Assembly: GCF_030695525.1 (NCBI RefSeq)
Contig: NZ_JAUYSS010000072.1
Coordinates: forward strand, 62,001 to 126,000
Length of the DNA stretch: 64,000 nt
Source of the DNA: Daejeonella sp.
Lineage (GTDB): Bacteria > Bacteroidota > Bacteroidia > Sphingobacteriales > Sphingobacteriaceae
Direction: 5' to 3'
Shown: positions 1 to 64,000 of the stretch, in pieces
Layout of the letters: every line of letters begins with the position of its first letter
How positions within the stretch are numbered: position 1 is the stretch's first letter
The notes under the pieces: generated by a model
The model's input: only the letters and a program-made list of their open reading frames with translations
Database searches by the model: none
What the model was told of the DNA's origin: nothing
Translations under genes and position numbers: made by a program

Positions 1-112
1 ATGTCACTATTTAAGATTTGATTTCATATTAAATACAAATTAGTATGTCTTGAATTATTTTTTACTTTTTTGATTTTGACGAACAATTCCAAATTATAGG
101 ATATTTAGCCCG

Positions 113-215
113 CTCATGGCCGCGGGGCCTAGTCCTTTTCCTGCAGCCCGCCCGGATGAACCCGTTCGGACGGGCAGAAAAGGACCATGCCGAGGAGGAA
201 CGACGAGACCATGAG
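113..215. repeat. Nested palindromic repeat
   Basis: Three arms pair around one centre. CTCATGG (113-119) pairs with CCATGAG (209-215). GTCCTTTTCCTGC (132-144) pairs with GCAGAAAAGGAC (174-185) with one bulge. GCCCG (146-150) pairs with CGGGC (171-175). The stretch is GC-rich compared with its AT-rich surroundings. It resembles the intergenic palindromic repeats common in this phylum. Its function is unknown; a structured RNA or a passive REP-like element are both possible. Confidence 0.6.
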
Positions 216-258
216 TACCTTAAAAACAATAGACAAAAACGAATAAATGCCGCCGCTG

Positions 259-274
259 TCCCGAAGGTTCGGGA
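259..274. repeat. Short perfect hairpin
   Basis: TCCCGAA (259-265) and TTCGGGA (268-274) form a perfect inverted repeat around GG. No T-tract follows, so it is not a typical terminator. It lies between the nested palindrome and repeat copy 1 and may belong to the same repeat landscape. Confidence 0.45.
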
Positions 275-346
275 ATGCTTTGAAGGTTTCTGCTTAGGGC
301 TGGACAATTTTGCCGCACCATCCGACCTGGGCGGAGGAAGAAAGGT

Positions 347-832
347 TATTAAAGGGGGCTGCTAGCCTGGCGTATAATATGATATTTGGTATAATTAGCA
401 GGATCCTAGGCGTGTCGCCTTTGCAATAACATTCATATACTTTTTTTGCGGCATCGGACAGGGCGGTAAATTGAAGAGTTTCCATAGCTCTAACTTTCAT
501 AGCCCTGTACGCAGCCGTTGATGGATGAACATTCCTAAACCTCTAACGTTAATCTTAGCAGCCTTAAAATTTCAATAAAGGGGAATTAATTTGAATGAAT
601 AAGGATTTCCTGAGCGCGGGGAGGACAAAACGACGGGCCGGGTGTATGGCCTCTAGGGGTGGGAGCTTCGTTTTGTCTTGATTTTTTGGTTACTTTTTCA
701 TCAAGGAAAAAGTGAATAGGCCTCAGCGGCTATGAGCGGTTTAAAATTTGAGAATACACGGAATAATTTTAATCCTTAATAAATATAACCTACTGCATAT
801 TAAATATTAAAAGCACTAAATAATGGCATTGG
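347..832. repeat. Dispersed 486-bp repeat, copy 1
   Basis: This stretch aligns without net gaps to 7887-8372 (constant offset 7540), with scattered substitutions. Two blocks are identical in both copies: 490-542 (53 nt) and 658-722 (65 nt). Conserved inverted repeats include GACAAAACGA (624-633) with TCGTTTTGTC (668-677), and CTTTTTC (693-699) with GAAAAAG (706-712). On the minus strand a frame from 500 encodes a basic peptide beginning MKVRAMETLQF, but the matching frame of copy 2 has an early stop. No terminal inverted repeat, target duplication or transposase was seen. A non-coding RNA-like or decayed element fits best. Confidence 0.8.
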
Positions 833-930
833 CACTGCGCTCGCGAGGAGGCACGACGAAGCAATCTAATGACGTTTAGCACTATTAGTAAGGGGATTGC
901 TTCTCCGCCTTGGTCGGATCGCAATGACAT
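831..930. repeat. Imperfect palindromic repeat
   Basis: GAAGCAATC (858-866) pairs perfectly with GATTGCTTC (895-903) across a 28-nt loop. The outer arms (around 841-857 and 904-927) pair only partly. The left arm has the sequence style of a palindromic repeat often seen between genes in Bacteroidota, while the right arm has diverged. It directly follows repeat copy 1 and has no counterpart after copy 2. Confidence 0.5.
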
Positions 931-1090
931 ACTATTGATTATTGTGTTGAAATATAATTTTTCATATTCAAATTGATTTAAACCTCAGAAACATCTGCTC
1001 TAAGGGCACCCTTCCCTAATCAAAATATTTTTTATAATCGATGTAGCATTTCTGTATCCTGATTCGTCTTAGGTATATAAAACCCTATAT

Positions 1091-1540
1091 ATGAGAACTA
1101 CAGGATTACTTTTACTTTTTTCGATTTTACTTTTTGCAGCATCATGTTCAGACAAAATTAATCTGAGCTTATTGGATGGAAACTATAACGGTTATTACTA
1201 TTATACCGGCCCCGGCGAAACCAAAACCATAAAAAGCCAAAATACTGTAACAGTCAATCTTTCAGGCAAAGAGTACCATTCAAGTGGTGACGCTTCAAGA
1301 ATACCGGCCGGAGGAGCCGGTGAATTTACTCTGGTGGATAAGGAAGAAGTACAGTTTAACGATAAACATATCTGGACTGCCGATTTCGACTGGAACTTAA
1401 TTCTGAACGGACGATTTATTTATGAACTTAAAAATGACAGTTTAATTTTGACACGTAAATTTGAAATTTGCAAAACTTGCGCCATTAAGCCGGGAATGTT
1501 ACCCGGATCATATCAATACCGGTTGAAGAGAACAAATTGA
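1091..1540 (+). CDS. Small lipoprotein upstream of ECF sigma factor
   Basis: This encodes a 149-aa protein with a lipoprotein signal: a hydrophobic stretch at residues 5-18 ending in a lipobox before Cys19. The mature part is short, with a Tyr-rich start (residues 31-39) and a CxxC pair (Cys127, Cys130) near the end. The composition suggests a small beta-rich fold anchored in the periplasm or outer membrane. I do not recognise the family. It ends three bases before the ECF sigma gene at 1544 and is probably co-transcribed with it, so it may share that regulon. The start is the only good ATG before the signal peptide. Confidence 0.75.
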   Translation: MRTTGLLLLFSILLFAASCSDKINLSLLDGNYNGYYYYTGPGETKTIKSQNTVTVNLSGKEYHSSGDASRIPAGGAGEFTLVDKEEVQFNDKHIWTADFDWNLILNGRFIYELKNDSLILTRKFEICKTCAIKPGMLPGSYQYRLKRTN

Positions 1541-1543
1541 TAC

Positions 1544-2092
1544 ATGTCAAAAACATCCCACATTCCTGAATCAGAGCTCATTCAGGAATGCAAAAAAGGC
1601 AATTTAAAGTACCAGGAAATGTTATATAAACATTTCTTCAGCTATGCTATGGGTGTTGGAATGAGGTATTTATCTGACCGTGATGATACACTGGAAGTTG
1701 TAAATGACTCCTTTATAAAGGTATTCAAATCAATAAAGGATTTTAAAAATGAACAGAATTTAAAACCATGGTTAAGCAGGATTGTAGTCAATACAGCTTT
1801 AGACAGGAGAAGAAAAGATCTGAAACATCAGTACCTGAGTCCGCTCGAAAATGCCTCAGAGCTATCTTATCCGGCTCAGGCATTAGAGAACCTGAACGCC
1901 AGGGACATCTGCAAATTACTGGACAAGCTTCCAAATATACAGCGGATGGTTTTTAATATGTATGAGATAGACGGGTACAGCCATGAGGAGATCGGAAATA
2001 TACTTCAGATCCCTGCCAGCTCATCCCGGGTGAATTTAAGCAGGGCAAAAGAAAAATTAAGATTAGCCTTCAGTTTAGAACAATCAGCATGA
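1544..2092 (+). CDS. ECF-family RNA polymerase sigma factor
   Basis: This 182-aa protein has the two-domain layout of ECF sigma-70 factors. Region 2 spans about residues 27-92 and includes the acidic DDTLEVVNDSF helix. Region 4 spans about 128-175 and has the helix-turn-helix around SHEEIGNILQIP. It should direct core RNA polymerase to a small set of promoters in response to an envelope signal. The stop overlaps the start of the next gene (ATGA), so the two are translationally coupled. No canonical FecR or RseA-like anti-sigma gene is adjacent. The downstream membrane protein is the obvious candidate partner, by position only. Confidence 0.92.
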   Translation: MSKTSHIPESELIQECKKGNLKYQEMLYKHFFSYAMGVGMRYLSDRDDTLEVVNDSFIKVFKSIKDFKNEQNLKPWLSRIVVNTALDRRRKDLKHQYLSPLENASELSYPAQALENLNARDICKLLDKLPNIQRMVFNMYEIDGYSHEEIGNILQIPASSSRVNLSRAKEKLRLAFSLEQSA

Positions 2093-3375
2093 AAGAAACG
2101 GAAGATCAGAGAATTGCAGCTAAATTCCGCCAGGTTTTCGAGGATTTCGAAGATCCTGCCTCCAATGAGGGTTGGCTGGAACTGCGCAAGAAATATCCGG
2201 AAGAAAAAGGAAGGCCTTTGTTCTTTTGGATCAGTTCGGCTGCTGCAGTACTAATTGTTCTATCCGGGCTATGGCTTTACATTCCTGAAATAAATCAGGA
2301 GCCTATTATAACTATAAACAAAACATCCATTGAGAGTAAAAAAACAGAATCTGAAACCAGCTCATCTGAACCACAACTTTCAATCCCTGCCCCTGCCCCA
2401 TCCAAATTAATTGTAAAAGAATTACAAGCAGGTTCAGATACCAAGCCTGCCAGTATACTTTCTTCCTCATTTCATGAGGAAGAAAAATTGCTTAATAATC
2501 ACCCTGATGATTATTCTAAAACATCAGACAGGTTGGTGATTTCTGCTAAGGATTCGGCATCTACCTATGAAAATCCTGTTGCAAAGTCGCCAAAAACTGC
2601 TGAAGAGCCTGCAATAACACAAGACACAATGGTTCTCGCAATGGAAGAAGTCAGAAAGACAGATTTTAATTTAAAACCAAAGTCAGAAGAATTAAAACTA
2701 ACGGAAGAAAAGGAAAAAAAATCTGAAAAAAGCAGCAAAAAGAACTTTTCACTCAGTTTATATGCCGGGTCCTTCATCAATTATGCAGAAGGCAGTGAGA
2801 ATAATGTGAATATGGGTGCAGGGCTTTCATCCGACTTCAGGATCAGTAAGAACCTTAGAATTTCGACCGGACTGAACCTGAGTAAAAACAGCCTTGCCTA
2901 CAATCAAAATGAACCGGCAAATAATTATGGATCATTTCAGGATGCTAATTCATCAATTGTTGGAACACTTGTAGCACTTAGTAATTATGAGGCAGAACTT
3001 CTTGGCCTCGATATTCCTGTTAACGTTAAATACCTGTTTAATCCTGAGAAAAGCAGCACGTATTTCCTTGCAGGATTAAGTTCAGGCACTTATCTGAGCG
3101 AAAAATACGCTGTTAAGCAATCGAATTTTAACTCATTTGTTGGATCTTCTGCAGCCGCTAACAAGCAGGAAATAAGCAGGCAACTGAAAGACTTTGATCT
3201 GATGCGCACCCTGAATGTATCCTTTGGATTTAACACCCACTTAAGCAAAAAGCAGAGCCTGACCATTGAGCCCTTTTTAAAATATCCGCTCGGCGGACTT
3301 GGAAGTGAAAACATCAGATTTGGAGCATCAGGAATAAATGTTAAACTGAATTTTAACACTGCAAAAAAACCATGA
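2089..3375 (+). CDS. Inner-membrane-anchored protein with C-terminal outer-membrane-type beta-barrel
   Basis: This 428-aa protein has an unusual layout. Residues 1-43 are charged, with a GWLELRKKYP motif, and are likely cytoplasmic. One transmembrane helix lies at about 44-65. A linker rich in Ser, Glu, Lys and Pro covers 66-218. Residues 219-428 look like a beta-barrel of the PorT/OmpA-like outer-membrane type (alternating strands such as FSLSLYAGSF). It overlaps the sigma gene by four bases and the next lipoprotein gene by four. Similar proteins follow ECF sigma genes in other Bacteroidota. I infer, without proof, that the N-terminal tail binds the sigma factor and the linker crosses the periplasm. 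The barrel domain could instead be periplasmic. Confidence 0.75.
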   Translation: MKETEDQRIAAKFRQVFEDFEDPASNEGWLELRKKYPEEKGRPLFFWISSAAAVLIVLSGLWLYIPEINQEPIITINKTSIESKKTESETSSSEPQLSIPAPAPSKLIVKELQAGSDTKPASILSSSFHEEEKLLNNHPDDYSKTSDRLVISAKDSASTYENPVAKSPKTAEEPAITQDTMVLAMEEVRKTDFNLKPKSEELKLTEEKEKKSEKSSKKNFSLSLYAGSFINYAEGSENNVNMGAGLSSDFRISKNLRISTGLNLSKNSLAYNQNEPANNYGSFQDANSSIVGTLVALSNYEAELLGLDIPVNVKYLFNPEKSSTYFLAGLSSGTYLSEKYAVKQSNFNSFVGSSAAANKQEISRQLKDFDLMRTLNVSFGFNTHLSKKQSLTIEPFLKYPLGGLGSENIRFGASGINVKLNFNTAKKP

Positions 3376-3716
3376 CCAAGCTTAAATTATTATTCAAAGC
3401 AGCACTCTTTTCAGGTGCTTGCCTGTTATTCTCATGCGAAAAATCTAACAGTCTATGCGGCGGAAATGACCCAATCAATGATCTTCCCTGGCTGGAACAG
3501 GAAATCAGTCGTTTAAGTTCACTCAACCAATGTTATATCATCTCAAGATCTACCTATGAGAAACAAACAGTTTTTATAATCTCAAACTGTGAACCCTACA
3601 TAAATAGTGTACCTATCCTGCATGGCTGCGATGGTAAAACTCTGTATTTATCCGCCGAGGATTATCAGAATCTGAAGTTTAGCGGATCTATTGAATTGAT
3701 CTGGAAGAGTAATTAA
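3372..3716 (+). CDS. Small lipoprotein with NDLPWL motif
   Basis: This 114-aa protein begins with a lipoprotein signal and lipobox (Cys22). The motif NDLPWL near residues 37-42 is common to a group of small Bacteroidota lipoproteins of unknown function. Several further cysteines (including those in NQCY, SNCE and HGCDG) could form disulfides after export. The start overlaps the previous stop (ATGA), placing it in the sigma-factor operon. The likely place of action is the periplasm or outer membrane. No enzymatic motif was seen. Confidence 0.75.
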   Translation: MTKLKLLFKAALFSGACLLFSCEKSNSLCGGNDPINDLPWLEQEISRLSSLNQCYIISRSTYEKQTVFIISNCEPYINSVPILHGCDGKTLYLSAEDYQNLKFSGSIELIWKSN

Positions 3717-3733
3717 TTCTTTAATATATACTT

Positions 3734-4168
3734 ATGAAAAACATCAATAAATACCTAATAGTTCTGGTTTGTTTTACCGGACTTTTAATCAGCTCTTGTG
3801 AAAAAGATTCTATTGAATTTGACAGTCCCTTTGAACTGAAGGAAAATGAAAGTATTGTCCTGCAGGGAAACAATAATGACTTAAAAATTACATTACAAGA
3901 AGTTAATGATAGCCGCTGTCCGGTAAATGCTTTATGTATAAGTGCCGGTAATGCCAGGGTTAAATTAAGGATGTCAGATAATTCGGGAGCAGAGAATTTA
4001 GCTGAGCTTTGTCTGGGGTTTTGCGACAATATGAACAACACTGAAGACAGTGTAATCATCCGACTGAATGATATCAGTTATACTGTTGTACTTAAGGAAG
4101 TTAGCCCTTTTCCGGAACTCGGTAAGAAACAAGATAAAAAAGCCTTGCTGATCATAAGAAAAGAATGA
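3734..4168 (+). CDS. Small lipoprotein with CPxxxxC...AGNA motif
   Basis: This 144-aa protein has a lipobox at Cys22. The motif SRCPVNALCISAGNA (about residues 60-74) with a later Cys pair (Cys93, Cys97) marks a widespread but uncharacterised lipoprotein family, in which the cysteines probably pair in the periplasm. It starts 18 bases after the preceding lipoprotein gene and ends two bases from the convergent permease gene, so it closes the sigma-factor operon. No terminator hairpin was seen in the tiny gap. Confidence 0.75.
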   Translation: MKNINKYLIVLVCFTGLLISSCEKDSIEFDSPFELKENESIVLQGNNNDLKITLQEVNDSRCPVNALCISAGNARVKLRMSDNSGAENLAELCLGFCDNMNNTEDSVIIRLNDISYTVVLKEVSPFPELGKKQDKKALLIIRKE

Positions 4169-4169
4169 T

Positions 4170-5390
4170 TTACTTAAACCGGATGGCTTTAAGTGGCGAT
4201 ATTCTTGTCACAAGCATAGAGGGGAGTAGCAGGACAAATAAACTGATCAGCAAGGTTCCTGCATTCAGCATCAGAATATCCGGAACATCCAATTGAACCG
4301 GTACAAAATCAATGTAATATGATGCCTGATCCAAAGTAAAGAAATGAGTTTGCGACTGAAACAAACCAAGTCCGATTCCCAAAAGATTACCACAGAGTAG
4401 CCCCCATGCAATCAGGTAAGCAGCATTATAAAGAAATATTTTACGAATCTGCCAGTTCGTATTTCCCAGGGCCTTTAATATTCCGATCATATTTGTTCGT
4501 TCAAGAATCATGATCAGTAGCGCCGAAATCATATTAATAACTGCAACTGCCATCATCAGGATCAATATTACCTGAGTATTGACATCAAGCAGTGATAACC
4601 ATTCAAAAATAGTTGGATAATACTGTTTTATAGTATATGATTTAAGTTCAATATCAAGATCTTCATAAACCCTGGCTTCAATTTCTTCAAGCTTATCGAA
4701 GTCAGAAACTCTTAATTCATATCCTCCTACTTCGCCCGGAGCCCATTTATTAAGACTTCGGATCAGTCCGATATCCCCGATTACGAAAAGTTTATCTACT
4801 TCTTCAACCCCAAGATTATAAATTCCGACTATCTGAAATTTTCGTTTACGCAGGGAATTTTCAATGAAATACATTAGAAAATCATCGCCTACCTTCAGTT
4901 TTAATCGGTCTGCTGTATATTTTGAAATCAGAATCTGTGTTCTCGACTTCAAGGTATCCGAAAATTCAATAACATTACCTGCTACAAGGATTTTCCTGAA
5001 ATATTCCCAATTATAATCTCTGTCAACACCCTTTAAAACCACCCCTTCAATCTCATCATTCGTATTTATGATTCCGGGTTTGGTAGCGAATGATTGTATA
5101 AATTCTATCCCATTCTGTTTCAGAATTTTTTGAAGGGAAGAATCAGAAATACTAAAGGAAGTATTTTCGTAGGAAGTATTGAGATCCAGTTTAGATATCT
5201 GAATATCCCCTGAAAAACCACGAACTTTTTCACGAATCTCTGATTTAAAGCCCTTGACTATTGCTATGGCAAGAATCATCACCGCCAGGCCCAGCATGAT
5301 TCCAAGAATTGCGATACGCACAATTAGCTTCGAAAAAGTTCGTTTGGAATTAAACGTTATTCGTTTTGCGATGAAAAGGGGTAAATTCAA
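4170..5390 (-). CDS. ABC transporter permease, LolC/LolE (FtsX) type
   Basis: This 406-aa inner-membrane protein has the MacB/FtsX layout. A transmembrane helix near residues 22-45 is followed by a large periplasmic domain (about 50-255), then three helices near 265-295, 315-345 and 370-395. The opening MNLPLFIAKR is typical of LolC/LolE proteins, which extract lipoproteins from the inner membrane with the ATPase LolD. No ATPase gene is adjacent. The start codon appears to be TTG at 5390, because the family-typical N-terminus begins there. A CATCTTTG, one mismatch from the -7 consensus, lies upstream on the minus strand. A role in macrolide-type export is a less likely alternative. Confidence 0.85.
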   Translation of the reverse strand: MNLPLFIAKRITFNSKRTFSKLIVRIAILGIMLGLAVMILAIAIVKGFKSEIREKVRGFSGDIQISKLDLNTSYENTSFSISDSSLQKILKQNGIEFIQSFATKPGIINTNDEIEGVVLKGVDRDYNWEYFRKILVAGNVIEFSDTLKSRTQILISKYTADRLKLKVGDDFLMYFIENSLRKRKFQIVGIYNLGVEEVDKLFVIGDIGLIRSLNKWAPGEVGGYELRVSDFDKLEEIEARVYEDLDIELKSYTIKQYYPTIFEWLSLLDVNTQVILILMMAVAVINMISALLIMILERTNMIGILKALGNTNWQIRKIFLYNAAYLIAWGLLCGNLLGIGLGLFQSQTHFFTLDQASYYIDFVPVQLDVPDILMLNAGTLLISLFVLLLPSMLVTRISPLKAIRFK

Positions 5391-5506
5391 TCCTGAAATG
5401 CTTTTTTTTGTACCTTTAGCAAAGATGCATTTTTTTTAAATTCGTTTCTGAACCAATTATTAAGAACAATTAACCATTAATTTATATTCAATAATCCATA
5501 TTGACT

Positions 5507-6760
5507 ATGCACCGTTCAAGCTATTTCCTGATTTTCGCCCTTTTAATCCTGGCATGTAATTCCCTTGAAGTTCAATCTGAGCAATCAAAGATATTATCTT
5601 TAAGCAAGGATAATCCTGATACCGAATCCACCGCTAAGCTTCGAACAGGTGCCGAACAGATCGACCAGTATCTTCCTTATCTCAAAGGAAAGCGGATAGG
5701 AATGGTAGTGAATCCAACTTCCGTCATTGGGAATACCACCGTGGTTGACAGCCTGCTAAAACTTGGAGTTAAAATTGTTAAGATTTTTGGCCCGGAGCAT
5801 GGTTTTCGTGGCGATGCAAGTGCCGGAGTTAAGGTGGATAACAGTTTTGATGCAAAAACAGGATTACCGGTAATCTCGCTGTATGGAAAACATTTAAAAC
5901 CTACAAAAGAAGATATGGACGATGTGGATTTGATGGTCTATGATATTCAGGATGTAGGCACCAGGTTTTATACCTATATCAATACCCTGCAGCATGTTAT
6001 GGAAGCCTGCGGAGAAAATAATAAAGAAGTTCTGATCCTGGATCGTCCTAACCCAAATGGTTTTTATGTTGACGGACCAATTCTGGATCCAAAATTAAAG
6101 TCAGGAATTGGTTATAATCCAATCCCAATCACTCACGGACTTACCATTGCAGAATATGCGCAAATGCTTAATGGAGAGGGTTGGATGGCAAATAAAGTCA
6201 AGTGTAACATCAGGATCATTAAGATTGCCAATTATACACATGCTACACCTTATATATTGCCGGTTAAACCATCTCCAAACCTGAACACTCCGCAATCCGT
6301 TTTACTTTACCCTTCCCTGTGTCTTTTCGAAGGTACTATCATCAGTCAGGGACGAGGAACGTATTTCCCCTTCACCATACTCGGGAATCCGGATCTGAAG
6401 GATAAATACAAATTCTCTTTTATCCCAAAAGGTATAAAAGGAATGAGTGAAACACCATTACACATGAATAAAGAGTGTTTCGGAATCGACCTGAGGCAGT
6501 ATAACACTAATAAGATCAGGAAAGAAGGAAAGATTAACCTTAGCTGGTTAATTGAACTTTATAATGCCTACCCTTATAAAGAGAAGTTCTTTGATTTCAA
6601 ACAAAGCAACCAAATGGGTAACTTTGATAAGCTTGCCGGAACATACGATCTGAAACAACAAATCATTGCCGGCAAATCTGAAGAGGAAATCCGCCAGAGC
6701 TGGGAACCCGGGCTTTCTCAATATAAGATTATGAGAAAGAAGTATTTGCTATATCAGTAG
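5507..6760 (+). CDS. namZ: NamZ-type exo-beta-N-acetylmuramidase (DUF1343) lipoprotein
   Basis: The protein is about 418 aa when started at ATG 5507; a TTG two codons earlier is less likely. It opens with a lipoprotein signal (LLILACNS). The body matches the DUF1343 family through GKRIGMVVNPTS, FGPEHGFRGD, MVYDIQDVGTRFYTY and ILDRPNPNG. Characterised members (NamZ of Bacillus subtilis) release N-acetylmuramic acid from the non-reducing end of peptidoglycan fragments. A periplasmic role in cell-wall recycling fits. It is transcribed toward fmt, from which it is separated only by a 17-unit heptamer array. The family call is firm; the exact substrate in this organism is inferred. Confidence 0.88.
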   Translation: MHRSSYFLIFALLILACNSLEVQSEQSKILSLSKDNPDTESTAKLRTGAEQIDQYLPYLKGKRIGMVVNPTSVIGNTTVVDSLLKLGVKIVKIFGPEHGFRGDASAGVKVDNSFDAKTGLPVISLYGKHLKPTKEDMDDVDLMVYDIQDVGTRFYTYINTLQHVMEACGENNKEVLILDRPNPNGFYVDGPILDPKLKSGIGYNPIPITHGLTIAEYAQMLNGEGWMANKVKCNIRIIKIANYTHATPYILPVKPSPNLNTPQSVLLYPSLCLFEGTIISQGRGTYFPFTILGNPDLKDKYKFSFIPKGIKGMSETPLHMNKECFGIDLRQYNTNKIRKEGKINLSWLIELYNAYPYKEKFFDFKQSNQMGNFDKLAGTYDLKQQIIAGKSEEEIRQSWEPGLSQYKIMRKKYLLYQ

Positions 6761-6879
6761 GGTCGGAAGCCAGAGGTCGGAAGTCGGAGGTCGGAAGGAC
6801 TACCTCATACTTCATACCTCAGTCCTCAGTCCTCAGTCCTCAGTCCTCAAACCTCATACCTCAAACCTCAAACCTCATT
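6761..6879 (+). repeat. Seventeen-unit heptamer tandem array filling the namZ-fmt gap
   Basis: The gap between the TAG of namZ (6758-6760) and the ATG of fmt (6880) is exactly 119 bases and divides into 17 heptamers without remainder. The first units are variants of GGTCGGA, then come CCTCATA, four identical CCTCAGT, and variants of CCTCAAA. The first six units are mostly purine-rich and the last eleven pyrimidine-rich. No -7 promoter element or Shine-Dalgarno site lies within the array, so fmt is probably read through from upstream. Length variation by slippage would change only the spacer. Confidence 0.9.
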
Positions 6880-7794
6880 ATGAAAATCGTTTTCATGGGC
6901 ACCCCTGATTTTGCAGTCGCCTCCTTAAGTGCCCTTTTGGATGCTGATTTCGATATAGTGGGGGTTATTACCGCAGCTGATAAACCGGCAGGCAGAGGAC
7001 AAAAAATCAGCGAATCTGCCGTTAAAAGATTTGCTGTTGAAAAGGGATTAAAGATTCTTCAGCCGGTGAAATTGAAAGATCCGGAGTTTCTAAAAGAACT
7101 TAAATTGTTAGATGCTGATATACAAGTAGTTGTAGCATTCAGAATGTTACCTGAACTCGTATGGAATATGCCCCCAAAAGGTACTGTTAACCTACACGCT
7201 TCCCTTCTGCCCCAATATCGTGGCGCAGCACCCATCAACTGGGCAATTATTAACGGAGAAAAGCGAAGTGGGGTAAGTACATTTTTTCTGAAGCAAGAAA
7301 TCGATACAGGTGACCTATTATTTGCTGAAGAGCTTGATATTGAAGATGATGATACCGCTGGTGATCTTCATGATAAACTTATGATAATTGGTGCCGGATT
7401 ACTGGTAAAAACAATCAAAGCCATTGAAGCGGGAAAATATAGGGAGATACCACAAAACACTCATCAGGAACATGAGTTGAAAAAGGCTCCAAAAATTTTC
7501 AGGGAGGATTGTCAGATCAATTGGGATCGCCCGGTTAAAGATGTTTATAACCTGATCAGGGGATTAAGTCCGCATCCTGCAGCATTTTGCCAGTTACAAG
7601 ATAAAACACTGAAAATTTTTAACGCCGCAATTGAAGAAAAAGCCATAACAGATAAGCCAGGCACAATATTGACTGATAATAAAACCTATCTCAAATTTGC
7701 CTGCCGCAATGGCTTGATTTCAGTCAGGGACTTACAACTGGAAGGCAAAAAGCAAATGAAAGTGGATGAGTTTTTAAGAGGAGTCAGGCTATAA
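6880..7794 (+). CDS. fmt: Methionyl-tRNA formyltransferase
   Basis: This 304-aa enzyme formylates initiator Met-tRNA with 10-formyltetrahydrofolate. The N-terminal formyltransferase domain opens with MKIVFMGTPDFA and carries the catalytic triad Asn104, His106 and Asp142, matching Asn108, His110 and Asp146 of E. coli Fmt, inside the HASLLPQYRGAAPI and IDTGDLL motifs. The C-terminal tRNA-binding domain follows from about residue 205. Length is normal. The ATG directly abuts the heptamer array and no other start fits the family. It is followed by a gene-free repeat region. Confidence 0.96.
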   Translation: MKIVFMGTPDFAVASLSALLDADFDIVGVITAADKPAGRGQKISESAVKRFAVEKGLKILQPVKLKDPEFLKELKLLDADIQVVVAFRMLPELVWNMPPKGTVNLHASLLPQYRGAAPINWAIINGEKRSGVSTFFLKQEIDTGDLLFAEELDIEDDDTAGDLHDKLMIIGAGLLVKTIKAIEAGKYREIPQNTHQEHELKKAPKIFREDCQINWDRPVKDVYNLIRGLSPHPAAFCQLQDKTLKIFNAAIEEKAITDKPGTILTDNKTYLKFACRNGLISVRDLQLEGKKQMKVDEFLRGVRL

Positions 7795-8432
7795 CCTATT
7801 TCTCATTATTACTTATTTCAATTCGAGTAAGTTGTAATCCCTGCCTCAGGCTGTTTGATCCTTCCCTGGCGGAAAAGGGACTCCGTAATAAATGGGGGCT
7901 GTTAGCGTGGCGTATAATAAAATAACTGGTATCATTAGAAACATCCTAGGCGTGTAGCCATTGTAGGAACTTTCATATACTTTTTTTGCGGCATTGGACA
8001 GGGCGGCAAATTAAACAATTGCCAAAGAACTAACTTTCATAGCCCTGTACGCAGCCGTTGATGGATGAACATTCCTAAACCTTTAACGTTAATCTTAGTA
8101 GCCTTCAAATTTCAATAAATGGAAATTAATATGAATGAATATGGATTTCCCGAGCGTGGGGAGGACAAAACGGCGGGCCGGATGTATGGCCTCTAGTGGT
8201 GGGAGCTTCGTTTTGTCTTGATTTTTTGGTTACTTTTTCATCAAGGAAAAAGTGAATAGGCCACCGCGGCTATGAGCGGTATAAAATTTGAAATTATACG
8301 GAATAATTTTAATCTCGGGTAAATATAACCTACTGTATATTAAATATTTAAGATACTAAATAATGATATTGGGCTCGACCCACCACCTCTTCCCTATTAA
8401 AAATTAGTTGCTCGCTTCTCGTTGCCCAGCCC
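7795..8432. other. Gene-free region carrying repeat copy 2
   Basis: This 638-base gap lies between fmt and the convergent class IV aminotransferase gene. It holds copy 2 of the dispersed repeat (7887-8372). On the minus strand, similarity of reading frame continues outward to about 7820, where the peptide would read APIYYGVPF, suggesting the repeat family is longer than the part shared with copy 1. The last 60 bases hold nothing recognisable. Confidence 0.65.
7887..8372. repeat. Dispersed 486-bp repeat, copy 2
   Basis: This is collinear with 347-832 and by eye roughly 85-90% identical, with no net insertion or deletion. The hairpin GACAAAACG (8164-8172) with CGTTTTGTC (8209-8217) is kept, as is CTTTTTC (8233-8239) with GAAAAAG (8246-8252). 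The minus-strand frame that is open in copy 1 starts with ATG at 8040 but meets TAA at 8011-8013. Downstream of that stop the frame would continue as FAALSNAAKKVYES, so the peptide is degenerate rather than absent. Confidence 0.8.
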
Positions 8433-9272
8433 TCAAACCAAATTCAACTTCTCACTCAGAAACCTGGACACCTCATTAAAATACCTTTTATTATTATACC
8501 CCATTACCCACTGAATCCCCTTTCCTGCATTGGTTAAAAATACCTCATCAGCTTCATTCAAAATTTCCGGATTGATTTGTGCCTCAACCAGTTCAATATC
8601 ATTCTCCTTAGCAAGCCGCATCACTACCTGGCGCATGACTCCTGCTATACAGCCTTCATTTAGTGCAGGAGTATATAATTTTCGGTCATAAACAACGAAA
8701 ACATTGCTGCTCATGGATTCACAAAGAAACCCCTGCTGATTTAGTATCAGTACCTCATCAAGTGCATTCTGATTCTTAAAAATGCCTGCAAGTACGTAGA
8801 TCATTGCATTACAGGTCTTTAGATTGGAAAGTGCGTTTACGGGTTTAGGTATTTCATCATAAACATCAATGATGAGCCCCTTTTTATTCAAAATATACTG
8901 GCTTTCATTCAATTTCTGAATCTCGAGTAAATAGCCGAATTTATTGGAAACAGGACTGTATAAACCCTCTGAATCACGAAAAACTGTTAACCTTATCCTT
9001 GCATCTGCACCTGTTCTGTTTCTTCTTATAAGTTCTTCAACCTTTTCACGGATAAACCAGGCATCAATCAAAGAACAATTTTCAAACCTGAGTAGTTTCA
9101 TGCCCTTTTGAATGCGGTCAATATGCATTTCAGAAAACTTCAACTTCCCTTTAATGTAGCGCATTGATTCAAAAAGCCCATCCCCATAGCGAAAACCGCG
9201 ATTATTTGCCTTAAAAATCAGTTGATCAGCAGGAAGTATACTTCCGTTAAAATTAATATACTCGACACTCAT
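8433..9272 (-). CDS. Class IV PLP aminotransferase, probable aminodeoxychorismate lyase
   Basis: This 279-aa protein belongs to the fold-type IV PLP enzymes. NNRGFRYGDGLFESMR (about residues 23-38) is the usual N-terminal signature, and Lys152 in SNLKTCN is the expected PLP lysine. The family includes PabC (4-amino-4-deoxychorismate lyase), branched-chain and D-amino-acid aminotransferases. The short length and single-domain form favour PabC, and pabB and folC occur elsewhere in this window. That assignment is an inference. It starts two bases after the pseudouridine synthase gene and is co-transcribed with it on the minus strand. Confidence 0.8.
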   Translation of the reverse strand: MSVEYINFNGSILPADQLIFKANNRGFRYGDGLFESMRYIKGKLKFSEMHIDRIQKGMKLLRFENCSLIDAWFIREKVEELIRRNRTGADARIRLTVFRDSEGLYSPVSNKFGYLLEIQKLNESQYILNKKGLIIDVYDEIPKPVNALSNLKTCNAMIYVLAGIFKNQNALDEVLILNQQGFLCESMSSNVFVVYDRKLYTPALNEGCIAGVMRQVVMRLAKENDIELVEAQINPEILNEADEVFLTNAGKGIQWVMGYNNKRYFNEVSRFLSEKLNLV

Positions 9273-9274
9273 AT

Positions 9275-10294
9275 TTATTCCTTAATGTAATTACGCCACT
9301 TCTCAAGCACTGCATAAAAATCAGCAGGCAACTCTGTTTCAAAGTGAACAAATTTTCGGGTTGTAGGATGAATAAAGCCTAAAGACTTTGCATGCAGAGC
9401 CTGTCTAGGCATTAGCTCAAAGCAATTTTCAACAAACTGCCTGTATTTATTAAAAATAGTACCCTTTAAAATCCGGTCGCCACCATAGGCACTGTCATTA
9501 AACAATGGATGACCGATGTATTTCATATGTGCTCTGATCTGATGTGTCCTGCCGGTCTCCAACTCACATTCAATGAGTGTAACATAATTGAAGCGTTCCA
9601 GGACTTTATAATGGGTAACTGACCATTTTCCCTTTTCTTCCTCATCATAAACAGCCATCACTTTCCGGTCTTTAACACTTCGACCTATATAACCTTTTAC
9701 AGTACCGGCTTCGGCCAGATCTCCCCAAACAAGAGCCAGATATTTACGTGTGATGCTGTGATCGAAAAATTGCTTGGCGAGAAAAGTGATTGCCCATTCA
9801 TTTTTACTTACCAGTAGGAGTCCGGAGGTATCTTTGTCGATCCGATGCACCAAACCGGGCCTTCCTTCATTTCCGGGCATTTGCGGCAATTGCTGAGCAT
9901 GATAAACCAGGGCATTTACCAGGGTTCCTGTATAATTATTGAAACCGGGATGAACTACCATTCCGGCAGCCTTATTGACCATAATTACATCATCATCTTC
10001 ATAAATGATGTCGATCGGAATATTTTCGGGATAAACTTCGGTATCACGGGGAGGATGTGGCAAAACCATTGAAATGACATCGAGCGGCTTCACCTTATAA
10101 CTGGACTTTACCACCTTTTCATTCACTAAAACATTTCCGGCATCAATGGCATTCTGAATCCTGTTGCGGGAGGTATTCTCGGTACGAATAATCAGGAATT
10201 TATCCAGCCTCAGTAATGACTGACCTTTATCCACAACGATTCGCAGGTGTTCATACAAATCCTGCTCCTCTAATTCCTGATTATCCTCTATCAT
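9275..10294 (-). CDS. RluA/RluD-family pseudouridine synthase
   Basis: This 339-aa protein has an N-terminal S4 RNA-binding domain (about residues 28-75) followed by the RluA-type catalytic domain. The catalytic aspartate is Asp153 in the motif HRIDKDTSG. Members convert specific uridines of 23S rRNA to pseudouridine. S4 plus this length resembles RluD (helix 69 sites in E. coli), but the exact target cannot be read from sequence. It is upstream of, and nearly touches, the class IV aminotransferase gene, so the two form a minus-strand operon divergent from the gene at 10452. Confidence 0.9.
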   Translation of the reverse strand: MIEDNQELEEQDLYEHLRIVVDKGQSLLRLDKFLIIRTENTSRNRIQNAIDAGNVLVNEKVVKSSYKVKPLDVISMVLPHPPRDTEVYPENIPIDIIYEDDDVIMVNKAAGMVVHPGFNNYTGTLVNALVYHAQQLPQMPGNEGRPGLVHRIDKDTSGLLLVSKNEWAITFLAKQFFDHSITRKYLALVWGDLAEAGTVKGYIGRSVKDRKVMAVYDEEEKGKWSVTHYKVLERFNYVTLIECELETGRTHQIRAHMKYIGHPLFNDSAYGGDRILKGTIFNKYRQFVENCFELMPRQALHAKSLGFIHPTTRKFVHFETELPADFYAVLEKWRNYIKE

Positions 10295-10451
10295 GCTGCA
10301 AAATTAATTCTTTGCAGGGAAAACGATGCATAAACCTTCATTCATATTCCCGGAGATTTTATTTCCTCTTAAATCCTGAATTAACATCCAATTAAGACCA
10401 GTTTTAAGCAAAAGACCTTAACTTTACATTGAAAACATAAATATCCTGTAT

Positions 10452-11531
10452 ATGAAAAATCATTTTCACTACCGCTTCATTATTTTTGGCTTGTTCCTAA
10501 CACTCCCTGGCTTTGTATATTCTCAAAGTGATGTGTCAGACCTCATAAAATCAAGTCCTGCGGATGCTACCAAACTTGCTCAAGCCTATTTAAAGCCTCT
10601 TTTTAAAGGCTTAGGTGTAGGGTTAAATTCAGGATGGAATAATACAGCACACTCCAAAAACCTTCTGAGGTTTGATCTTCGCTTCGGCATAACAGGTGCA
10701 GTAGTGCCGCAACCGGATGAGAGCTTTGATGTCACTAAAATTGGATTATCTAATAATATAAGACCAAGTAATCCGGCTCAAACCATAAGTCCTACACTCT
10801 CAGGTTCAAAGGATAATAACACCCAATTAACCGTATATGATAATAATAATCAGGCATTAGAAACATTTGCATTGCCGGGAGGGACAGGTATCGGCTTAAT
10901 TCCGGCACCACAACTTCAGGGTTCTATCGGACTATCCAGAGGGATAGAACTAAGTGTTAGAGCTATGCCTACTGTTAAACTTGGCAGCGATTTCGGATCT
11001 ATCGGGATGTTAGGTGGAGGACTAAAAGTTGAGCTGATCCCCTTAATTTCAGGAATGGCTGATAAAATAGTTCCCTTTGATATCGCTCTGGCTGCCGGAT
11101 ACACTCAATTTACTTATGAAGTTCCACTAAATGTACCGGCACCTTCCAACGCTGTACCTTCTTCAGCAACCCAACCTAATAATTTCTCAAATCAGAGGGT
11201 AGAAGCCAAATTCTCGGGCATTAATACTGAATTTATCGTTTCAAAAAGAATCCTGCTTTTTACCCCATTTATAAGTTTGGGTTATAATACTGCGAAAACT
11301 GATGCTGGTATGAAAGGCAATTTCCCGATAATTGATGGAGTAACCCCACTGGGACAGAGAACCTATACTGTGTTTACCGACCCTATAAATATTAAACAAA
11401 CTGATATCAATGGGTTCAGAACAAACATTGGTTTTCAGTTAAATCTTGCCTTTTTCAGGATTTACGGATCATACAGTATGGCAGAATATAATTCATTTAA
11501 CGGGGGTATTGGATTTGGTCTGGGAAAATAG
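10452..11531 (+). CDS. Exported DUF6588-like outer-membrane-type protein
   Basis: This 359-aa protein has a clear signal peptide (about residues 1-24, ending VYSQ). The mature sequence is rich in Gly and in alternating strands, consistent with a membrane beta-barrel, and ends in a strand. It resembles the Bacteroidota family annotated DUF6588, recalled from memory and not searched. There is no known function. The gene lies just before a PLP enzyme gene with a short gap, so co-transcription is possible but no functional link is evident. Confidence 0.65.
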   Translation: MKNHFHYRFIIFGLFLTLPGFVYSQSDVSDLIKSSPADATKLAQAYLKPLFKGLGVGLNSGWNNTAHSKNLLRFDLRFGITGAVVPQPDESFDVTKIGLSNNIRPSNPAQTISPTLSGSKDNNTQLTVYDNNNQALETFALPGGTGIGLIPAPQLQGSIGLSRGIELSVRAMPTVKLGSDFGSIGMLGGGLKVELIPLISGMADKIVPFDIALAAGYTQFTYEVPLNVPAPSNAVPSSATQPNNFSNQRVEAKFSGINTEFIVSKRILLFTPFISLGYNTAKTDAGMKGNFPIIDGVTPLGQRTYTVFTDPINIKQTDINGFRTNIGFQLNLAFFRIYGSYSMAEYNSFNGGIGFGLGK

Positions 11532-11545
11532 ATTCATTGTTCCAA

Positions 11546-12433
11546 ATGATTGATCTGCCCATTTATAGTCCGCTGGAAGAAATATTTAACCCGCTCTTCA
11601 GCTTAAAGGGAGTTCAGATATTCATAAAAAGGGATGATATGATTCATCCCTTCATCTCAGGAAATAAATGGCGTAAGCTTAAATACATCCTCCTGGAGGC
11701 CAAAGAACATCAAAAAAAGCATCTGGTCACCTTTGGCGGCGCTTATTCCAACCATCTGATTGCTACCGCCTGCGCAGCAGCAAAATTCGGCTTTAACAGT
11801 ACAGGAATCGTACGTGGCGAAAATGTCGAAAATGAGACTCTTTTACTATGCAGACTATTCGGCATGCAATTAATCTTTGAGGATCGTGAAAGTTATCGTG
11901 ATAAGTCCCTGCTGTTCAAAAAACACTTCCATAAGAATCAGGAAGCCTTTTTTATTGACGAGGGTGGTTCGGGCAGCTTAGCTGCAAAAGGCTGCTCAGA
12001 ATTGATTGATGAGCTTCCGGATGTGTATGATCATCTCTTTTGTGCCGCAGGAACCGGAACTACTGCGGCAGGCATACTTTCAGGTATAAACAGAAAGGCT
12101 TTAAGCACTAAAATGCATGTCGTTCCTGTGCTCAAAGGAGCAGATTTTCTCAAAAATGGGATTGACAACCTTACGAATGGGGCTTTTTTTGAATTTCACA
12201 CAGATTATCATTTCGGAGGATATGCGAAAACGAGCGATGCGCTATTGAATTTTATTAAAGATTTTACTAGTTCAACCGGCATATTAATCGACCCGGTCTA
12301 CACCGGAAAGTTGCTTTATGCAATTTATGATCTGATCTCGAAAGATTATTTTGCACCTGAATCTCGGATACTTGCAGTACATACCGGAGGAATTACCGGA
12401 ATATTGGGAATGGCAGAGAGATTTAAATTCTGA
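11546..12433 (+). CDS. PLP enzyme of the ACC deaminase / D-cysteine desulfhydrase family
   Basis: The protein is about 295 aa from ATG 11546. A TTG three codons upstream also opens the frame but is less likely. The motif IKRDDMIHPFISGNKWRKLK holds the PLP lysine (about Lys41), and FGGAYSNHL follows, as in ACC deaminase and D-cysteine desulfhydrase. These enzymes deaminate 1-aminocyclopropane-1-carboxylate or break D-cysteine into pyruvate, ammonia and sulfide. Bacterial members without plant association are more often D-cysteine desulfhydrases, which is inference here. A strong terminator follows at 12522. Confidence 0.82.
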   Translation: MIDLPIYSPLEEIFNPLFSLKGVQIFIKRDDMIHPFISGNKWRKLKYILLEAKEHQKKHLVTFGGAYSNHLIATACAAAKFGFNSTGIVRGENVENETLLLCRLFGMQLIFEDRESYRDKSLLFKKHFHKNQEAFFIDEGGSGSLAAKGCSELIDELPDVYDHLFCAAGTGTTAAGILSGINRKALSTKMHVVPVLKGADFLKNGIDNLTNGAFFEFHTDYHFGGYAKTSDALLNFIKDFTSSTGILIDPVYTGKLLYAIYDLISKDYFAPESRILAVHTGGITGILGMAERFKF

Positions 12434-12521
12434 TTGCCCGAATTCAGGCAGAATTCTCCGTCATTTCTTGTAATTTTTAAGGATCAATAAAATTACCGAA
12501 AAGACCATCAGTTCAAAAAAC

Positions 12522-12548
12522 AGGTTTAAACTGTTTAAACCTATTTTT
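12522..12548 (+). terminator. Intrinsic terminator after the D-cysteine desulfhydrase-like gene
   Basis: AGGTTTAAA (12522-12530) and TTTAAACCT (12534-12542) form a perfect nine-pair stem with a CTG loop, followed by A and six Ts. It ends the preceding plus-strand unit before the lysine transaminase promoter. Confidence 0.7.
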
Positions 12549-12575
12549 TATAAAAAACTTAGTAAAACCTCGAAA

Positions 12576-12607
12576 TTTGCTCATTTGAGGGCATTTCAGT
12601 AATTTTG
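12576..12607 (+). promoter_or_regulatory. Bacteroidota-type promoter of lysine 6-transaminase
   Basis: The -7 element TAATTTTG (12600-12607) fits TAnnTTTG exactly. A TTTG (12576-12579) lies 20 bases upstream as the -33 element. Transcription should start near 12611, giving a leader of about 14 bases before the ATG at 12625. Confidence 0.6.
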
Positions 12608-12624
12608 AGTATATCCTAACCAAT

Positions 12625-13956
12625 ATGTATAAACTATCCGTTTCACCAGAAAAAGTTCAGGAAACACTCAGCAAACATATCCTCGCCGACGGTTACGACC
12701 TTACTTTCGACATGGAAAAAAGCAATGGTGTTTATATTTATGATTCCAAACATGAGCGTACATTATTAGATTTTTTCACCTGTTTTGCATCAGTTCCTTT
12801 GGGCTATAATCATCCCAAAATGGTGAATGATGAAGAATTTAAAAAAAATCTGATGCTGGCTGCATTGACCAATCCTTCCAACTCAGATATCTATACCACC
12901 CAATACGCTCAGTTCGTTCAAACTTTCTCACGCGTTGGAATTCCGGATTACCTGCCCCATGCTTTTTTTATTGCAGGTGGCGGGCTTGCAATAGAAAATG
13001 CACTTAAAGTAGCTATGGACTGGAAAGTTCAGAAAAATTTTCAGAAAGGGTATACGAGGGAACGCGGTTTTAAGGTACTTCATTTTGAAAATGCATTCCA
13101 TGGCCGAACTGGGTATACCATGAGTTTAACCAATACCATTCCGGATAAAACTAAATGGTTTGCGCATTTTGACTGGCCAAGGGTGAGTGTTCCAACTATT
13201 CATTTTCCGTTTACAGATGAGGGCTATGAAGATCTTAAGAAAAGAGAAGCCCTTTCTCTGGCACAGATCCGACAGGCATTTATTGACAACAAAGATGATA
13301 TCTGTGCCATTATCATCGAACCTATTCAATCAGAAGGTGGTGACAATCATGTTCGTCAGGAGTTTCTTGAGCAATTAAAGCTGATCTCAGATGAAAACGA
13401 TTGCTTTTTAATTTATGATGAAGTTCAAACAGGTGTAGGTCTCTCGGGTAAATTCTGGACTCATGAGCATTTTGGAGTGAAAGCTCGTCCCGATATCGTA
13501 GCATTTGGCAAAAAAATGCAGGTCTGCGGAATTCTGGTTGGAAATAAAGTTGATGAAATTGAGAACAATGTTTTCAGAGTACCCTCACGGATTAATTCAA
13601 CATGGGGTGGAAATTTGGTAGACATGGTCAGGTCGACCCGCATACTTGAGATTATTGAAGAAGATAATTTACTGAGTAATGCTACCATCACAGGGAACTA
13701 CCTTCAGGAACGATTACGTAAAATTTCCGATAAGCATGTAAAAGTATCCAATGTGAGAGGCCGTGGTTTAATCACTGCATTTGATTTTCCAAATAAAGGT
13801 ATGCGCGACAAGTTCATCACTGAAGGAATGAAAAAGAATGTCATGTTTCTTGGTTGCGGTGACAAGTCGATCAGGTTCAGGCCTTCTCTGATCATTGAAG
13901 AGAAACACATTGATGAAGGACTGGAAATACTTGAGAATATTGTACCTTCTTTGTAA
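12625..13956 (+). CDS. lat: L-lysine 6-transaminase
   Basis: This 443-aa class III PLP aminotransferase moves the epsilon-amino group of lysine to 2-oxoglutarate, giving the semialdehyde that cyclises to piperideine-6-carboxylate. The motifs are FENAFHGRTGYTMSLTNT, IIIEPIQSEGGDNHVR, LIYDEVQTGVG and AFGKKMQVCG, where Lys296 or Lys297 should bind PLP. The sequence FRVPSRINSTWGGNLVDMVR is characteristic of LAT rather than of ornithine or GABA transaminases. The gene stands alone between its own promoter and a bidirectional terminator. No aldehyde dehydrogenase gene for the next catabolic step lies in this window. Confidence 0.92.
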   Translation: MYKLSVSPEKVQETLSKHILADGYDLTFDMEKSNGVYIYDSKHERTLLDFFTCFASVPLGYNHPKMVNDEEFKKNLMLAALTNPSNSDIYTTQYAQFVQTFSRVGIPDYLPHAFFIAGGGLAIENALKVAMDWKVQKNFQKGYTRERGFKVLHFENAFHGRTGYTMSLTNTIPDKTKWFAHFDWPRVSVPTIHFPFTDEGYEDLKKREALSLAQIRQAFIDNKDDICAIIIEPIQSEGGDNHVRQEFLEQLKLISDENDCFLIYDEVQTGVGLSGKFWTHEHFGVKARPDIVAFGKKMQVCGILVGNKVDEIENNVFRVPSRINSTWGGNLVDMVRSTRILEIIEEDNLLSNATITGNYLQERLRKISDKHVKVSNVRGRGLITAFDFPNKGMRDKFITEGMKKNVMFLGCGDKSIRFRPSLIIEEKHIDEGLEILENIVPSL

Positions 13957-13964
13957 TAAATTAT

Positions 13965-13998
13965 AAATGCCCTCATAAACATCGAGGGCATTTTTTTT
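13965..13998. terminator. Bidirectional terminator between lat and bshB1
   Basis: AAATGCCCTC (13965-13974) and GAGGGCATTT (13984-13993) form a ten-pair stem, followed by a T-run to 13998. The reverse strand also shows a short T-tract, so it can serve both convergent genes. Confidence 0.8.
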
Positions 13999-14015
13999 CA
14001 TTCAATGATCTGATT

Positions 14016-14732
14016 TTACCTCAGATCGAATATATTATCAATTCCAAGTAATTTTCTGCTTGTAAATCCTTCGGCATATTCAGCACCAATGGCCTTACCT
14101 AATTCACGGGATCTGGCTTCTATTACTTTTAGAAAAGATGGAGAAGATATATATGTCTCCTTTTCGTCACTATCCGGATCAAAGAACTGGGTTTTGAATG
14201 CACGGATACATTCCATTTTTTTATCCCAGAAATCAGTCACATCAACCAGAATATCCGGTTCAATGTACCTGTCTTGTATGTATTGAAGCAATAGACGGGG
14301 TCTGAATGCAATCTGTACGTTCCCATCTAACTCGGTTTCTATTTTTGAAAGTCCGGCAAGAAAAAATGAATCATTAACCAGATCCCCTGCTTTTCCATGG
14401 TCTGGATGCCGGTCATGCAGTGCATTACTGAATACAATATCAGGGGTGTATTTTCTAATCATCCGGATGATCTGTAACTGATGCTCTTCATCATTCCGAA
14501 AAAAGCCATCTCTCATTCCCAAATTTTCCCTGGCATGCAGACCCAGGATACGGGTTGATGCTTCGGTCTCCTTATCACGGGTTTCAGCTGTTCCACGGGT
14601 ACCTAATTCGCCACGGGTAAAATCAATAATTCCAACTTTCCTGCCGGCTGAGATGTATTTCAGTATGGTTCCGGAACACCCGAGTTCAGCATCATCAGGG
14701 TGAGCAGCAAAAACCAGCAAATCTAATTTCAT
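14016..14732 (-). CDS. bshB1: Bacillithiol biosynthesis deacetylase BshB1
   Basis: This 238-aa LmbE/PIG-L-fold zinc deacetylase has the metal motif AHPDDAELG (His11, Asp14) and a later histidine cluster in HDRHPDHGKAG. RGELGTRGT is typical of BshB1. The enzyme deacetylates GlcNAc-malate to GlcN-malate, the second step of bacillithiol synthesis, so this organism probably uses bacillithiol as its low-molecular-weight thiol. Its start overlaps the end of the glutathione peroxidase gene by four bases. The other bsh genes are not in the window. Confidence 0.92.
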   Translation of the reverse strand: MKLDLLVFAAHPDDAELGCSGTILKYISAGRKVGIIDFTRGELGTRGTAETRDKETEASTRILGLHARENLGMRDGFFRNDEEHQLQIIRMIRKYTPDIVFSNALHDRHPDHGKAGDLVNDSFFLAGLSKIETELDGNVQIAFRPRLLLQYIQDRYIEPDILVDVTDFWDKKMECIRAFKTQFFDPDSDEKETYISSPSFLKVIEARSRELGKAIGAEYAEGFTSRKLLGIDNIFDLR

Positions 14733-15235
14733 AATTTCTCTGTAATCAGCAATTTATTAATCCTCTTTTTGATTCTGGAAGAATTCGGTTTGGTAAAAGG
14801 ATAGAAAAAATCTACGGGTTCACCCTTAGTATTTATGAGATATTTATGAAAATTCCATCTTGGCGAAGCACCAACATTTCCATTAAGTTTCTTATCTGAG
14901 AGAAATTTATATAAGGGATGAGCATATTCACCCCTAACACGGATCTTTTCAAACACCGGAAAACTCACACCATAATTCTTTTCACAAAAATCACCCAGCG
15001 CAAAGCCTTCCAGCGGTTCCTGTCCCCCGAAATCATTGGATGGGAATGCCAGTATTTCAAAATCCTCGCCCTGATAATCCTTGCGAAGGCTTTCGAGTTC
15101 CTTAAGCTGTGGCGTAAAGCCACATTCAGAAGCTATATTGACCAGCAGCAATACTTTACCCCCATAAATATCCAAATTCATATGCTCCCCATTCAGTTTT
15201 TGAACACTGAACTGGTAAACTGATTTTTTATTCAT
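14729..15235 (-). CDS. Glutathione-peroxidase-family thiol peroxidase
   Basis: This 168-aa enzyme reduces hydroperoxides. The peroxidatic cysteine is Cys38 in NIASECGFTPQ, with the partner Gln in PSNDFGGQEP and Trp/Asn in SPRWNFHKYLI. It has cysteine, not selenocysteine. Such bacterial GPx proteins usually take electrons from thioredoxin. Here the coupling to bshB1 (four-base overlap) hints at a bacillithiol link. It sits between DUF4294 and bshB1 in a three-gene minus-strand operon. Confidence 0.9.
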   Translation of the reverse strand: MNKKSVYQFSVQKLNGEHMNLDIYGGKVLLLVNIASECGFTPQLKELESLRKDYQGEDFEILAFPSNDFGGQEPLEGFALGDFCEKNYGVSFPVFEKIRVRGEYAHPLYKFLSDKKLNGNVGASPRWNFHKYLINTKGEPVDFFYPFTKPNSSRIKKRINKLLITEKL

Positions 15236-15852
15236 AAATAGCTGTATGAGTAATATCCTGAAGACTGTATAATGGCCTCTATATCCCGATCTTCCTGAGG
15301 ATCATAAGTATTTTTAAGGTTATTGCCAAAAATTCTCGCGATTGACTGATAGAAGAAGGCAGTTATACCGCCTTTCATATCCTTTAACAAATCATAGCTA
15401 CTGGTGCCGGTTTCCCTGTCAATTAATTTGATCAATATTCCACCCTGTGTAATGGTCAGATTTTTCACCTCACGGTTAAACATATCTTTAATTTCTCCTT
15501 CAAATGCCTTAATCATTACCCTTTTTTCCTTTCTGCTCTTAACGTTATCCAGATTCAGTTGCAATTCCTGATACTTTCGTCGGGCATACATGGCATATGG
15601 TAAAACCTTTAACACATTATATCTCAGCCTGTTAAACTTTGCTTTTTCTTCTGGCGATCTGAAAAGACGGGTATCAATAACTGAAACTTCAGGAATAACG
15701 ATCCAGGGGATCATTTCATTGTCCACATTGGTAGTTGAAACTCTGATGGTATCTTTCGGTCCTTTTATAGTAGGGTCGTTTTTATACTGGGCAGATGTCA
15801 CGTTTGACATCAAAACCACACAAATAATTACCGATAGCCTTAAAAATTTCAT
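15232..15852 (-). CDS. Exported DUF4294 protein
   Basis: This 206-aa protein has a signal peptide (about residues 1-21). The body matches the Bacteroidota family DUF4294: VSVIDTRLFRSPEEKAKFNR, then a YNVLKVLPYA helix, a coiled basic segment, and ITQGGILIKLIDRETGTSSY. The function is unknown; it should be periplasmic. Its gene heads the operon with glutathione peroxidase and bshB1, overlapping the former by four bases. A perfect -7 element lies 15 bases upstream. Confidence 0.82.
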   Translation of the reverse strand: MKFLRLSVIICVVLMSNVTSAQYKNDPTIKGPKDTIRVSTTNVDNEMIPWIVIPEVSVIDTRLFRSPEEKAKFNRLRYNVLKVLPYAMYARRKYQELQLNLDNVKSRKEKRVMIKAFEGEIKDMFNREVKNLTITQGGILIKLIDRETGTSSYDLLKDMKGGITAFFYQSIARIFGNNLKNTYDPQEDRDIEAIIQSSGYYSYSYL

Positions 15853-15866
15853 AAATTTATGGTCTG

Positions 15867-15874
15867 CAAATTTA
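15867..15874 (-). promoter_or_regulatory. -7 element of the DUF4294-gpx-bshB1 operon
   Basis: On the minus strand this reads TAAATTTG, an exact TAnnTTTG. Transcription should start near 15863, leaving a leader of about 11 bases before ATG 15852. No convincing -33 TTTG was seen. Confidence 0.5.
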
Positions 15875-15966
15875 CAGCTAAATTTTGTATATATTAATAC
15901 ATAATTTACGCAATGTAACCCGGCATATACGCTTAAGGCTTTAAAATATAGCTATTGCATGACAAA

Positions 15967-18198
15967 ATGAAAGAAATAGTAATTGATCTTGAGGCTGAAA
16001 AGAAGGAAATACTAAAGCGGTACCGGGCTTTACTACGTGCGTGTAAATCGACCATGCAAAAGGGCGACAAGCGAATGATCCGTCTTGCTTTTGACATGGC
16101 CCTTGAAAGCCATCAGAATATGCGCCGAAAATCCGGTGAGCCTTACATATACCATCCTATTGCAGTTGCCCAAATCGCGGCAGAGGAAATTGGTCTTGGA
16201 ACCACATCCATAGTTTGTGCACTCTTACATGATGTGGTAGAAGATACTACCATTACGCTGGATGATATTGAACGTGAGTTCGGAAAGAAAGTAACCAAAA
16301 TCATTGACGGATTGACTAAAATATCCGGTGTTTTCGATTACAACAGTTCACTTCAGGCCGAAAACTTCAGGAAAATGCTTCTCACCCTCGCCGATGACGT
16401 CAGGGTAATTCTCATCAAACTCGCTGATCGTCTGCATAATATGCGGACAATGGAATTCATGCCCAGGGATAAACAGTTAAAAATTTCTTCAGAAACAGTC
16501 TATCTCTATGCCCCCTTAGCACACCGTTTAGGGCTTTACACATTGAAATCCGAGCTTGAAGATCTTTCCATGAAATACATGGAACCTGTTACCTACAAGT
16601 TCATCGCCCAGCAGCTAAATGAAAAAAAAGCTGAAAGGGAAAACTTTATTAAAGATTTTATTGCTCCGATCAAGGATATATTAAATGAGCAGGGACTTCA
16701 TGCTGATGTGTATGGCAGACCAAAGTCAATACATTCTATCTGGACAAAAATGCGTAAAAAGAACATTCCTTTTGACGAGGTATATGATCTTTTTGCAGTT
16801 CGGATCATTTTGAACAGCAAGCCCGAAAATGAAAAATCTGATTGCTGGAAAGCCTATTCCATCGTTACCGACCTCTATCACCCAAATCCTGACAGGCTTC
16901 GCGACTGGATCTCCTCACCACGTGCCAATGGATACGAATCGCTTCACACCACTGTAATGGGCCCCCGGGGTCAATGGGTTGAAGTTCAAATTCGTACAAC
17001 ACGAATGAATGAAATTGCCGAGAAAGGATTTGCCGCACACTGGAAATACAAAGAAGAACCTAATAATGACAGCGGGCTTGACCAATGGATTCATAAAGTA
17101 AGGGAACTGCTGAGCAATCCGGAGTCAAATGCCCTTGACTTTCTGGATGATTTCAAGATGAACCTCTTCTCAGATGAAATCTTCATTTTTACACCAAAAG
17201 GGTCTTTAATTCAGCTCCCTGTAAATGCCACAGCATTGGATTTTGCATTTGAGATTCATACCGATATCGGTGCAAGTTGTATCGGAGCCAAGGTGAACTA
17301 CAAACTGGTACCATTATCTTATAAACTTCAAAATGGCGATCAGGTAGAGATTATTACTTCCAGTAAACAGTCACCCAAAGAAGACTGGCTAAATTTTGTT
17401 GTTACTGCAAAGGCTAAATCGAAGATCAAATCCTCCTTAAAAGAAGAAAAACGTAAAATAGCTGAGAATGGCAAGGAAATCCTCGAGCGCAAGCTTAAAT
17501 CATTAAAGGTCACTTACAATTCAGACAACCTCTACAAGCTTGCTTACTTTTTCAAGCTTCCATCAACACTTGATCTCTTTTATAATGTTGCACAGGGTAA
17601 AATTGATGTGAAGCAATTAAAAGAATTTGTTGCATCTGAAAAAATTGTCGAAAATAAGCCTGAAAAGATTGAATTTGTTCCGAATGAACAATTTAGTAAG
17701 AAGGTTAAAGGCGATGATAGCGATACTTTACTAATAGGTGAAGATCTGCAGAAACTGGATTATAAACTTTCGGCTTGTTGTAACCCGATCCCGGGAGATG
17801 ATGTTTTTGGCTTTGTAACCGTCGGTGATGGAATTAAGATTCATCGTACCAACTGCCCGAATGCAGCTAAATTAATGGCAAACTACGGCTACAGGATTGT
17901 CAAAGCCAAATGGAATTCACAAAAAGAACTTGCATTTTTAACCGGCCTTCACATAACCGGAATTGATGATGTAGGACTGATCAATAAAATTACAACCGTT
18001 ATATCCAGCGATTTCAAAGTCAATATGCGTTCGATCACAGTAGATACTGAAGATGGAATTTTTGAAGGCTCAATTATGGTCTATGTTAACAACACAAAAC
18101 ATCTGGACAACCTTATTTTAAAATTGAAGGAAGTGGTTGGGGTAAGCTCTGTGACCCGATTTGACTCTCATGATGAAGATATGGTAAAGGCCTCCTGA
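15967..18198 (+). CDS. Bifunctional (p)ppGpp synthase/hydrolase, RelA/SpoT family
   Basis: The protein is 743 aa from ATG 15967. An in-frame TTG at 15955 would add four residues but is an unlikely start. Domains in order: an HD hydrolase (YHPIAVAQI, LLHDVVEDT), a synthetase domain (RPKSIHSIWTKM, ANGYESLHTTV, EVQIRTTRMNEIAEKGFAAH), TGS (from IFIFTPKGSLIQLP), a cysteine-containing ZFD/RIS region (KLSACCNPIPGDDV) and a C-terminal ACT domain. Both the HD residues and the synthetase motifs are intact, so it should make and degrade the alarmone in the stringent response. It is followed 57 bases later by fur, which has its own promoter. Confidence 0.94.
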   Translation: MKEIVIDLEAEKKEILKRYRALLRACKSTMQKGDKRMIRLAFDMALESHQNMRRKSGEPYIYHPIAVAQIAAEEIGLGTTSIVCALLHDVVEDTTITLDDIEREFGKKVTKIIDGLTKISGVFDYNSSLQAENFRKMLLTLADDVRVILIKLADRLHNMRTMEFMPRDKQLKISSETVYLYAPLAHRLGLYTLKSELEDLSMKYMEPVTYKFIAQQLNEKKAERENFIKDFIAPIKDILNEQGLHADVYGRPKSIHSIWTKMRKKNIPFDEVYDLFAVRIILNSKPENEKSDCWKAYSIVTDLYHPNPDRLRDWISSPRANGYESLHTTVMGPRGQWVEVQIRTTRMNEIAEKGFAAHWKYKEEPNNDSGLDQWIHKVRELLSNPESNALDFLDDFKMNLFSDEIFIFTPKGSLIQLPVNATALDFAFEIHTDIGASCIGAKVNYKLVPLSYKLQNGDQVEIITSSKQSPKEDWLNFVVTAKAKSKIKSSLKEEKRKIAENGKEILERKLKSLKVTYNSDNLYKLAYFFKLPSTLDLFYNVAQGKIDVKQLKEFVASEKIVENKPEKIEFVPNEQFSKKVKGDDSDTLLIGEDLQKLDYKLSACCNPIPGDDVFGFVTVGDGIKIHRTNCPNAAKLMANYGYRIVKAKWNSQKELAFLTGLHITGIDDVGLINKITTVISSDFKVNMRSITVDTEDGIFEGSIMVYVNNTKHLDNLILKLKEVVGVSSVTRFDSHDEDMVKAS

Positions 18199-18228
18199 AT
18201 TAAATGCTGAATATTCTTATTTTTTGGA

Positions 18229-18236
18229 TAAATTTG
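18229..18236 (+). promoter_or_regulatory. -7 element of the fur-family gene
   Basis: TAAATTTG fits TAnnTTTG exactly and lies 20 bases before the ATG at 18256. The predicted leader is about 16 bases. No good -33 element was found, so confidence is moderate. Confidence 0.45.
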
Positions 18237-18255
18237 GGCGTTATTTAATAGCACT

Positions 18256-18732
18256 ATGCCCGGAAAAGATACAATTGCCCTAGTTATAAAGATTTTTGAG
18301 GCTTATCTGGAGAACAAAAGCCTGAGAAAGACTCCTGAACGTTACGCAATCCTGGAGGAAATCTACTCCCGTAACGATCATTTTGATGTGGAATCTTTGT
18401 ACATCCATATGAAAAACAAGAAGTACCGGGTAAGTCGTGCCACTGTTTATAATACCCTTGAACTTTTAGTTTCATGTGATCTGGTTACCAAGCATCAGTT
18501 TGGCAAGAACATGGCTCAATTCGAAAAATCATATGGCTTTAAGCAGCATGATCATATAATTTGCATTGATTGCGGGAAGGTCGTGGAATTTTGTGATCCA
18601 AGGATACAGCAAATTCAAAGCATGATGGGTGATATTCTAAAATTTGAGATCAAACATCATTCACTCAATTTATATGGAAATTGCATACGCCTGAAAGAAG
18701 GGCATTGTGATTCATATGTTAATAAAAGTTAA
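18256..18732 (+). CDS. Fur-family metal-responsive transcriptional regulator
   Basis: This 158-aa protein has the Fur winged-helix domain ([34 protein letters not shown], about residues 22-78) and a dimerisation/metal domain with [17 protein letters not shown]. The CxxC in [10 protein letters not shown] and cysteines near the end are candidate structural zinc ligands. Fur, Zur and PerR cannot be separated with confidence. The proximity to relA/spoT and purA is not diagnostic. purA starts 34 bases downstream. Confidence 0.9.
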
Positions 18733-18766
18733 TCTAAACATACCTAATACTCCCTTATTATTAATC

Positions 18767-20041
18767 ATGACTGTTGACGTATTGCTAGGCCTCCAATGGG
18801 GCGACGAAGGAAAAGGAAAAATTGTTGATGTTTTAAGTCCCGAATATGACTTAATTGCCCGCTTCCAGGGTGGGCCAAATGCCGGTCATACTTTGGAATT
18901 CGACAATCAGAAATATGTGCTGAATACCATTCCTTCCGGAATATTCAATGATAAAGCGATGAATCTCATTGGTAATGGTGTGGTTATTGATCCAATCATC
19001 CTAAAAAGGGAACTTGATAACCTTAAAAAAAATGGGTTTGACCCGGTTGCAAGAAAAAAAATGGTTATTGCCCGAAAAGCCCATTTGATTCTGCCAACAC
19101 ATCAGCTTTTGGATGCTGCATCCGAAAGCAATATGGGTGAAAGCAAAATAGGCTCAACTTTAAAAGGGATTGGACCAACCTACATGGATAAAACCGGCAG
19201 AAATGGTTTACGCGTGGGCGATACCATGCTTCCTGATTTCCGCGAACGTTACATGCGTTTGGTTAACAAACACCGTTCAATCTTATCACATTACGGTGAA
19301 ATACCTGATTATTCAGAAAAGGAAGCTGCTTTTTTTGAGGCAATCGAATTATTAAAAGCAATACCACAGGTTGATAGTGAACATTTTGTAAATCAATACC
19401 TTAGAGATGGAAAAAAGGTATTGGCAGAGGGTGCACAGGGTACCATGCTCGATATTGACTTTGGCTCATATCCTTTTGTAACTTCATCCAACACAACCAC
19501 CGCCGGTGCATGCACCGGACTTGGAGTGGCCCCTAAAAATATAGGCCATGTCATTGGTATCTTTAAAGCATACTGTACACGTGTAGGAAGCGGCCCCTTT
19601 CCAACTGAGCTTGAGAATGAAACCGGTGAAGAACTGAGAAGGCTTGGACATGAATTTGGGGCTACCACAGGCCGACCACGCCGTTGCGGATGGATAGACC
19701 TACCTGCTTTAAAATATGCAATCATGTTAAATGGCGTTACTGAGATGGTAATGACCAAGGCTGATGTATTAAGCGGGTTTGAAACTATTTATGCCTGTAC
19801 CCATTATAAATACAATGGTGAAGTAGTTGATTATATGCCATACGATATTAACGCGATAAAGGCAGAACCTATATATGAGCCTATACCGGGATGGAAGGAA
19901 GATTTAACAGGCATCCGTGAAATTGATCAGATTCCTGAAAAGTTGAACAATTATATCGCTTACCTTGAAAAGCAGTTGGGTGTACCGATTAAATATCTTT
20001 CAGTAGGTCCGGATCGGGTTCAGACCCTGACTCTTTGTTAA
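18767..20041 (+). CDS. purA: Adenylosuccinate synthase
   Basis: This 424-aa enzyme joins IMP and aspartate using GTP, the first committed step to AMP. The start is ATG 18767, because the family-typical TVDVLLGLQWGDEGKGK follows at once. An upstream in-frame ATG at 18707 lies inside the fur-like gene and would add an unrelated tail. The P-loop-like GDEGKGK (residues 12-18), SNTTTAGACTGLGVAP and TTGRPRRCGWIDL confirm the family. Length is normal. Confidence 0.96.
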   Translation: MTVDVLLGLQWGDEGKGKIVDVLSPEYDLIARFQGGPNAGHTLEFDNQKYVLNTIPSGIFNDKAMNLIGNGVVIDPIILKRELDNLKKNGFDPVARKKMVIARKAHLILPTHQLLDAASESNMGESKIGSTLKGIGPTYMDKTGRNGLRVGDTMLPDFRERYMRLVNKHRSILSHYGEIPDYSEKEAAFFEAIELLKAIPQVDSEHFVNQYLRDGKKVLAEGAQGTMLDIDFGSYPFVTSSNTTTAGACTGLGVAPKNIGHVIGIFKAYCTRVGSGPFPTELENETGEELRRLGHEFGATTGRPRRCGWIDLPALKYAIMLNGVTEMVMTKADVLSGFETIYACTHYKYNGEVVDYMPYDINAIKAEPIYEPIPGWKEDLTGIREIDQIPEKLNNYIAYLEKQLGVPIKYLSVGPDRVQTLTLC

Positions 20042-20088
20042 TTCGGGAAACAGAACATCCAGGGGTATTCATTTGATTCAAGGTATCT

Positions 20089-21357
20089 ATGTTAAAGGTT
20101 TTTCATACCGATGATCCGGAAACTTTTAAATCAAAAGCTTTGTTTTGGGCAAACTCATTTGATACAGTTTGTTATTTTGATTCCAATAATTTTTCAGATC
20201 CCTACTCCGCATTTGGGGTTTATATAGCTGCAGGAAAAGCTGCCGGATTAAGTGTTACCAGTGGTAATGCTTTTACAGAGCTGGAAGATTTTTTACTTAC
20301 AAACAAGGGCTATATTCCGGGTTACTTCTCCTACGACCTTAAAAATGAGACTGAAAACCTTATATCCGAAAATCCGGATTACCTGGAGTTCCCTGAAATT
20401 CATTTTTTTTCTCCAAAACACAGCATTCTGATCAGGAATAATGAGGTTAGTATCTTGAGTGATGCTGCAGATGAAGTTTGGAGCATGATTCATAAAACTC
20501 CTTTAAAGCCGCCTATGGGGAAGGCTAGCGGGCTCGCAATAAAAAGCAGGTTTAACAGGAATGAATACATCCAAACCGTTCAGGATATTAAAAAACACAT
20601 TCAGAGGGGAGATATTTATGAGATCAATTTTTGTCAGGAATTTTATGCAGAGAATGCAGAAATTGATCCGTTAGAGATTTTTATTGCACTTAACAAACTC
20701 TCTCCAACCCCATTTGCCAATTATTTTAAAATAAATGAGCACTATATTGTTTCGGCTACACCTGAACGTTTTTTGAGCCGCAGAGGAAACAAATTGATCA
20801 GTCAGCCTATAAAAGGTACATCATCCCGGAAGACCAATGGTTCAAGAGATAAAAAGCAGAAAGAAGAACTATTAAAAAATGAGAAAGAACGTGCTGAAAA
20901 CGTCATGATTGTAGATTTGGTTCGGAATGACCTCACCAAAAGTGCAAAGCCAGGAACAGTACGGGTGGAAGAACTCTTCGGTATATATAGCTTTAAACAG
21001 GTTCATCAGATGATCTCAACAGTGGTTTGTGAAGCAGATCAAACCCTTACCAATGCCGGGATCATTGCAAACACTTTTCCGATGGGTTCAATGACTGGTG
21101 CGCCTAAAATAAGAGCGATGCAACTGGCTGAAAAATATGAACGGAGTAAACGAGGTGTCTATTCAGGTGCTGTTGGTTATTTCGCACCTAATGGTGATTT
21201 TGATTTCAATGTGGTCATCCGCACAATCCTCTATAATGCCAAACATAAATACCTCTCATTTCATGTTGGCAGCGCCATTACCCTGGATTCAGATGCGGAG
21301 AAAGAATATGAAGAATGTCTTTTGAAAGGAAAGGCAATCAGGGATGTATTAAAGTAA
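20089..21357 (+). CDS. pabB: Aminodeoxychorismate synthase component I (PabB)
   Basis: This 422-aa chorismate-binding enzyme aminates chorismate for p-aminobenzoate and folate synthesis. GDIYEINFCQEF, PMGSMTGAPKIRAM and YEECLLKGKA mark the chorismate-binding domain. Lys242 in QPIKGT is the PabB-type residue; anthranilate synthase has Ala in that place. The glutaminase subunit PabA is not in the window. A probable PabC lies at 8433 and FolC at 44743. The gene follows purA by 47 bases and ends 23 bases from the convergent M48 gene. Confidence 0.92.
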   Translation: MLKVFHTDDPETFKSKALFWANSFDTVCYFDSNNFSDPYSAFGVYIAAGKAAGLSVTSGNAFTELEDFLLTNKGYIPGYFSYDLKNETENLISENPDYLEFPEIHFFSPKHSILIRNNEVSILSDAADEVWSMIHKTPLKPPMGKASGLAIKSRFNRNEYIQTVQDIKKHIQRGDIYEINFCQEFYAENAEIDPLEIFIALNKLSPTPFANYFKINEHYIVSATPERFLSRRGNKLISQPIKGTSSRKTNGSRDKKQKEELLKNEKERAENVMIVDLVRNDLTKSAKPGTVRVEELFGIYSFKQVHQMISTVVCEADQTLTNAGIIANTFPMGSMTGAPKIRAMQLAEKYERSKRGVYSGAVGYFAPNGDFDFNVVIRTILYNAKHKYLSFHVGSAITLDSDAEKEYEECLLKGKAIRDVLK

Positions 21358-21380
21358 GACGATTCCTGATTGCCACATGT

Positions 21381-22196
21381 TTATTTCACTCTGGCGCCGG
21401 TATAATACTGGCGCGCTTCAGGCAACAGTTTCCTGATCGCAGAAATCCTGCTTGCATCGCTTGGGTGTGAACTTAAAAATTCAGGAGGTGCACCACTGCT
21501 GCTTTTAGCTGTGGCCATCCGCTCCCAGAATGCTACAGCATTATCAGGATTATATCCGGCCATAGCCATGAAAATAATCCCTAAACGATCCGCTTCACTT
21601 TCCTGGTTGCGGGAGTACTTCAACATTGCAAGCTGACCTCCTATACCGTAAAGCTGACCTATTATCTGCTGAGTGCCTTGTGATGCACCGCCTACAGCAG
21701 CACCAAGAATTCCACCCCCGGCCTGAGCAAGTGACATTTGAGAATATCTTTCTGCAGCATGTTGTGCGATGGCATGAGCGATCTCATGTCCCATAACAGT
21801 TGCAAGACCTGATTCATTCTGGGTAACAGGCAAGATTCCTGAGTAAATTGCCACTTTTCCTCCCGGCATACACCAGGCGTTAATATCCTTACTCTCTACC
21901 AGAGTAAATTGATAATTATAGTTGTACTTATCCCCAAAACCATTTGCCTGCATGTAACGGTTAATAGCTGAGGCAAGTTTATTTCCAACTGTTTTCACCT
22001 GCTGTGCATTCGTACCACTTGAAATTACTTTGGTAGAAGGATCAGAAAGAAATTGATTATAAGCATTGGCAGCTTCATTTTGCAGGGCGGAATCATCCAC
22101 CAGACTTAACTGGCTTCGCCCTGTTAGCGGAACCTGAGAGCAGGAAGACAGGAATATTCCGACCGCTGCTGCGATGATCAAGTTTAATTTTTTCAT
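21381..22196 (-). CDS. M48-family zinc metalloprotease lipoprotein
   Basis: This 271-aa protein has a lipoprotein signal (lipobox before Cys19) and the HEIAH zinc motif (His137 to His141), with a downstream ligand in EADRLG (Glu201). It resembles LoiP/YcaL and the protease half of BepA, which degrade misfolded outer-membrane proteins. No TPR domain is present. It should act in the periplasm. It follows plsY by 22 bases on the minus strand and is likely co-transcribed with it. Confidence 0.9.
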   Translation of the reverse strand: MKKLNLIIAAAVGIFLSSCSQVPLTGRSQLSLVDDSALQNEAANAYNQFLSDPSTKVISSGTNAQQVKTVGNKLASAINRYMQANGFGDKYNYNYQFTLVESKDINAWCMPGGKVAIYSGILPVTQNESGLATVMGHEIAHAIAQHAAERYSQMSLAQAGGGILGAAVGGASQGTQQIIGQLYGIGGQLAMLKYSRNQESEADRLGIIFMAMAGYNPDNAVAFWERMATAKSSSGAPPEFLSSHPSDASRISAIRKLLPEARQYYTGARVK

Positions 22197-22218
22197 GATT
22201 AATAATTAAATAATGTGA

Positions 22219-22866
22219 TTATTGAGCTTTTCTTTTAAACAGATTTACTCTGGATTCTTTTCCTTTTAGAAGTCGCTCGATATTCTTTTGATGTGTCACT
22301 AAAATCAGAACACATATGCACATTCCATAAAGCAGGACGGAACGGATTGGTGATTGAAATATGAAAATGATACTGAGGGGGAACGAAAACCCCGCCATTA
22401 TGGAGCTTAGTGATACATATTTGAAAATCAGCAAAAATACAACAAAGGTAAGAACGCAAAGCATCGCTGCCTCCGAGTGTACTGCCAATATCATACCAAA
22501 TAATGTGGCAACCCCTTTACCTCCCCGAAAACCTGCAAAAACAGGAAATAAGTGCCCTAATACTGCGGTTACCCCTAGCGCCAGCTGATAATTCACAAAT
22601 TGTACCGAATTTTGAGGACCGGTTACCGAAAGTCCGATCAGATATGCAAGATTTGTTGCCGTATAACCTTTAAAAATATCGAGAAACATCACAGCGATGC
22701 CGGCTTTTTTACCCAATACCCTGAATGTGTTGGTTGCACCGGCATTCCCACTGCCATACTCCCTTACATCTATTCCATAAAAAGCCTGACCAATCCAAAC
22801 TGCCGTAGGAATTGATCCGAAAAGATATGCAACAATTAAGGCCGAGAGCGAGAAAATCGAGATCAT
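22219..22866 (-). CDS. plsY: Glycerol-3-phosphate acyltransferase PlsY
   Basis: This 215-aa multi-pass membrane enzyme transfers the acyl group of acyl-phosphate to glycerol-3-phosphate, the first step of phospholipid synthesis. The signature loops are all present: SIPTAVWIG, GSGNAGATNTFRVLGKKAG and GFRGGKGVATLFG. Length is normal for the family. It lies 50 bases downstream of nadC and upstream of the M48 protease gene in a minus-strand series. Confidence 0.94.
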   Translation of the reverse strand: MISIFSLSALIVAYLFGSIPTAVWIGQAFYGIDVREYGSGNAGATNTFRVLGKKAGIAVMFLDIFKGYTATNLAYLIGLSVTGPQNSVQFVNYQLALGVTAVLGHLFPVFAGFRGGKGVATLFGMILAVHSEAAMLCVLTFVVFLLIFKYVSLSSIMAGFSFPLSIIFIFQSPIRSVLLYGMCICVLILVTHQKNIERLLKGKESRVNLFKRKAQ

Positions 22867-22916
22867 TCTTTACAATATTACAAATTCGATCAGGTCTATC
22901 TGTGAAAAAATAAATA

Positions 22917-23774
22917 TTAATGGGACTTAACAGCCTTTAGGCTCATGTCCATACTTTTAACTGAATGTGTTAATGCACCCATTGAAACATAATCAACCCC
23001 GCATTTGGCGTACTCTAAAACATTCTGCTCAGTAATACCACCCGAAGCTTCTGTTATATATGATCCATTAACCAGGCCAACAGCCTCTTTGAGTAAAGAG
23101 AAATTAAAATTATCAAGTAATATTCTATCGATTTGACCAAAATTCATCACTTCTTTCAACTCATCCAAATTTCTAACCTCAACTTCAACGGGAATACTGA
23201 TTTTATTCGCTTTTAAATAGGCCTGAGCAGATTTTATTGCATTACTTATCCCCCCGGCATAATCAACGTGATTATCCTTGATCAAAATCATATCGTACAA
23301 ACCAAACCTGTGATTGACCCCTCCCCCTATTTTAACAGCCATTTTTTCGAGATAACGGAGGCCGGGAGTAGTTTTACGGGTATCCAGCACTTTGGTACCG
23401 GTATCTTTAAGGATTTTTACTATCCGATTGGTGGTACTTGCTATACCACTCATTCTCTGCATTATATTCAATACCAAACGCTCTGCTTTAAGAATGGAAT
23501 GCACACTACCGCTTACATAAAGGGCAATGTCACCCGGCTTAACAGACTCGCCGTCCTGAATGAAAATTTCAATTTGAAGATTTGGATCAACCAGTTTGAA
23601 TATTTCTCTAGAGACATCAACACCTGCGATAATACCATCGTCTTTGATCAACAACTTCGCTTTACCTGTCTGGCCTTTAGGGATAGTTGAAAGTGAGGTA
23701 TGATCACCATCACCAATATCCTCGGCAAGAGCGCTCAATAGGAATGGCTCTAATATTGCTTTGTCTAAATTCAT
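22917..23774 (-). CDS. nadC: Nicotinate-nucleotide pyrophosphorylase (carboxylating)
   Basis: This 285-aa enzyme converts quinolinate and PRPP to nicotinate mononucleotide in NAD synthesis. EDIGDGDHTS at the N-terminus, LDTRKTTPGLRYLEKMAV, GGGVNHRFGLYDMILIKDNH and ASGGI near the end are the standard NadC signatures. It has its own -7 element upstream. The quinolinate-producing genes nadA and nadB are not present here. Confidence 0.95.
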   Translation of the reverse strand: MNLDKAILEPFLLSALAEDIGDGDHTSLSTIPKGQTGKAKLLIKDDGIIAGVDVSREIFKLVDPNLQIEIFIQDGESVKPGDIALYVSGSVHSILKAERLVLNIMQRMSGIASTTNRIVKILKDTGTKVLDTRKTTPGLRYLEKMAVKIGGGVNHRFGLYDMILIKDNHVDYAGGISNAIKSAQAYLKANKISIPVEVEVRNLDELKEVMNFGQIDRILLDNFNFSLLKEAVGLVNGSYITEASGGITEQNVLEYAKCGVDYVSMGALTHSVKSMDMSLKAVKSH

Positions 23775-23788
23775 TGTAATTGGTCAGG

Positions 23789-23796
23789 CAAAAATA
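23789..23796 (-). promoter_or_regulatory. -7 element of nadC
   Basis: On the minus strand this reads TATTTTTG, an exact TAnnTTTG. The predicted start is near 23785, giving a leader of about 11 bases before ATG 23774. Confidence 0.5.
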
Positions 23797-23816
23797 GAAA
23801 TACTTAATTAAAATCC

Positions 23817-24221
23817 CTATTCTTTATCGTTTTCGATCGTAATGGTTTTGATCAAAAATTTATTGCCATTATTTGCCATTGATATTGAAACCCTTAGTTT
23901 TTTTGATTTAGATTCAAACGATAGCACTCCAAATTTATAGTTTGAACTTGAACTAAGCCGGTGAAGAACTTTTACCGAAACTGCTGAATGCCTGGAAAAA
24001 AAATCACGAAGAATTAATTCCGCTTGTGCTTTTGAGTACTCACCTTCCTCAGAAAGTATGTCTAATTCAATCACACTTTCAAAGTATGCTGCAATATCTT
24101 TACTGTTTGAATCCTTGAAATAGACTGATAGAGTGTCAAATATATCCTTCTGTTGTACCTCAGGTTGTATAAATAAAAAAAAACAAGAAATAGTACTGAT
24201 TATTAGAATTTTGATTCCCAT
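23817..24221 (-). CDS. DUF4783 exported protein
   Basis: This 134-aa protein has a hydrophobic signal segment (about residues 3-18). The body fits the Bacteroidota DUF4783 family, which has an NTF2/SnoaL-like small alpha+beta fold: a helix with SKDIAAYF, then a YSKAQAELILRDFF helix and paired strands. The function is unknown and it is probably periplasmic. It lies 42 bases upstream of nadC, which has its own promoter, and divergent from gpmI. Confidence 0.72.
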   Translation of the reverse strand: MGIKILIISTISCFFLFIQPEVQQKDIFDTLSVYFKDSNSKDIAAYFESVIELDILSEEGEYSKAQAELILRDFFSRHSAVSVKVLHRLSSSSNYKFGVLSFESKSKKLRVSISMANNGNKFLIKTITIENDKE

Positions 24222-24289
24222 TTTTTTTTAAATAATAGCACTAAAAGTATGCCATAATACAGATACTGTAAATTTATTTAATTTGGGCG

Positions 24290-24297
24290 TATATTTG
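24290..24297 (+). promoter_or_regulatory. -7 element at the gpmI start
   Basis: TATATTTG fits TAnnTTTG exactly. Its last base is only five bases before the GTG start at 24302, so the mRNA should be leaderless or have a leader of one or two bases. Confidence 0.5.
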
Positions 24298-24301
24298 CAT
24301 T

Positions 24302-25825
24302 GTGAAAAATAAAAAAGCAATTCTTTTAATCCTCGACGGCTGGGGCTACGGAAATCATGATAAATCTGATGCAGTGAGTATGGCTGATACCCCTTTTTTC
24401 GATTATTTAATCAACACCTACCCAAACTCAAAATTACAGGCTTCCGGAGAAGCGGTTGGCCTTCCTTCCGGACAGATGGGTAATTCGGAAGTGGGGCATA
24501 TGAATCTGGGAGCAGGCAGGGTTATCTATCAGGAATTAGGACGTATAAACAAGGCGGTTGAAGATAATGAGCTAAATGATCAACCAGTACTGAAAGCAGC
24601 ATTCAATTATGCAAAACATGCAAATAAAAATGTACACTTTATTGGACTTTTATCCAATGGAGGCGTTCATTCTCACATTAATCATCTGAAAGGTTTATGC
24701 GATGCTGCAAAAGCCAATCAGGTAAAAAATGTGTTCATCCATGCTTTTATGGATGGGCGCGATACTGATCCGGCCTCCGGATTACAGTTTGTGCAGGAAT
24801 TGAATGCTCATCTTGAGCATTCGACGGGAACCATCGCTACTGCTATAGGCCGCTATTATGCAATGGATAGAGATAATCGTTGGGAACGGATTAAACTGGC
24901 CTATGATCTGATGGTTCATGGAACAGGTAAACCAAGCAATAATATTTCAGACAGTATACAGCAGTCGTATGAGGCAGGAATTAGCGATGAATTTATTGAA
25001 CCTATTGTAAAAATCGATAATGACGGTATACCAGTTGGAAAGATTGAGACTGGAGATGTAGTAATATGCTTCAATTTCAGAACTGACCGGGGAAGGGAAA
25101 TTACTACTGTACTGACTCAGCAATCATTTCCTGAATACAATATGCAGGCACTTGATCTTTATTATGTAACTCTGACCACTTATGATGAAACATTTAAAAA
25201 TGTTCATGTTGTATTTACTAAAGATGATCTGAATGAAACCCTTGGAGCAGTCCTGGAACAAAATCACAAAAATCAAATTCGGATTGCGGAAACAGAAAAA
25301 TACCCCCATGTTACCTTTTTCTTCTCAGGGGGGAGAGAGCGGGAATTTGATAATGAGAAACGGATTCTGATTCCATCCCCTAAAGTTGCAACTTATGATC
25401 TCCAACCAGAGATGAGTGCCTCAATAATTGCAGAGGCAATTTGTATCGAACTTGAAAGTGGATGGCCTGATTTCGTCTGTTTGAATTTCGCTAACCCGGA
25501 TATGGTAGGACATACAGGTGTATTCAGTGCGGTGGTGAAGGCAGTAGAAACCGTTGACCGGTGTCTGGAACAAGTAGTTAAATGCGGAATAAAAAACGGT
25601 TATTCATTTATTATCCTGGCAGATCATGGCAATGCAGATTATATGATAAATGAGGATGGCTCTCCAAATACCGCACATACTACAAACCTTGTTCCCTGTA
25701 TTCTGATAGATGAGAATTATAAACATATCAAAGACGGCAAACTGGGTGATATTGCACCTACAATCCTGAAAATAATGAATATTAAATCGCCGGAAATAAT
25801 GAGCGGTGAAATATTGGTTTTTTAA
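24302..25825 (+). CDS. gpmI: 2,3-bisphosphoglycerate-independent phosphoglycerate mutase
   Basis: This 507-aa cofactor-independent mutase interconverts 3- and 2-phosphoglycerate in glycolysis and gluconeogenesis, using two manganese ions. KAILLILDGWGYG opens the phosphatase domain. Ser62 in GNSEVGHMNLGAGR is the phosphorylated nucleophile. FMDGRDTDP, FNFRTDRGRE and DHGNAD hold substrate and metal residues. The start is GTG; no other start fits the family's N-terminus. The stop overlaps the next ATG (TAATG). A -7 element sits immediately upstream. Confidence 0.95.
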   Translation: MKNKKAILLILDGWGYGNHDKSDAVSMADTPFFDYLINTYPNSKLQASGEAVGLPSGQMGNSEVGHMNLGAGRVIYQELGRINKAVEDNELNDQPVLKAAFNYAKHANKNVHFIGLLSNGGVHSHINHLKGLCDAAKANQVKNVFIHAFMDGRDTDPASGLQFVQELNAHLEHSTGTIATAIGRYYAMDRDNRWERIKLAYDLMVHGTGKPSNNISDSIQQSYEAGISDEFIEPIVKIDNDGIPVGKIETGDVVICFNFRTDRGREITTVLTQQSFPEYNMQALDLYYVTLTTYDETFKNVHVVFTKDDLNETLGAVLEQNHKNQIRIAETEKYPHVTFFFSGGREREFDNEKRILIPSPKVATYDLQPEMSASIIAEAICIELESGWPDFVCLNFANPDMVGHTGVFSAVVKAVETVDRCLEQVVKCGIKNGYSFIILADHGNADYMINEDGSPNTAHTTNLVPCILIDENYKHIKDGKLGDIAPTILKIMNIKSPEIMSGEILVF

Positions 25826-26352
25826 TGTATCGTAAGTCATTTATTCTCCTTATTATTTTTATTTCCTCATGTACAGGTGGGGAAGAATTGGAAACAAAAA
25901 CTCAATTTTTTGATATCAAAGGATTTTTTGAAGCTGAGGCTAATAGACTGTCAAACAAAAAATCATACGTAGATAAGAGTGTTATTCAAAATAATCAGGC
26001 AGAGGTTAAAAAAAAACTAGCTGTAGACTGGGATAATGAACTTGCCCTATTCATAGCCTCAGATATTAATAAGCCTGCCTGGATTGATAGCTACAAGGTT
26101 GTAGGTGATGGTGTCCGGGTCACCTACCTGGCAATTGATACGAATCTTCGCACCAGATTTGTGGAGATACTAAAGGATAAGCAGGGAAAAGCTGTATATT
26201 TCAAAATAAAAAATTATACCCGGAGTAAGTTGTATGAATCTTCTGAAGAATTGTCATATTTTCCAGATTCGATTTACAAGATAAATAAAAATCAAACTGT
26301 GCTATTCCTGGGCAGTAACACTTATCAGATCATTGGGAAAATATTAAAATAA
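25825..26352 (+). CDS. Lipoprotein of unknown function coupled to gpmI
   Basis: This 175-aa protein has a short hydrophobic signal and lipobox (IFISSC, Cys15 or Cys16). I do not recognise the family. The mature sequence is lysine-rich and mixed alpha/beta, with no enzymatic motif. It overlaps the gpmI stop by one base, so translation is likely coupled, and ends nine bases from the convergent membrane-protein gene. Related lipoproteins beside gpmI in other genomes would show whether the link is conserved. Confidence 0.7.
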   Translation: MYRKSFILLIIFISSCTGGEELETKTQFFDIKGFFEAEANRLSNKKSYVDKSVIQNNQAEVKKKLAVDWDNELALFIASDINKPAWIDSYKVVGDGVRVTYLAIDTNLRTRFVEILKDKQGKAVYFKIKNYTRSKLYESSEELSYFPDSIYKINKNQTVLFLGSNTYQIIGKILK

Positions 26353-26361
26353 AAATCAATC

Positions 26362-26715
26362 CTATTCCCTGCTGTCTTGAAAATTTGCTAACTTATTATA
26401 AATAAACCCATAATAGATCATCAATATAATAAGACCAATGATAAAAAATATCATTGCAAAAGAACGTAAGCTATCATCGTAAAAAAACTCACCAATCATC
26501 CAGATTGTATTGGCCATTATCCAAAAACAGACAGCCAGGTTGTGATAAAGTTCGGAAATTATCTTTCTGAACTTAAATGTGATAAAAAAAGCGAGGAATA
26601 GTGTAGGGAAGATCATAATTAACCCAAATATCCGCAAATCCAAAACCCAACAGGTGTCTTTAAGTAACCAGCATGCAATATGAAGATTTTCGAACTTTCT
26701 GATTGATTTAAGCAT
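26362..26715 (-). CDS. Small multi-pass membrane protein
   Basis: This 117-aa protein from ATG 26715 opens with a charged segment, ENLHIACWLLKDTCWV, then shows about three transmembrane helices (around residues 32-50, 59-77 and 83-106). The frame stays open upstream to a TTG at 26787, but that extension runs through the terminator hairpin of the preceding gene and is not credible. The WLLKD motif marks a small family seen in Bacteroidota; its function is unknown to me. Confidence 0.65.
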   Translation of the reverse strand: MLKSIRKFENLHIACWLLKDTCWVLDLRIFGLIMIFPTLFLAFFITFKFRKIISELYHNLAVCFWIMANTIWMIGEFFYDDSLRSFAMIFFIIGLIILMIYYGFIYNKLANFQDSRE

Positions 26716-26760
26716 TGGAGAAAATGAGTAATCTGAATATCCTAAATTTTCAATAAAAGG

Positions 26761-26784
26761 AAAACCCGGAACATGCCGGGTTTT
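26761..26784 (-). terminator. Intrinsic terminator after the TPR gene
   Basis: AAAACCCGG (26761-26769) and CCGGGTTTT (26776-26784) form a nine-pair stem with a six-base loop. Read on the minus strand it lies 19 bases past the TPR stop, and its Ts continue into a T-rich tail. Confidence 0.75.
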
Positions 26785-26802
26785 CAAACTGTATTGATAA
26801 TA

Positions 26803-27417
26803 CTATTTCAGATTCTGAAGATATATTTTTGCGTCTTCCAACTGAGTAATGATATCCCTGCGGTCGGGGGTGATTGATAATACTTTTTCAAAATCTGAAA
26901 TGCAGGATCTGAAGGAACCCGTTGCTTTGTTCTTATCGTATAAGCCAGGAATTTTTTGACCTTTAAGTACACCATAATCCCGGTAAGCTACCGCCCTGTT
27001 CTGATATAATTTAACATCATCGGCGTTCAGGTCAATTGCTTTCGAAAAATCCTTGATAGAAGAAAGGAGCAGTTTCTCTCTATCGGCATTTGCAATACCC
27101 TTTGTATCATTTGCCATAATATTACTGGCTTTGCCTCTGTAGTAATAGGCACTATTTTCAGAAGGTTTTAAGGCAATGACCTTATTGAAGGTATTCACCG
27201 ACTCTTTATACCTTGCAGCATGATAATAAGAGTACCCTAACATATACAAGGTATTTAAATCAGTTGAGTCTTTCGCAAGTGCTTTTTCAAGGTTTGAAAC
27301 GGCAGCTTTGAAATCCCCGTCAATCAGAGCCTTCTGGCCCATTTTGTGGTAAGCGGTCTGAGCGAAAGCAATATTCGCTGTTAATAGAATAATTAGTAAA
27401 CCTGAAAATGATCTCAT
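26803..27417 (-). CDS. Exported TPR-repeat protein
   Basis: This 204-aa protein has a signal peptide (about residues 1-20, ending AFAQ) and then at least three or four tetratricopeptide units. Examples are DGDFKAAVSNLEKALAKD, NTLYMLGYSYYHAARYKESV and NSAYYYRGKASNIM. TPR proteins are periplasmic scaffolds; no partner can be named. The gene is divergent from lon and shares a 261-base intergenic region with it. It ends at a strong terminator. Confidence 0.82.
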   Translation of the reverse strand: MRSFSGLLIILLTANIAFAQTAYHKMGQKALIDGDFKAAVSNLEKALAKDSTDLNTLYMLGYSYYHAARYKESVNTFNKVIALKPSENSAYYYRGKASNIMANDTKGIANADREKLLLSSIKDFSKAIDLNADDVKLYQNRAVAYRDYGVLKGQKIPGLYDKNKATGSFRSCISDFEKVLSITPDRRDIITQLEDAKIYLQNLK

Positions 27418-27489
27418 TTTAATTGGTGACAGTTTAATTTCGTAGCAATAACGATCCTTTATATTTAATATTTTAAATGTACGAATTTA

Positions 27490-27505
27490 GTTTCTTGATA
27501 GAAAC
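27490..27505. promoter_or_regulatory. Candidate upstream activator site for lon
   Basis: GTTTCT (27490-27495) and AGAAAC (27500-27505) are a perfect inverted repeat with a TGAT spacer, about 85-100 bases upstream of the sigma-54 -24 element. That is a usual distance for a sigma-54 activator binding site. The assignment rests on symmetry and position only. Confidence 0.35.
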
Positions 27506-27589
27506 AAACTATGCCAAATTAATAAAACATGTCAGAAAATTTGTCTGTATATTTCTTTTTATCTGCCTATTTTATTAAATACAGGGATT

Positions 27590-27605
27590 TGGCACATACC
27601 TTGCA
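27590..27605 (+). promoter_or_regulatory. Consensus sigma-54 promoter upstream of lon
   Basis: TGGCAC (27590-27595), five bases, then TTGCA (27601-27605) matches the RpoN consensus TGGCACRNNNNTTGCW at every fixed position. The -24 GG is at 27591-27592 and the -12 GC at 27603-27604. The predicted start is near 27616, giving a leader of about 63 bases. A palindrome, GTCAT-A-ATGAC (27653-27663), lies in that leader. Confidence 0.7.
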
Positions 27606-27678
27606 CTTTTAGTTTTCAGGCTGATTTAATCGGCTTTTGAGAAAATTCAACTGTCATAATGACGTTATTAAGATATAG

Positions 27679-30153
27679 ATGAGTAACTACGATAATTTTG
27701 ATTTCAATCGCACTTTACCTTTAATTAGTGAAGATACCGAGTTCTTTCCACTGATGTCACAGGAAGATGAGGAGGAAATGAATAATGAAGAAACACCCGA
27801 CATTTTGTCGATACTGCCTTTACGCAATACCGTATTATTTCCGGGTGTGGTAATTCCGATCACGGTTGGGAGGGATAAATCAATCAAACTGATTAAAGAT
27901 GCATATCGTGGTGAAAGAATAATTGGAGTGGTGTCTCAAAAGGATGTAGGAATTGAAGATCCTGAATTCGAACAATTAAATCAGGTAGGTACAGTTGCGC
28001 TGATAATTAAGATGCTTCAGATGCCTGATGGGAACACTACGGTGATTATTCAAGGTAAACAGCGTTTTCGTTTGAATGAAGAGGTACAGAGCGACCCATA
28101 TATTAAGGCCAGTATACAGAAGTTTGAGGAGGTTCGTCCCAAGGCCGACAAGGAGTTTAAGGCACTAATGGCATCTATAAAGGAGATGGCCATGCAAATT
28201 ATTCAGCTTTCCCCGAATATTCCAAGTGAAGCCGGTATCGCCATAAAGAATATTGAAAGTTCATCTTTCCTGATCAATTTCATTTCTTCAAATATGAATG
28301 CTGAGGTTTCTGCAAAACAGCAGATGCTGGAAGTTGCTAACCTTCATGATCGGGCAAAAATGGTTCTGGTGCATTTAACCCAGGAACTGCAAATGCAGGA
28401 ACTAAAAAACCAGATACAGTCGAAAGTGCGTGTTGACCTGGATAAGCAACAGCGGGATTATTTCCTGAATCAGCAGTTAAAAACTATCCAGGAGGAGCTC
28501 GGAGGAAATTCCCCCGACCTTGAGTTAGAAAACCTGAGAGGCCGTGCCGCGCTTAAAAAATGGAGTAAAGAGGCAGCCGTTCACTTTAACAAAGAAATTG
28601 AGAAACTGGCCAGAATGAATCCTGCTGCAGCAGATTATTCGATTCAAATCAATTATCTCGAGCTATTACTGGATCTTCCATGGAATGATTTCACTAAGGA
28701 TATTTTTGATCTTAAACGTGCCGTTAAAATCCTTGAAAAGGATCATTATGGATTGGATAAAGTAAAGCAACGAATTATTGAATACCTCGCTGTACTTAAA
28801 TTAAAACATAATATGAAGGCGCCGATCCTTTGCCTGGTAGGCCCTCCGGGAGTAGGAAAAACCTCACTTGGTAAATCAATTGCGAAGGCTTTAGGCAGGA
28901 AATATGTCCGCATGGCCCTTGGTGGAATCAGGGATGAAGCGGAAATCAGAGGCCATCGCAAAACATATATCGGTGCCATGCCTGGTCGTATTATCCAATC
29001 CATAAAAAAAGCGGGCAGTTCAAACCCGGTATTTGTACTTGACGAAATAGATAAAGTTGGCAATGATTTTCGGGGTGATCCATCATCAGCACTTCTCGAA
29101 GTGCTTGATCCTGAGCAGAATAATGCATTCTACGATCACTATGTAGAAGTAGATTATGACCTGTCGAGCGTGATGTTCGTAGCAACTGCCAACAACCTTA
29201 GTTCTATTCAACCGGCCTTACTGGATCGGATGGAGATTATTGAAGTAAACGGCTACACCATTGAAGAGAAAATTGAGATCGCCAAACAGCATCTCTTACC
29301 AAAGCAGCGTGAACAACACGGCATTAAAGCGAAAGATATCAGCCTTAAAAATCAGGTTCTTGAAAAAGTAATCGAAGACTATACCAGAGAATCCGGAGTT
29401 CGTGGCCTTGAGAAGAAAATAGGTTCACTGGTACGTGGAATTGCGACCAAAATTGCAATGGATCTTGATTATAATCCGGCAGTCAGTAAAACCGATGTGG
29501 AAACTATTCTTGGTCCGCCAATTTACGACAAGGACTTGTACGAAGGCAATGAAGTTGCCGGCGTAGTAACTGGCCTGGCATGGACCCAGGTGGGCGGGGA
29601 TATTTTGTTTATTGAAGCAAGTCTTAGCCCCGGGAAAGGGAAATTATCCATGACCGGGAGCCTGGGGGATGTAATGAAGGAATCTGCAACAATTGCTATG
29701 GCCTATTTACGAGCCAACTCATCAAAATTTAATATAGATAACCGTTTATTTGACCAATGGGATGTCCATGTGCATGTTCCTGCCGGAGCAACACCTAAAG
29801 ACGGCCCATCGGCAGGGATTACCATGCTCACGGCACTTACTTCGGCATTCACCCAACGCAAGGTCAAACCTCATCTGGCAATGACAGGCGAAATTACCCT
29901 GCGTGGTAAAGTGCTACCAGTTGGTGGTATTAAAGAGAAGATATTAGCCGCAAAGAGAGCAAATATTAAAGAGATAATTCTATCAAAATCGAACAGAAAA
30001 GATATACTTGAAATTAAGGAGGATTATATTAAAGACTTAAACTTTCATTATGTGACCGAAATGAAGGAAGTAATTGAGCTTGCATTGAGTAAAGACAAGG
30101 TAAAGGATGCAATAGATCTTTCTTTAAAGACTAAATTAGCTGAAGTGCATTAA
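27679..30153 (+). CDS. lon: ATP-dependent protease Lon
   Basis: This 824-aa cytoplasmic AAA+ protease degrades misfolded and regulatory proteins. The N-terminal substrate-recognition domain begins at about residue 40 ([13 protein letters not shown]). The ATPase has Walker [14 protein letters not shown] and Walker [10 protein letters not shown]. The protease domain holds Ser711 in [10 protein letters not shown] and Lys754 in GGIKEKI, matching Ser679 and Lys722 of E. coli. A long acidic N-terminal tail (residues 1-38) is typical of Bacteroidota Lon. Upstream is a perfect sigma-54 promoter rather than a TAnnTTTG element. Confidence 0.96.
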
Positions 30154-30213
30154 TTTGTCAAGAAATTCTGTAATAATCTTAATTTTATTGTGCACCTATC
30201 TAAAATTCAGATT

Positions 30214-30726
30214 ATGATAGCCAGAATTACTATAATATTAATCTTTTGTATTTCGCTAATAAGTAATACAAGAGCGCAGGAAAACAGAGCAGAATCTTCA
30301 GTACCTGAAAAAAGAGCGCAAAATATATTTGTTGAACTTGGTGGGCAGGGCTTATTATTCACCGCCAATTATGATACACGTTTTTCCAACCGAAGGGATG
30401 GGCTAGGCGGGAGGGTTGGAATAGGTTATGTTGCCATAGACGGAGATAATGCTACCACTGTACCATTATCCCTCAATTATCTTTTAGGCAAGGGGAAACA
30501 TTTTTTTGAAATGGGTCTTGGAGCAACATTTATGGCTACAGGCGGTACTGAAAATTCCTTTTTTTTTGATGATAATAATAGCAATGTAATTGGTACTATG
30601 AGCTTTTCATACCGATTACAGCCCTCGAATGGCGGCTTTTCACTTAGGGCTGGAATTACTCCGGTTTTCAACAAAAACTTTTTTATTCCATACTACGCTG
30701 GTTTAAGCTTAGGTTACAGTTTTTAA
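30214..30726 (+). CDS. Small exported beta-barrel-like protein
   Basis: The protein is 170 aa from ATG 30214; a GTG at 30190 opens the frame earlier but would weaken the signal peptide. Residues 1-23 are a signal peptide ending TRAQ. The mature part has alternating hydrophobic strands and ends in GLSLGYSF, with a terminal Phe as in outer-membrane barrels. The size suggests about eight strands. I do not recognise the function. It precedes a lipid A deacylase-like gene in the same direction by 61 bases. Confidence 0.7.
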   Translation: MIARITIILIFCISLISNTRAQENRAESSVPEKRAQNIFVELGGQGLLFTANYDTRFSNRRDGLGGRVGIGYVAIDGDNATTVPLSLNYLLGKGKHFFEMGLGATFMATGGTENSFFFDDNNSNVIGTMSFSYRLQPSNGGFSLRAGITPVFNKNFFIPYYAGLSLGYSF

Positions 30727-30787
30727 TCTATAATACAAGATGTTTACAGTTTTAATTCCCTCTAAACATATTACTCTAAATAACTGA

Positions 30788-31753
30788 ATGAAAAAAATAC
30801 TCCTGTTATTAACTCTTGCGTTATGTCTTACATTTTTGAGATCAAATGCTCAATACAATAGTTATAAAAGTGAATTGGGATTTAGAAGTGATAATGATTC
30901 CTATCTGGCACAAGGCCAGGACAGATATTACACCAATGGCCTGTTTGTGAAGTACAGAAGTGCCATCGATCAGTCGGCTATAAAAAACCCAAAGTTGAAT
31001 AAAATTATCTGGGAGCTTGAATCCGGGCAAAAAATGTTTAATCCGCAAACAGGAAGTATTATGAATCCGGATTTTATTGACCGGCCTTTCGCAGCTTATC
31101 TCTATGTAGGCGGAGCTATCAATTTCCTTTATAATTCTGAAGGCAATCTCAAATTAAAAATGCAGATTGGAACTATTGGCCCATCAGCAAAAGGGAAAGA
31201 GGCCCAGGAGTTCCTGCACAATACATTTGGTTTTTATGAAATTGATGGCTGGCAATGGCAGGTTAATAATGAGTTAGGGATCAATTCGAGCCTGGAATTT
31301 CAAAAGCTTATCGGTAGGCTGGGGTCCCAAAAAACAGATTTTAGTGTAAGCTCTTATCTCAATGCCGGAAACACTTTTGCCGGTGCAGGTGCCGGAATAC
31401 TTTTCCGTACGGGTGCCATAAATCCACTACATAGCTCTGCAAGTACCCAAAGCGTTGTTTCAAATAATAGCAAATCAAAAGTTGAAAAAGAATTTTTTTT
31501 CTACGCAAAACCCATGCTTCATTTCATAGCTTATGACGCAACGATCAAGGGTGGTATGTTCAGGAATGAAAAAGGACCTGTGGTCTTTGATGCAAAACCC
31601 CTGGTTTTCAGTCAGCAGGCCGGTGCTATTTTTTCAAGAAACAGATGGACAGCTGATTTTTCTGTTATATTCAAATCAAGGGAGATTAAAAGTAGCGCAA
31701 AACCTCATCAATACGGCTCTATGGCCCTATTTTACAGGTTAAATAAAGAATAG
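30788..31753 (+). CDS. LpxR-family lipid A deacylase-like outer-membrane protein
   Basis: This 321-aa protein has a signal peptide (about residues 1-21) and matches the LpxR/DUF2219 family. RSDNDSYL (Asn36, Asp37) and DRYYTNGL lie near the N-terminus, then Gln140 and His144 in AQEFLHNTFG, followed by GWQWQVNNE. In Salmonella LpxR the corresponding Asn, Asp, Gln and His take part in calcium-dependent removal of the 3'-acyloxyacyl group of lipid A. With those residues kept, a similar lipid A hydrolase role is likely. The substrate here is inferred. Confidence 0.8.
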   Translation: MKKILLLLTLALCLTFLRSNAQYNSYKSELGFRSDNDSYLAQGQDRYYTNGLFVKYRSAIDQSAIKNPKLNKIIWELESGQKMFNPQTGSIMNPDFIDRPFAAYLYVGGAINFLYNSEGNLKLKMQIGTIGPSAKGKEAQEFLHNTFGFYEIDGWQWQVNNELGINSSLEFQKLIGRLGSQKTDFSVSSYLNAGNTFAGAGAGILFRTGAINPLHSSASTQSVVSNNSKSKVEKEFFFYAKPMLHFIAYDATIKGGMFRNEKGPVVFDAKPLVFSQQAGAIFSRNRWTADFSVIFKSREIKSSAKPHQYGSMALFYRLNKE

Positions 31754-31754
31754 T

Positions 31755-32165
31755 TTATTCTCTAAAAAAATCCCTTCTGCTTATTTTCTTTAGCGCATTT
31801 AAATGTTTTGTCCTGAGCCTGCTTTCAATAGCTGAATGTTTGGGTTTTGTAGCTTTTCTGGCAGGAGGCACAAATAGGGCATTTTTGATCAATTGCTGAA
31901 GTTTTACCAAACTTTTCTGTTTATTAAGCAACTGACTTCTCTCCTCCTCGGTTATAACTTGTAATATTCCTTCAGAATTTATCTTATTAGCAAGTTTTTT
32001 CATTAAAATTTGCTTCTGCTCCCCGGTAAATAACCCGGATGCCTGAATATTGAGATTCAGTTCCACTTTTGAGGAAACCTTATTCACATTCTGACCACCT
32101 TTGCCACCACTTCTGGAAGTTTTGAAGCTAACCTCCTTAATCAAATCCTTTACCGCAAATTCCAT
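31755..32165 (-). CDS. arfB: Alternative ribosome-rescue factor ArfB
   Basis: The protein is 136 aa from ATG 32165; a TTG two codons upstream is less likely. It has the class I release-factor domain only, with the catalytic GGQ (residues 23-25) in SRSGGKGGQNVNKVSS, and a basic C-terminal tail rich in Lys and Arg. ArfB (YaeJ) enters stalled ribosomes lacking a stop codon and hydrolyses peptidyl-tRNA. There is no stop-codon recognition domain. It is convergent with the LpxR-like gene, with one base between them. Confidence 0.9.
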   Translation of the reverse strand: MEFAVKDLIKEVSFKTSRSGGKGGQNVNKVSSKVELNLNIQASGLFTGEQKQILMKKLANKINSEGILQVITEEERSQLLNKQKSLVKLQQLIKNALFVPPARKATKPKHSAIESRLRTKHLNALKKISRRDFFRE

Positions 32166-32253
32166 GAACAAAATTATCGATTACTGAATAATAAATAGCA
32201 TCCTATAGCAGCTCCTTTCAAAATAATATCAACCGGAAATCGAAAGCAAATTC

Positions 32254-32261
32254 TATTTTTG
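32254..32261 (+). promoter_or_regulatory. -7 element at the cmk start
   Basis: TATTTTTG fits TAnnTTTG exactly and ends six bases before the ATG at 32267. Transcription should begin at about 32264-32265, giving an almost leaderless mRNA. Confidence 0.5.
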
Positions 32262-32266
32262 CAGTG

Positions 32267-32956
32267 ATGAGCAAAAACATAGTCATAGCCATAGATGGTT
32301 ATTCATCCTGCGGAAAGAGTACAATTGCAAAAGCCCTGGCTAAAAAGCTGCATTTTATTTACATAGATACCGGTGCGATGTACCGTGCTGTAACGCTCTA
32401 TTTCCTGCGGAATAAAATTGACCTAAACAATCCTGTTGCTGTAAATACCGCTCTGGATAATATCAATATCAACCTGGATAACCATAATGAACAGACTTTA
32501 GTACTGTTAAATGAGGAAGATGTATCTGAAGAAATACGACAAATGCCTGTATCAGAGAAAGTGAGTCAGGTAAGTGCAATCAAAGCTGTTCGCACAGAAA
32601 TGGTAAAACAGCAGCAAAGAATGGGTAAATCCAAAAACATCATCATGGATGGTCGTGATATAGGTACAGTAGTCTTTCCTGATGCTACACTGAAATTTTT
32701 CATGACTGCCGACCCGCATATTCGTGCAGAACGACGCTATAAAGAACTGATAAATAAGGGAGAAAAGGTGAGTTTAGAAGAAATCTATGAGAATCTTGCA
32801 CTTCGAGACCATCAGGACACAACCAGGGAAGAAAGTCCCTTATCAAAGGCAAAAGATGCCATTGTACTTGACAATTCAACAATTAACCAGGAAATGCAAC
32901 TGGAATTCGCATTAACTTATATAAGGCCATTGCTATCAGATAAAAACCTCGAATAA
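32267..32956 (+). CDS. cmk: Cytidylate kinase
   Basis: This 229-aa enzyme phosphorylates CMP and dCMP with ATP. The P-loop GYSSCGKST spans residues 11-19. IDTGAMYRAVTLYFL, MDGRDIGTVVFPDA and LRDHQDTTREESPL are standard Cmk motifs. The start is the ATG at 32267; the GTG just before it is also in frame but less likely. It is followed by rpsA after 191 bases, a gene order seen in many bacteria. rpsA has its own -7 element. Confidence 0.95.
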   Translation: MSKNIVIAIDGYSSCGKSTIAKALAKKLHFIYIDTGAMYRAVTLYFLRNKIDLNNPVAVNTALDNININLDNHNEQTLVLLNEEDVSEEIRQMPVSEKVSQVSAIKAVRTEMVKQQQRMGKSKNIIMDGRDIGTVVFPDATLKFFMTADPHIRAERRYKELINKGEKVSLEEIYENLALRDHQDTTREESPLSKAKDAIVLDNSTINQEMQLEFALTYIRPLLSDKNLE

Positions 32957-33098
32957 TACCTCTCTATTCAATAAAAGCCTTCATAACAGAGAGGCTTAAT
33001 CCAAGGATTCCAGTCGTCCCAAAGATTTAAATACCCAGACCCCTCCGATTTAATTAAAATAAAGCATAGAAATGTTTTTTATTAAAAATCTTATTTTC

Positions 33099-33106
33099 TA
33101 CCTTTG
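33099..33106 (+). promoter_or_regulatory. -7 element of rpsA
   Basis: TACCTTTG fits TAnnTTTG exactly, 42 bases before the rpsA ATG. No clear -33 TTTG was seen. The predicted leader of about 38 bases contains AAGGAG. Confidence 0.5.
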
Positions 33107-33129
33107 CAGTCCGATTTAATGATCGGAAA

Positions 33130-33135
33130 AAGGAG
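33130..33135 (+). promoter_or_regulatory. Shine-Dalgarno-like AAGGAG before rpsA
   Basis: AAGGAG ends 12 bases before the ATG at 33148. This is longer than the usual 5-9 base spacing, but it stands out because most genes here have no such site. Confidence 0.35.
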
Positions 33136-33147
33136 ATAAATTAATTA

Positions 33148-35154
33148 ATGGCCAAAAAACTAGAAGCCGAAAAGGAGTTGACTGCTAAACAAGCGGAGCT
33201 TCAGGGCGAAGAAACCACTACGGTTAAACAAAAGGAAACCATTGAATCAGAAGCTGATTCAGTGTCGATCGAAGAGATCAAATCAAAAACACTCATCACC
33301 CCTACAGGCGATTTCGACTGGGATGCTGATGACAAAGGGTTCGGAAATTACAGTGCAGCAGACCGTGAAAAGTTTGAAGAAATGTATGCAGGGACTTTTA
33401 ATTCGATTAATAAGGGCGAGATTATCTCGGGAATTGTTGTATCAATCAACAACAAAGATGTAGTATTGAACATTGGGTTTAAATCTGATGGTTTAGTATC
33501 ACTATCTGAATTCCGTGATACACCTGACCTTAAAATCGGTGACAGCGTTGATGTATTTGTAGAATCACAGGAAGATGCTAACGGTCAGTTAGTATTATCC
33601 CGTAAGCGTGCAAAAACCCAGCGTTCATGGGAAACAATCAATGAAGCTTTGGATCAGGACAAAATCATTACTGGTTTTGTTAAGAGCCGTACAAAAGGTG
33701 GATTAATTGTGGACATTATGGGTGTTGAAGCTTTCCTTCCGGGATCGCAAATCGACATCAAACCTATTCGTGATTACGATATTTACGTTGGTAAAACAAT
33801 GGAATTCAAGGTTGTTAAAATCAATCATGAGTTCAAAAACGTTGTAGTATCACACAAAGTGTTGATTGAAGACGATTTAGAAAATCAAAAAACTGAGATC
33901 GTTGCGAAACTGGAAAAAGGACAAGTACTTGAAGGTACAGTTAAAAACATTACTGATTTCGGTGTGTTTATTGACCTTGGTGGCGTAGACGGTTTATTAC
34001 ACATAACTGATATTTCATGGGGCCGTATTGAACATCCACGTGAAGTATTAAACCTTGATCAAAAGATCAACGTTGTTGTTTTAGACTTTGATGACGAGAA
34101 AAAACGTATCGCATTAGGATTAAAGCAATTAACTCCACACCCTTGGGAAGCATTAGATACGGCATTAGAGATCGGATCTAAAGTTAAAGGAAGAATCGTA
34201 ACTGTTGCAGATTACGGTGCATTCCTTGAAATTACTCCGGGTGTTGAAGGTTTGATTCACGTATCTGAAATGTCATGGTCTCAAAATCTTCGTAACCCTC
34301 AGGAATTCCTGAAAGTTGGCGACGAGGTAGAAGCTCAGGTTTTGACCTTAGATCGTAACGAACGTAAAATGAGCCTTGGTATCAAGCAACTTACTCCGGA
34401 TCCATGGAAAAACATCGGTGAGCGCTACCCTATCGGAAGCAAGCACAAAGCTGTTGTTAAGAACATGACCAATTTTGGTGTATTTGTTGAGATTGAAGAA
34501 GGTATCGACGGATTGATTCATATTTCTGACCTTTCCTGGTCTAAGAAGGTTAATCACCCCAATGAATTCACTAAAGTAGGTGAAGAACTTGATGTAGTTG
34601 TCTTAGAACTTGATGAGGCTAACCGTAAACTGAGCTTAGGCCATAAACAGTTAGAGGAAAATCCTTGGGAAACTTTTGAAACTGTATTTACAATGGATTC
34701 AATCCACGAAGGTACTGTGTTAAAAGTTACTGATAAAGGTGCTATCATTGCTCTACCATATGGTGTTGAAGGATTTGCTCCAACTAAACACATGGTAAAA
34801 GAAGATGGCAGTTCAGTTAAAGCTGAAGAAACTGCAGAATTCAGAATCATTGAATTTAATAAAGATTCTAAGCGTATTGTAGTTTCTCATGCCCGTATTT
34901 GGGAAGAGGCTAAAGCTGAAGAGCGCAAAGAAGAGTTCAACGCTAAAAAGAAAGAAGCTAAAGCAACAACTACTGCCGTTAAAAAGGTAAAAGAGTCTGT
35001 TGAAAAATCAACTTTAGGTGATCTGGGTGTATTGGCACAATTGAAAGAGAAGATGGAAGGTGCAGAAAGCAAAGCCAAGAAAGCTAAGAAAACTGAAGAG
35101 GATGCAGCTGCAAGTACTGAAGCAGCAGAAACTTCCGAAGAAAAAGCAGAATAA
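33148..35154 (+). CDS. rpsA: 30S ribosomal protein S1
   Basis: This 668-aa protein has six S1 RNA-binding domains, starting near residues 90, 171, 258, 342, 429 and 516. The third, fourth and fifth are the best conserved (for example DGLLHITDISW and EGLIHVSEMSW). An acidic N-terminal extension of about 85 residues and a Lys/Glu/Ala-rich C-terminal tail flank them. S1 brings structured mRNAs to the 30S subunit, which matters in a lineage that seldom uses Shine-Dalgarno pairing. A strong terminator follows. Confidence 0.95.
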   Translation: MAKKLEAEKELTAKQAELQGEETTTVKQKETIESEADSVSIEEIKSKTLITPTGDFDWDADDKGFGNYSAADREKFEEMYAGTFNSINKGEIISGIVVSINNKDVVLNIGFKSDGLVSLSEFRDTPDLKIGDSVDVFVESQEDANGQLVLSRKRAKTQRSWETINEALDQDKIITGFVKSRTKGGLIVDIMGVEAFLPGSQIDIKPIRDYDIYVGKTMEFKVVKINHEFKNVVVSHKVLIEDDLENQKTEIVAKLEKGQVLEGTVKNITDFGVFIDLGGVDGLLHITDISWGRIEHPREVLNLDQKINVVVLDFDDEKKRIALGLKQLTPHPWEALDTALEIGSKVKGRIVTVADYGAFLEITPGVEGLIHVSEMSWSQNLRNPQEFLKVGDEVEAQVLTLDRNERKMSLGIKQLTPDPWKNIGERYPIGSKHKAVVKNMTNFGVFVEIEEGIDGLIHISDLSWSKKVNHPNEFTKVGEELDVVVLELDEANRKLSLGHKQLEENPWETFETVFTMDSIHEGTVLKVTDKGAIIALPYGVEGFAPTKHMVKEDGSSVKAEETAEFRIIEFNKDSKRIVVSHARIWEEAKAEERKEEFNAKKKEAKATTTAVKKVKESVEKSTLGDLGVLAQLKEKMEGAESKAKKAKKTEEDAAASTEAAETSEEKAE

Positions 35155-35174
35155 GCTATATCTTATATTCTTGA

Positions 35175-35201
35175 AAGCCCTGATGAAAATCAGGGCTTTT
35201 T
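35175..35201 (+). terminator. Intrinsic terminator of rpsA
   Basis: AAGCCCTGAT (35175-35184) and ATCAGGGCTT (35189-35198) form a perfect ten-pair stem on a GAAA tetraloop, followed by a T-run. Confidence 0.9.
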
Positions 35202-35220
35202 TTGTTTTTACTCATTCTCC

Positions 35221-35238
35221 ACCCGAAAGCTTTCGGGT
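35221..35238. repeat. Perfect 18-bp palindrome
   Basis: ACCCGAAAGCTTTCGGGT is its own reverse complement. It lies between the rpsA terminator and the heptamer array upstream of pyrR. It could be an operator-like site or another intergenic palindromic repeat; nothing decides between these. Confidence 0.5.
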
Positions 35239-35275
35239 CTCCATTCTCAATTCCTTAGCATCTAAAACTTACCTG

Positions 35276-35310
35276 TAAACTTTTAGCTTAATCCTTTCAG
35301 CTTTTAGCTT
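35276..35310. repeat. Heptamer array upstream of pyrR
   Basis: Five consecutive period-7 units: TAAACTT, TTAGCTT, AATCCTT, TCAGCTT, TTAGCTT. Their reverse complements closely match the units after the YdeI-like gene at 57983, so the two arrays belong to one family in opposite orientation. The array covers the -33 region of the pyrR promoter. Confidence 0.7.
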
Positions 35311-35317
35311 TTTTCCC

Positions 35318-35325
35318 TACTTTTG
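35318..35325 (+). promoter_or_regulatory. -7 element of pyrR-pyrB
   Basis: TACTTTTG fits TAnnTTTG exactly. The predicted start is near 35329, so the leader before ATG 35342 is about 13 bases, too short for a classical PyrR attenuator. The -33 region falls inside the heptamer array and lacks TTTG. Confidence 0.5.
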
Positions 35326-35341
35326 CTCAAATTAAACCAAG

Positions 35342-35884
35342 ATGCAAAAACTCACCCTGCTTGACGGTCCGAAATTCCAGATCACCATACAGCGCCTTTG
35401 CCATCAATTAATAGAAAATCACAATCTTTTTGAAAACTCTGTCATATTAGGAATTCAGCCGCGTGGAATTTTTCTTGCAAAACGTATTATCACAGAACTA
35501 AAAATCAGTCTTCCCAAGGTTGAGATTGAAAGCGGAAATCTGGACATAACATTTTTCAGGGATGATTTCCGTCGCAAGGATGGATTATTGATACCAAGCA
35601 GCACAGAAATCGATTTTATTATTGAAGGAAAAAAGGTAATCCTGGTGGATGATGTACTTTGGACCGGCAGAACCATCAGGGCAGCAATGGATGCTTTGCA
35701 ATCATTCGGAAGACCAGAAAAGGTTGAACTTTTAACCCTTGTTGACAGGCGTTTTTCAAGGCACTTACCAATTGAAGCCGATTATATCGGAATTAAGGTT
35801 GACACCATTGCCTCACAAAAAGTTATTGTTAGCTGGAAAGAAACTGATCAAGAGGACAAAGTAATCTTACTATCAGAAAAATAA
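35342..35884 (+). CDS. pyrR: PyrR-type uracil phosphoribosyltransferase
   Basis: This 180-aa phosphoribosyltransferase-fold protein carries the PRPP-binding motif VILVDDVLWTGRT (residues 99-111). Length and family fit PyrR, which in Gram-positives binds pyr mRNA and also has uracil phosphoribosyltransferase activity. Its stop overlaps the start of pyrB by one base (TAATG), a classic pyrRB pair. The leader looks too short for attenuation, so in this organism its role may be mainly enzymatic or indirect. That last point is inference. Confidence 0.9.
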   Translation: MQKLTLLDGPKFQITIQRLCHQLIENHNLFENSVILGIQPRGIFLAKRIITELKISLPKVEIESGNLDITFFRDDFRRKDGLLIPSSTEIDFIIEGKKVILVDDVLWTGRTIRAAMDALQSFGRPEKVELLTLVDRRFSRHLPIEADYIGIKVDTIASQKVIVSWKETDQEDKVILLSEK

Positions 35885-36825
35885 TGGCAGAACCAATTCA
35901 AACGTTAAGCACTAATCACCTGCTGGGAATTAAGGATCTCACTACCAGAGATATTGAATTGATTTTTGAAACTGCCGATACCTTTAAAGATGTATTGAAC
36001 CGGCCCATTAAAAAGGTACCCTCCCTGCGGGATATCACCATTGCGAATATTTTCTTTGAAAACTCGACACGTACACGTCTTTCCTTTGAACTTGCTCAGA
36101 AAAGGCTTTCTGCAGACATAGTAAATTTTGCTGCATCTTCCTCCTCTGTCAGTAAAGGGGAAACCCTGATTGATACAGTGAATAACATTTTGTCAATGAA
36201 AGTTGACATGGTCGTTATGCGACACCCCTATCCTGGTGCTGCTGTATTTTTAAGTAAGCACGTTAAGGCCCAGATTGTGAATGCGGGAGATGGTGCGCAT
36301 GAGCATCCTACACAAGCACTTCTTGATGCCTTTTCGATCCGGGAGAGATATGGAGAAGTCAGAGGAAAGAAAATTGCCATTATTGGTGATGTACTTCATT
36401 CACGCGTTGCACTTTCAAACATTCTCTGTCTCCACAAATTAGGTGCTGAAGTAATGGTTTGTGGACCCAGTACACTAATCCCCAGGTATATTGAAACATT
36501 GGGTGTAAAGATTGAACATGACCTTATGAAGGCTTTAAACTGGTGCGATGTCGCAAATATGCTTCGTATACAACTCGAACGTCAGGATATTAAATACTTC
36601 CCATCTTTAAGGGAATATTCCATGATGTATGGTTTGAATAAGCATATCCTTAACTCACTGGATAAGGAAATCACCGTAATGCATCCCGGCCCTATCAACC
36701 GGGGGGTCGAAATCACCAGCGACGTTGCTGATAGTAAGCAGTCAATCATCCTTGATCAGGTTGAAAACGGGGTAGCTATCCGGATGGCTGTATTATATCT
36801 ACTTGCGAACCAGGGGAACAAGTAA
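35884..36825 (+). CDS. pyrB: Aspartate carbamoyltransferase catalytic subunit
   Basis: This 313-aa enzyme joins carbamoyl phosphate and aspartate in pyrimidine synthesis. STRTR (residues 61-65) binds carbamoyl phosphate. HPTQALLDAFSI and the MHPGPINRGVEI segment are further PyrB signatures that separate it from ornithine carbamoyltransferase. No regulatory subunit gene (pyrI) follows. It is coupled to pyrR by overlapping start and stop. A gap of 153 bases with no clear hairpin follows. Confidence 0.96.
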   Translation: MAEPIQTLSTNHLLGIKDLTTRDIELIFETADTFKDVLNRPIKKVPSLRDITIANIFFENSTRTRLSFELAQKRLSADIVNFAASSSSVSKGETLIDTVNNILSMKVDMVVMRHPYPGAAVFLSKHVKAQIVNAGDGAHEHPTQALLDAFSIRERYGEVRGKKIAIIGDVLHSRVALSNILCLHKLGAEVMVCGPSTLIPRYIETLGVKIEHDLMKALNWCDVANMLRIQLERQDIKYFPSLREYSMMYGLNKHILNSLDKEITVMHPGPINRGVEITSDVADSKQSIILDQVENGVAIRMAVLYLLANQGNK

Positions 36826-36978
36826 CTCAATTGTTGACCTGATTTTACTGATTATCTCATCTACTATAACATCATTTACTATTTTCCGTTAATACTCTGT
36901 TTTCAACACATGTTAATTACTAATGTGAATAGCCTTAGGGCCTTTAGATTAAATTAGCGAATATTATTTTGGTTACTT

Positions 36979-39900
36979 ATGCTCAGACAATACGCAATCT
37001 TCACACTACTGCTTACATTTTTAGCCACCCCACTCTTTGCTCAAAATACGGCATGGATTGAAATAAATCAGTTCTATAAAGGTGGAATAGAATTGTTGGA
37101 TCAGGGAAAATATGCCGCAGCAGCACAACAATTTGGTCGTGCAAGCAAATTTGAACAAAAAAGCTCTGTGCGGGCAGAATTAAATCCGGAATTAAGTCTG
37201 ATAAAAGAAAATTCCCAGTATTATATAGCTTTTTGTGCCCTTGAATTAGGGAACAGTGATGCAGAATCTTTATTTATCGATTTTATCAATAAGTATCCGG
37301 CAAGCAATTACACTAAACTCGCTTATTATCATCTTGGAAGATCCTATTTTTCAAAGAAAAACTACCCTAAAACCATAGAATGGCTAACAAAACTCGAAGG
37401 AAATAATATTTCCGGAAAAGAATCTTCAGAATACAGATATAAACTGGCTTATTCTTATTTCGAAATCAAAGACAATGATAAAGCAAAACCAATATTTGCT
37501 GAATTGAGAAACGAGAAAAGCACGTATAATGAGCTCTCTATCTATTACTATGCTTATATCAGCTACCTGCAAAAGGATTACAAAACTGCTTTAACTGAGT
37601 TTGAAAGACTAAAGGGGTCAAAATCTTATGAAACTAGTTATCCCTATTATATTTCGGCGATGTACTTCCTGGATCAGCGTTATGATGATGTGCTAAACTA
37701 TGCGATACCAATATTGAATTCTACTAAACAAGTCTATGAAACAGAAATGTTCCGGATAGTAGGTGCTTCATACTTTGCAAAGTCTGATTACACTAATGCA
37801 GGTGTTTATTATAAAAACTTTCAGCAAAATGATCAGGGTAAAACTCAAAACAATCAGGATAATTATCAGATTGGTTATACCTGGTATAAACTAAAAGATT
37901 ACAAGAATGCAATAGTTGAGCTTGAAAAACTGGAAACAACAGATCAGTATTTCCAGAGTGGAATGATTGCTCTGGGCGAGTCATTTCTAAAAACAGATAA
38001 TAAACAAGGTGCGAGAAGTGCTTTTTTTAAAGCCTCAAGGTTAGATTATGATAAAAAATTACAGGAAGAAGGTTTATTCAATTATGCGAAATTATCCTAT
38101 GAACTTGATTTTCATCAGGTTGCTTTAGACGCTACCCAACAATTCATTAAAACATACTCCTATTCAGAAAAGCTGGATGAAGCTAAAATTCTACTGGGTG
38201 AAATCTTGCTCAGCACAAAAAATTACAAAGATGCAATTGATATCCTCGAGAGCATTCCCAATAGAAACCGGGAGGCCAACGCTGTCTATCAAAAAGTTAC
38301 CTATTTCCGCGGACTTGAATACTATAATGAAAGGGCATTTCAGAATGGAATTTCCATGTTCATGCGCTCAAATACTAATGCGGTAGACAATGAGATCCAT
38401 GCCCTATCAACCTACTGGCTGGCAGAAGCGATGTACGAGGTCAGGAAGTTTGGTGAATCGGTTGACAACTTTGAGAAGTTTATGACTCTTCCGGCTGCAA
38501 AAAGAACCGATGTATTCAATTTTGCACATTATGCATTGGCATATGCTGCTTTTGAACATGAAAATTACAGAAAAGCAGCTACCTATTTCAAGCGATTCCT
38601 GCAAGGGAATGAAAAAGATGTGAATACTATCAATGATGCAGTACTTCGGCTAGCCGACTCCTATTTTGTATTAAAAGATTATGGTGATGCATTAGGCTAT
38701 TATGACCGGATTATCTCCTATAAAACATCTAGTGAGGATTATGCAATGTTTCAACGGGGTATGATCCAGGGTTTACAAGGACAGAATGATTTAAAAATTG
38801 CAACTCATCAATCTTTATTAAAACAATTTCCGAAGTCCAATTATTCGGATGACGCCGGATTTGAAATTGCATATACCTATTTTATCAAAGGCGATTACGA
38901 AATTGCAAAAGCTGATCTTAGTTCATTAATTGAAAAATATCCGCGAAGCAGTTATGTACCAAGAGCCCTGATCACTATTGGACTGGTTGAGTTAAATCAG
39001 GATCAGGAAGAATCTGCATTGATTACCTTTAAACGCGTAATCAGTGAATACTCTACTACTGATGAAGCCAAACTTGCACTTGAGTCTATAAAGAATATAT
39101 ATCTGCAAAGATCGGATGCATCAGGATTCCTGGATTATGCAAACAGTACAAGTATTGGAAACCTTAGTTCTTATGAACAGGACTACATTACCTTCCAGGC
39201 TGCAAACAACCGCTTTTTAAACGGTGATTATCAGGGTACTTTTGAATCTGTCAATGCCTATTTTGATAAGTTTCCAAAAGGTGTTCATGATAAACATGCC
39301 AGATTTATCAGGGCTGAAAGTCTGGTACGACTGAAACGTCCGGATGAAGCTATTCCTGATTACGAATATATACTGAACGACTGGACAAGCGATTATACAG
39401 AAAGAGCACTTATGAGTATTGCGAAAATTTACATCGCTCAGAAAAAGTATAACGAAGCCATAGTTCATTTGAAAAAACTGGAGCTAACCTCAGAGTACAA
39501 AGCAAATTACAATTTCGCAGTCAACAATCTGATGGAAGCCTATTCCAGTATGAACATGCCTGATGAAACCCTTAAATATGTCAAATTCATCAGGGAATCT
39601 GATAAATCGTCTGAAGAAGATATCTTCAGGGCAGGTCTTTATGCCGGTAAAGCGGATCTGGCTATCGGTGATACGGTTCAGGCTGTAAAAGAAATAGAAG
39701 CTATTGCAGATAAGACTCAAACTGTTACGGGCGCAGAAGCGAAGTATATCCTGGCAGATCTCCAGTATAAAAAACGTGACTATAAAAAATCACTTGCAAC
39801 TGCATTTGATCTGACTAATAAAATGCCTTCTCATGATTACTGGGTTGCAAAAACATATATCCTTATCGCAGACAACTATGTGGCAATGAAGGATATTTTT

Positions 39901-40011
39901 CAGGCAAAGAGTACTCTTCAAAGTATCATTGAAAATTATGATGTAAAAGAAGATGGTATTCTGTTGCTGGCTAAAGAAAAGTTGGATTTACTGAATAAAC
40001 GCACTAAATAA
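36979..40011 (+). CDS. Large exported TPR-repeat protein heading a TonB-module operon
   Basis: This 1010-aa protein has a signal peptide (about residues 1-22, ending LFAQ) and then almost continuous tetratricopeptide-like repeats to the end. The recurring pattern is aromatic plus KDYxxA, for example KLAYYHLGRSYFSKKNY and AYTYFIKGDYEIAKADL. It should be a long periplasmic solenoid scaffold. It has no enzymatic motif. The stop overlaps the start of the barrel gene by one base (TAATG), so the two products are probably made in a fixed ratio and may bind each other. It heads a seven-gene operon ending in folC. Confidence 0.85.
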   Translation: MLRQYAIFTLLLTFLATPLFAQNTAWIEINQFYKGGIELLDQGKYAAAAQQFGRASKFEQKSSVRAELNPELSLIKENSQYYIAFCALELGNSDAESLFIDFINKYPASNYTKLAYYHLGRSYFSKKNYPKTIEWLTKLEGNNISGKESSEYRYKLAYSYFEIKDNDKAKPIFAELRNEKSTYNELSIYYYAYISYLQKDYKTALTEFERLKGSKSYETSYPYYISAMYFLDQRYDDVLNYAIPILNSTKQVYETEMFRIVGASYFAKSDYTNAGVYYKNFQQNDQGKTQNNQDNYQIGYTWYKLKDYKNAIVELEKLETTDQYFQSGMIALGESFLKTDNKQGARSAFFKASRLDYDKKLQEEGLFNYAKLSYELDFHQVALDATQQFIKTYSYSEKLDEAKILLGEILLSTKNYKDAIDILESIPNRNREANAVYQKVTYFRGLEYYNERAFQNGISMFMRSNTNAVDNEIHALSTYWLAEAMYEVRKFGESVDNFEKFMTLPAAKRTDVFNFAHYALAYAAFEHENYRKAATYFKRFLQGNEKDVNTINDAVLRLADSYFVLKDYGDALGYYDRIISYKTSSEDYAMFQRGMIQGLQGQNDLKIATHQSLLKQFPKSNYSDDAGFEIAYTYFIKGDYEIAKADLSSLIEKYPRSSYVPRALITIGLVELNQDQEESALITFKRVISEYSTTDEAKLALESIKNIYLQRSDASGFLDYANSTSIGNLSSYEQDYITFQAANNRFLNGDYQGTFESVNAYFDKFPKGVHDKHARFIRAESLVRLKRPDEAIPDYEYILNDWTSDYTERALMSIAKIYIAQKKYNEAIVHLKKLELTSEYKANYNFAVNNLMEAYSSMNMPDETLKYVKFIRESDKSSEEDIFRAGLYAGKADLAIGDTVQAVKEIEAIADKTQTVTGAEAKYILADLQYKKRDYKKSLATAFDLTNKMPSHDYWVAKTYILIADNYVAMKDIFQAKSTLQSIIENYDVKEDGILLLAKEKLDLLNKRTK

Positions 40012-41690
40012 TGAATACAAATACTTTTAAATATTCTCTGTTCTTAAGCCTATTTAGTTTATCGGTATTGACCAGTGCGCAGGACAAAAAAGATCAGAAT
40101 CCACCGGCTCAGCAGCCCCCTGGCGGTGCAACACTTCTCGAAGAAATTGAGGTTGTACGGCCATATAAACCGGTTCTGGCAGACGCTGTTAAAATCAGAC
40201 GGAATCCTGACATGAATACAGTTGCGGCATTTAAACCTGTACTAACTTATACAATAATCGATAAAAAACTGGACCTGAATTCCAATATCAAGGAATTACA
40301 GGCACAGAAAATGGCGGATGAACTGCCAGTAGTTCAGAGCAATAACTACGCAAAAGCAGGTGCCGGAAATTTCAATACAGCATTAGGTGAGGTCTATCTC
40401 AATACAGGCAGGGATGAAGCTTTGCAGGGCGGAGCGTTTTTTAAACACCTTTCACAAAAAGGCAATCTGGATATGCAGCAATTTTCAAAACAGGAATTCG
40501 GCTTGTTTGGAAGATCAATCGCAGATGATTATGCATTAAGCGGTAGATTGATCTACGATAGAAATGCCACTAACTTTTATGGTTTTGATCCGGTTTCTTC
40601 GATACCTGCCGATATGAGTAAACAACGCTTCAGTACAATCGGTGCCGAAGCAGAGATCGCAAACAATTACTCTGAATCTTCCACATTCAATTACTCTGCA
40701 AATATCAATGCTTACCAGTTCAGTAATATTGATGATGCCCGTGAAAGTTCAGTATTACTTCAGGGATCACTTAATAAAGTTGTAAAACAATCAAACATCG
40801 GTGTAAACTCTTCAATAGATTTAACTTCTACAAAAGACCTCGCTTATAAGGTCGGAAACAATATTCTGAGAGCCAACCCGTACATAAAGCTAAGTGCAGG
40901 TGGTTTTAACCTGAATCTTGGAGCAAATATTGTTCAGGAATTCGGTACACAGTCAAGGCTTAATATTTTCCCGGCAGTTGCAGCCGAACTTCCCATCATA
41001 ATGGGATATGCTACGATATTTGCAGGTGTCAACGGAGATGTTTTAAAGACAAATCTGAGAGATCTTGCCTTTGAGAATCCTTACCTGAATAAGAATATCG
41101 GCATAAAAAATTCCCTTGAGAAAATGAATATATATGGTGGTGTAAAAGGAAATGCCAGTGCTGAATTCGGCTATAAAATAATGGCCTGGTACAAAACAAT
41201 GGAGGATCTTCAATTATTTGTAAACAGTCAGGCACTCGTAAACCGATTTGAAACTATTTACGACAATGGGCAAAGTAAGATTCTCGGACTTGAAGGTGAG
41301 ATCAATGTTAAAGCATCAGAATTTCTGAACCTGACCGCTAAGGCACAACTCTTTGATTATCAGTTGGCTTCAGAGCAAGAAGCATGGTTCAAACCTAAGC
41401 TCAGACTGATGTCAAATGCAAGGTTTCAGATAAACCGAAAAGTATTCATAGATGCAGAATTGTTATTCCAGGAAGAGGTCTACGCCAGGGTAAATGGTAC
41501 CCCTGGAACATTTACATCAAAAAGCTTAAATGGCTTCATTGACATAAGTGCCGGGGCAGAATATAAGGTGAACAATAAAATCGGGGTATATTTACGGGCT
41601 AATAACCTTACCGGACAGTCATATCAAAGATTTCTTTATTATCCAAGGCTGGGGATGAATGTATTGGGCGGAATAAATTATGCATTCTGA
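40011..41690 (+). CDS. TonB-receptor-like outer-membrane barrel without a plug domain
   Basis: This 559-aa protein has a signal peptide (about residues 1-24). The N-terminal part holds a proline/glutamine stretch and then EIEVVRPYKPVLADAVKIRR, a segment conserved in this protein family. From about residue 110 to the end, strand-rich sequence finishes with a terminal Phe, as in TonB-dependent receptors. I see no plug domain, and the length is well below the usual 700-1000 residues. It lies in an operon with ExbB, ExbD and a TonB-like gene, so energy coupling is likely. The conserved segment may replace the usual TonB box, which is speculative. Confidence 0.72.
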   Translation: MNTNTFKYSLFLSLFSLSVLTSAQDKKDQNPPAQQPPGGATLLEEIEVVRPYKPVLADAVKIRRNPDMNTVAAFKPVLTYTIIDKKLDLNSNIKELQAQKMADELPVVQSNNYAKAGAGNFNTALGEVYLNTGRDEALQGGAFFKHLSQKGNLDMQQFSKQEFGLFGRSIADDYALSGRLIYDRNATNFYGFDPVSSIPADMSKQRFSTIGAEAEIANNYSESSTFNYSANINAYQFSNIDDARESSVLLQGSLNKVVKQSNIGVNSSIDLTSTKDLAYKVGNNILRANPYIKLSAGGFNLNLGANIVQEFGTQSRLNIFPAVAAELPIIMGYATIFAGVNGDVLKTNLRDLAFENPYLNKNIGIKNSLEKMNIYGGVKGNASAEFGYKIMAWYKTMEDLQLFVNSQALVNRFETIYDNGQSKILGLEGEINVKASEFLNLTAKAQLFDYQLASEQEAWFKPKLRLMSNARFQINRKVFIDAELLFQEEVYARVNGTPGTFTSKSLNGFIDISAGAEYKVNNKIGVYLRANNLTGQSYQRFLYYPRLGMNVLGGINYAF

Positions 41691-41735
41691 TCCATTTTTT
41701 GGCTAATGAGAATTAAAAATTAACTTTACCACCCA

Positions 41736-42806
41736 ATGGAGATCGGACTTTACATCGCAGAATTGTTAGGTGAGCAGGATGAAGTAAGCGTCGCTGGTTT
41801 AGGTACTTTTTTTAAAGAAAGGGTTGCCGGTACATATGATAAACAAAGTAATTTATTTTATCCACCTTCCTACCATTTATCATTTAAAGAAGATGTCTTC
41901 AACTTTTCAGGATTAAGTGAATATATCAGCCTGAAAAGAAGCCTTAGTATTTCGTCTTCAGAAGAATTGATCAAGAAGTTCACCGAAACTATACTTGATG
42001 TACTGAATGGTTCTGATGCAGTGGAAATAAATCACCTTGGCAGCCTGTATAAAAGGAATAATCACCTGACTTTCAAGCCTTCCGACAGTTTTGGAATTGC
42101 TGATAAATTTTATGGTTTAAAACCAATTCCAGAGCTAAATGTAGCTGCAGGTCCTCTGATAGAGCAAAAAGATATCCAAACAGAGGTTCATGAAAATAAA
42201 TACAAGCCTGAAAATCCCGAATCTGAAGAAGAAGTTTTTGAACAGGCACCTAAAGCCAGGCTTGTGCCAATTCTAATGATCAGTTTTATTGCAATTATTG
42301 CATCCCTGCTTGCCTTATTCTATTTTGACAAGAGTTTCAATCATTTTGTAAAAGACATAATATACCCAAAAGCTAAACCTGCAGCTTTACCTGAAACTAT
42401 GACCGATTCAGGGGCTGCTTCTGTAGTATTAGATTCTATTGTTGAGCCGCTTGATAGTAGCGGGACTATAAAAACGGAAATTCAGGAAGAATCCAAAACT
42501 AATATTGAAGCTCAGGCAACTGTTGCATCACTTGAAGAAAAAATTCCGGCTGCCAACCAGGATATAAGCTACGAAATTATTGTTGCTGCATTTTCGAGAA
42601 AAATTGATGCAGAGACTTATATAAAGGAAATGGATTCAAGAGGTATAAAGGCAAAAATTGTTGAGAATTTACCAGGAAAAATGCTTAAAATCAGCCTTGG
42701 AACGTTTAGTGAAGAAGAGCCGGCTACTATTGAACTTAATCGAATTCAAAAAGAGATAAATAAAGATGCCTGGATAGCCAGGGTTAAACCGTTAAAAAAT
42801 CCATAA
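41736..42806 (+). CDS. HU-CCDC81-like and SPOR-domain membrane protein
   Basis: This 356-aa protein begins with two HU-like (CCDC81-type prokaryotic) domains (about residues 1-55 and 65-130; VSVAGLGTFF and VEINHLGSLYKR). An acidic linker, one transmembrane helix (about 176-197) and a disordered segment follow, then a C-terminal SPOR domain (about 283-352; YEIIVAAFSRKIDAETYIKE). SPOR domains bind denuded peptidoglycan, so the tail should be periplasmic and the HU-like part cytoplasmic. DNA binding by the HU-like part is possible but unproven. It lies two bases before exbB. Confidence 0.83.
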   Translation: MEIGLYIAELLGEQDEVSVAGLGTFFKERVAGTYDKQSNLFYPPSYHLSFKEDVFNFSGLSEYISLKRSLSISSSEELIKKFTETILDVLNGSDAVEINHLGSLYKRNNHLTFKPSDSFGIADKFYGLKPIPELNVAAGPLIEQKDIQTEVHENKYKPENPESEEEVFEQAPKARLVPILMISFIAIIASLLALFYFDKSFNHFVKDIIYPKAKPAALPETMTDSGAASVVLDSIVEPLDSSGTIKTEIQEESKTNIEAQATVASLEEKIPAANQDISYEIIVAAFSRKIDAETYIKEMDSRGIKAKIVENLPGKMLKISLGTFSEEEPATIELNRIQKEINKDAWIARVKPLKNP

Positions 42807-42808
42807 GA

Positions 42809-43507
42809 ATGTTATTACTGCAAATTGACACATTAAACCCGGTAGCTGATGCCGCAGCTTCAACCATTCAAACAATGCCAACCAGTGAAGAGTTAAGGTT
42901 CATTGAGCTCCTGTTCAAAGGGGGCTGGGTAATGTTGCCGCTCGCAATTCTGGCTTTTATTGGTCTGGTCATTTTTGTGGAACGATATTTAACTATACGC
43001 AAGGCCTCCAAAGATGAAATGAATCTTATGTTACAAGTTAAGCAGAGTATTAAATCGGCTAAACTTGAGTCTGCACTCGCTATTTGCAGAAACAGTAACA
43101 CGCCTTTGGGAAGAATGCTGGAGAAAGGTTTGCTGCGTATCGGAAGGCCAATAAAAGATATTGAAGGTGCTATTGAAAACGTAGGAAAACTGGAAGTATC
43201 GAAGCTCGAAAAAAACATAAGCATACTTGGTATTATTGCCGGAATTGCACCAATGCTCGGTTTCGTTGGTACTATTATTGGTGTAATTACGATCTTCCAT
43301 GAGGTTTCTGTAAAGGGAATTATTGAAATAGGAACCATATCGGGAGGTCTATATGTGAAAATGATCACTTCTGCAACCGGATTGATTATTGGAATAATTG
43401 CTTATGTTCTATATCATATATTGAATATTATGGTAGACCGGATTATCCTTAAAATGGAAACCGATGCTATTGAATTTATTGACTTGTTAGAGGAGCCCGG
43501 CAAATGA
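42809..43507 (+). CDS. exbB: MotA/TolQ/ExbB-type proton channel protein
   Basis: This 232-aa inner-membrane protein has a first transmembrane segment near residues 35-57, a cytoplasmic loop, and two helices near 138-160 and 175-205. The motif ISILGIIAGIAPMLGFVGTI is the conserved channel segment. With ExbD it forms the proton-driven motor that energises TonB. It overlaps exbD by four bases. TolQ is an alternative, but the TonB-like gene next to it favours an ExbB role. Confidence 0.88.
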   Translation: MLLLQIDTLNPVADAAASTIQTMPTSEELRFIELLFKGGWVMLPLAILAFIGLVIFVERYLTIRKASKDEMNLMLQVKQSIKSAKLESALAICRNSNTPLGRMLEKGLLRIGRPIKDIEGAIENVGKLEVSKLEKNISILGIIAGIAPMLGFVGTIIGVITIFHEVSVKGIIEIGTISGGLYVKMITSATGLIIGIIAYVLYHILNIMVDRIILKMETDAIEFIDLLEEPGK

Positions 43508-43902
43508 ATTTAAGAAAAAGACAAAGAGGGCACGTTGAGGTTCACACATCAGCATTGAATGACATCATGTTTTTCCTGCTGCTGTTTTTTTTGCTGGCAT
43601 CAGCTGTTGCCAACCCAAATGTGGTTAAGTTATTTTTACCAAGATCAAATTCCGGACAATCCATTCCTCAGAAAACGATCAATGTATCAATAACAAAAGA
43701 TCTGGAATATTTTGTTGAGAAAAAACAGGTTGACGCGGCAAATCTCTTTCAAAGCATAGAAACCTATCAAAAGGCAGCACCTGACTTAACCATCATATTG
43801 TATGCCGATCGCAGCATTGCCATTGAAAATGTGATCGAATTGACCGATATTGCAAATAAACTAAAGGTAAAACTTGTTTTAGCGACAGAAACAAAGAAAT
43901 GA
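43504..43902 (+). CDS. exbD: ExbD/TolR-family biopolymer transport protein
   Basis: This 132-aa protein has a cytoplasmic N-terminus, one transmembrane helix (about residues 20-40) and a periplasmic domain. The conserved proton-carrying aspartate lies in ALNDIMFFLLLFF, near the start of the helix. It overlaps both neighbours by four bases (ATGA), giving tight translational coupling exbB-exbD-tonB. It partners ExbB in the motor complex. Confidence 0.9.
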   Translation: MNLRKRQRGHVEVHTSALNDIMFFLLLFFLLASAVANPNVVKLFLPRSNSGQSIPQKTINVSITKDLEYFVEKKQVDAANLFQSIETYQKAAPDLTIILYADRSIAIENVIELTDIANKLKVKLVLATETKK

Positions 43903-44720
43903 TCGAATACCGTCGACAGGAAGAAAATAATTACCCGAAAGCATATGCCGTTTCCAGCGGTATAATGCTTGCTTTTTTGGTGATCAGTTATTTTATTATC
44001 GCCAGCCGAGTTGAGCCTGATACCGGTACAGGTGGAATAATTGTGAATTATGGCACTTCTGAGTTCGGCATGGGCGATGATTATATGAGCGTTGAAGAGC
44101 CTTCTAGCTCGCCCGATGCGAACAGCACTTCTCCTGATAAGGTAATTATGGATAAAACTACTTCCACGGAGTCCAATTCGGAAGTTTCTGACAAAGCAAT
44201 TGCCACCCAGGATAATGAAGATGCCCCCGAAGTTATAACAAAAGAAAAGAGTAGTGCGAAAGCTCCAGCTGTCACTACTCCTGCGAAAGAAAATAAACCT
44301 GTTGTGAATCAAAATGCCCTCTACAAGGGTAAACAGAACGATGGATTAGGAAAAGGTGATGGTACAGGTACAGTTGCTGGAAATCAGGGAAGTACTAATG
44401 GCGACCCATTATCGCCGGATTATGGTGAAGGAGGGTCAGGCAATGGCCCCTATAGTCTCGACCTGAAGAGCCGCAGATTCACTAATCTGACCCCTCCTCA
44501 AGATAATGGACAGAAATATGGCAGAGTAGCTGTACGGATTTTTGTAGATAAAAATGGAGTCGTGGTAAACGCCATTCCGGGAGTAAAAGGCACAACTTTA
44601 TCTGACAAAGAAATATGGGAAAAATGCCGTCTGGCTGTCATCGGATCTTCATTGAATAAGCTTGAATCTGCTCCAGAGGTACAGATTGGCGTGGTTATGT
44701 TCAACTTCAAGGTAAAATAA
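43899..44720 (+). CDS. TonB-like energy transducer
   Basis: This 273-aa protein has a short cytoplasmic N-terminus, one transmembrane helix (about residues 18-37), a long Ser/Asp/Gly-rich periplasmic linker (about 40-185) and a small C-terminal domain (about 190-273; GRVAVRIFVDKNGVVVNAI) of the TonB/TolA type. The linker lacks the Pro-Glu and Pro-Lys repeats of classical TonB. It should carry force from the ExbB-ExbD motor to an outer-membrane partner, probably the barrel encoded three genes upstream. Confidence 0.8.
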   Translation: MIEYRRQEENNYPKAYAVSSGIMLAFLVISYFIIASRVEPDTGTGGIIVNYGTSEFGMGDDYMSVEEPSSSPDANSTSPDKVIMDKTTSTESNSEVSDKAIATQDNEDAPEVITKEKSSAKAPAVTTPAKENKPVVNQNALYKGKQNDGLGKGDGTGTVAGNQGSTNGDPLSPDYGEGGSGNGPYSLDLKSRRFTNLTPPQDNGQKYGRVAVRIFVDKNGVVVNAIPGVKGTTLSDKEIWEKCRLAVIGSSLNKLESAPEVQIGVVMFNFKVK

Positions 44721-44742
44721 GTCCGTTTATCTAGGCTGATCA

Positions 44743-46104
44743 ATGAATATGCCTGAAAATACCTCTGATAATCTTAAGCCTGAGGGGCCCTTTAATTCTT
44801 ACTCAAATGTAATTTCCTATTTATACTCCCGTCTTCCGATGTTTTCGCGGCTGGGTGCTGATGCAATAAAGGCTGATCTGATCAATACCGAAAAATTTTG
44901 CACCCATCTTTCTGAACCTCAGAATACATTTAAATCGGTACATATTGGTGGAACCAATGGAAAGGGCTCTTCATCACATATGCTAGCGGCAATCCTCCAA
45001 ACTGCCGGTTATAAAACCGGTTTATACACTTCTCCACACCTTAAAGACTTCAGGGAAAGGATCCGCATCAATGGTGAAATGATTTCAGAACTTGATGTTT
45101 TGCAATTTGTGAACGATAATTATGAATTTATTGAAAGACTTGAACCCTCATTTTTTGAAGTTACTGTCGCTATGGCTTTCCATCATTTTGCGATCAATAA
45201 AGTCGATATTGCAGTAATTGAAGTTGGCTTAGGAGGAAGGCTCGACTCAACCAATGTAATCCATCCGCAACTTTCCCTGATCAGCAATATTGCATTCGAC
45301 CACATGAATATTCTGGGAAATACACTTCTACTTATAGCCGGGGAAAAGGCCGGAATCATAAAAAAAGAAGTACCGGTAATCATCAGTCAGAAACAGGATG
45401 AGGTAGAAGACATTTTTATAAAAAAGGCAGCAGAACAGCAATCCAAAATAGTATTTGCAAGTGAAGTATGGCTTATAAAAAAGAGTAGTCCTCAACCAAA
45501 TTTACCTGAACTGCTAAAAGTAGACATCAAACAGAAAAATGATTCAGTTCCATCCTATTTCGGCTTTAATACACTGGAATTGGATCTGACAGGAATCTAC
45601 CAGTTAAAAAACCTTGCCGGTGTATTAAGCGCTATCAAGCAGTTACACGATTTTGGCTATCAAATAGCCGAGCAAAACATTATTGATGCATTAAGGCAGG
45701 TAAAGGCCCTGACAGGGCTAATGGGGCGTTGGCAGATGTTACAGAAAGCTCCTTTAGTTATCTGTGATACCGGACACAATGAAGATGGGATTAGGGAAGT
45801 GCTAAAAAATATAGAACAATGCTCCTTTGATCAGCTTCATATGGTTATCGGAATGCTCAGCGATAAAGACAGCTCCGGAATTTTGAAAATGCTTCCTAAA
45901 AATGCAAAATATTACTTCTGTCAACCTGATTTACCAAGAGCAAAACCGGCAATTGAGTTAAGAAATGAAGCCCAAGCCTATAATTTGCATGGTAAATATT
46001 ATTCTTCAGTATCAGATGCGCTGGAGACAGCAAAAAAAAATGCTGGCAAGAATGATCTGATCTTTGTTGGTGGCAGTACATTTGTGGTTGCAGAAGTGGT
46101 TTAA
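44743..46104 (+). CDS. folC: Folylpolyglutamate synthase / dihydrofolate synthase
   Basis: This 453-aa Mur-ligase-fold enzyme adds glutamate to dihydropteroate and to folates. The P-loop IGGTNGKGSSS (about residues 68-77) and LYTSPHLKDFRERIRING are diagnostic. IEVGLGGRLDSTNVI and AFDHMNILG follow. It starts 22 bases after the TonB-like gene and is likely the last gene of the operon, although its job (folate) is unrelated. It ends near a terminator that mainly serves the convergent SDR gene. Confidence 0.93.
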   Translation: MNMPENTSDNLKPEGPFNSYSNVISYLYSRLPMFSRLGADAIKADLINTEKFCTHLSEPQNTFKSVHIGGTNGKGSSSHMLAAILQTAGYKTGLYTSPHLKDFRERIRINGEMISELDVLQFVNDNYEFIERLEPSFFEVTVAMAFHHFAINKVDIAVIEVGLGGRLDSTNVIHPQLSLISNIAFDHMNILGNTLLLIAGEKAGIIKKEVPVIISQKQDEVEDIFIKKAAEQQSKIVFASEVWLIKKSSPQPNLPELLKVDIKQKNDSVPSYFGFNTLELDLTGIYQLKNLAGVLSAIKQLHDFGYQIAEQNIIDALRQVKALTGLMGRWQMLQKAPLVICDTGHNEDGIREVLKNIEQCSFDQLHMVIGMLSDKDSSGILKMLPKNAKYYFCQPDLPRAKPAIELRNEAQAYNLHGKYYSSVSDALETAKKNAGKNDLIFVGGSTFVVAEVV

Positions 46105-46135
46105 ACACTGGTGGATGCTTAAAAAATTAAGTGCG

Positions 46136-46173
46136 AAAAAAATGCTTCAGGTTTTATTTTGCCATGAAGCATT
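46136..46173 (-). terminator. Intrinsic terminator of the SDR gene
   Basis: AATGCTTCA (46141-46149) and TGAAGCATT (46165-46173) form a nine-pair stem with a 15-base loop. On the minus strand a run of Ts follows (46142 to 46136). It may also stop folC transcripts. Confidence 0.75.
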
Positions 46174-46197
46174 GAAAATGAATTCCTGCCACAATTT

Positions 46198-46950
46198 TTA
46201 CTGTGCCAGATAACCGCCATCAATTGGATAATAAGATCCGGTAACAAAGGAAGATTTATCAGATCCTAACCAAAGAATAAGCTCTGCGATTTCTTCTGAT
46301 TCTCCCAATCTGCCAATTGGATGCATTCCTTTTATCACATTGAGTGTGGCCTCATCAAGTGCATTCATTACCATAGGTGTTTTAATATAGGCCGGCCCAA
46401 CTGAATTGACCCGGATTTTCTGATCTGCATATTCCAGGGCGGCGGCTTTTGTTAAACCAACAACACCATGTTTTGCTGCTACATAGGCTGGTGAAAATTT
46501 GGTCCCTGCAGCACCCAGGATTGATGCAATATTGACAATGCTACCTCCACCCGACTGCATCATTGCAGGAATCTGATATTTTAATCCGTAAAAAACTCCT
46601 GATAGATTTGTGTCAATGACTTTTTGCCAGCCATCAATAGGATAATCAGCAACATTACTTAATGGGCCGGCAATCCCCGCATTGTTAACTGCAATATGCA
46701 ATGCACCATATTTCGCAACCGTCTGTTCAACCAGATTCAGGTTATCTTCGGCTTTGCTGGTATCCGCCTTTATAAAAAAAGCCTGCCCCCCAGCTTTATT
46801 GATCTCTGAAACAACTGCAATCCCATGTTCTTCATTTATATCAGAAACTACCACCCTGGCACCTTCTGTTGCATACAAAATTGCTGCTGCCCTTCCAATA
46901 CCTGATCCTGATCCGGTAATTATTGCAACTTTATCTTTCAAACTTTCCAT
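46198..46950 (-). CDS. Short-chain dehydrogenase/reductase
   Basis: This 250-aa classical SDR has the NAD(P)-binding motif TGSGSGIG (residues 12-19), NNAG (89-92) and the catalytic Ser143, Tyr156 and Lys160 (in SPAYVAAK). Asp37 after the second strand suggests NAD rather than NADP preference. The substrate cannot be read from sequence; relatives include glucose 1-dehydrogenase-like and 3-oxoacyl reductase-like enzymes. It stands alone, with a terminator downstream. Confidence 0.88.
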   Translation of the reverse strand: MESLKDKVAIITGSGSGIGRAAAILYATEGARVVVSDINEEHGIAVVSEINKAGGQAFFIKADTSKAEDNLNLVEQTVAKYGALHIAVNNAGIAGPLSNVADYPIDGWQKVIDTNLSGVFYGLKYQIPAMMQSGGGSIVNIASILGAAGTKFSPAYVAAKHGVVGLTKAAALEYADQKIRVNSVGPAYIKTPMVMNALDEATLNVIKGMHPIGRLGESEEIAELILWLGSDKSSFVTGSYYPIDGGYLAQ

Positions 46951-47097
46951 AGAATATGATTTTTAGAATTATACAAATGTCGAAAAAACAAAAATCAGGA
47001 ACATGACCCAGATCACTTGATTTCAAAGTATTAGTCATATTTACTCAGAAAATACATATTATTAAGTCTGAAATAATGGATATTAAACATCCGATGT

Positions 47098-48516
47098 TTA
47101 TACCCCTTTCTTGGCAAAAGCTTTCCACATGTAAAATACAGGAACACCGGTTAATACAACGATCAGGCCGGGCCATGTGAAATTTGGCTTATAGATGATG
47201 AGAAGGGTACAAAAACAAATCCCCATCACAATGTAAATAGCAGGCAGGAATGGATACCCAAAGGCTTTATATGGCCTCTCTGCACCAGGACGTTTAGACC
47301 TCAATATATATATTCCAATAATCGTCAGAACATAAAATATGACAACCACGAAAGAGATCATATCCAAAAGATCCCCATACCTTCCGCTCAGACAAAGTGC
47401 TGATGCAACCAGGCATTGCAGCCATAAACCGAATTCAGGTACGGCATGTTTATTTAACGATGCAGTTTTCTTAAAGAATAAACCATCATTTGCCATGGTA
47501 TGATAAACCCTTGCCCCGGCCAGAATTAATCCGTTATTACATCCAAAGGTTGATACCATAATCATTAGCGCAATAATTACAGTGCCTATATTTCCGAATA
47601 TGACACTGGAGGCTGCAACTGCAACCCTATCTTTATCAGCCGTTGCTATCTCCTGCAGTGGCAAAACCGCCATATAAACCAAATTCGCGAGAACGTATAT
47701 CAGGGTAACAATCAGGGTACCTAAAAATAAGCTGAGCCCGATATTACGTTTGGGATTTTTGACCTCACCTGCAATAAAGGTGATATTATTCCATGCATCA
47801 CTACTGAAAATAGAACCTACCATAGCTGCAGCTACAGCACCCAGGGCTGCCACCAGGGAATACGATTCTAATGTTCCGTCAACATTTAATTTTTGCATAC
47901 TCCAGGCATTGACCCAGTTGGCCTCCCATATATCCGGTTTGAGCATGATGAAACCAAAGATGATCAATCCAAATAAACTCACAAGTTTTGTCAAGGTAAA
48001 GGAAGTCTGTATAATTTTACCCCCTTTTACCCCTTTGGTATTGATATAAGTCAGCAAAATAATAATCCCAATGGCCAGAACCTGGGCAGGGGAAACTGAT
48101 ATTGTGCCCAAAGTAAATAAGACAATATCCTCACTTACAGCCGGCCATAGATAGGCTGTGAATTTAGAAAAGGCAACCCCTACTGCCGCAATCGTTCCTG
48201 TTTGAATTACTGCAAAAAAACTCCAGCCATACAAAAATCCAACAAGCGGATTATAAGCTTCTTTCAGGTAAACATATTGTCCTCCAGCTTTTGGAAACAT
48301 GGCACTTAATTCCCCATAGCTCACTGCAGCAATTAATGTCATCAAACCAGTGATCAGCCAGACAGCAATCAGCCATCCAGCAGAGCCTACATTTCGGGTT
48401 ATATCTGCAGTGACAATAAAAATACCTGATCCGATCATACTTCCTGCAACCAGTAAAGTCGCATCAAGCAGACCAAGCTCACGCTTCATTTCATTTTGCC
48501 CCAATGTTTCATTCAT
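47098..48516 (-). CDS. APC-superfamily amino acid permease
   Basis: This 472-aa inner-membrane transporter has about twelve transmembrane helices. The opening LLDATLLVAGSMIGSGIFIV contains the GSGIF substrate-binding loop of the APC fold. AMFPKAGGQYVYLKEAY is typical of the LAT-like or yeast-like branch. Substrates are probably amino acids; which ones is unknown. It is divergent from the pyrophosphatase gene across a 286-base AT-rich gap. Confidence 0.87.
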   Translation of the reverse strand: MNETLGQNEMKRELGLLDATLLVAGSMIGSGIFIVTADITRNVGSAGWLIAVWLITGLMTLIAAVSYGELSAMFPKAGGQYVYLKEAYNPLVGFLYGWSFFAVIQTGTIAAVGVAFSKFTAYLWPAVSEDIVLFTLGTISVSPAQVLAIGIIILLTYINTKGVKGGKIIQTSFTLTKLVSLFGLIIFGFIMLKPDIWEANWVNAWSMQKLNVDGTLESYSLVAALGAVAAAMVGSIFSSDAWNNITFIAGEVKNPKRNIGLSLFLGTLIVTLIYVLANLVYMAVLPLQEIATADKDRVAVAASSVIFGNIGTVIIALMIMVSTFGCNNGLILAGARVYHTMANDGLFFKKTASLNKHAVPEFGLWLQCLVASALCLSGRYGDLLDMISFVVVIFYVLTIIGIYILRSKRPGAERPYKAFGYPFLPAIYIVMGICFCTLLIIYKPNFTWPGLIVVLTGVPVFYMWKAFAKKGV

Positions 48517-48728
48517 GCCAATAATAAATTTGATTCCAGAATAAACTTACACTAAAAATATACCTCATACCCAACTATTTTCATCCAAATGAATATATTC
48601 TTAAATAGCTAAAAAAAAAACAACAATATTTACAAATAAATAATCTATATAACTACCTCATAATCAATAGATATACTAATAAGTGTTGATAAATAGGACT
48701 GAATATCATAACATTATGAATTTCAATA

Positions 48729-48759
48729 TTTGATTAATAGAATAAGCCTGCTATTTTTG
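48729..48759 (+). promoter_or_regulatory. Bacteroidota-type promoter of the pyrophosphatase gene
   Basis: TTTG (48729-48732), 19 bases, then TATTTTTG (48752-48759) matches the -33/-7 consensus in both elements and spacing. The predicted leader is about 40 bases before ATG 48803. Confidence 0.65.
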
Positions 48760-48802
48760 CGCTTCGTATAAGAAAAAATATCAATAATAAATAGGACTTT
48801 CT

Positions 48803-51037
48803 ATGGAGTTTTTACAAGACAATTTAATTTATTTAATACCTGCAATGGGTGTTTTCGGTATTATAGTAATGGCTGTTAAATCAGCATGGGTTACTAAACA
48901 GGATGCCGGAGACGAGAACATGCAAAGACTTTCTGGTTATATTGCAGATGGTGCCATGGCCTTTTTGAAAGCAGAATGGAAAGTACTCGGATATTTTTCT
49001 GCTATTGCCGCTATTTTGTTGGCTTATTCGGGTACCCTGGTTGAAACTTCAAGCTGGGTTATTGCCGTTTCTTTCATTATTGGTGCCTTTACATCTGCTC
49101 TTGCAGGATATATCGGGATGAATATTGCAACCAAAGCAAATGTTCGTACTACTCAGGCAGCCAGAACCAGCTTAGCAAGTGCTTTAAAAGTATCATTTAC
49201 CGGTGGAAGTGTAATGGGTATTGGTGTTGCCGGACTTGCTGTACTTGGTTTAGGAAGTTTATTTATTGTATTTTATCAGATATATGTTATTAATACTGGT
49301 GCAAGTGTCAATGGTAAAGAAATGGAAAAAGCACTTGAGGTTTTAGCCGGTTTTTCCCTTGGTGCTGAATCCATTGCACTTTTTGCACGTGTTGGAGGTG
49401 GTATTTATACTAAGGCTGCTGATGTTGGGGCTGACCTAGTAGGTAAAGTGGAGGCTGGTATTCCTGAAGATGATGTACGTAATCCTGCAACTATTGCAGA
49501 TAACGTAGGTGATAACGTAGGTGATGTTGCTGGTATGGGTGCCGATCTTTTCGGATCTTATGTTGCCACCATCCTTGCAACAATGATCCTTGGACGTGAG
49601 ATCATTTCAGTTGATAACTTTGGTGGAATTGCTCCTATCCTCTTACCAATGCTAATCGCTGGTCTTGGACTTATTTTATCGATTGTAGCCACTGCCTTTG
49701 TTAAAATCAGCAAAGAAACCGACAGTGTTCAAAATGCCCTCAATATGGGAAACTGGTCATCCATCGTCTTAACTGCAATTGTTTCGTTTTTTGCGGTGAC
49801 CTGGATGCTTCCTGATAATATGATTATCCGTGGTTTCGAATTCAGCAAAATGGATGTGTTTTACGCAATCATAGTAGGACTTGTTGTAGGCACATTGATG
49901 AGTTTAATTACTGAATATTACACTGCAATGGGCAAGCGTCCGGTATTGAGCATTATTCGCCAGTCTTCGACAGGACATGCTACCAACATTATTGCAGGAC
50001 TTTCTGTAGGTATGGAATCAACAGTATTGCCTATTTTGGTACTTGCCGGTGGTATTTATGGATCATTTCACTTTGCAGGTTTCTATGGTGTTGCAATTGC
50101 AGCCGCAGGAATGATGGCAACTACAGCAATGCAACTATCAATTGATGCTTTCGGGCCAATTGCTGATAATGCGGGTGGAATTGCCGAGATGAGTGGTCTG
50201 CCCCCAGAAGTAAGAGAACGTACTGATAATCTGGATGCTGTTGGAAATACAACTGCAGCAACCGGAAAAGGTTTTGCAATTGCATCTGCAGCACTAACCT
50301 CACTGGCCTTATTTGCGGCATTTGTTGGAGTTGCAGGTATTGATCAGATCGATATCTATAAAGCTGATGTACTTGCCGGACTATTTGTTGGAGGTATGAT
50401 TCCATTCATTTTCTCAGCTTTATGTATCTCTGCAGTAGGTAGAGCAGCAATGGACATGGTAAACGAAGTTAGAAGACAGTTTCGTGAAATCCCTGGTATT
50501 ATGGAGTACAAAGCAGAACCGGAATATGAAAAATGTGTTGCAATATCTACCAAAGCATCTATCCGTGAGATGATGCTCCCTGGAGCCATAGCACTAATTG
50601 TTCCAATTATCATTGGTTTCGCATTTGGACCAGAGGTATTGGGTGGTTTGCTTGCAGGTGTTACTGTATCTGGTGTTTTAATGGGTATGTTCCAGTCGAA
50701 TGCAGGAGGTGCATGGGACAATGCAAAGAAATCATTCGAAGCGGGTGTTGAAATTGATGGTGAGATGTACTATAAAAAATCGGAACCGCATAAAGCCTCG
50801 GTTACAGGTGATACAGTTGGAGATCCATTTAAGGATACCTCAGGCCCTTCGATGAACATTCTGATTAAACTAATGTCAATTGTTTCCCTGATTATTGCCC
50901 CACATATTTCAACCGGCAACTCCCATCAGGTAAAAGTTGAGGTCAGAAAAGAGATTAAGATGATCAGTGCTGTTGACCAATCTGGAAAAACGGTAATTGA
51001 TACTTTAATCAATACAACTGATTCAATCAGCAGATAA
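48803..51037 (+). CDS. hppA: Ion-translocating membrane pyrophosphatase, K+-dependent type
   Basis: This 744-aa protein of about sixteen helices couples pyrophosphate hydrolysis to pumping of H+ and/or Na+. The active-site motif DNVGDNVGD lies near residue 230, and ISTGNSHQV-like residues close the protein. In [10 protein letters not shown], Ala485 and Gly488 occupy the positions that are Lys and Thr in K+-independent enzymes, so K+ dependence is likely. The pumped ion cannot be settled by eye. A strong terminator follows and a -33/-7 promoter precedes it. Confidence 0.93.
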
Positions 51038-51050
51038 TTAAGAAAATAAA

Positions 51051-51090
51051 AAAAAGCAGAAGGAGTTTAATAAAATTTCTTCTGCTTTTT
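51051..51090 (+). terminator. Intrinsic terminator of hppA
   Basis: AAAAAGCAGAAG (51051-51062) and CTTCTGCTTTTT (51079-51090) form a twelve-pair stem with a 16-base loop, running into Ts. Confidence 0.85.
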
Positions 51091-51183
51091 TGCTTTAAAA
51101 CAATTTGTTAAACCGTCCAGACAGCTATGTTTTGGGAATCAATTTCAATCATATGTAGGTTTCATTATTCCAATTAAATTAAT

Positions 51184-51191
51184 TACGTTTG
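51184..51191 (+). promoter_or_regulatory. -7 element of the cationic-type APC permease gene
   Basis: TACGTTTG fits TAnnTTTG exactly, 52 bases before the ATG at 51243. No convincing -33 element. Confidence 0.4.
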
Positions 51192-51242
51192 AAATCTTTA
51201 AAAACAAACTCCAATTAAATATTATTAACTAAACCAATTTAT

Positions 51243-52718
51243 ATGTTCCACAAAAAATCCATAGAACAGTTACTGTTCGAATCCAACCAAACGGGTGCAG
51301 GCACATTAAAACGTTCACTAAGCAGTTTAAATCTCGTTGCGCTTGGAATTGGTGCAATCATTGGAGCGGGCCTATTCTCATTAACCGGAATAGCTGCAGC
51401 AGAGAATGCAGGGCCGGCAGTAACCATTTCATTCGCTCTGGCAGCATTTGCCTGTGCGTTTGCGGGACTATGCTATGCAGAGTTTGCATCCATGATACCG
51501 GTTGCAGGTAGTGCCTATACCTATTCGTATGCAACAATGGGTGAATTTATGGCCTGGATAATTGGATGGGACCTTGTTCTGGAATATGCCTTAGGTGCAG
51601 CTACTGTTGCTGTAAGCTGGTCGCGATACCTTCTTGAGTTATTGCATAAGTATAATATTAATTTACCACATGAGCTCATTGTATCCCCCTGGGAAACTAT
51701 GAAACTTGGGGATGGAACAGTCATAGAAGGTGGAATAATCAATCTCCCGGCGATCTTCATCGTATGCGTATTATCACTGGTTTTGATCAGGGGCACACAG
51801 GAGTCAGCAACTATGAATAATGCACTCGTTATTCTTAAAGTTGCAGTGGTATTAATGTTCATTACTTTAGGCTGGAGCCATATCAACCCTGAAAATTATG
51901 TTCCATATATTCCTGAGAATACCGGAAAATTTGAAAATTTCGGATGGACTGGTATCTCCACAGGAGCAGCCGTGGTATTTTTCGCATTTATCGGGTTTGA
52001 TGCGGTTTCAACAGCGGCTCAGGAGGCAAAAAATCCACAAAAAGGAATGCCAATAGGTATTCTGGGTTCATTGGTTATATGTACTATACTTTATGTATTA
52101 TTTGCACACGTTATGACAGGTCTTGTTAATTATAAAGACTTCGCGGGCGATGCAAAACCAGCTGCAACAGCATTTGCAATGACAGGATACACCTTCCTGC
52201 AGGACGCTTTAATTATTGCGATTCTGGCAGGTTATACCTCCGTAATATTAGTTATGCTGATGGGACAGTCCCGGGTATTCTATACCATGGCCAAAGATGG
52301 CCTACTGCCAAAATTCTTTGCTGTGGTTCATCCTAAATTTCGTACCCCATGGAAAACCAATTTATTCTTCCTGGTTTTTGTAAGTCTGTTTGCAGGATTC
52401 GTTCCGATTTCTGATCTGGGGCATATGGTAAGTATTGGTACATTATTCGCCTTTACACTCGTTTGTATTGGAATAATGGTGCTTCGGAAATCATTGCCTA
52501 ATGCAGTCAGACCATTCAGAACTCCCTTCGTACCATTCGTGCCAATAATGGGAATCATTACCTGTCTTTATCTGATGTACACTTTACCAAGTGAAAGCTG
52601 GTTCCGTTTATTTATTTGGATGGCGATGGGTGTACTCCTATATTTTTTATATGGTAAAAAACACAGTAAGATTCGTGAGTTAAGGGATGGCAAAATTATT
52701 GAAAAAGACAGAGAATAA
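51243..52718 (+). CDS. APC permease, cationic amino acid transporter-like
   Basis: This 491-aa membrane protein opens with a soluble N-terminus, LKRSLSSLNLVALGIGAIIG, then GLFSLTG. The pattern is that of the CAT (cationic amino acid transporter) branch of the APC superfamily, with FASMIPVAGSAYTYSYATMG after it and about twelve to fourteen helices. It may import amino acids such as Lys or Arg, by family analogy only. It is flanked by terminators on both sides and so forms a single-gene unit. Confidence 0.87.
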   Translation: MFHKKSIEQLLFESNQTGAGTLKRSLSSLNLVALGIGAIIGAGLFSLTGIAAAENAGPAVTISFALAAFACAFAGLCYAEFASMIPVAGSAYTYSYATMGEFMAWIIGWDLVLEYALGAATVAVSWSRYLLELLHKYNINLPHELIVSPWETMKLGDGTVIEGGIINLPAIFIVCVLSLVLIRGTQESATMNNALVILKVAVVLMFITLGWSHINPENYVPYIPENTGKFENFGWTGISTGAAVVFFAFIGFDAVSTAAQEAKNPQKGMPIGILGSLVICTILYVLFAHVMTGLVNYKDFAGDAKPAATAFAMTGYTFLQDALIIAILAGYTSVILVMLMGQSRVFYTMAKDGLLPKFFAVVHPKFRTPWKTNLFFLVFVSLFAGFVPISDLGHMVSIGTLFAFTLVCIGIMVLRKSLPNAVRPFRTPFVPFVPIMGIITCLYLMYTLPSESWFRLFIWMAMGVLLYFLYGKKHSKIRELRDGKIIEKDRE

Positions 52719-52732
52719 ACAAAGCATATTTT

Positions 52733-52775
52733 AAAGCAAATAGGTTTCCGACATAGTCTGAAACCTTTTTGCTTT
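52733..52775 (+). terminator. Intrinsic terminator of the APC permease gene
   Basis: Sixteen bases at 52733-52748 pair with 52760-52775 with a single mismatch; the inner part is AGGTTTC with GAAACCT. The 3' arm contains a T-run. Confidence 0.75.
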
Positions 52776-52812
52776 TGGTCTGATTTTAAACTATCAGAAC
52801 AGATTCGAAAAA

Positions 52813-53385
52813 ATGATGGAAAATTTCAACTACAAGCAGATCCTTTCGGTAACTATGATCTTATTTGCGATCATAGATATTCTCGGATCAATACCTGTTG
52901 TGATATCACTGAGAAATAAGGTTGGACATATTCAGTCTGAAAAGGCCTCTATTGTAGCTCTGATGATCATGATACTTTTCCTTTTTATAGGAGATGAAAT
53001 GCTCAAAATTATAGGGCTTGATGTTTCTTCATTTGCAATTGCAGGTTCTGTGGTTATTTTCATCATTGCAATGGAAATGATATTAGGGATCAATTTTTTC
53101 AAGGAGGAAGTACCTGAAAGTGCATCGATTGTTCCATTGGCTTTCCCACTAATAGCAGGATCAGGAACATTGACTACCCTCCTATCCCTAAAATCCGAAT
53201 ATGAAACACAGAATATAATTGTTGGAATTATTCTGAATATTATCTTTGTTTACGTCGTTCTGAAGAACACGATTTACCTTGAAAAACTGCTGGGAAAGAC
53301 TGGTTTGAATATCATGCGTAAAGCCTTTGGGATTATTCTATTAGCCATAGCGATTAAACTTTTCAGAAACAATACCGGCCTATAA
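52813..53385 (+). CDS. MarC-family integral membrane protein
   Basis: This 190-aa protein of about six helices matches the MarC (UPF0056) family: FAIIDILGSIPVVISL near the start, GDEMLKIIGLDVSSFAIAGS, and SIVPLAFPLIAGSGTLTTL. Despite its name the family is no longer linked to multidrug resistance, and its function is unknown. The first two codons are both ATG; either may be used. It ends just before a large palindrome shared with the convergent methyltransferase gene. Confidence 0.88.
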   Translation: MMENFNYKQILSVTMILFAIIDILGSIPVVISLRNKVGHIQSEKASIVALMIMILFLFIGDEMLKIIGLDVSSFAIAGSVVIFIIAMEMILGINFFKEEVPESASIVPLAFPLIAGSGTLTTLLSLKSEYETQNIIVGIILNIIFVYVVLKNTIYLEKLLGKTGLNIMRKAFGIILLAIAIKLFRNNTGL

Positions 53386-53405
53386 TTTGGTGATCTGCTG
53401 ATTTG

Positions 53406-53514
53406 GCCTCACCCTATTTTCGTTTGTACTTCACCCAGAGTCTTTGCTTTCCCTCTCCAATTGAAGAGGGATGCTGGAACAGTACAAAAAGCAGTCCCGC
53501 ACAAAGGGTGAGGC
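53406..53514. repeat. 109-bp imperfect palindrome between convergent genes
   Basis: GCCTCACCCT (53406-53415) pairs with AGGGTGAGGC (53505-53514). TTTGTACT (53423-53430) pairs with AGTACAAA (53481-53488). CCCTCT (53451-53456) pairs with AGAGGG (53465-53470). The last base abuts the stop codon of the methyltransferase gene. It may act as a bidirectional terminator, though it lacks a clean T-run, or it may be a MITE-like insertion. Confidence 0.65.
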
Positions 53515-54687
53515 TTAAAGCTTGATCAGTCGCGCAACAAACATAGTGTCCGCTTTGTTTTCGTAACCTTTAATCAATTCATATCCTTCAAGCAGCATTC
53601 CATGACTTTCTTGAAGCCAGCTAACTATTTCCTCATTTTCCTCTCTGAAAACTGAACAAGTAATATAAATAAGGGGCTTCCCATGCTTCAGATATTTGAT
53701 TACATTAGCAGATATTGTCTTTTGCAGATTCTGAAATCCCAGGATCTTATGCTCCTTAAACTGACTAATCATTTCAGGGGTTCTGCCCCAGGTTCCTGAG
53801 CCACTGCATGGCGCATCCAGGATGATTCCGTCAAATTCATAGTGATGAATTTCAGGATCCGCATTCTTAGTCAAATCAATCAACTTCTTCTGATAGGTTC
53901 TCAAACCTGCAGCAATAAAACGCTCATCCAGATTATCCAAAATACTCTCACGGATATCAGAAACTAAAAGTTTAATATCAGGTTGCTCTGAAAACAATAA
54001 TAATGACTTACCCCCCGAGGCAGCACAGGCGTCCCACCAATGTTCATAACGATTGGGTTTAAAATACCGTATTGTTTGCTGCGAAGACAAATCCTGAACT
54101 TCATAAGGCTTAACAGGAAAGATATTATCAGGAAACAGGGCTTTTAAGTCGGTTCCATTTGGCATTGCCACTGTATAAGTTTCAATCAAACTAAAGTTAA
54201 TATTTCTCTCGTTAAGTGTCCTTAGCACCCAGGTTAGGGCCGGAGGGTGAACCCGGATAAAAAGGTCGGGTTGAACAAAAAATGAACTCAGAAAGGTTCC
54301 TTCATCAATTCCATCAGACAAATGTCCTGAAAAAGGAAAAACTTCATTCATTACCAATCCTTCACTTAATGAAGCATAACTTATTTTCTCATCAGATGCC
54401 AGGTAGATTTTCTCATTCAAATCCGCACGAAAATAATTAAGAAATGGGTTATCTACTGAGGTGCAAAGAAATTCAGCAAGAAATAAGCGTTGTTCAATCG
54501 GCTCATCGGCCAGGGCCCTGCCAAGTCTGAAATAATTATATAATAACCTTGAGGCTGAACGACGATCATTGGAGCCCATTTGTTTATTCCTTTTAAAGAA
54601 CTCAGGAAGAAATTTAGCCAGAGGTTTATCAGCAGGGTACTTCTCCAAAACCCGCATAAAAGTCCTCAATTGCTGCTCTGCTCTCAT
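53515..54687 (-). CDS. RsmB/NOP2-family RNA methyltransferase
   Basis: This 390-aa SAM-dependent enzyme probably makes 5-methylcytosine in rRNA. DACAASGGKSLLL is the SAM motif, DAPCSGSGTWGRTPEM holds the catalytic PC cysteine, and YITCSVFREENEE holds the second conserved cysteine. The N-terminal part (about residues 1-150) resembles the RNA-binding NusB-like region of RsmB. The gene overlaps the upstream lipoprotein gene by four bases. The exact rRNA site is not predictable. Confidence 0.88.
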   Translation of the reverse strand: MRAEQQLRTFMRVLEKYPADKPLAKFLPEFFKRNKQMGSNDRRSASRLLYNYFRLGRALADEPIEQRLFLAEFLCTSVDNPFLNYFRADLNEKIYLASDEKISYASLSEGLVMNEVFPFSGHLSDGIDEGTFLSSFFVQPDLFIRVHPPALTWVLRTLNERNINFSLIETYTVAMPNGTDLKALFPDNIFPVKPYEVQDLSSQQTIRYFKPNRYEHWWDACAASGGKSLLLFSEQPDIKLLVSDIRESILDNLDERFIAAGLRTYQKKLIDLTKNADPEIHHYEFDGIILDAPCSGSGTWGRTPEMISQFKEHKILGFQNLQKTISANVIKYLKHGKPLIYITCSVFREENEEIVSWLQESHGMLLEGYELIKGYENKADTMFVARLIKL

Positions 54688-55931
54688 CTTACAGGCTGTA
54701 ATTCAAAATTCTGATATCTTAAAATCATTAAAGCTGTATTTCGGTACCCATACTTGGGATCTTTCACAAAATGAAAATCATTATGAAGTCCGGTATAAAT
54801 CTCCTTAATCAGAAAATCTGCATATTCCTTATCGTATTTTTCAAGTAATGAACCAAAATAATAAGCTGTATCGAAGCCTTTAAATGAAAATTCTGAAGGT
54901 TCAAGTCCATATTCATCCCGATATCTGGCAATAAAATTCTTTACATTCTGAGCCTTATAATTCACAAAATAGGAAGCACTTATTCTGGTATTCAATGCTT
55001 GCATCTTCTCGGGATTTAGATACCTTGACTTGATCCAGTTAGGATGTCCAAAAACCTCAATAGGATATTTTTGACTCTTTAATCTGTAAAGTTTATCAAT
55101 TGCAGGCAGTAAAAATGACCTGTCAGATGAAGTAATAATAACCAGGTTGATTTTTGTGGGGCTCAGGTAATCTTCAATACCAAGGGTGTTTGGCCGTTCT
55201 ATAATGGGAAACTTAGATCCTGATAATTCATTTAGATAGCTCTTTATATAATTTGAAAAGCGTGAATCCTCCGTTTTTTGGGTATTGATCAAAATAAGTT
55301 GAACCTGCTCAGGTTTGTATTGACTGCTGATAAATCCAGCTATTTTCATTCCATGCTGATCGATTGAATTGTTGATACTAACAAGTTCAGAATCATTGAA
55401 TTCTGAAGGCATCGATGCCGCCAATGGCGAAACCTGCAGGGTTTTACCTAAATCAGAAAATTCTGAAAATGTTTTAATATCATCCGGAAATACCGGGCCA
55501 ATAATTAAATCCTGGCTGATTATTGAACCAGACATCGCAAGGTTAACTATTCTTGTCTCCTGATTCTGGGAATCAAATACCTGTAAATTAAAATTATGTC
55601 CTCCGGTACTAAGCGAATCCAGTCCGAGCTTAAAACCCTGGTAAAAATCTATAGCCAAATCAGCTTTACTGAGATCACTTTTCCGGGATGTCTTAAGATT
55701 CAGTGTATTCAGCTGAAAAGGCAGCAGAAGTACTATGGAATGATCAATATTTTTTTTGACAGGCTCTTCAAGCTTGGGCACAACAATTTCTACTGGTGCA
55801 GGTTTCTCAGCCGGTTTGGTAGGTATAACTTTTTTTGAGCATGCTGAAAGAAAAATCAGAATGCAAAACACTATCAGGTACTTATTCCCACTCAATCGTT
55901 GCAGGTGGTTTGGAACTAATATCATACACAA
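54684..55931 (-). CDS. Periplasmic-binding-protein-like lipoprotein
   Basis: The protein has up to 415 aa. After a lipoprotein signal ([11 protein letters not shown]) and a Pro/Lys-rich linker comes a type-1 periplasmic-binding fold. [21 protein letters not shown] and [10 protein letters not shown] resemble LivK- or LpoA-like proteins that bind a ligand or a partner. The start is uncertain: ATG 55931 overlaps guaA by 50 bases, ATG 55925 is also possible, and TTG 55895 would give a tidy signal peptide. It lies downstream of guaA and is coupled to the methyltransferase gene. Confidence 0.75.
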
Positions 55932-57411
55932 CTCTGTTAATTCCTTTTACATTATTAATTATTTCATTCGAAATTTTAGCCAGCAGATCATAAGGCAAAT
56001 GACTCCAATCGGCAGTCATACCATCCACAGAACTTACTGCTCTCAAACAGATTACATGTTCGTAAGTACGCTCATCACCCATTACACCGACCGACTGTAC
56101 CGGCAAAAAGATTGCACCAGCCTGCCAAACTTTATCATACCAACCCGATGATTTCAGATTACTGATATAAATTGCATCAGCCTCCTGAAGAATTTCGACT
56201 TTCTCGGGCGTTATATCATCCAGAATTCGAATTGCAAGGCCCGGACCAGGGAAAGGGTGTCTGCCTAAAAGGGCGGCGTCCATTCCTAAGGTTTTACCAA
56301 CTCTCCTGACCTCATCTTTAAATAGAGTATTTAAGGGTTCAACAACCTTGAGCTTCATAAAATCAGGCAAACCGCCTACATTATGATGGGATTTAATGGT
56401 TGCAGAGGGTCCCTTTACAGATACTGATTCAATAACATCGGGATAAATTGTTCCCTGCCCAAGCCATTTAACATCTTGCACTTCATGCGCTGCATCATCA
56501 AAAACCTCAATAAAAACACGACCTATAGCCTTTCTTTTAGCTTCAGGATCTTTTATACCTGCAAGCTGACTTAAGAAACGATCCCCAGCTCTCACTCCGC
56601 GCACATTCAAACCCATATGCTGATATGAATCAAGTACCTGATCAAATTCATCCTTTCGTAATAAACCGTTATCTACAAAAATACAGTGAAGGTTTTTCCC
56701 AATTGCCTGATGAAGTAGAACAGCTGCAACAGAGGAATCTACCCCTCCCGACAAGCCCAGGATCACCTTATCATTCCCTATTTTTTCTTTAAGCGAGGCG
56801 ATGGTTGTTTCAATAAATGCATCGGGAGTCCAGTCCTGACTACAGCCGCAAATATCCACCAGAAAATTTTCAAGAAGTTGCTTTCCATCAGTACTATGGG
56901 TTACTTCAGGGTGGAATTGAATACCATAAACATTTGTATTCTTGATATGATAAGCCGCAACCTTAACAGAATCTGTACTGGCTATAATCTCAAAATTATC
57001 AGGAATCGAAGCAATAGTATCAGCATGAGACATCCAGGTTTGAGATCCCTTGCTTATATTTTTAAACAGGGGATGTTTATGATCGATATAATCCAGACAA
57101 GCTCTACCATATTCACGTGTCGATGAGGCCTTCACCTCCCCACCAGAGGTATGGGCTATGTATTGTGCGCCATAGCATACTCCCAGTATAGGGAATTGGG
57201 TCTGTAAATCCTGATAATTGATCTGTGGCGCATCAGCCTGCCGTACTGAATATGGACTCCCGGAAAGAATAAGACCCTTCACTGAGGAGTCAAAATCCGG
57301 AAGATGATTGAATGGGTGTATCTCGCAGTATACGTTTAGCTCTCTGACTCTCCGGGCAATAAGCTGTGTGTATTGCGACCCGAAGTCAAGAATGATGATT
57401 TTTTCTTGCAT
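55882..57411 (-). CDS. guaA: GMP synthase (glutamine-hydrolysing)
   Basis: The protein is 509 aa from ATG 57411; a TTG two codons upstream is less likely. The N-terminal class I glutaminase has Cys79 in GVCYGAQY. The ATP pyrophosphatase domain has the P-loop LSGGVDSSV, and the dimerisation domain follows ([12 protein letters not shown]). It converts XMP to GMP using glutamine. Its 3' end overlaps the 5' end of the lipoprotein gene. A -7 element directly abuts the start. Confidence 0.95.
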
Positions 57412-57414
57412 GGG

Positions 57415-57422
57415 CAAAGATA
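57415..57422 (-). promoter_or_regulatory. -7 element abutting the guaA start
   Basis: On the minus strand this reads TATCTTTG, an exact TAnnTTTG. Only CCC separates it from ATG 57411, so transcription should begin at or within one base of the start codon (leaderless mRNA). Confidence 0.55.
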
Positions 57423-57505
57423 ACTTTTTTGTACAGAGGCAGAAAGTATTCTACAAGCTTTTGGTGCATTTATGACCAATGTAATTAAATTGATAATTTA
57501 GAGGC

Positions 57506-57982
57506 ATGAAAAGTCAATCTTCCGCTAATGTTTACTTCACTGCTCATTTAGAGGATGTTGAGGGGCCCATGGTGCATCATGTTCTTATTATTCCTGATGA
57601 GATAGCAGAAAAGTTTATCAGCGGCAAAGGTTCTGTTCGCATTTTGTGCAGGATAGAAGATACAACTGAGTTTCCCTGTGCACTGCTTCCCCGGCATGGC
57701 AGGTATGTGATTATTGCAAGTTTGAAACTGATAAAAGAGAATAATCTTTCAGTCGGTACAGCGTTCAATATATCTATCCGACCTGATCCCGGCAATGGAC
57801 TTGATCTTCCTGAAGAATTCATTGAAGTTCTGGCTCAGGACGAATTTGCTTATAAGGCATTTATAGCCCTTAAAGATGGAGAAAAGAGAGGCTATTTATA
57901 TTACATCAGACAGGCGAAATCAATCGAAACACGTATTAAAAGGAGTTTTGAGATTGCTGAGAAGTTGAAGGAAAGGTTTTAA
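57506..57982 (+). CDS. DUF1905 plus YdeI/OmdA-domain protein
   Basis: This 158-aa protein has an N-terminal DUF1905 beta-barrel-like domain (about residues 8-95) and a C-terminal YdeI/OmdA (OmpD-associated) helical segment (GYLYYIRQAKSIETRIKRS, about 129-147). Such proteins are widespread; some are annotated as bacteriocin-protection proteins, but the molecular role is not established. There is no signal peptide, so it is probably cytoplasmic. A heptamer array begins directly after the stop. Confidence 0.8.
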   Translation: MKSQSSANVYFTAHLEDVEGPMVHHVLIIPDEIAEKFISGKGSVRILCRIEDTTEFPCALLPRHGRYVIIASLKLIKENNLSVGTAFNISIRPDPGNGLDLPEEFIEVLAQDEFAYKAFIALKDGEKRGYLYYIRQAKSIETRIKRSFEIAEKLKERF

Positions 57983-58017
57983 AACTGAAAGGATAAAGCT
58001 GAAAGCTAAAAGTTGAA
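57983..58017 (+). repeat. Heptamer array flush with the YdeI-like stop codon
   Basis: Five period-7 units (AACTGAA, AGGATAA, AGCTGAA, AGCTAAA, AGTTGAA) start at the first base after the TAA (57980-57982). The units match the reverse complement of those upstream of pyrR. Downstream, 58018-58127 holds nothing else recognisable. Confidence 0.75.
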
Positions 58018-58127
58018 GTTTCTATCGAATCGATTAAAAACTATCGGGTACTGCCAGCTAAATTAAAAATCGGCGACTATTAAAGAATATGTAAAATGAT
58101 TGGACAGATTTTTGCTAGTATTGATTC

Positions 58128-58751
58128 ATGAAGTCAATGATATTAAACGCATTAATACTTTTATTGCTATCCTCATGTGATATTCCATCAGGGAATCATT
58201 ACACTCCACCGCCTGAAATAAGGGTAGTACCGAGCAGTGATATTACTCAAAATAAAACAGTAGAAATTATTGAATCTAATACCGACACCATCGTTTCTGA
58301 GACTATTAATACCAACAGAACCCGGGCAGATGAATTGGTTGGATTTGCAGAAACATTGCAAGGTATTCCATATAAATATGGATCAACCGATCCCCGAATA
58401 GGTTTTGATTGTTCAGGCTTTATCAGCTATGTTTTCAATCATTTTGGCATATCAGTTCCAAGATCGTCCATTGGTTTTACTCATATTGAAAAAGAAATAA
58501 AGCTAAGAGAAGCTAAGCGTGGAGATATTATTTTGTTTACGGGTACCGATAGCACTAAACGCACAGTTGGCCATATGGGAATAATAACCTCTGATAAAGG
58601 GCAGAGCCATGAATTTATTCATTCTACTTCCGGAAAGGCATTCAGCGTTACAAAAACACCATTAAACAAGTATTATCAGGGTCGTTTTGTAAAAGTAATC
58701 CGGATTTTCAAAGACAATGAGATATTAGTAAAGAATTCAGGTTCTAAATAA
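58128..58751 (+). CDS. NlpC/P60-family cell-wall peptidase lipoprotein
   Basis: This 207-aa protein has a lipobox at Cys17, a low-complexity linker, and an NlpC/P60 domain from about residue 70. The catalytic residues are Cys95 in FDCSGF, His149 in VGHMG and a third polar residue, His165. Family members cut peptide bonds in peptidoglycan stems (gamma-D-glutamyl-diaminopimelate links). It acts in the periplasm. The last eight bases overlap the end of the convergent UbiD gene. Confidence 0.9.
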   Translation: MKSMILNALILLLLSSCDIPSGNHYTPPPEIRVVPSSDITQNKTVEIIESNTDTIVSETINTNRTRADELVGFAETLQGIPYKYGSTDPRIGFDCSGFISYVFNHFGISVPRSSIGFTHIEKEIKLREAKRGDIILFTGTDSTKRTVGHMGIITSDKGQSHEFIHSTSGKAFSVTKTPLNKYYQGRFVKVIRIFKDNEILVKNSGSK

Positions 58752-60582
58752 TCCCATAAAGTGAACCGCCCCTTTCTCCCAGCCTGTCTACTCTTTCTTC
58801 CACCTTTTTGTCCTTAATAAGTTCAGGGGCATGATGTTTCTTTAGTCTGGCATCAATGATCAAGGGTCCTTTACATCCCCAGTGCTTATGCTCAGTGAAG
58901 GAATCAATCCCATAAATATCATGTGAAGGATTACTGCGGGTAAAACTAACCCAAACAAAATTATTGATATTTTCTGCTACAAATCCGGCATCATCACATA
59001 AGATAAATAAAGGCAAACTGTCAAGGTTTTCTGAAACCAGCACTGAATTCAAAATCTCGATTTCACGTTCGGTCTGCTGATGGCTCACAAAGGCAGGAGA
59101 CTCTACAGCCAACACTCCCGGCATTACCATCTTATAATTGGAGAACGGATCCGGAAGGGAAAAAGACTGAGGCAATTCCGTCCAAAGATTGCGTTTCTTG
59201 TCCCCAGCCGCTGCAATGGCAACTTTTGAGCCGGAGTTTATATCAGTTCCACTGTAGTCAAGGGTATCAATTGTAGTCCTGGTATAAAAATGCAAGTCAC
59301 GGCTGAGGTCAATCCTCTCCAGGATATGCTTAAAAAACCCCTGAATATTGCTGGTCCTGAGGGTAGGATCATCCTCTTTACTACAAATAAACAAGTATTT
59401 CGCGAGGCTTAGCTGGCTTTTGCCCAATATATGATTCGCAATAGTCAGTATCTCCTGAGGTTTTTTTTCTTTCAGATAAGGAGTATAACGCTCACTGCCT
59501 ATCGCAAAAAGTAATGGATGAACCCCTGCTGCATCAACTGCATTTACTTCATGCAAACCTGGAATTTCCTTTGGAATAGCTGAACCGGTAATTTCATGAA
59601 TCAGTGCCCCAAAGCTAGTGTCCTCTTGCGGAGGTCTGCCAACCACAGTAAATGACCAGATTGCATTTTTACGATGATAGACATTCCTAACTTTCATCAG
59701 AGGAAAAAGATGCTTCAGGCTATAATAACCCAGATGATCCCCAAAAGGACCTTCAGGTTTATTTTGACCTGGCTCTACCGTACCTGTAATTACAAAATCT
59801 GCATCAGAGGAGATACAAAATCCCTCGTTATCGTAAAAATATCTGAATCGTCTGTTCCCAAGTGCCCCGGCGAAGGTCATTTCCGATAAACCCTCGGGTA
59901 AAGGCATTACGGCTGCAAGAGGATGGGCAGGAGGCCCACCTATGAAAATACTCACCTTCAGGGCTTCAGCTTTTGCATTTACCTTTGTTTGATGTACTCC
60001 TATACCACGGTGTAGTTGATAATGCAGGCCAATCTCCTGATCTTTAATGTAGTCATTTCCCCCTAATTGAATCCGGTACATCCCAAGGTTTGCATTCATA
60101 ATACCCGGCTTATCAATATCCTCAGTATATACCTGGGGCATGGTTACAAATGGTCCCCCATCCATCGGCCAGTTCACTATCTGTGGTAAGGCCGAAATTG
60201 TTGTTTTACCAAATTTAACCGGAGAAAATAATTCTTTATTCCAGGGCAAAGCTGAAAATGCGGTAAGGCCAGATCCGGCATATTTTAAGGGGTTTTTTAC
60301 AGCCTTTAATGGATCCGATTTTAGATCTACAAGCGTTTTAATCGCGTCAAGTGTATCCCGGAACATAAATTTTGACCTCTCCAGCGTACCGAATAAATTG
60401 GATACCGCCGGAAATTTAGTCCCTTTAATATTCTCGAAAAATATTGCTGGCCCTTGATTTTCAAACACCCGTAAATGAATAGCAGCAGCCTCCAGAAAAG
60501 GATCAACTTCCTCCTTTATTCTGATTAGATGACCATGTTTCTCAAGGTCAGTTACACATTCTGCAAGACTTTTATAACCCAT
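58744..60582 (-). CDS. UbiD-family decarboxylase
   Basis: This 612-aa protein fits the long UbiD form, which uses prenylated FMN to decarboxylate aromatic or acrylic acids. PLPEGLSEMTFAGALGNRRF and PEGPFGDHLGYYSL are family motifs, the second holding an acidic catalytic residue. In menaquinone-using Bacteroidota this long form is usually assigned to menaquinone synthesis, which is inference here. The partner flavin prenyltransferase UbiX is not in the window. It overlaps the NlpC gene tail-to-tail. Confidence 0.88.
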   Translation of the reverse strand: MGYKSLAECVTDLEKHGHLIRIKEEVDPFLEAAAIHLRVFENQGPAIFFENIKGTKFPAVSNLFGTLERSKFMFRDTLDAIKTLVDLKSDPLKAVKNPLKYAGSGLTAFSALPWNKELFSPVKFGKTTISALPQIVNWPMDGGPFVTMPQVYTEDIDKPGIMNANLGMYRIQLGGNDYIKDQEIGLHYQLHRGIGVHQTKVNAKAEALKVSIFIGGPPAHPLAAVMPLPEGLSEMTFAGALGNRRFRYFYDNEGFCISSDADFVITGTVEPGQNKPEGPFGDHLGYYSLKHLFPLMKVRNVYHRKNAIWSFTVVGRPPQEDTSFGALIHEITGSAIPKEIPGLHEVNAVDAAGVHPLLFAIGSERYTPYLKEKKPQEILTIANHILGKSQLSLAKYLFICSKEDDPTLRTSNIQGFFKHILERIDLSRDLHFYTRTTIDTLDYSGTDINSGSKVAIAAAGDKKRNLWTELPQSFSLPDPFSNYKMVMPGVLAVESPAFVSHQQTEREIEILNSVLVSENLDSLPLFILCDDAGFVAENINNFVWVSFTRSNPSHDIYGIDSFTEHKHWGCKGPLIIDARLKKHHAPELIKDKKVEERVDRLGERGGSLYGII

Positions 60583-60601
60583 GGATAGAAATCATTGAAA
60601 T

Positions 60602-60630
60602 AAGGCTGCAATTTAAGAAATTGCAGCCTT
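60602..60630 (-). terminator. Hairpin after the dCMP deaminase gene
   Basis: AAGGCTGCAATTT (60602-60614) and AAATTGCAGCCTT (60618-60630) form a thirteen-pair stem with a three-base loop, past the end of the deaminase gene on the minus strand. The following T-tract is short, but termination before the UbiD gene is likely. Confidence 0.7.
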
Positions 60631-60676
60631 TGAAGAGATGTGATGTCCCGCTTATTGTTAAAGAAATGCAATCTTC

Positions 60677-61129
60677 TCAGAACTTAAGGCATTCTACGCC
60701 AAATCGGTTCAAAAAATCGACTCCTTCATCTGATGGAAGACCTTTATATTCTGCATAGGAAGCTTTATACCAAACTTTTTTAATTCCGGAAGAAAATATG
60801 ATTCTGGCGCAGGCAATGCATGGAGAAAGAGTAAGATAAAGTGTAGAGCCTTCGAGCGTAGAACCGTTCTTTACAGCATAAAGAATTGCATTCTCCTCTG
60901 CATGAAGTGCAAGGGAACAACTATTCTTCGAATCACGAGGGCAACCAGTTTCAGGCCATTCTTCATCACAATTATGGGTTCCTGCAGGTGGCCCGTTATA
61001 ACCTATTGAGATTATACGAGTATCTTTTGTCAAAACAGCACCAACCTGGGCCTTCACGCAATGAGAGCGCTCTGCAAGATCGCTTGCAAGATCCATGAAA
61101 ATCAAGTCAAAGCTTGGTTTAACTTTCAT
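60677..61129 (-). CDS. dCMP deaminase-family zinc enzyme
   Basis: This 150-aa protein of the deoxycytidylate deaminase (ComEB-like) group has His76 and Glu78 in LHAEENAI, plus Cys104 and Cys107 in SPCIACARI, which bind the catalytic zinc. SHCVKAQVGAVLTKD and SIGYNGPPAGTHNC are typical of dCMP deaminases, which supply dUMP for thymidylate. Its ATG overlaps the stop of the sugar transporter gene by one base (TAATG), so the two are translationally coupled without an obvious functional tie. Confidence 0.9.
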   Translation of the reverse strand: MKVKPSFDLIFMDLASDLAERSHCVKAQVGAVLTKDTRIISIGYNGPPAGTHNCDEEWPETGCPRDSKNSCSLALHAEENAILYAVKNGSTLEGSTLYLTLSPCIACARIIFSSGIKKVWYKASYAEYKGLPSDEGVDFLNRFGVECLKF

Positions 61130-62736
61130 TAATGCGATACATCTGCGTCAAGATCATTAACGTCAATTCCTTGCTTTTTTAATTCAGAGCTTACTTTTAT
61201 TGCAAAATAAACCAGGTAAACAAAGCAAAGAAATGGAACAATATAGGAGAAGTGTATACCGCTAGTATCGGCCAGGATTCCCTGTACCGGTGGGATGATT
61301 GCTCCACCTAATATCATCATAATCAGGAAGGCTGAACCCTGAGAAGTATATTTACCTAAACCGGTAATGGCAAGGGCAAAAATACATGGCCACATTATTG
61401 AACAGCAAAGTCCACCGCTCAGGAACGCATAAATAGCAACCTGCCCTTCGGTCATCAGTCCGATAATCATCGCAACAGATCCCAAAACGCTAAAAGTAAG
61501 TAAGGTCTTTGCGGGTTTATCCTGACTGAAGAAGAATCCGGCAATCAGAATAACAATACATACCCCGTAAATAAGGAACTGCCCGATAGATGCCCCATTT
61601 AAATGATTTGCGAGCAGGATAACCGCAAAGGCAATAAATGGAACGACAATCGTGAGTATTGTTTTCGTACGTTTTTCCAGTTTAAAGATGCTCACAGCAC
61701 CTGCCCAGCGGCCTATCATCATACTTCCCCAATAGAGTGAAATAAATGGTGCAATTTCAGAACCGGTAAGACCCCCGAACTCAGGAAGCTCCAGTAAAGC
61801 TCCCATATTACTTTGAATAGTCACTTCCACCCCTACATAAGTAAAAATAGCTATCATGCCCAGAATAAGCTGCGGATAACCCATCGCACCCCAGCCCGTT
61901 TTGTCTTTACCTGCTGACCTGAGGGCCAAAAGAAGGGTAATAACCATAATAAATAGCGACAGATAAACAAATATATTCATGCCCAGACCTGTTGCTGCCG
62001 CGATTGGATCTGCTGCAAGAATCAATAAGAAGGCTACAAAAATAACGAACAGAGGCATATTGGTCTTACCACTCGACTCCACTTTCTCATCGCTGGTTAC
62101 CTTAGGCAATTTGGCCATCCAGAAATAAATGGCAACTGCTATAAAAAGGCCTGCTAATATATAATACAACAGATTGATCGATTCGATTTCAACTTCCTTG
62201 GGAACAGCACTTGTAGCTGTACCAAAGAGGATAATACTGACGACTATCGGACCTAAAATTCCGCCCAGATTGTTTACACCTCCGGCCAGATTTAATCGAT
62301 TGGCTCCGGTCACCGGGCTACCAAGAGCAACCACAAATGGATTAGCAGCAGTTTGTTGAAGTGAAAAGCCAATTGCGACCACAAAAAAAGCCGCGAGAAT
62401 GAAAGAGAAAGACCCGGAGCCTACTGCAGGAATCATTAACAAGGCTCCGCCTGCAGATACAACCAAACCAATCGCAATACTGTTCTTATATCCCAGGTAA
62501 TTCAGTATATCAACTTTAATGATCTTGGAAGCATAAAAAAGCACCAGAGATCCTATAAAATACCCTCCATAAAAAGTGAAGTCAATCAATTGAGACTCAA
62601 ATTGCGTGAGATCAAAATGTGCTTTACAAAAAGGTATAAAAATTCCATTGCTGGCTGCTAGAAAGCCCCAAAAGAAAAACACTGTTATCAGTGTGTATAA
62701 AGCCGAGGAATAATTTTTTTGCAAATTGTTATCCAT
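61129..62736 (-). CDS. FucP-type sugar MFS transporter
   Basis: This 535-aa transporter of about twelve to fourteen helices matches the FucP branch: [15 protein letters not shown] near the start, and [20 protein letters not shown] with [10 protein letters not shown] in the middle. FucP-type carriers move fucose, glucose/galactose or other sugars with protons. No sugar-catabolic gene is nearby, so the substrate is open. It is longer than E. coli FucP by about 100 residues. It is transcribed with the deaminase gene. Confidence 0.88.
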
Positions 62737-62878
62737 ATCAGGTTTCTATTGTTAAATATTTATCTAACATAAATTAAATTTCTCATATCTCTAAGTTTTA
62801 AATGTTTTTATCATTCTTGTGAATATTTCTTTGTTTTTAGGTTAATTTGCAAAACTTACTTAGGAATAAATATTCGGA

Positions 62879-63508
62879 ATGATAGAATCAATCGTTTCAG
62901 GAATAGGATTGGGATTTGTGCTTTCGTTTCTAACCGGACCTGTATTTTTTGCTCTGATAAAAACCAGTATTGAAAAAGGGTTTTCGGCAGGTGTTTCACT
63001 TGCCGGAGGAGTAGTTGTCAGTGATGTTTTTTATGTAGGCATTAGTTTGTACAGTACATCATTTATTGCACTCGAAAACACCTATCGTCTTCAAATAGGT
63101 ATTGCAGGCAGTTCTATCCTGTTTATAATTGGACTCTATTATCTTTTCAAGAAAGTTAAAGTGAATTATGAGCAGACCAATTCTAAACGAAAAAATACCG
63201 GTTATTTTATCAAGGGATTTTTGATGTGCATTTTCAACCCGGCTATTTTACTTTACTGGCTGAGTGTAACCAGCAGTGTTATATCCATTTCCGGAGAAAT
63301 TAAACCATCCCAAATTATTCCATTCTTCGGATCAATCCTGATCACCCAGTTCAGCCTCGATGTTTTAAAAGCATATTATGCAAATAAACTAAGATACAGG
63401 ATAAAGGAAAAGAATATTGCCAGATTAAATCGTGTTGCCGGAGTACTTATACTGATCTTCGCTGCCCGTTTAATATTTAATTTAATGACAGGGCACTCAC
63501 TTATTTAA
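62879..63508 (+). CDS. LysE-family exporter
   Basis: This 209-aa protein of about six helices has the LysE/RhtB opening GLGFVLSFLTGPVFFALIKT and the internal FLMCIFNPAILLYWLSV. Members export amino acids such as lysine, threonine or homoserine lactones; the substrate here is unknown. It is divergent from the sugar transporter gene across 142 bases. A heptamer array begins directly after the stop. Confidence 0.85.
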   Translation: MIESIVSGIGLGFVLSFLTGPVFFALIKTSIEKGFSAGVSLAGGVVVSDVFYVGISLYSTSFIALENTYRLQIGIAGSSILFIIGLYYLFKKVKVNYEQTNSKRKNTGYFIKGFLMCIFNPAILLYWLSVTSSVISISGEIKPSQIIPFFGSILITQFSLDVLKAYYANKLRYRIKEKNIARLNRVAGVLILIFAARLIFNLMTGHSLI

Positions 63509-63557
63509 TTGACAGTTGACAGTTGATAATTGAATTAGTATTGAGTATTGAGACAGA
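63509..63557 (+). repeat. Heptamer array flush with the lysE-like stop codon
   Basis: Seven period-7 units begin at the base after TAA (63506-63508): TTGACAG twice, TTGATAA, TTGAATT, AGTATTG twice, AGACAGA. The unit differs from the arrays at 6761 and 57983. Confidence 0.7.
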
Positions 63558-63603
63558 ATCTTAATTTCAATTGAATCACATAATTTGGCTGAAGAAGAAA
63601 TAC

Positions 63604-63638
63604 AACTTATAACTTACAACCTATAACTTACAACTTCC
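63604..63638. repeat. Heptamer array flush with the downstream stop codon
   Basis: Five period-7 units (AACTTAT, AACTTAC, AACCTAT, AACTTAC, AACTTCC) end at 63638, exactly next to the stop codon (63639-63641) of the minus-strand gene. Together with 63509-63557 they bracket the gap between two convergent genes. Confidence 0.75.
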
Positions 63639-64000
63639 TTAGTAAGCACGTTGATTCTTTCCTTCCACCCAGTTCATAAAGGCCTTATTTACGACCTTGT
63701 TACCACCTGGTGTAGGATAATTGCCTGAGAAATACCAATCCCCAAGATGGCCTGGAATTGCTTTATGAAGATTATCCAAGGTCTGGTATATTACCTTTAC
63801 CTCAGTTTTGATTTCTTTGGGGGTTATGATCAGGGCAATCCTATCAGAAATTTCCTGATCTGTGAACTGACTGTAGATCTCCTGAACAAAATTTTCAGTC
63901 TGCTTATTCCCAAGTTTCTCGGATTCAATACAGTTCTGATAAACTCTGTCGATAATATCTTCTCTACCAGTTTCCCTCAAAAGTGAAATTGCAGCCTCAA
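63639..64000 (-). CDS. Probable amidophosphoribosyltransferase, C-terminal part (runs off window)
   Basis: This is the last 119 or so residues of a gene whose start lies beyond 64000; the frame is open to the window edge. The visible tail includes QEIYSQFTDQEISDRIA, IKTEVKVIYQTLDNLHKAI and the ending GDWYFSGNYPTPGGNKVVN. This matches my recollection of the long (about 600-residue) Bacteroidota amidophosphoribosyltransferase-type protein, which starts purine synthesis. The glutaminase and PRPP-binding parts are outside the window, so the call is moderate. Confidence 0.6.
   Translation of the reverse strand, partial: EAAISLLRETGREDIIDRVYQNCIESEKLGNKQTENFVQEIYSQFTDQEISDRIALIITPKEIKTEVKVIYQTLDNLHKAIPGHLGDWYFSGNYPTPGGNKVVNKAFMNWVEGKNQRAY

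Follow-up and report, generated by a model that had tools for sequence, protein, structure and literature searches.

A gap filled to the last base
One of the features of the Daejeonella sp. window analyzed here (the whole stretch of 64,000 nucleotides) is a seven-base repeat that takes up all of the space between two genes, namZ and fmt. The question that it raises is whether such a spacer serves the downstream gene, or belongs to something of wider occurrence in the genome. The genes and the two parts of the repeat are as follows.

5501..6760, plus strand: namZ (exo-beta-N-acetylmuramidase), upstream gene; ORF with Pfam PF07075 and PF20732 (NamZ_N/NamZ_C)
6761..6802, plus strand: left purine part of the array, six units resembling GGTCGGA/AGTCGGA; unit listing and Tandem Repeats Finder (TRF; 6761-6797); array start largely kept in congeners
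6803..6879, plus strand: right pyrimidine part of the array, 11 CCTCANN units; TRF and unit listing; inverted similarity score 12
6880..7794, plus strand: fmt (methionyl-tRNA formyltransferase), downstream gene; ORF with Pfam PF00551 and PF02911 (Formyl_trans_N/C)

The 119 bases (6761-6879) between the namZ TAG (6758-6760) and the fmt ATG (6880-6882) divide into 17 heptamers with no remainder, exactly as an earlier note on this DNA had stated. Eighty-four of 112 positions equal the base seven further on, against 28.5 +/- 4.5 and a maximum of 48 in 20,000 shuffles of the gap, and TRF reports periods of 7, 14 and 21 at 6761-6879. A zero remainder has by itself a chance of one in seven, and in this gap it is common by descent to the congeners; it is thus the period, not the remainder, that lies far beyond chance. 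Tandem seven-base units in such excess place the array in the heptanucleotide-repeat class (LSSR/STRR). The left part begins directly 3′ of the namZ stop codon and the right part ends one base 5′ of the fmt ATG. Two units (AGCCAGA at 6768 and AGGACTA at 6796) fit poorly, and the regular units contain no GGG runs. The same note described a switch from GGTCGGA-like to CCTCANN-like units, which is borne out by the six left and 11 right units. Read on the opposite strand the latter are TGAGGTN-like, so that the array consists of one heptamer family in two orientations, with an inverted match between the parts that scores 12.

The namZ-fmt gap in related genomes
Among the 30 fmt loci examined, 22 have namZ upstream (L028 being judged from a namZ end at a contig edge; its gap is 151 nt by sequence). 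In four congeners the gap measures 112, 84, 77 and 49 bases, or 16, 12, 11 and 7 units, compared with 119 in the source genome (G000); unit number therefore changes in whole sevens between species, each represented by one genome, which is a property of the LSSR/STRR class as well. Alignment of the gap in five close congeners places the indels inside the array, while both ends and the orientation junction are largely kept. Similarity of fmt places the source genome closest to Sphingobacteriaceae. The best named match is that of a Sphingobacterium thalpophilum MAG (L140; 83% identity, Pedobacter species giving 66-70%), the 49-base gap of which is identical to that of G011.

At a score threshold of 14 or more, 11 of the 16 same-genus gaps carry a period-7 array (G000, G009, G019, G007, G011, G017, G008, G016, G002, G018 and G012). 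The other five (G001, G004, G005, G006 and G015) have none at this threshold; the array-less gaps are 16, 80, 91, 92 and 97 nt long. At a greater distance from the source genome the units are different ones, as in G017 (GTTGTCT and CTCTCAA), G002 (TAGGTTA) and G012 (AAAGAAT). The gap length is divisible by seven in the five close species, in G016 and in G012, and by coincidence also in G006, which has no array; G008 leaves a remainder of 3, and G002 and G018 one of 5. An exact fit has thus been inherited in one clade and is not maintained across the genus. In two distant Bacteroidota (L209 and L184) other heptamers, CAAGGGA and TTCCGAA, occupy the namZ-fmt gap, hinting that this gap tolerates arrays there as well.

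These data bear on a further proposal of the earlier note, namely that a slippage-tuned spacer could alter how translation initiation at fmt is coupled to upstream genes. The number of units does differ between species, and the array extends to the ATG, as such tuning would have it. Very different spacers, however, occur in relatives that keep both genes, with lengths from 3 to 655 nt, with arrays and in several cases without any; 80 named loci yielded 37 namZ-fmt gaps, 34 of which lack an array and three of which have one; and similar arrays are found between convergent and divergent genes as well. Tuning of fmt is therefore unsupported and seems most improbable, and the array allows no conclusion about fmt itself.

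Heptamer arrays across the genome
A sample of 852,272 bp, about 20% of the 4.2-Mb draft (73 contigs), was searched, with a score threshold of 16 for most array counts. It contains 79 period-7 arrays that are mostly intergenic and a further 12 within called genes. Of the tested periods that are not multiples of seven, period 8 gave 13 intergenic arrays and periods 5, 6, 9, 10, 11 and 13 at most eight each; shuffling of the first 455,897 bp left a single intergenic period-7 array. Extrapolation from 9.3 arrays per 100 kb gives roughly 400 for the whole genome. In being numerous and mostly intergenic, the arrays also agree with the LSSR/STRR class. Further examples in the window are the following.

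35294..35312, minus strand: short weak array of AAAAGCT (score 14, under the threshold of 16)
57988..58021, plus strand: AAAGCTG-like period-7 array in an intergenic gap, the preceding stop codon being 5 nt away (TRF)
63507..63552, plus strand: array of TTGACAG, then TATTGAG, from a stop codon onward (TRF)
63601..63638, minus strand: array of TAAGTTG that runs up to the convergent gene's stop codon (TRF)

The 12 arrays inside called ORFs, for instance that at C27:244035-244127, may reflect ORFs that are not real genes, or heptamers that have spread over a gene end. The congeners G009 and G019 contain 12 arrays per 100 kb, and G018 has five intergenic period-7 arrays in its sample. In other genera of the family, at 100 kb each, none were found in G026 and G036 and four intergenic ones in G035. 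Two more genomes, G344 and G182, were chosen because CCTCA heptamers had been found in them, so that they provide no measure of array frequency; G182 has 11 arrays in 200 kb, too few of them near gene edges for a good test. Of 395 genomes from the phylum, 45 contain the pattern CCTCANNCCTCANNCCTCA, and the backward control matches in a number of genomes too.

A short palindrome, CCCGAAAGCTTTCGGG / ACCCGATAGCTATCGGGT, is located at 35221-35237 of the window and at about 22415 of contig C40. The copy at 35221 is bordered on both sides by heptamer-like CTCCATTCTC DNA, and degenerate copies are seen within the heptamer gaps of L028, L034 and G009 C47. The exact palindrome occurs twice in 852 kb, each time more than 40 nt from any scored array, from which we surmise that it may be a small palindromic insertion.

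Position and strand relative to codons
The earlier note had proposed a genome-wide search for enrichment of arrays at codon boundaries, and this enrichment exists. Each array was placed at random 5,000 times within its own gap, arrays within 5 nt of a codon being counted as near. Thirty-eight of 82 stop edges have an array this close, where 7.7 +/- 2.2 are expected, a fivefold excess; for start edges the figures are 13 of 74 and 4.6 +/- 1.8. None of the 5,000 placements reached either number. Genes were called mechanically, as the longest ORFs of at least 80 aa, and start edges are therefore rougher than stop edges, which may explain the weaker signal at starts. Arrays often extend into the called gene end, by up to 22 nt.

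A second characteristic concerns strand. In 38 of the 41 arrays near stop codons it is the purine strand that is in sense, while only 50.5% of the sequences after all 683 called stops are purine-rich. Near start codons the sense strand is purine in eight arrays and pyrimidine in nine. The stop rule recurs in G344, a member of an unrelated lineage (of the same class but another family, with a GC content of 0.45 and heptamers that include ACGTGAG), where arrays adjoin 12 of 26 stop edges, compared with 3.5 at random (0/5,000), and the sense strand near stops is purine in 12 cases and pyrimidine in two. Its start edges show no enrichment (4/24 vs 3.8), and there the sense strand is purine in four and pyrimidine in six. 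Pooling of G009, G019 and G007 gives 19 of 51 stop edges against 6.1, and a purine to pyrimidine ratio of 19 to 2, an agreement that is not independent of the source genome, many of these arrays being orthologs of its own.

The stop triplet itself recurs seven nucleotides on in 12 of 39 stop-abutting arrays, compared with 38 of 683 genes (Fisher p 3e-6), which fits a codon-edge seed for part of the stop-abutting arrays. Slippage from such a seed had been put forward in the earlier note as one possible source of the perfectly filled gap, the other being selection for the period. The proposal gains from the changes in whole units (49-119 nt), from the enrichment at edges and, in a part of the cases, from the repeated stop triplet. 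Exact filling as a rule does not stand: five of 53 array gaps are multiples of seven in length, and two of nine among those at least 70% filled. Unit numbers vary between species and other arrays sit at codon edges, the opposite of the identical numbers, and of the lack of other arrays in phase with codon edges, that the note named as telling against its reading.

The idea that heptamers act as three-frame stop signals was dropped, since a stop codon is present in 57 of 79 purine-strand units, but in just as many (54.2) once their letters are permuted.

Inheritance and turnover
The arrays are inherited in place. In 37 comparisons of orthologous gaps the source genome carries an array, and in 34 of these the relative carries one too; in 145 others the source genome lacks an array, and an array is present in the relative in three. 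The comparisons have gaps and species in common and are not independent. Both figures indicate that array positions are old. The idea that arrays transpose from gap to gap in this genus was rejected on the same counts, with joint presence in 34/37 and joint absence in 142/145.

The units at these positions do change. At C10:4768 the unit is GAAAGCT in the source genome and GAAGTCT in G009; at C10:28178 it is AAAGCTG in the source genome and TAAGTTA in G019. The array at C27:119879 (119879-119943; orthologs L136-L139) has GAGTATT in the source genome, G019 and G007, and GAGATTT in G009 and G011. This split is at odds with the ranking of the species by fmt identity, which suggests that they have recombined with one another.

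The source genome contains more than ten different heptamers, and the same heptamer often turns up in more than one gap: the 76 arrays give 69 such identical pairs, compared with 6.6 (maximum 17) when letters are permuted. Independent slippage of local seeds would not yield this much recurrence across unrelated gaps, so that some means of copying, or a preference for certain sequences, is required; neither was found in this analysis.

Recurrence of a few heptamers in many gaps, together with the same stop edge and strand rule in two lineages, is what might be expected if the heptamers were sites at which a sequence-specific DNA- or RNA-binding protein marks gene ends. Such a protein would have to accommodate more than ten heptamers in one genome, and the replacement of one family by another in the same gap between sister species would hardly be tolerable for a specific site. 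We regard this as very unlikely.

Potential for RNA structure
Arms of the same family in inverted orientation could pair in the transcript, and the arrays might thus be RNA (or cruciform) hairpins that end or stabilize transcription units. In the 32 gaps with two or more arrays the first and last array have an inverted similarity of 9.84, against 7.75 when permuted (77/5,000). Both arms differ together between species at C27:92006 (TTGAGAG/CTCTCAA and TTGACAG/CTGTCAA) and at C27:119879, and convergent gaps are somewhat richer in arrays than divergent ones (14/61 vs 9/80, p 0.07). Direct similarity of the first and last array, however, is elevated too (31/5,000), and the inverted-arm match is therefore not specific to pairing. 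A purine-left/pyrimidine-right polarity is found in only 13 of these 32 gaps, 45 gaps have a single array, and at C10:125509 a single arm has changed. For the namZ-fmt gap the predicted RNA fold is ordinary relative to shuffles (z -0.55). No intrinsic terminator was detected in it, there being no stable hairpin and no T run; a terminator at this place would cut off fmt, and the gap contains no promoter-like TAnnTTTG motif. A hairpin function of the arrays is accordingly doubtful, while a role in a subset of gaps is possible. As a general property of array gaps the hairpin was rejected: their two halves match better than permuted (91/5,000), but complementarity between the halves is raised to a similar degree in gaps that have no array.

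Origin of the namZ-fmt array
The namZ-fmt array is one of a genome-wide set of heptamer arrays inherited in place, which probably formed through slippage or unequal recombination and need no function in fmt. Copy number would shift by replication slippage or by unequal recombination. Arrays would grow in non-coding DNA until they reach codons protected by selection, which would leave them flush with stops and sometimes with starts. New unit variants may then sweep within an array, and occasionally a whole array might be replaced by another family through recombination. The change of polarity in the middle of the namZ-fmt array looks like an old inverted duplication, such as might arise when strands switch at a hairpin. 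Three observations count against this explanation: the same heptamers recur in unrelated gaps more than local slippage predicts, slippage alone does not give the purine-sense rule at stops, and the inverted arm match in two-array gaps (77/5,000) hints at structure.

Comparison with known heptamer repeats
Cyanobacterial STRRs are tandem heptanucleotides in bacterial DNA, and the arrays described here are like them in form, with no claim of common descent. The comparison with cyanobacteria drawn in the earlier note is apt, intergenic heptamers being a known class in the sections of PMC4692102 that treat them, where Calothrix heptanucleotides are also mentioned. The main subject of those sections, by Rehm and colleagues, is the GGGAATC / GGGGA(C/T)T repeats of Xanthomonas and Nostoc, for which a quadruplex is considered (PMC4692102). 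As they are portrayed there, these repeats are intergenic, accompany mostly the same genes in related species, vary in length and sequence and are fewer between divergent genes, all of which is also true for the present arrays. The stop part of their edge and strand rule is followed as well (38/41 in the source genome, 12/14 in G344). Near starts the Xanthomonas and Nostoc repeats (PMC4692102, same sections) favor the antisense strand, whereas here there is no preference (8 vs 9 in the source genome; 4 and 6 in G344). Their units are G-rich; the present arrays comprise many families, and AATGGGG is the one consensus with a G-run among those examined. Almost free of G-runs, the arrays do not in general form quadruplexes.

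The agreement at stops could mean that a process common to unrelated bacteria, indifferent to the heptamer and tied to the termination of translation or transcription, or to replication meeting it, seeds repeats at the stop codon, with the purine strand in sense, and spreads a limited set of heptamers from gap to gap. We think this unlikely. If true, it would make the quadruplex idea for Xanthomonas and Nostoc a special case, since the stop edge and strand rule holds here almost without G-runs.

Direct repeats of TAACTGA have been reported from Beggiatoaceae, Cyanobacteria and five Bacteroidetes by MacGregor (PMC4679880). According to the parts of that paper on their distribution, some Bacteroidetes intergenic regions carry other heptamer repeats too, and relatives can be without them. 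These are likewise intergenic heptamers, and one array consensus in G019, AACTGAT, is a rotation of TAACTGA; the unit is absent from the namZ-fmt gap (units GGTCGGA/CCTCANN). The system in PMC4679880, as set out in those parts, consists of one heptamer that lies mostly directly upstream of starts in the main genome, while here there are many families, mostly at stops, with positions conserved throughout the genus.

Among the intergenic tandem repeats in the SPADE survey of prokaryotic genomes, heptamers rank first in abundance, and the portion of it that concerns them offers no clear functional clue (PMC6344855). The LSSR work of Mrazek (2007) is, like SPADE, a survey related to the arrays found here; to such surveys the edge, strand and ortholog analyses are added. 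Keyword searches of the open-access literature found no paper that deals with such arrays in Sphingobacteriaceae or in Pedobacter. The kind of repeat, intergenic heptanucleotide repeats, is already known, and what is new is a dense and well-comparable case. Dozens of arrays that stay fixed in their gaps throughout a genus while their units change, under a strong stop and strand rule that is independent of the heptamer, make it testable why the unit is seven and why gene ends are its place.

Follow-up and report, generated by a model that had tools for sequence, protein, structure and literature searches.

Two classes of proton-driven outer-membrane machine have been described, namely the Ton system, with receptors such as FhuA, BtuB and FpvA, and Tol-Pal (TolQRA-TolB-Pal-CpoB). 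In the SLAM exporters of surface lipoproteins, TPR repeats and a smaller barrel form one protein and no motor is involved. SPOR domains are expected to bind septal peptidoglycan. The question addressed here is how the outer membrane is attached and constricted in Bacteroidota, a dominant gut phylum, which is without Tol-Pal. A 2025 study found no tol-pal loci in Bacteroidetes, proposed PorE as a tether and left other stabilising systems still to be revealed (PMC12204202). We have analysed a six-gene operon within a window of 64,000 nucleotides (the whole stretch of DNA under analysis, from Daejeonella sp.), which combines an ExbB-ExbD motor and a TonB-like protein with a TPR protein, a predicted plugless barrel and an HU/SPOR membrane protein.

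Results and Discussion

The operon (36979-44720, plus strand) is preceded by pyrR and pyrB and followed by folC, which is probably not a component of the machine (Table 1). A previous, sequence-only reading had described six coupled genes with mostly overlapping or nearly touching junctions, and all six ORFs were indeed located at the claimed position and strand. The stop codon of the TPR gene and the start codon of the barrel gene share one base (TAATG), and the ExbB/ExbD and ExbD/TonB-like junctions overlap by four bases each. A scan for sigma-70 promoters gave nothing better than chance level. The order TPR-barrel-HU/SPOR-ExbB-ExbD-TonB-folC recurs in 77 of the 80 named Sphingobacteriaceae-level loci and thus is not a product of chance; the three exceptions are incomplete stretches.

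Table 1: Positions of the operon genes, of selected parts and of folC within the window.
Feature	Position	Strand	Description and basis
TPR gene	36979-40011	+	1010-aa secreted TPR solenoid; Pfam TPR repeats
Barrel gene	40011-41690	+	559 aa; predicted plugless TonB-dependent-transporter-type β-barrel; sequence and structure prediction
Putative TonB-box region, barrel residues 43-68 (LEEIEVVRPYKPVLADAVKIRRNPDM)	40137-40214	+	Disordered in the model; conservation per site
HU/SPOR gene	41736-42806	+	356 aa; two HU-CCDC81 domains (residues 2-121), transmembrane window 176-194, SPOR 279-347
SPOR domain of the HU/SPOR protein	42570-42776	+	Pfam
ExbB/TolQ motor subunit, module-type	42809-43507	+	Pfam MotA_ExbB
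ExbD/TolR motor subunit	43504-43902	+	Pfam ExbD
TonB-like transducer	43899-44720	+	Transmembrane helix 12-35, disordered linker, TonB C-terminal domain 183-273 (model)
folC	44743-46104	+	Conserved neighbour of the motor half

The TPR protein looks soluble and periplasmic because it possesses neither an early cysteine, as a lipobox would require, nor a transmembrane window, and together with the Pfam repeats this bears out its earlier description as a periplasmic solenoid. Its similarity to PorW/SprE is weak (45.7 bits against a cut-off of 250), and an assignment as YbgF/CpoB, BamD or PorW was rejected, the matches being generic repeat similarity. In the HU/SPOR protein, Pfam recognises HU-CCDC81 domains 1 and 2 as well as a SPOR domain, the latter scoring just above the cut-off (23.5 bits versus 21) and being confirmed by Pfam in distant members; a single transmembrane window makes it a membrane protein, as had been proposed. 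The HU-like and SPOR parts, fused in the window, are separate adjacent genes at one locus (L189:9366-11395). The joining of HU-like domains, presumably cytoplasmic, to a septal SPOR domain hints at a link between chromosome and envelope.

The assignment of the two motor subunits was confirmed by Pfam with 76.1 bits for MotA_ExbB and 78.8 bits for ExbD. No credible Pfam match was obtained for the TonB-like protein, and it was the model that supported its naming, with an N-terminal helix and a long disordered linker leading to a C-terminal domain for which TonB domains are the nearest solved structures (VIA-align Z 9.1, rmsd 2.5, 78 residues aligned; Z 7.2 for TolA domain III). Distant members of this protein match Pfam TonB_C. 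The genome carries a second, separate ExbB for general Ton work, and the ExbB of the window shares only 23% identity with this paralogue but 31–37% with the corresponding ExbBs of the farthest families, from which we conclude that the motor is an old separate lineage. Clusters of TPR, barrel, SPOR and TonB genes without ExbB and ExbD also occur (L192-L195, L199-L201, L204, L207), and there the motor must be supplied from elsewhere.

Pfam assigns no family to the barrel protein, and neither Plug nor CarboxypepD_reg was found. The AlphaFold2 model, built on 60 relatives, leaves residues 20-109 as a disordered tail and forms a barrel with about 22 strands from residue 113 onwards (mean pLDDT 75). 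With this model Foldseek found FpvA and BtuB (E 1e-17), and VIA-align aligned 437 residues to FhuA (Z 21.4, rmsd 3.1), while the sequence profile matched FepA over 123 residues (E 2e-4) and thereby FepA-type receptors. A plug domain in the predicted structure had been named beforehand as the result that would speak against a plugless barrel, and none was seen in the Pfam Plug search or in the model. As judged from these predictions, the protein is a TonB-dependent transporter (TBDT)-type barrel that has lost its plug or is devoid of it. PG0534 of Porphyromonas gingivalis was considered as a relative and rejected, since it has 92 kDa (PMC5445135) compared to about 560 residues of the plugless barrel.

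Within the disordered tail, residues 43-68 (LEEIEVVRPYKPVLADAVKIRRNPDM) are the most conserved part of the barrel protein. Among 60 Sphingobacteriaceae-level sequences they reach a mean of 3.8 bits per site, whereas the barrel averages 2.8 and the preceding linker 1.5, and the top-ranked nine-residue conservation windows fall within them. Sphingobacteriaceae show a conserved EEIEVVRPYKP here, and deep-branching families carry IELPDFVITG, LELPEFIVTG or PIDLQEFVITG at the equivalent position directly behind the signal peptide. This LPDFVITG-type segment has the form of a TonB box, and the TonB-like protein may bind the putative box of the window's barrel. Some Sphingobacteriaceae genomes contain a further TPR gene, unlinked to the first, that encodes the signal peptide and box of the barrel at its N-terminus (L033-L038, e.g. 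L037:826-3432). In one such fusion (genome G001), a segment matching barrel residues 22-64 (67% identity) is followed by one matching TPR residues 244-1009 (55% identity), and similar fusions are present in five other loci read. Thus, the box behaves like an independent module, and TPR protein and barrel are functionally tied. A second box match was seen in eight genomes, seven of which lack SprA.

To follow the gene set through the phylum, a first barrel profile (A1), which gave 149 of 296 genomes and weak C-terminal matches outside the class, was replaced by a profile from a wider, phylum-wide alignment (A4), a strong match being defined as E 1e-25 or better. The barrel is present in all 81 genomes sampled in the order, and the A4 profile gave a strong match in 195 of the 296 genomes including 75 of the 76 of the class; where green sulfur bacteria matched A4 weakly, we attribute this to cross-matching with ordinary TBDTs. 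G341, the one genome sampled from the class that gave no strong match, likewise lacks a SprA match above the cut-off. In all 19 class-level loci from outside the order the TPR gene lies next to the barrel gene, with HU/SPOR beside them in seven and the full motor in three. Outside the class, the survey of gene order suggested by the earlier reading found the TPR, barrel, SPOR and TonB genes together in most of 29 loci (TPR in 22, SPOR in 27, TonB in 28), with ExbB-ExbD in 18. The module, which we write as TPR-barrel-(HU/)SPOR-[ExbB-ExbD]-TonB, is therefore ancient and recurs in most sampled families of the phylum. Separate recurrence of the genes had been named as a result that would count against a joint machine. 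The genes do not scatter in this way, but several Bacteroidia families have the operon split into TPR-barrel and ExbB-ExbD-TonB(-folC), so that linkage is not universal. Genomes with a split operon carry a module-type ExbB elsewhere, accompanied by ExbD and frequently also by TonB; three such loci (L210, L218, L222) still have folC beside the motor half. In one deep group (L098:2600-6752, L203:3553-7911) the barrel gene is directly preceded by genes for FtsK, a small secreted protein and LPG_synthase_TM, with FtsK three genes upstream; the small secreted protein of L203 is weakly LolA-like.

Full-length TolB was found in 57 of the 296 genomes, all belonging to family f17 and all without a strong barrel match, and in none of the 195 genomes with a strong barrel, which has to be read as one clade contrast, and a Fisher statistic on it ignores phylogeny. 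Family f17 represents the green sulfur bacteria, as the FMO protein was present in the eight f17 genomes tested; one of these FMO-bearing genomes has a TolQ/ExbB-like gene about 3.5 kb from tolB. In 44 of the 296 genomes both full-length TolB and a strong barrel match are missing. The window's own genome did not match TolB_N and has no TolB of full length, and there is no OmpA/Pal gene for a Pal lipoprotein among the genes of the operon.

We consider it plausible, with slightly less than even confidence, that a dedicated Ton-type machine pulls the plugless barrel and/or its TPR partner while the SPOR protein ties the complex to septal peptidoglycan, making the whole an analogue of Tol-Pal. Powered by the proton gradient, ExbB-ExbD would drive the TonB-like protein, the C-terminal domain of which would grip the box on the flexible tail of the barrel. 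As there is no plug to remove, the force would have to act directly on the barrel or else on the nearby TPR solenoid held by the tail, without any plug opening. The HU/SPOR protein would place the complex at division sites via septal peptidoglycan, and the outcome would be a coupler of inner membrane, peptidoglycan and outer membrane that holds or draws in the latter. Septal localisation, pulling and the envelope role are what we infer for the machine, and for the localisation the SPOR domain is only suggestive. The FtsK gene upstream of the barrel in one deep group would suit a coupler. Against it stand the non-adjacent SPOR gene in 12 of the 19 class-level loci from outside the order, the narrow margin of the window's SPOR score, and the fact that the TolB contrast comes from a single clade, with 44 genomes having neither TolB nor module barrel by the above criteria; moreover, for plain anchoring a 22-strand barrel looks like an unusual solution. 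Furthermore, Bacteroidota may use PorE as tether between outer membrane and peptidoglycan (PMC12204202). In the literature searched we found no phenotype, localisation, interaction or experiment for these genes; two papers on the Bacteroidota BAM (PMC12611786, PMC12578637) and the TamL paper do not mention the operon under the terms searched, and the main text of Klein 2012, consulted for essentiality, contains no TPR/TonB term.

The main rival, a serious one that we regard as somewhat less likely than the coupler, is energised export or transport, in which the TPR protein would cap the open barrel and receive a cargo (surface lipoprotein, lipid, polysaccharide or protein) and TonB would pull the box to shift the cap and allow the cargo to pass. 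An uncapped 22-strand barrel would probably be a large open pore, for which a cap is expected, and the constant neighbourhood of TPR and barrel in the class-level loci, the fusion of the box to the TPR paralogue as well as the LPG_synthase_TM gene and the weak LolA-like match ahead of the barrel in one deep group would all suit an exporter. However, in seven of the 29 loci from outside the class the cluster retains barrel, SPOR and TonB but has no TPR gene, a conserved SPOR partner is unexpected for a transporter and no constant cargo gene was found.

That the module belongs to the type IX secretion system (T9SS) is very improbable. The weak PorW/SprE similarity of the TPR protein and the joint absence of SprA and barrel from green sulfur bacteria and G341 would fit such a role, but SprA is absent from ten genomes that keep the barrel (eight of the window's family and two of f11), and therefore the module is not a T9SS part; this retention already largely refutes T9SS membership. 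Families f12, f28 and f37 conversely have SprA and no strong barrel match. Hardly credible at all is ordinary nutrient uptake by a TBDT, degenerate or specialised, that is served by its own Ton motor, even if TBDT fold, putative TonB box and ExbBD-TonB come together in one operon, as there is no plug for substrate gating, the general Ton work has its separate ExbB, and nearly every genome of the class holds one conserved copy accompanied by SPOR and TPR partners. On the same grounds the earlier claim that this would not be ordinary nutrient uptake is favoured.

Conclusion

Going beyond the coupler itself, we tentatively suggest that Bacteroidota replaced Tol-Pal by a Ton-type motor, targeted through SPOR, that draws the outer membrane inward via the box of a plugless barrel and its TPR partner. 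If true, Ton and Tol-Pal would be joined by a third class of proton-driven outer-membrane machine, and a TBDT could be converted from a gated transporter into something that a motor simply pulls. As the gene set provides a defined motor, a target and a candidate force-bearing peptide, the envelope question becomes directly testable.

With the Ton system (FhuA, BtuB, FpvA) the module has in common the ExbB-ExbD motor, the TonB C-terminal fold, the box and the barrel fold, the window's barrel being predicted to share the 22 strands of TonB-dependent transporters and its family sharing, by sequence, their TonB box. In contrast, their N-terminal plug is absent, a conserved TPR solenoid and a SPOR protein are added and the motor belongs to a different lineage from the general Ton motor. 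Tol-Pal resembles the module in having an ExbB/TolQ-type motor with its own transducer as well as a TPR protein, and a link to peptidoglycan would be expected in the module through SPOR. The module is absent where full-length TolB is present, and its genomes lack full-length TolB and its cluster Pal; its outer-membrane partner is an integral barrel and its transducer domain is nearer to TonB than to TolA. PorE, proposed as a CpoB-TolB-Pal fusion tether of Bacteroidetes (PMC12204202), is likewise a candidate answer to the missing Tol-Pal, but it is a lipoprotein without its own motor, whereas the module has motor and barrel. Finally, the SLAM exporters of surface lipoproteins also pair TPR with an outer-membrane barrel, but in the module TPR and TBDT-type barrel are encoded by separate genes and accompanied by a Ton motor.
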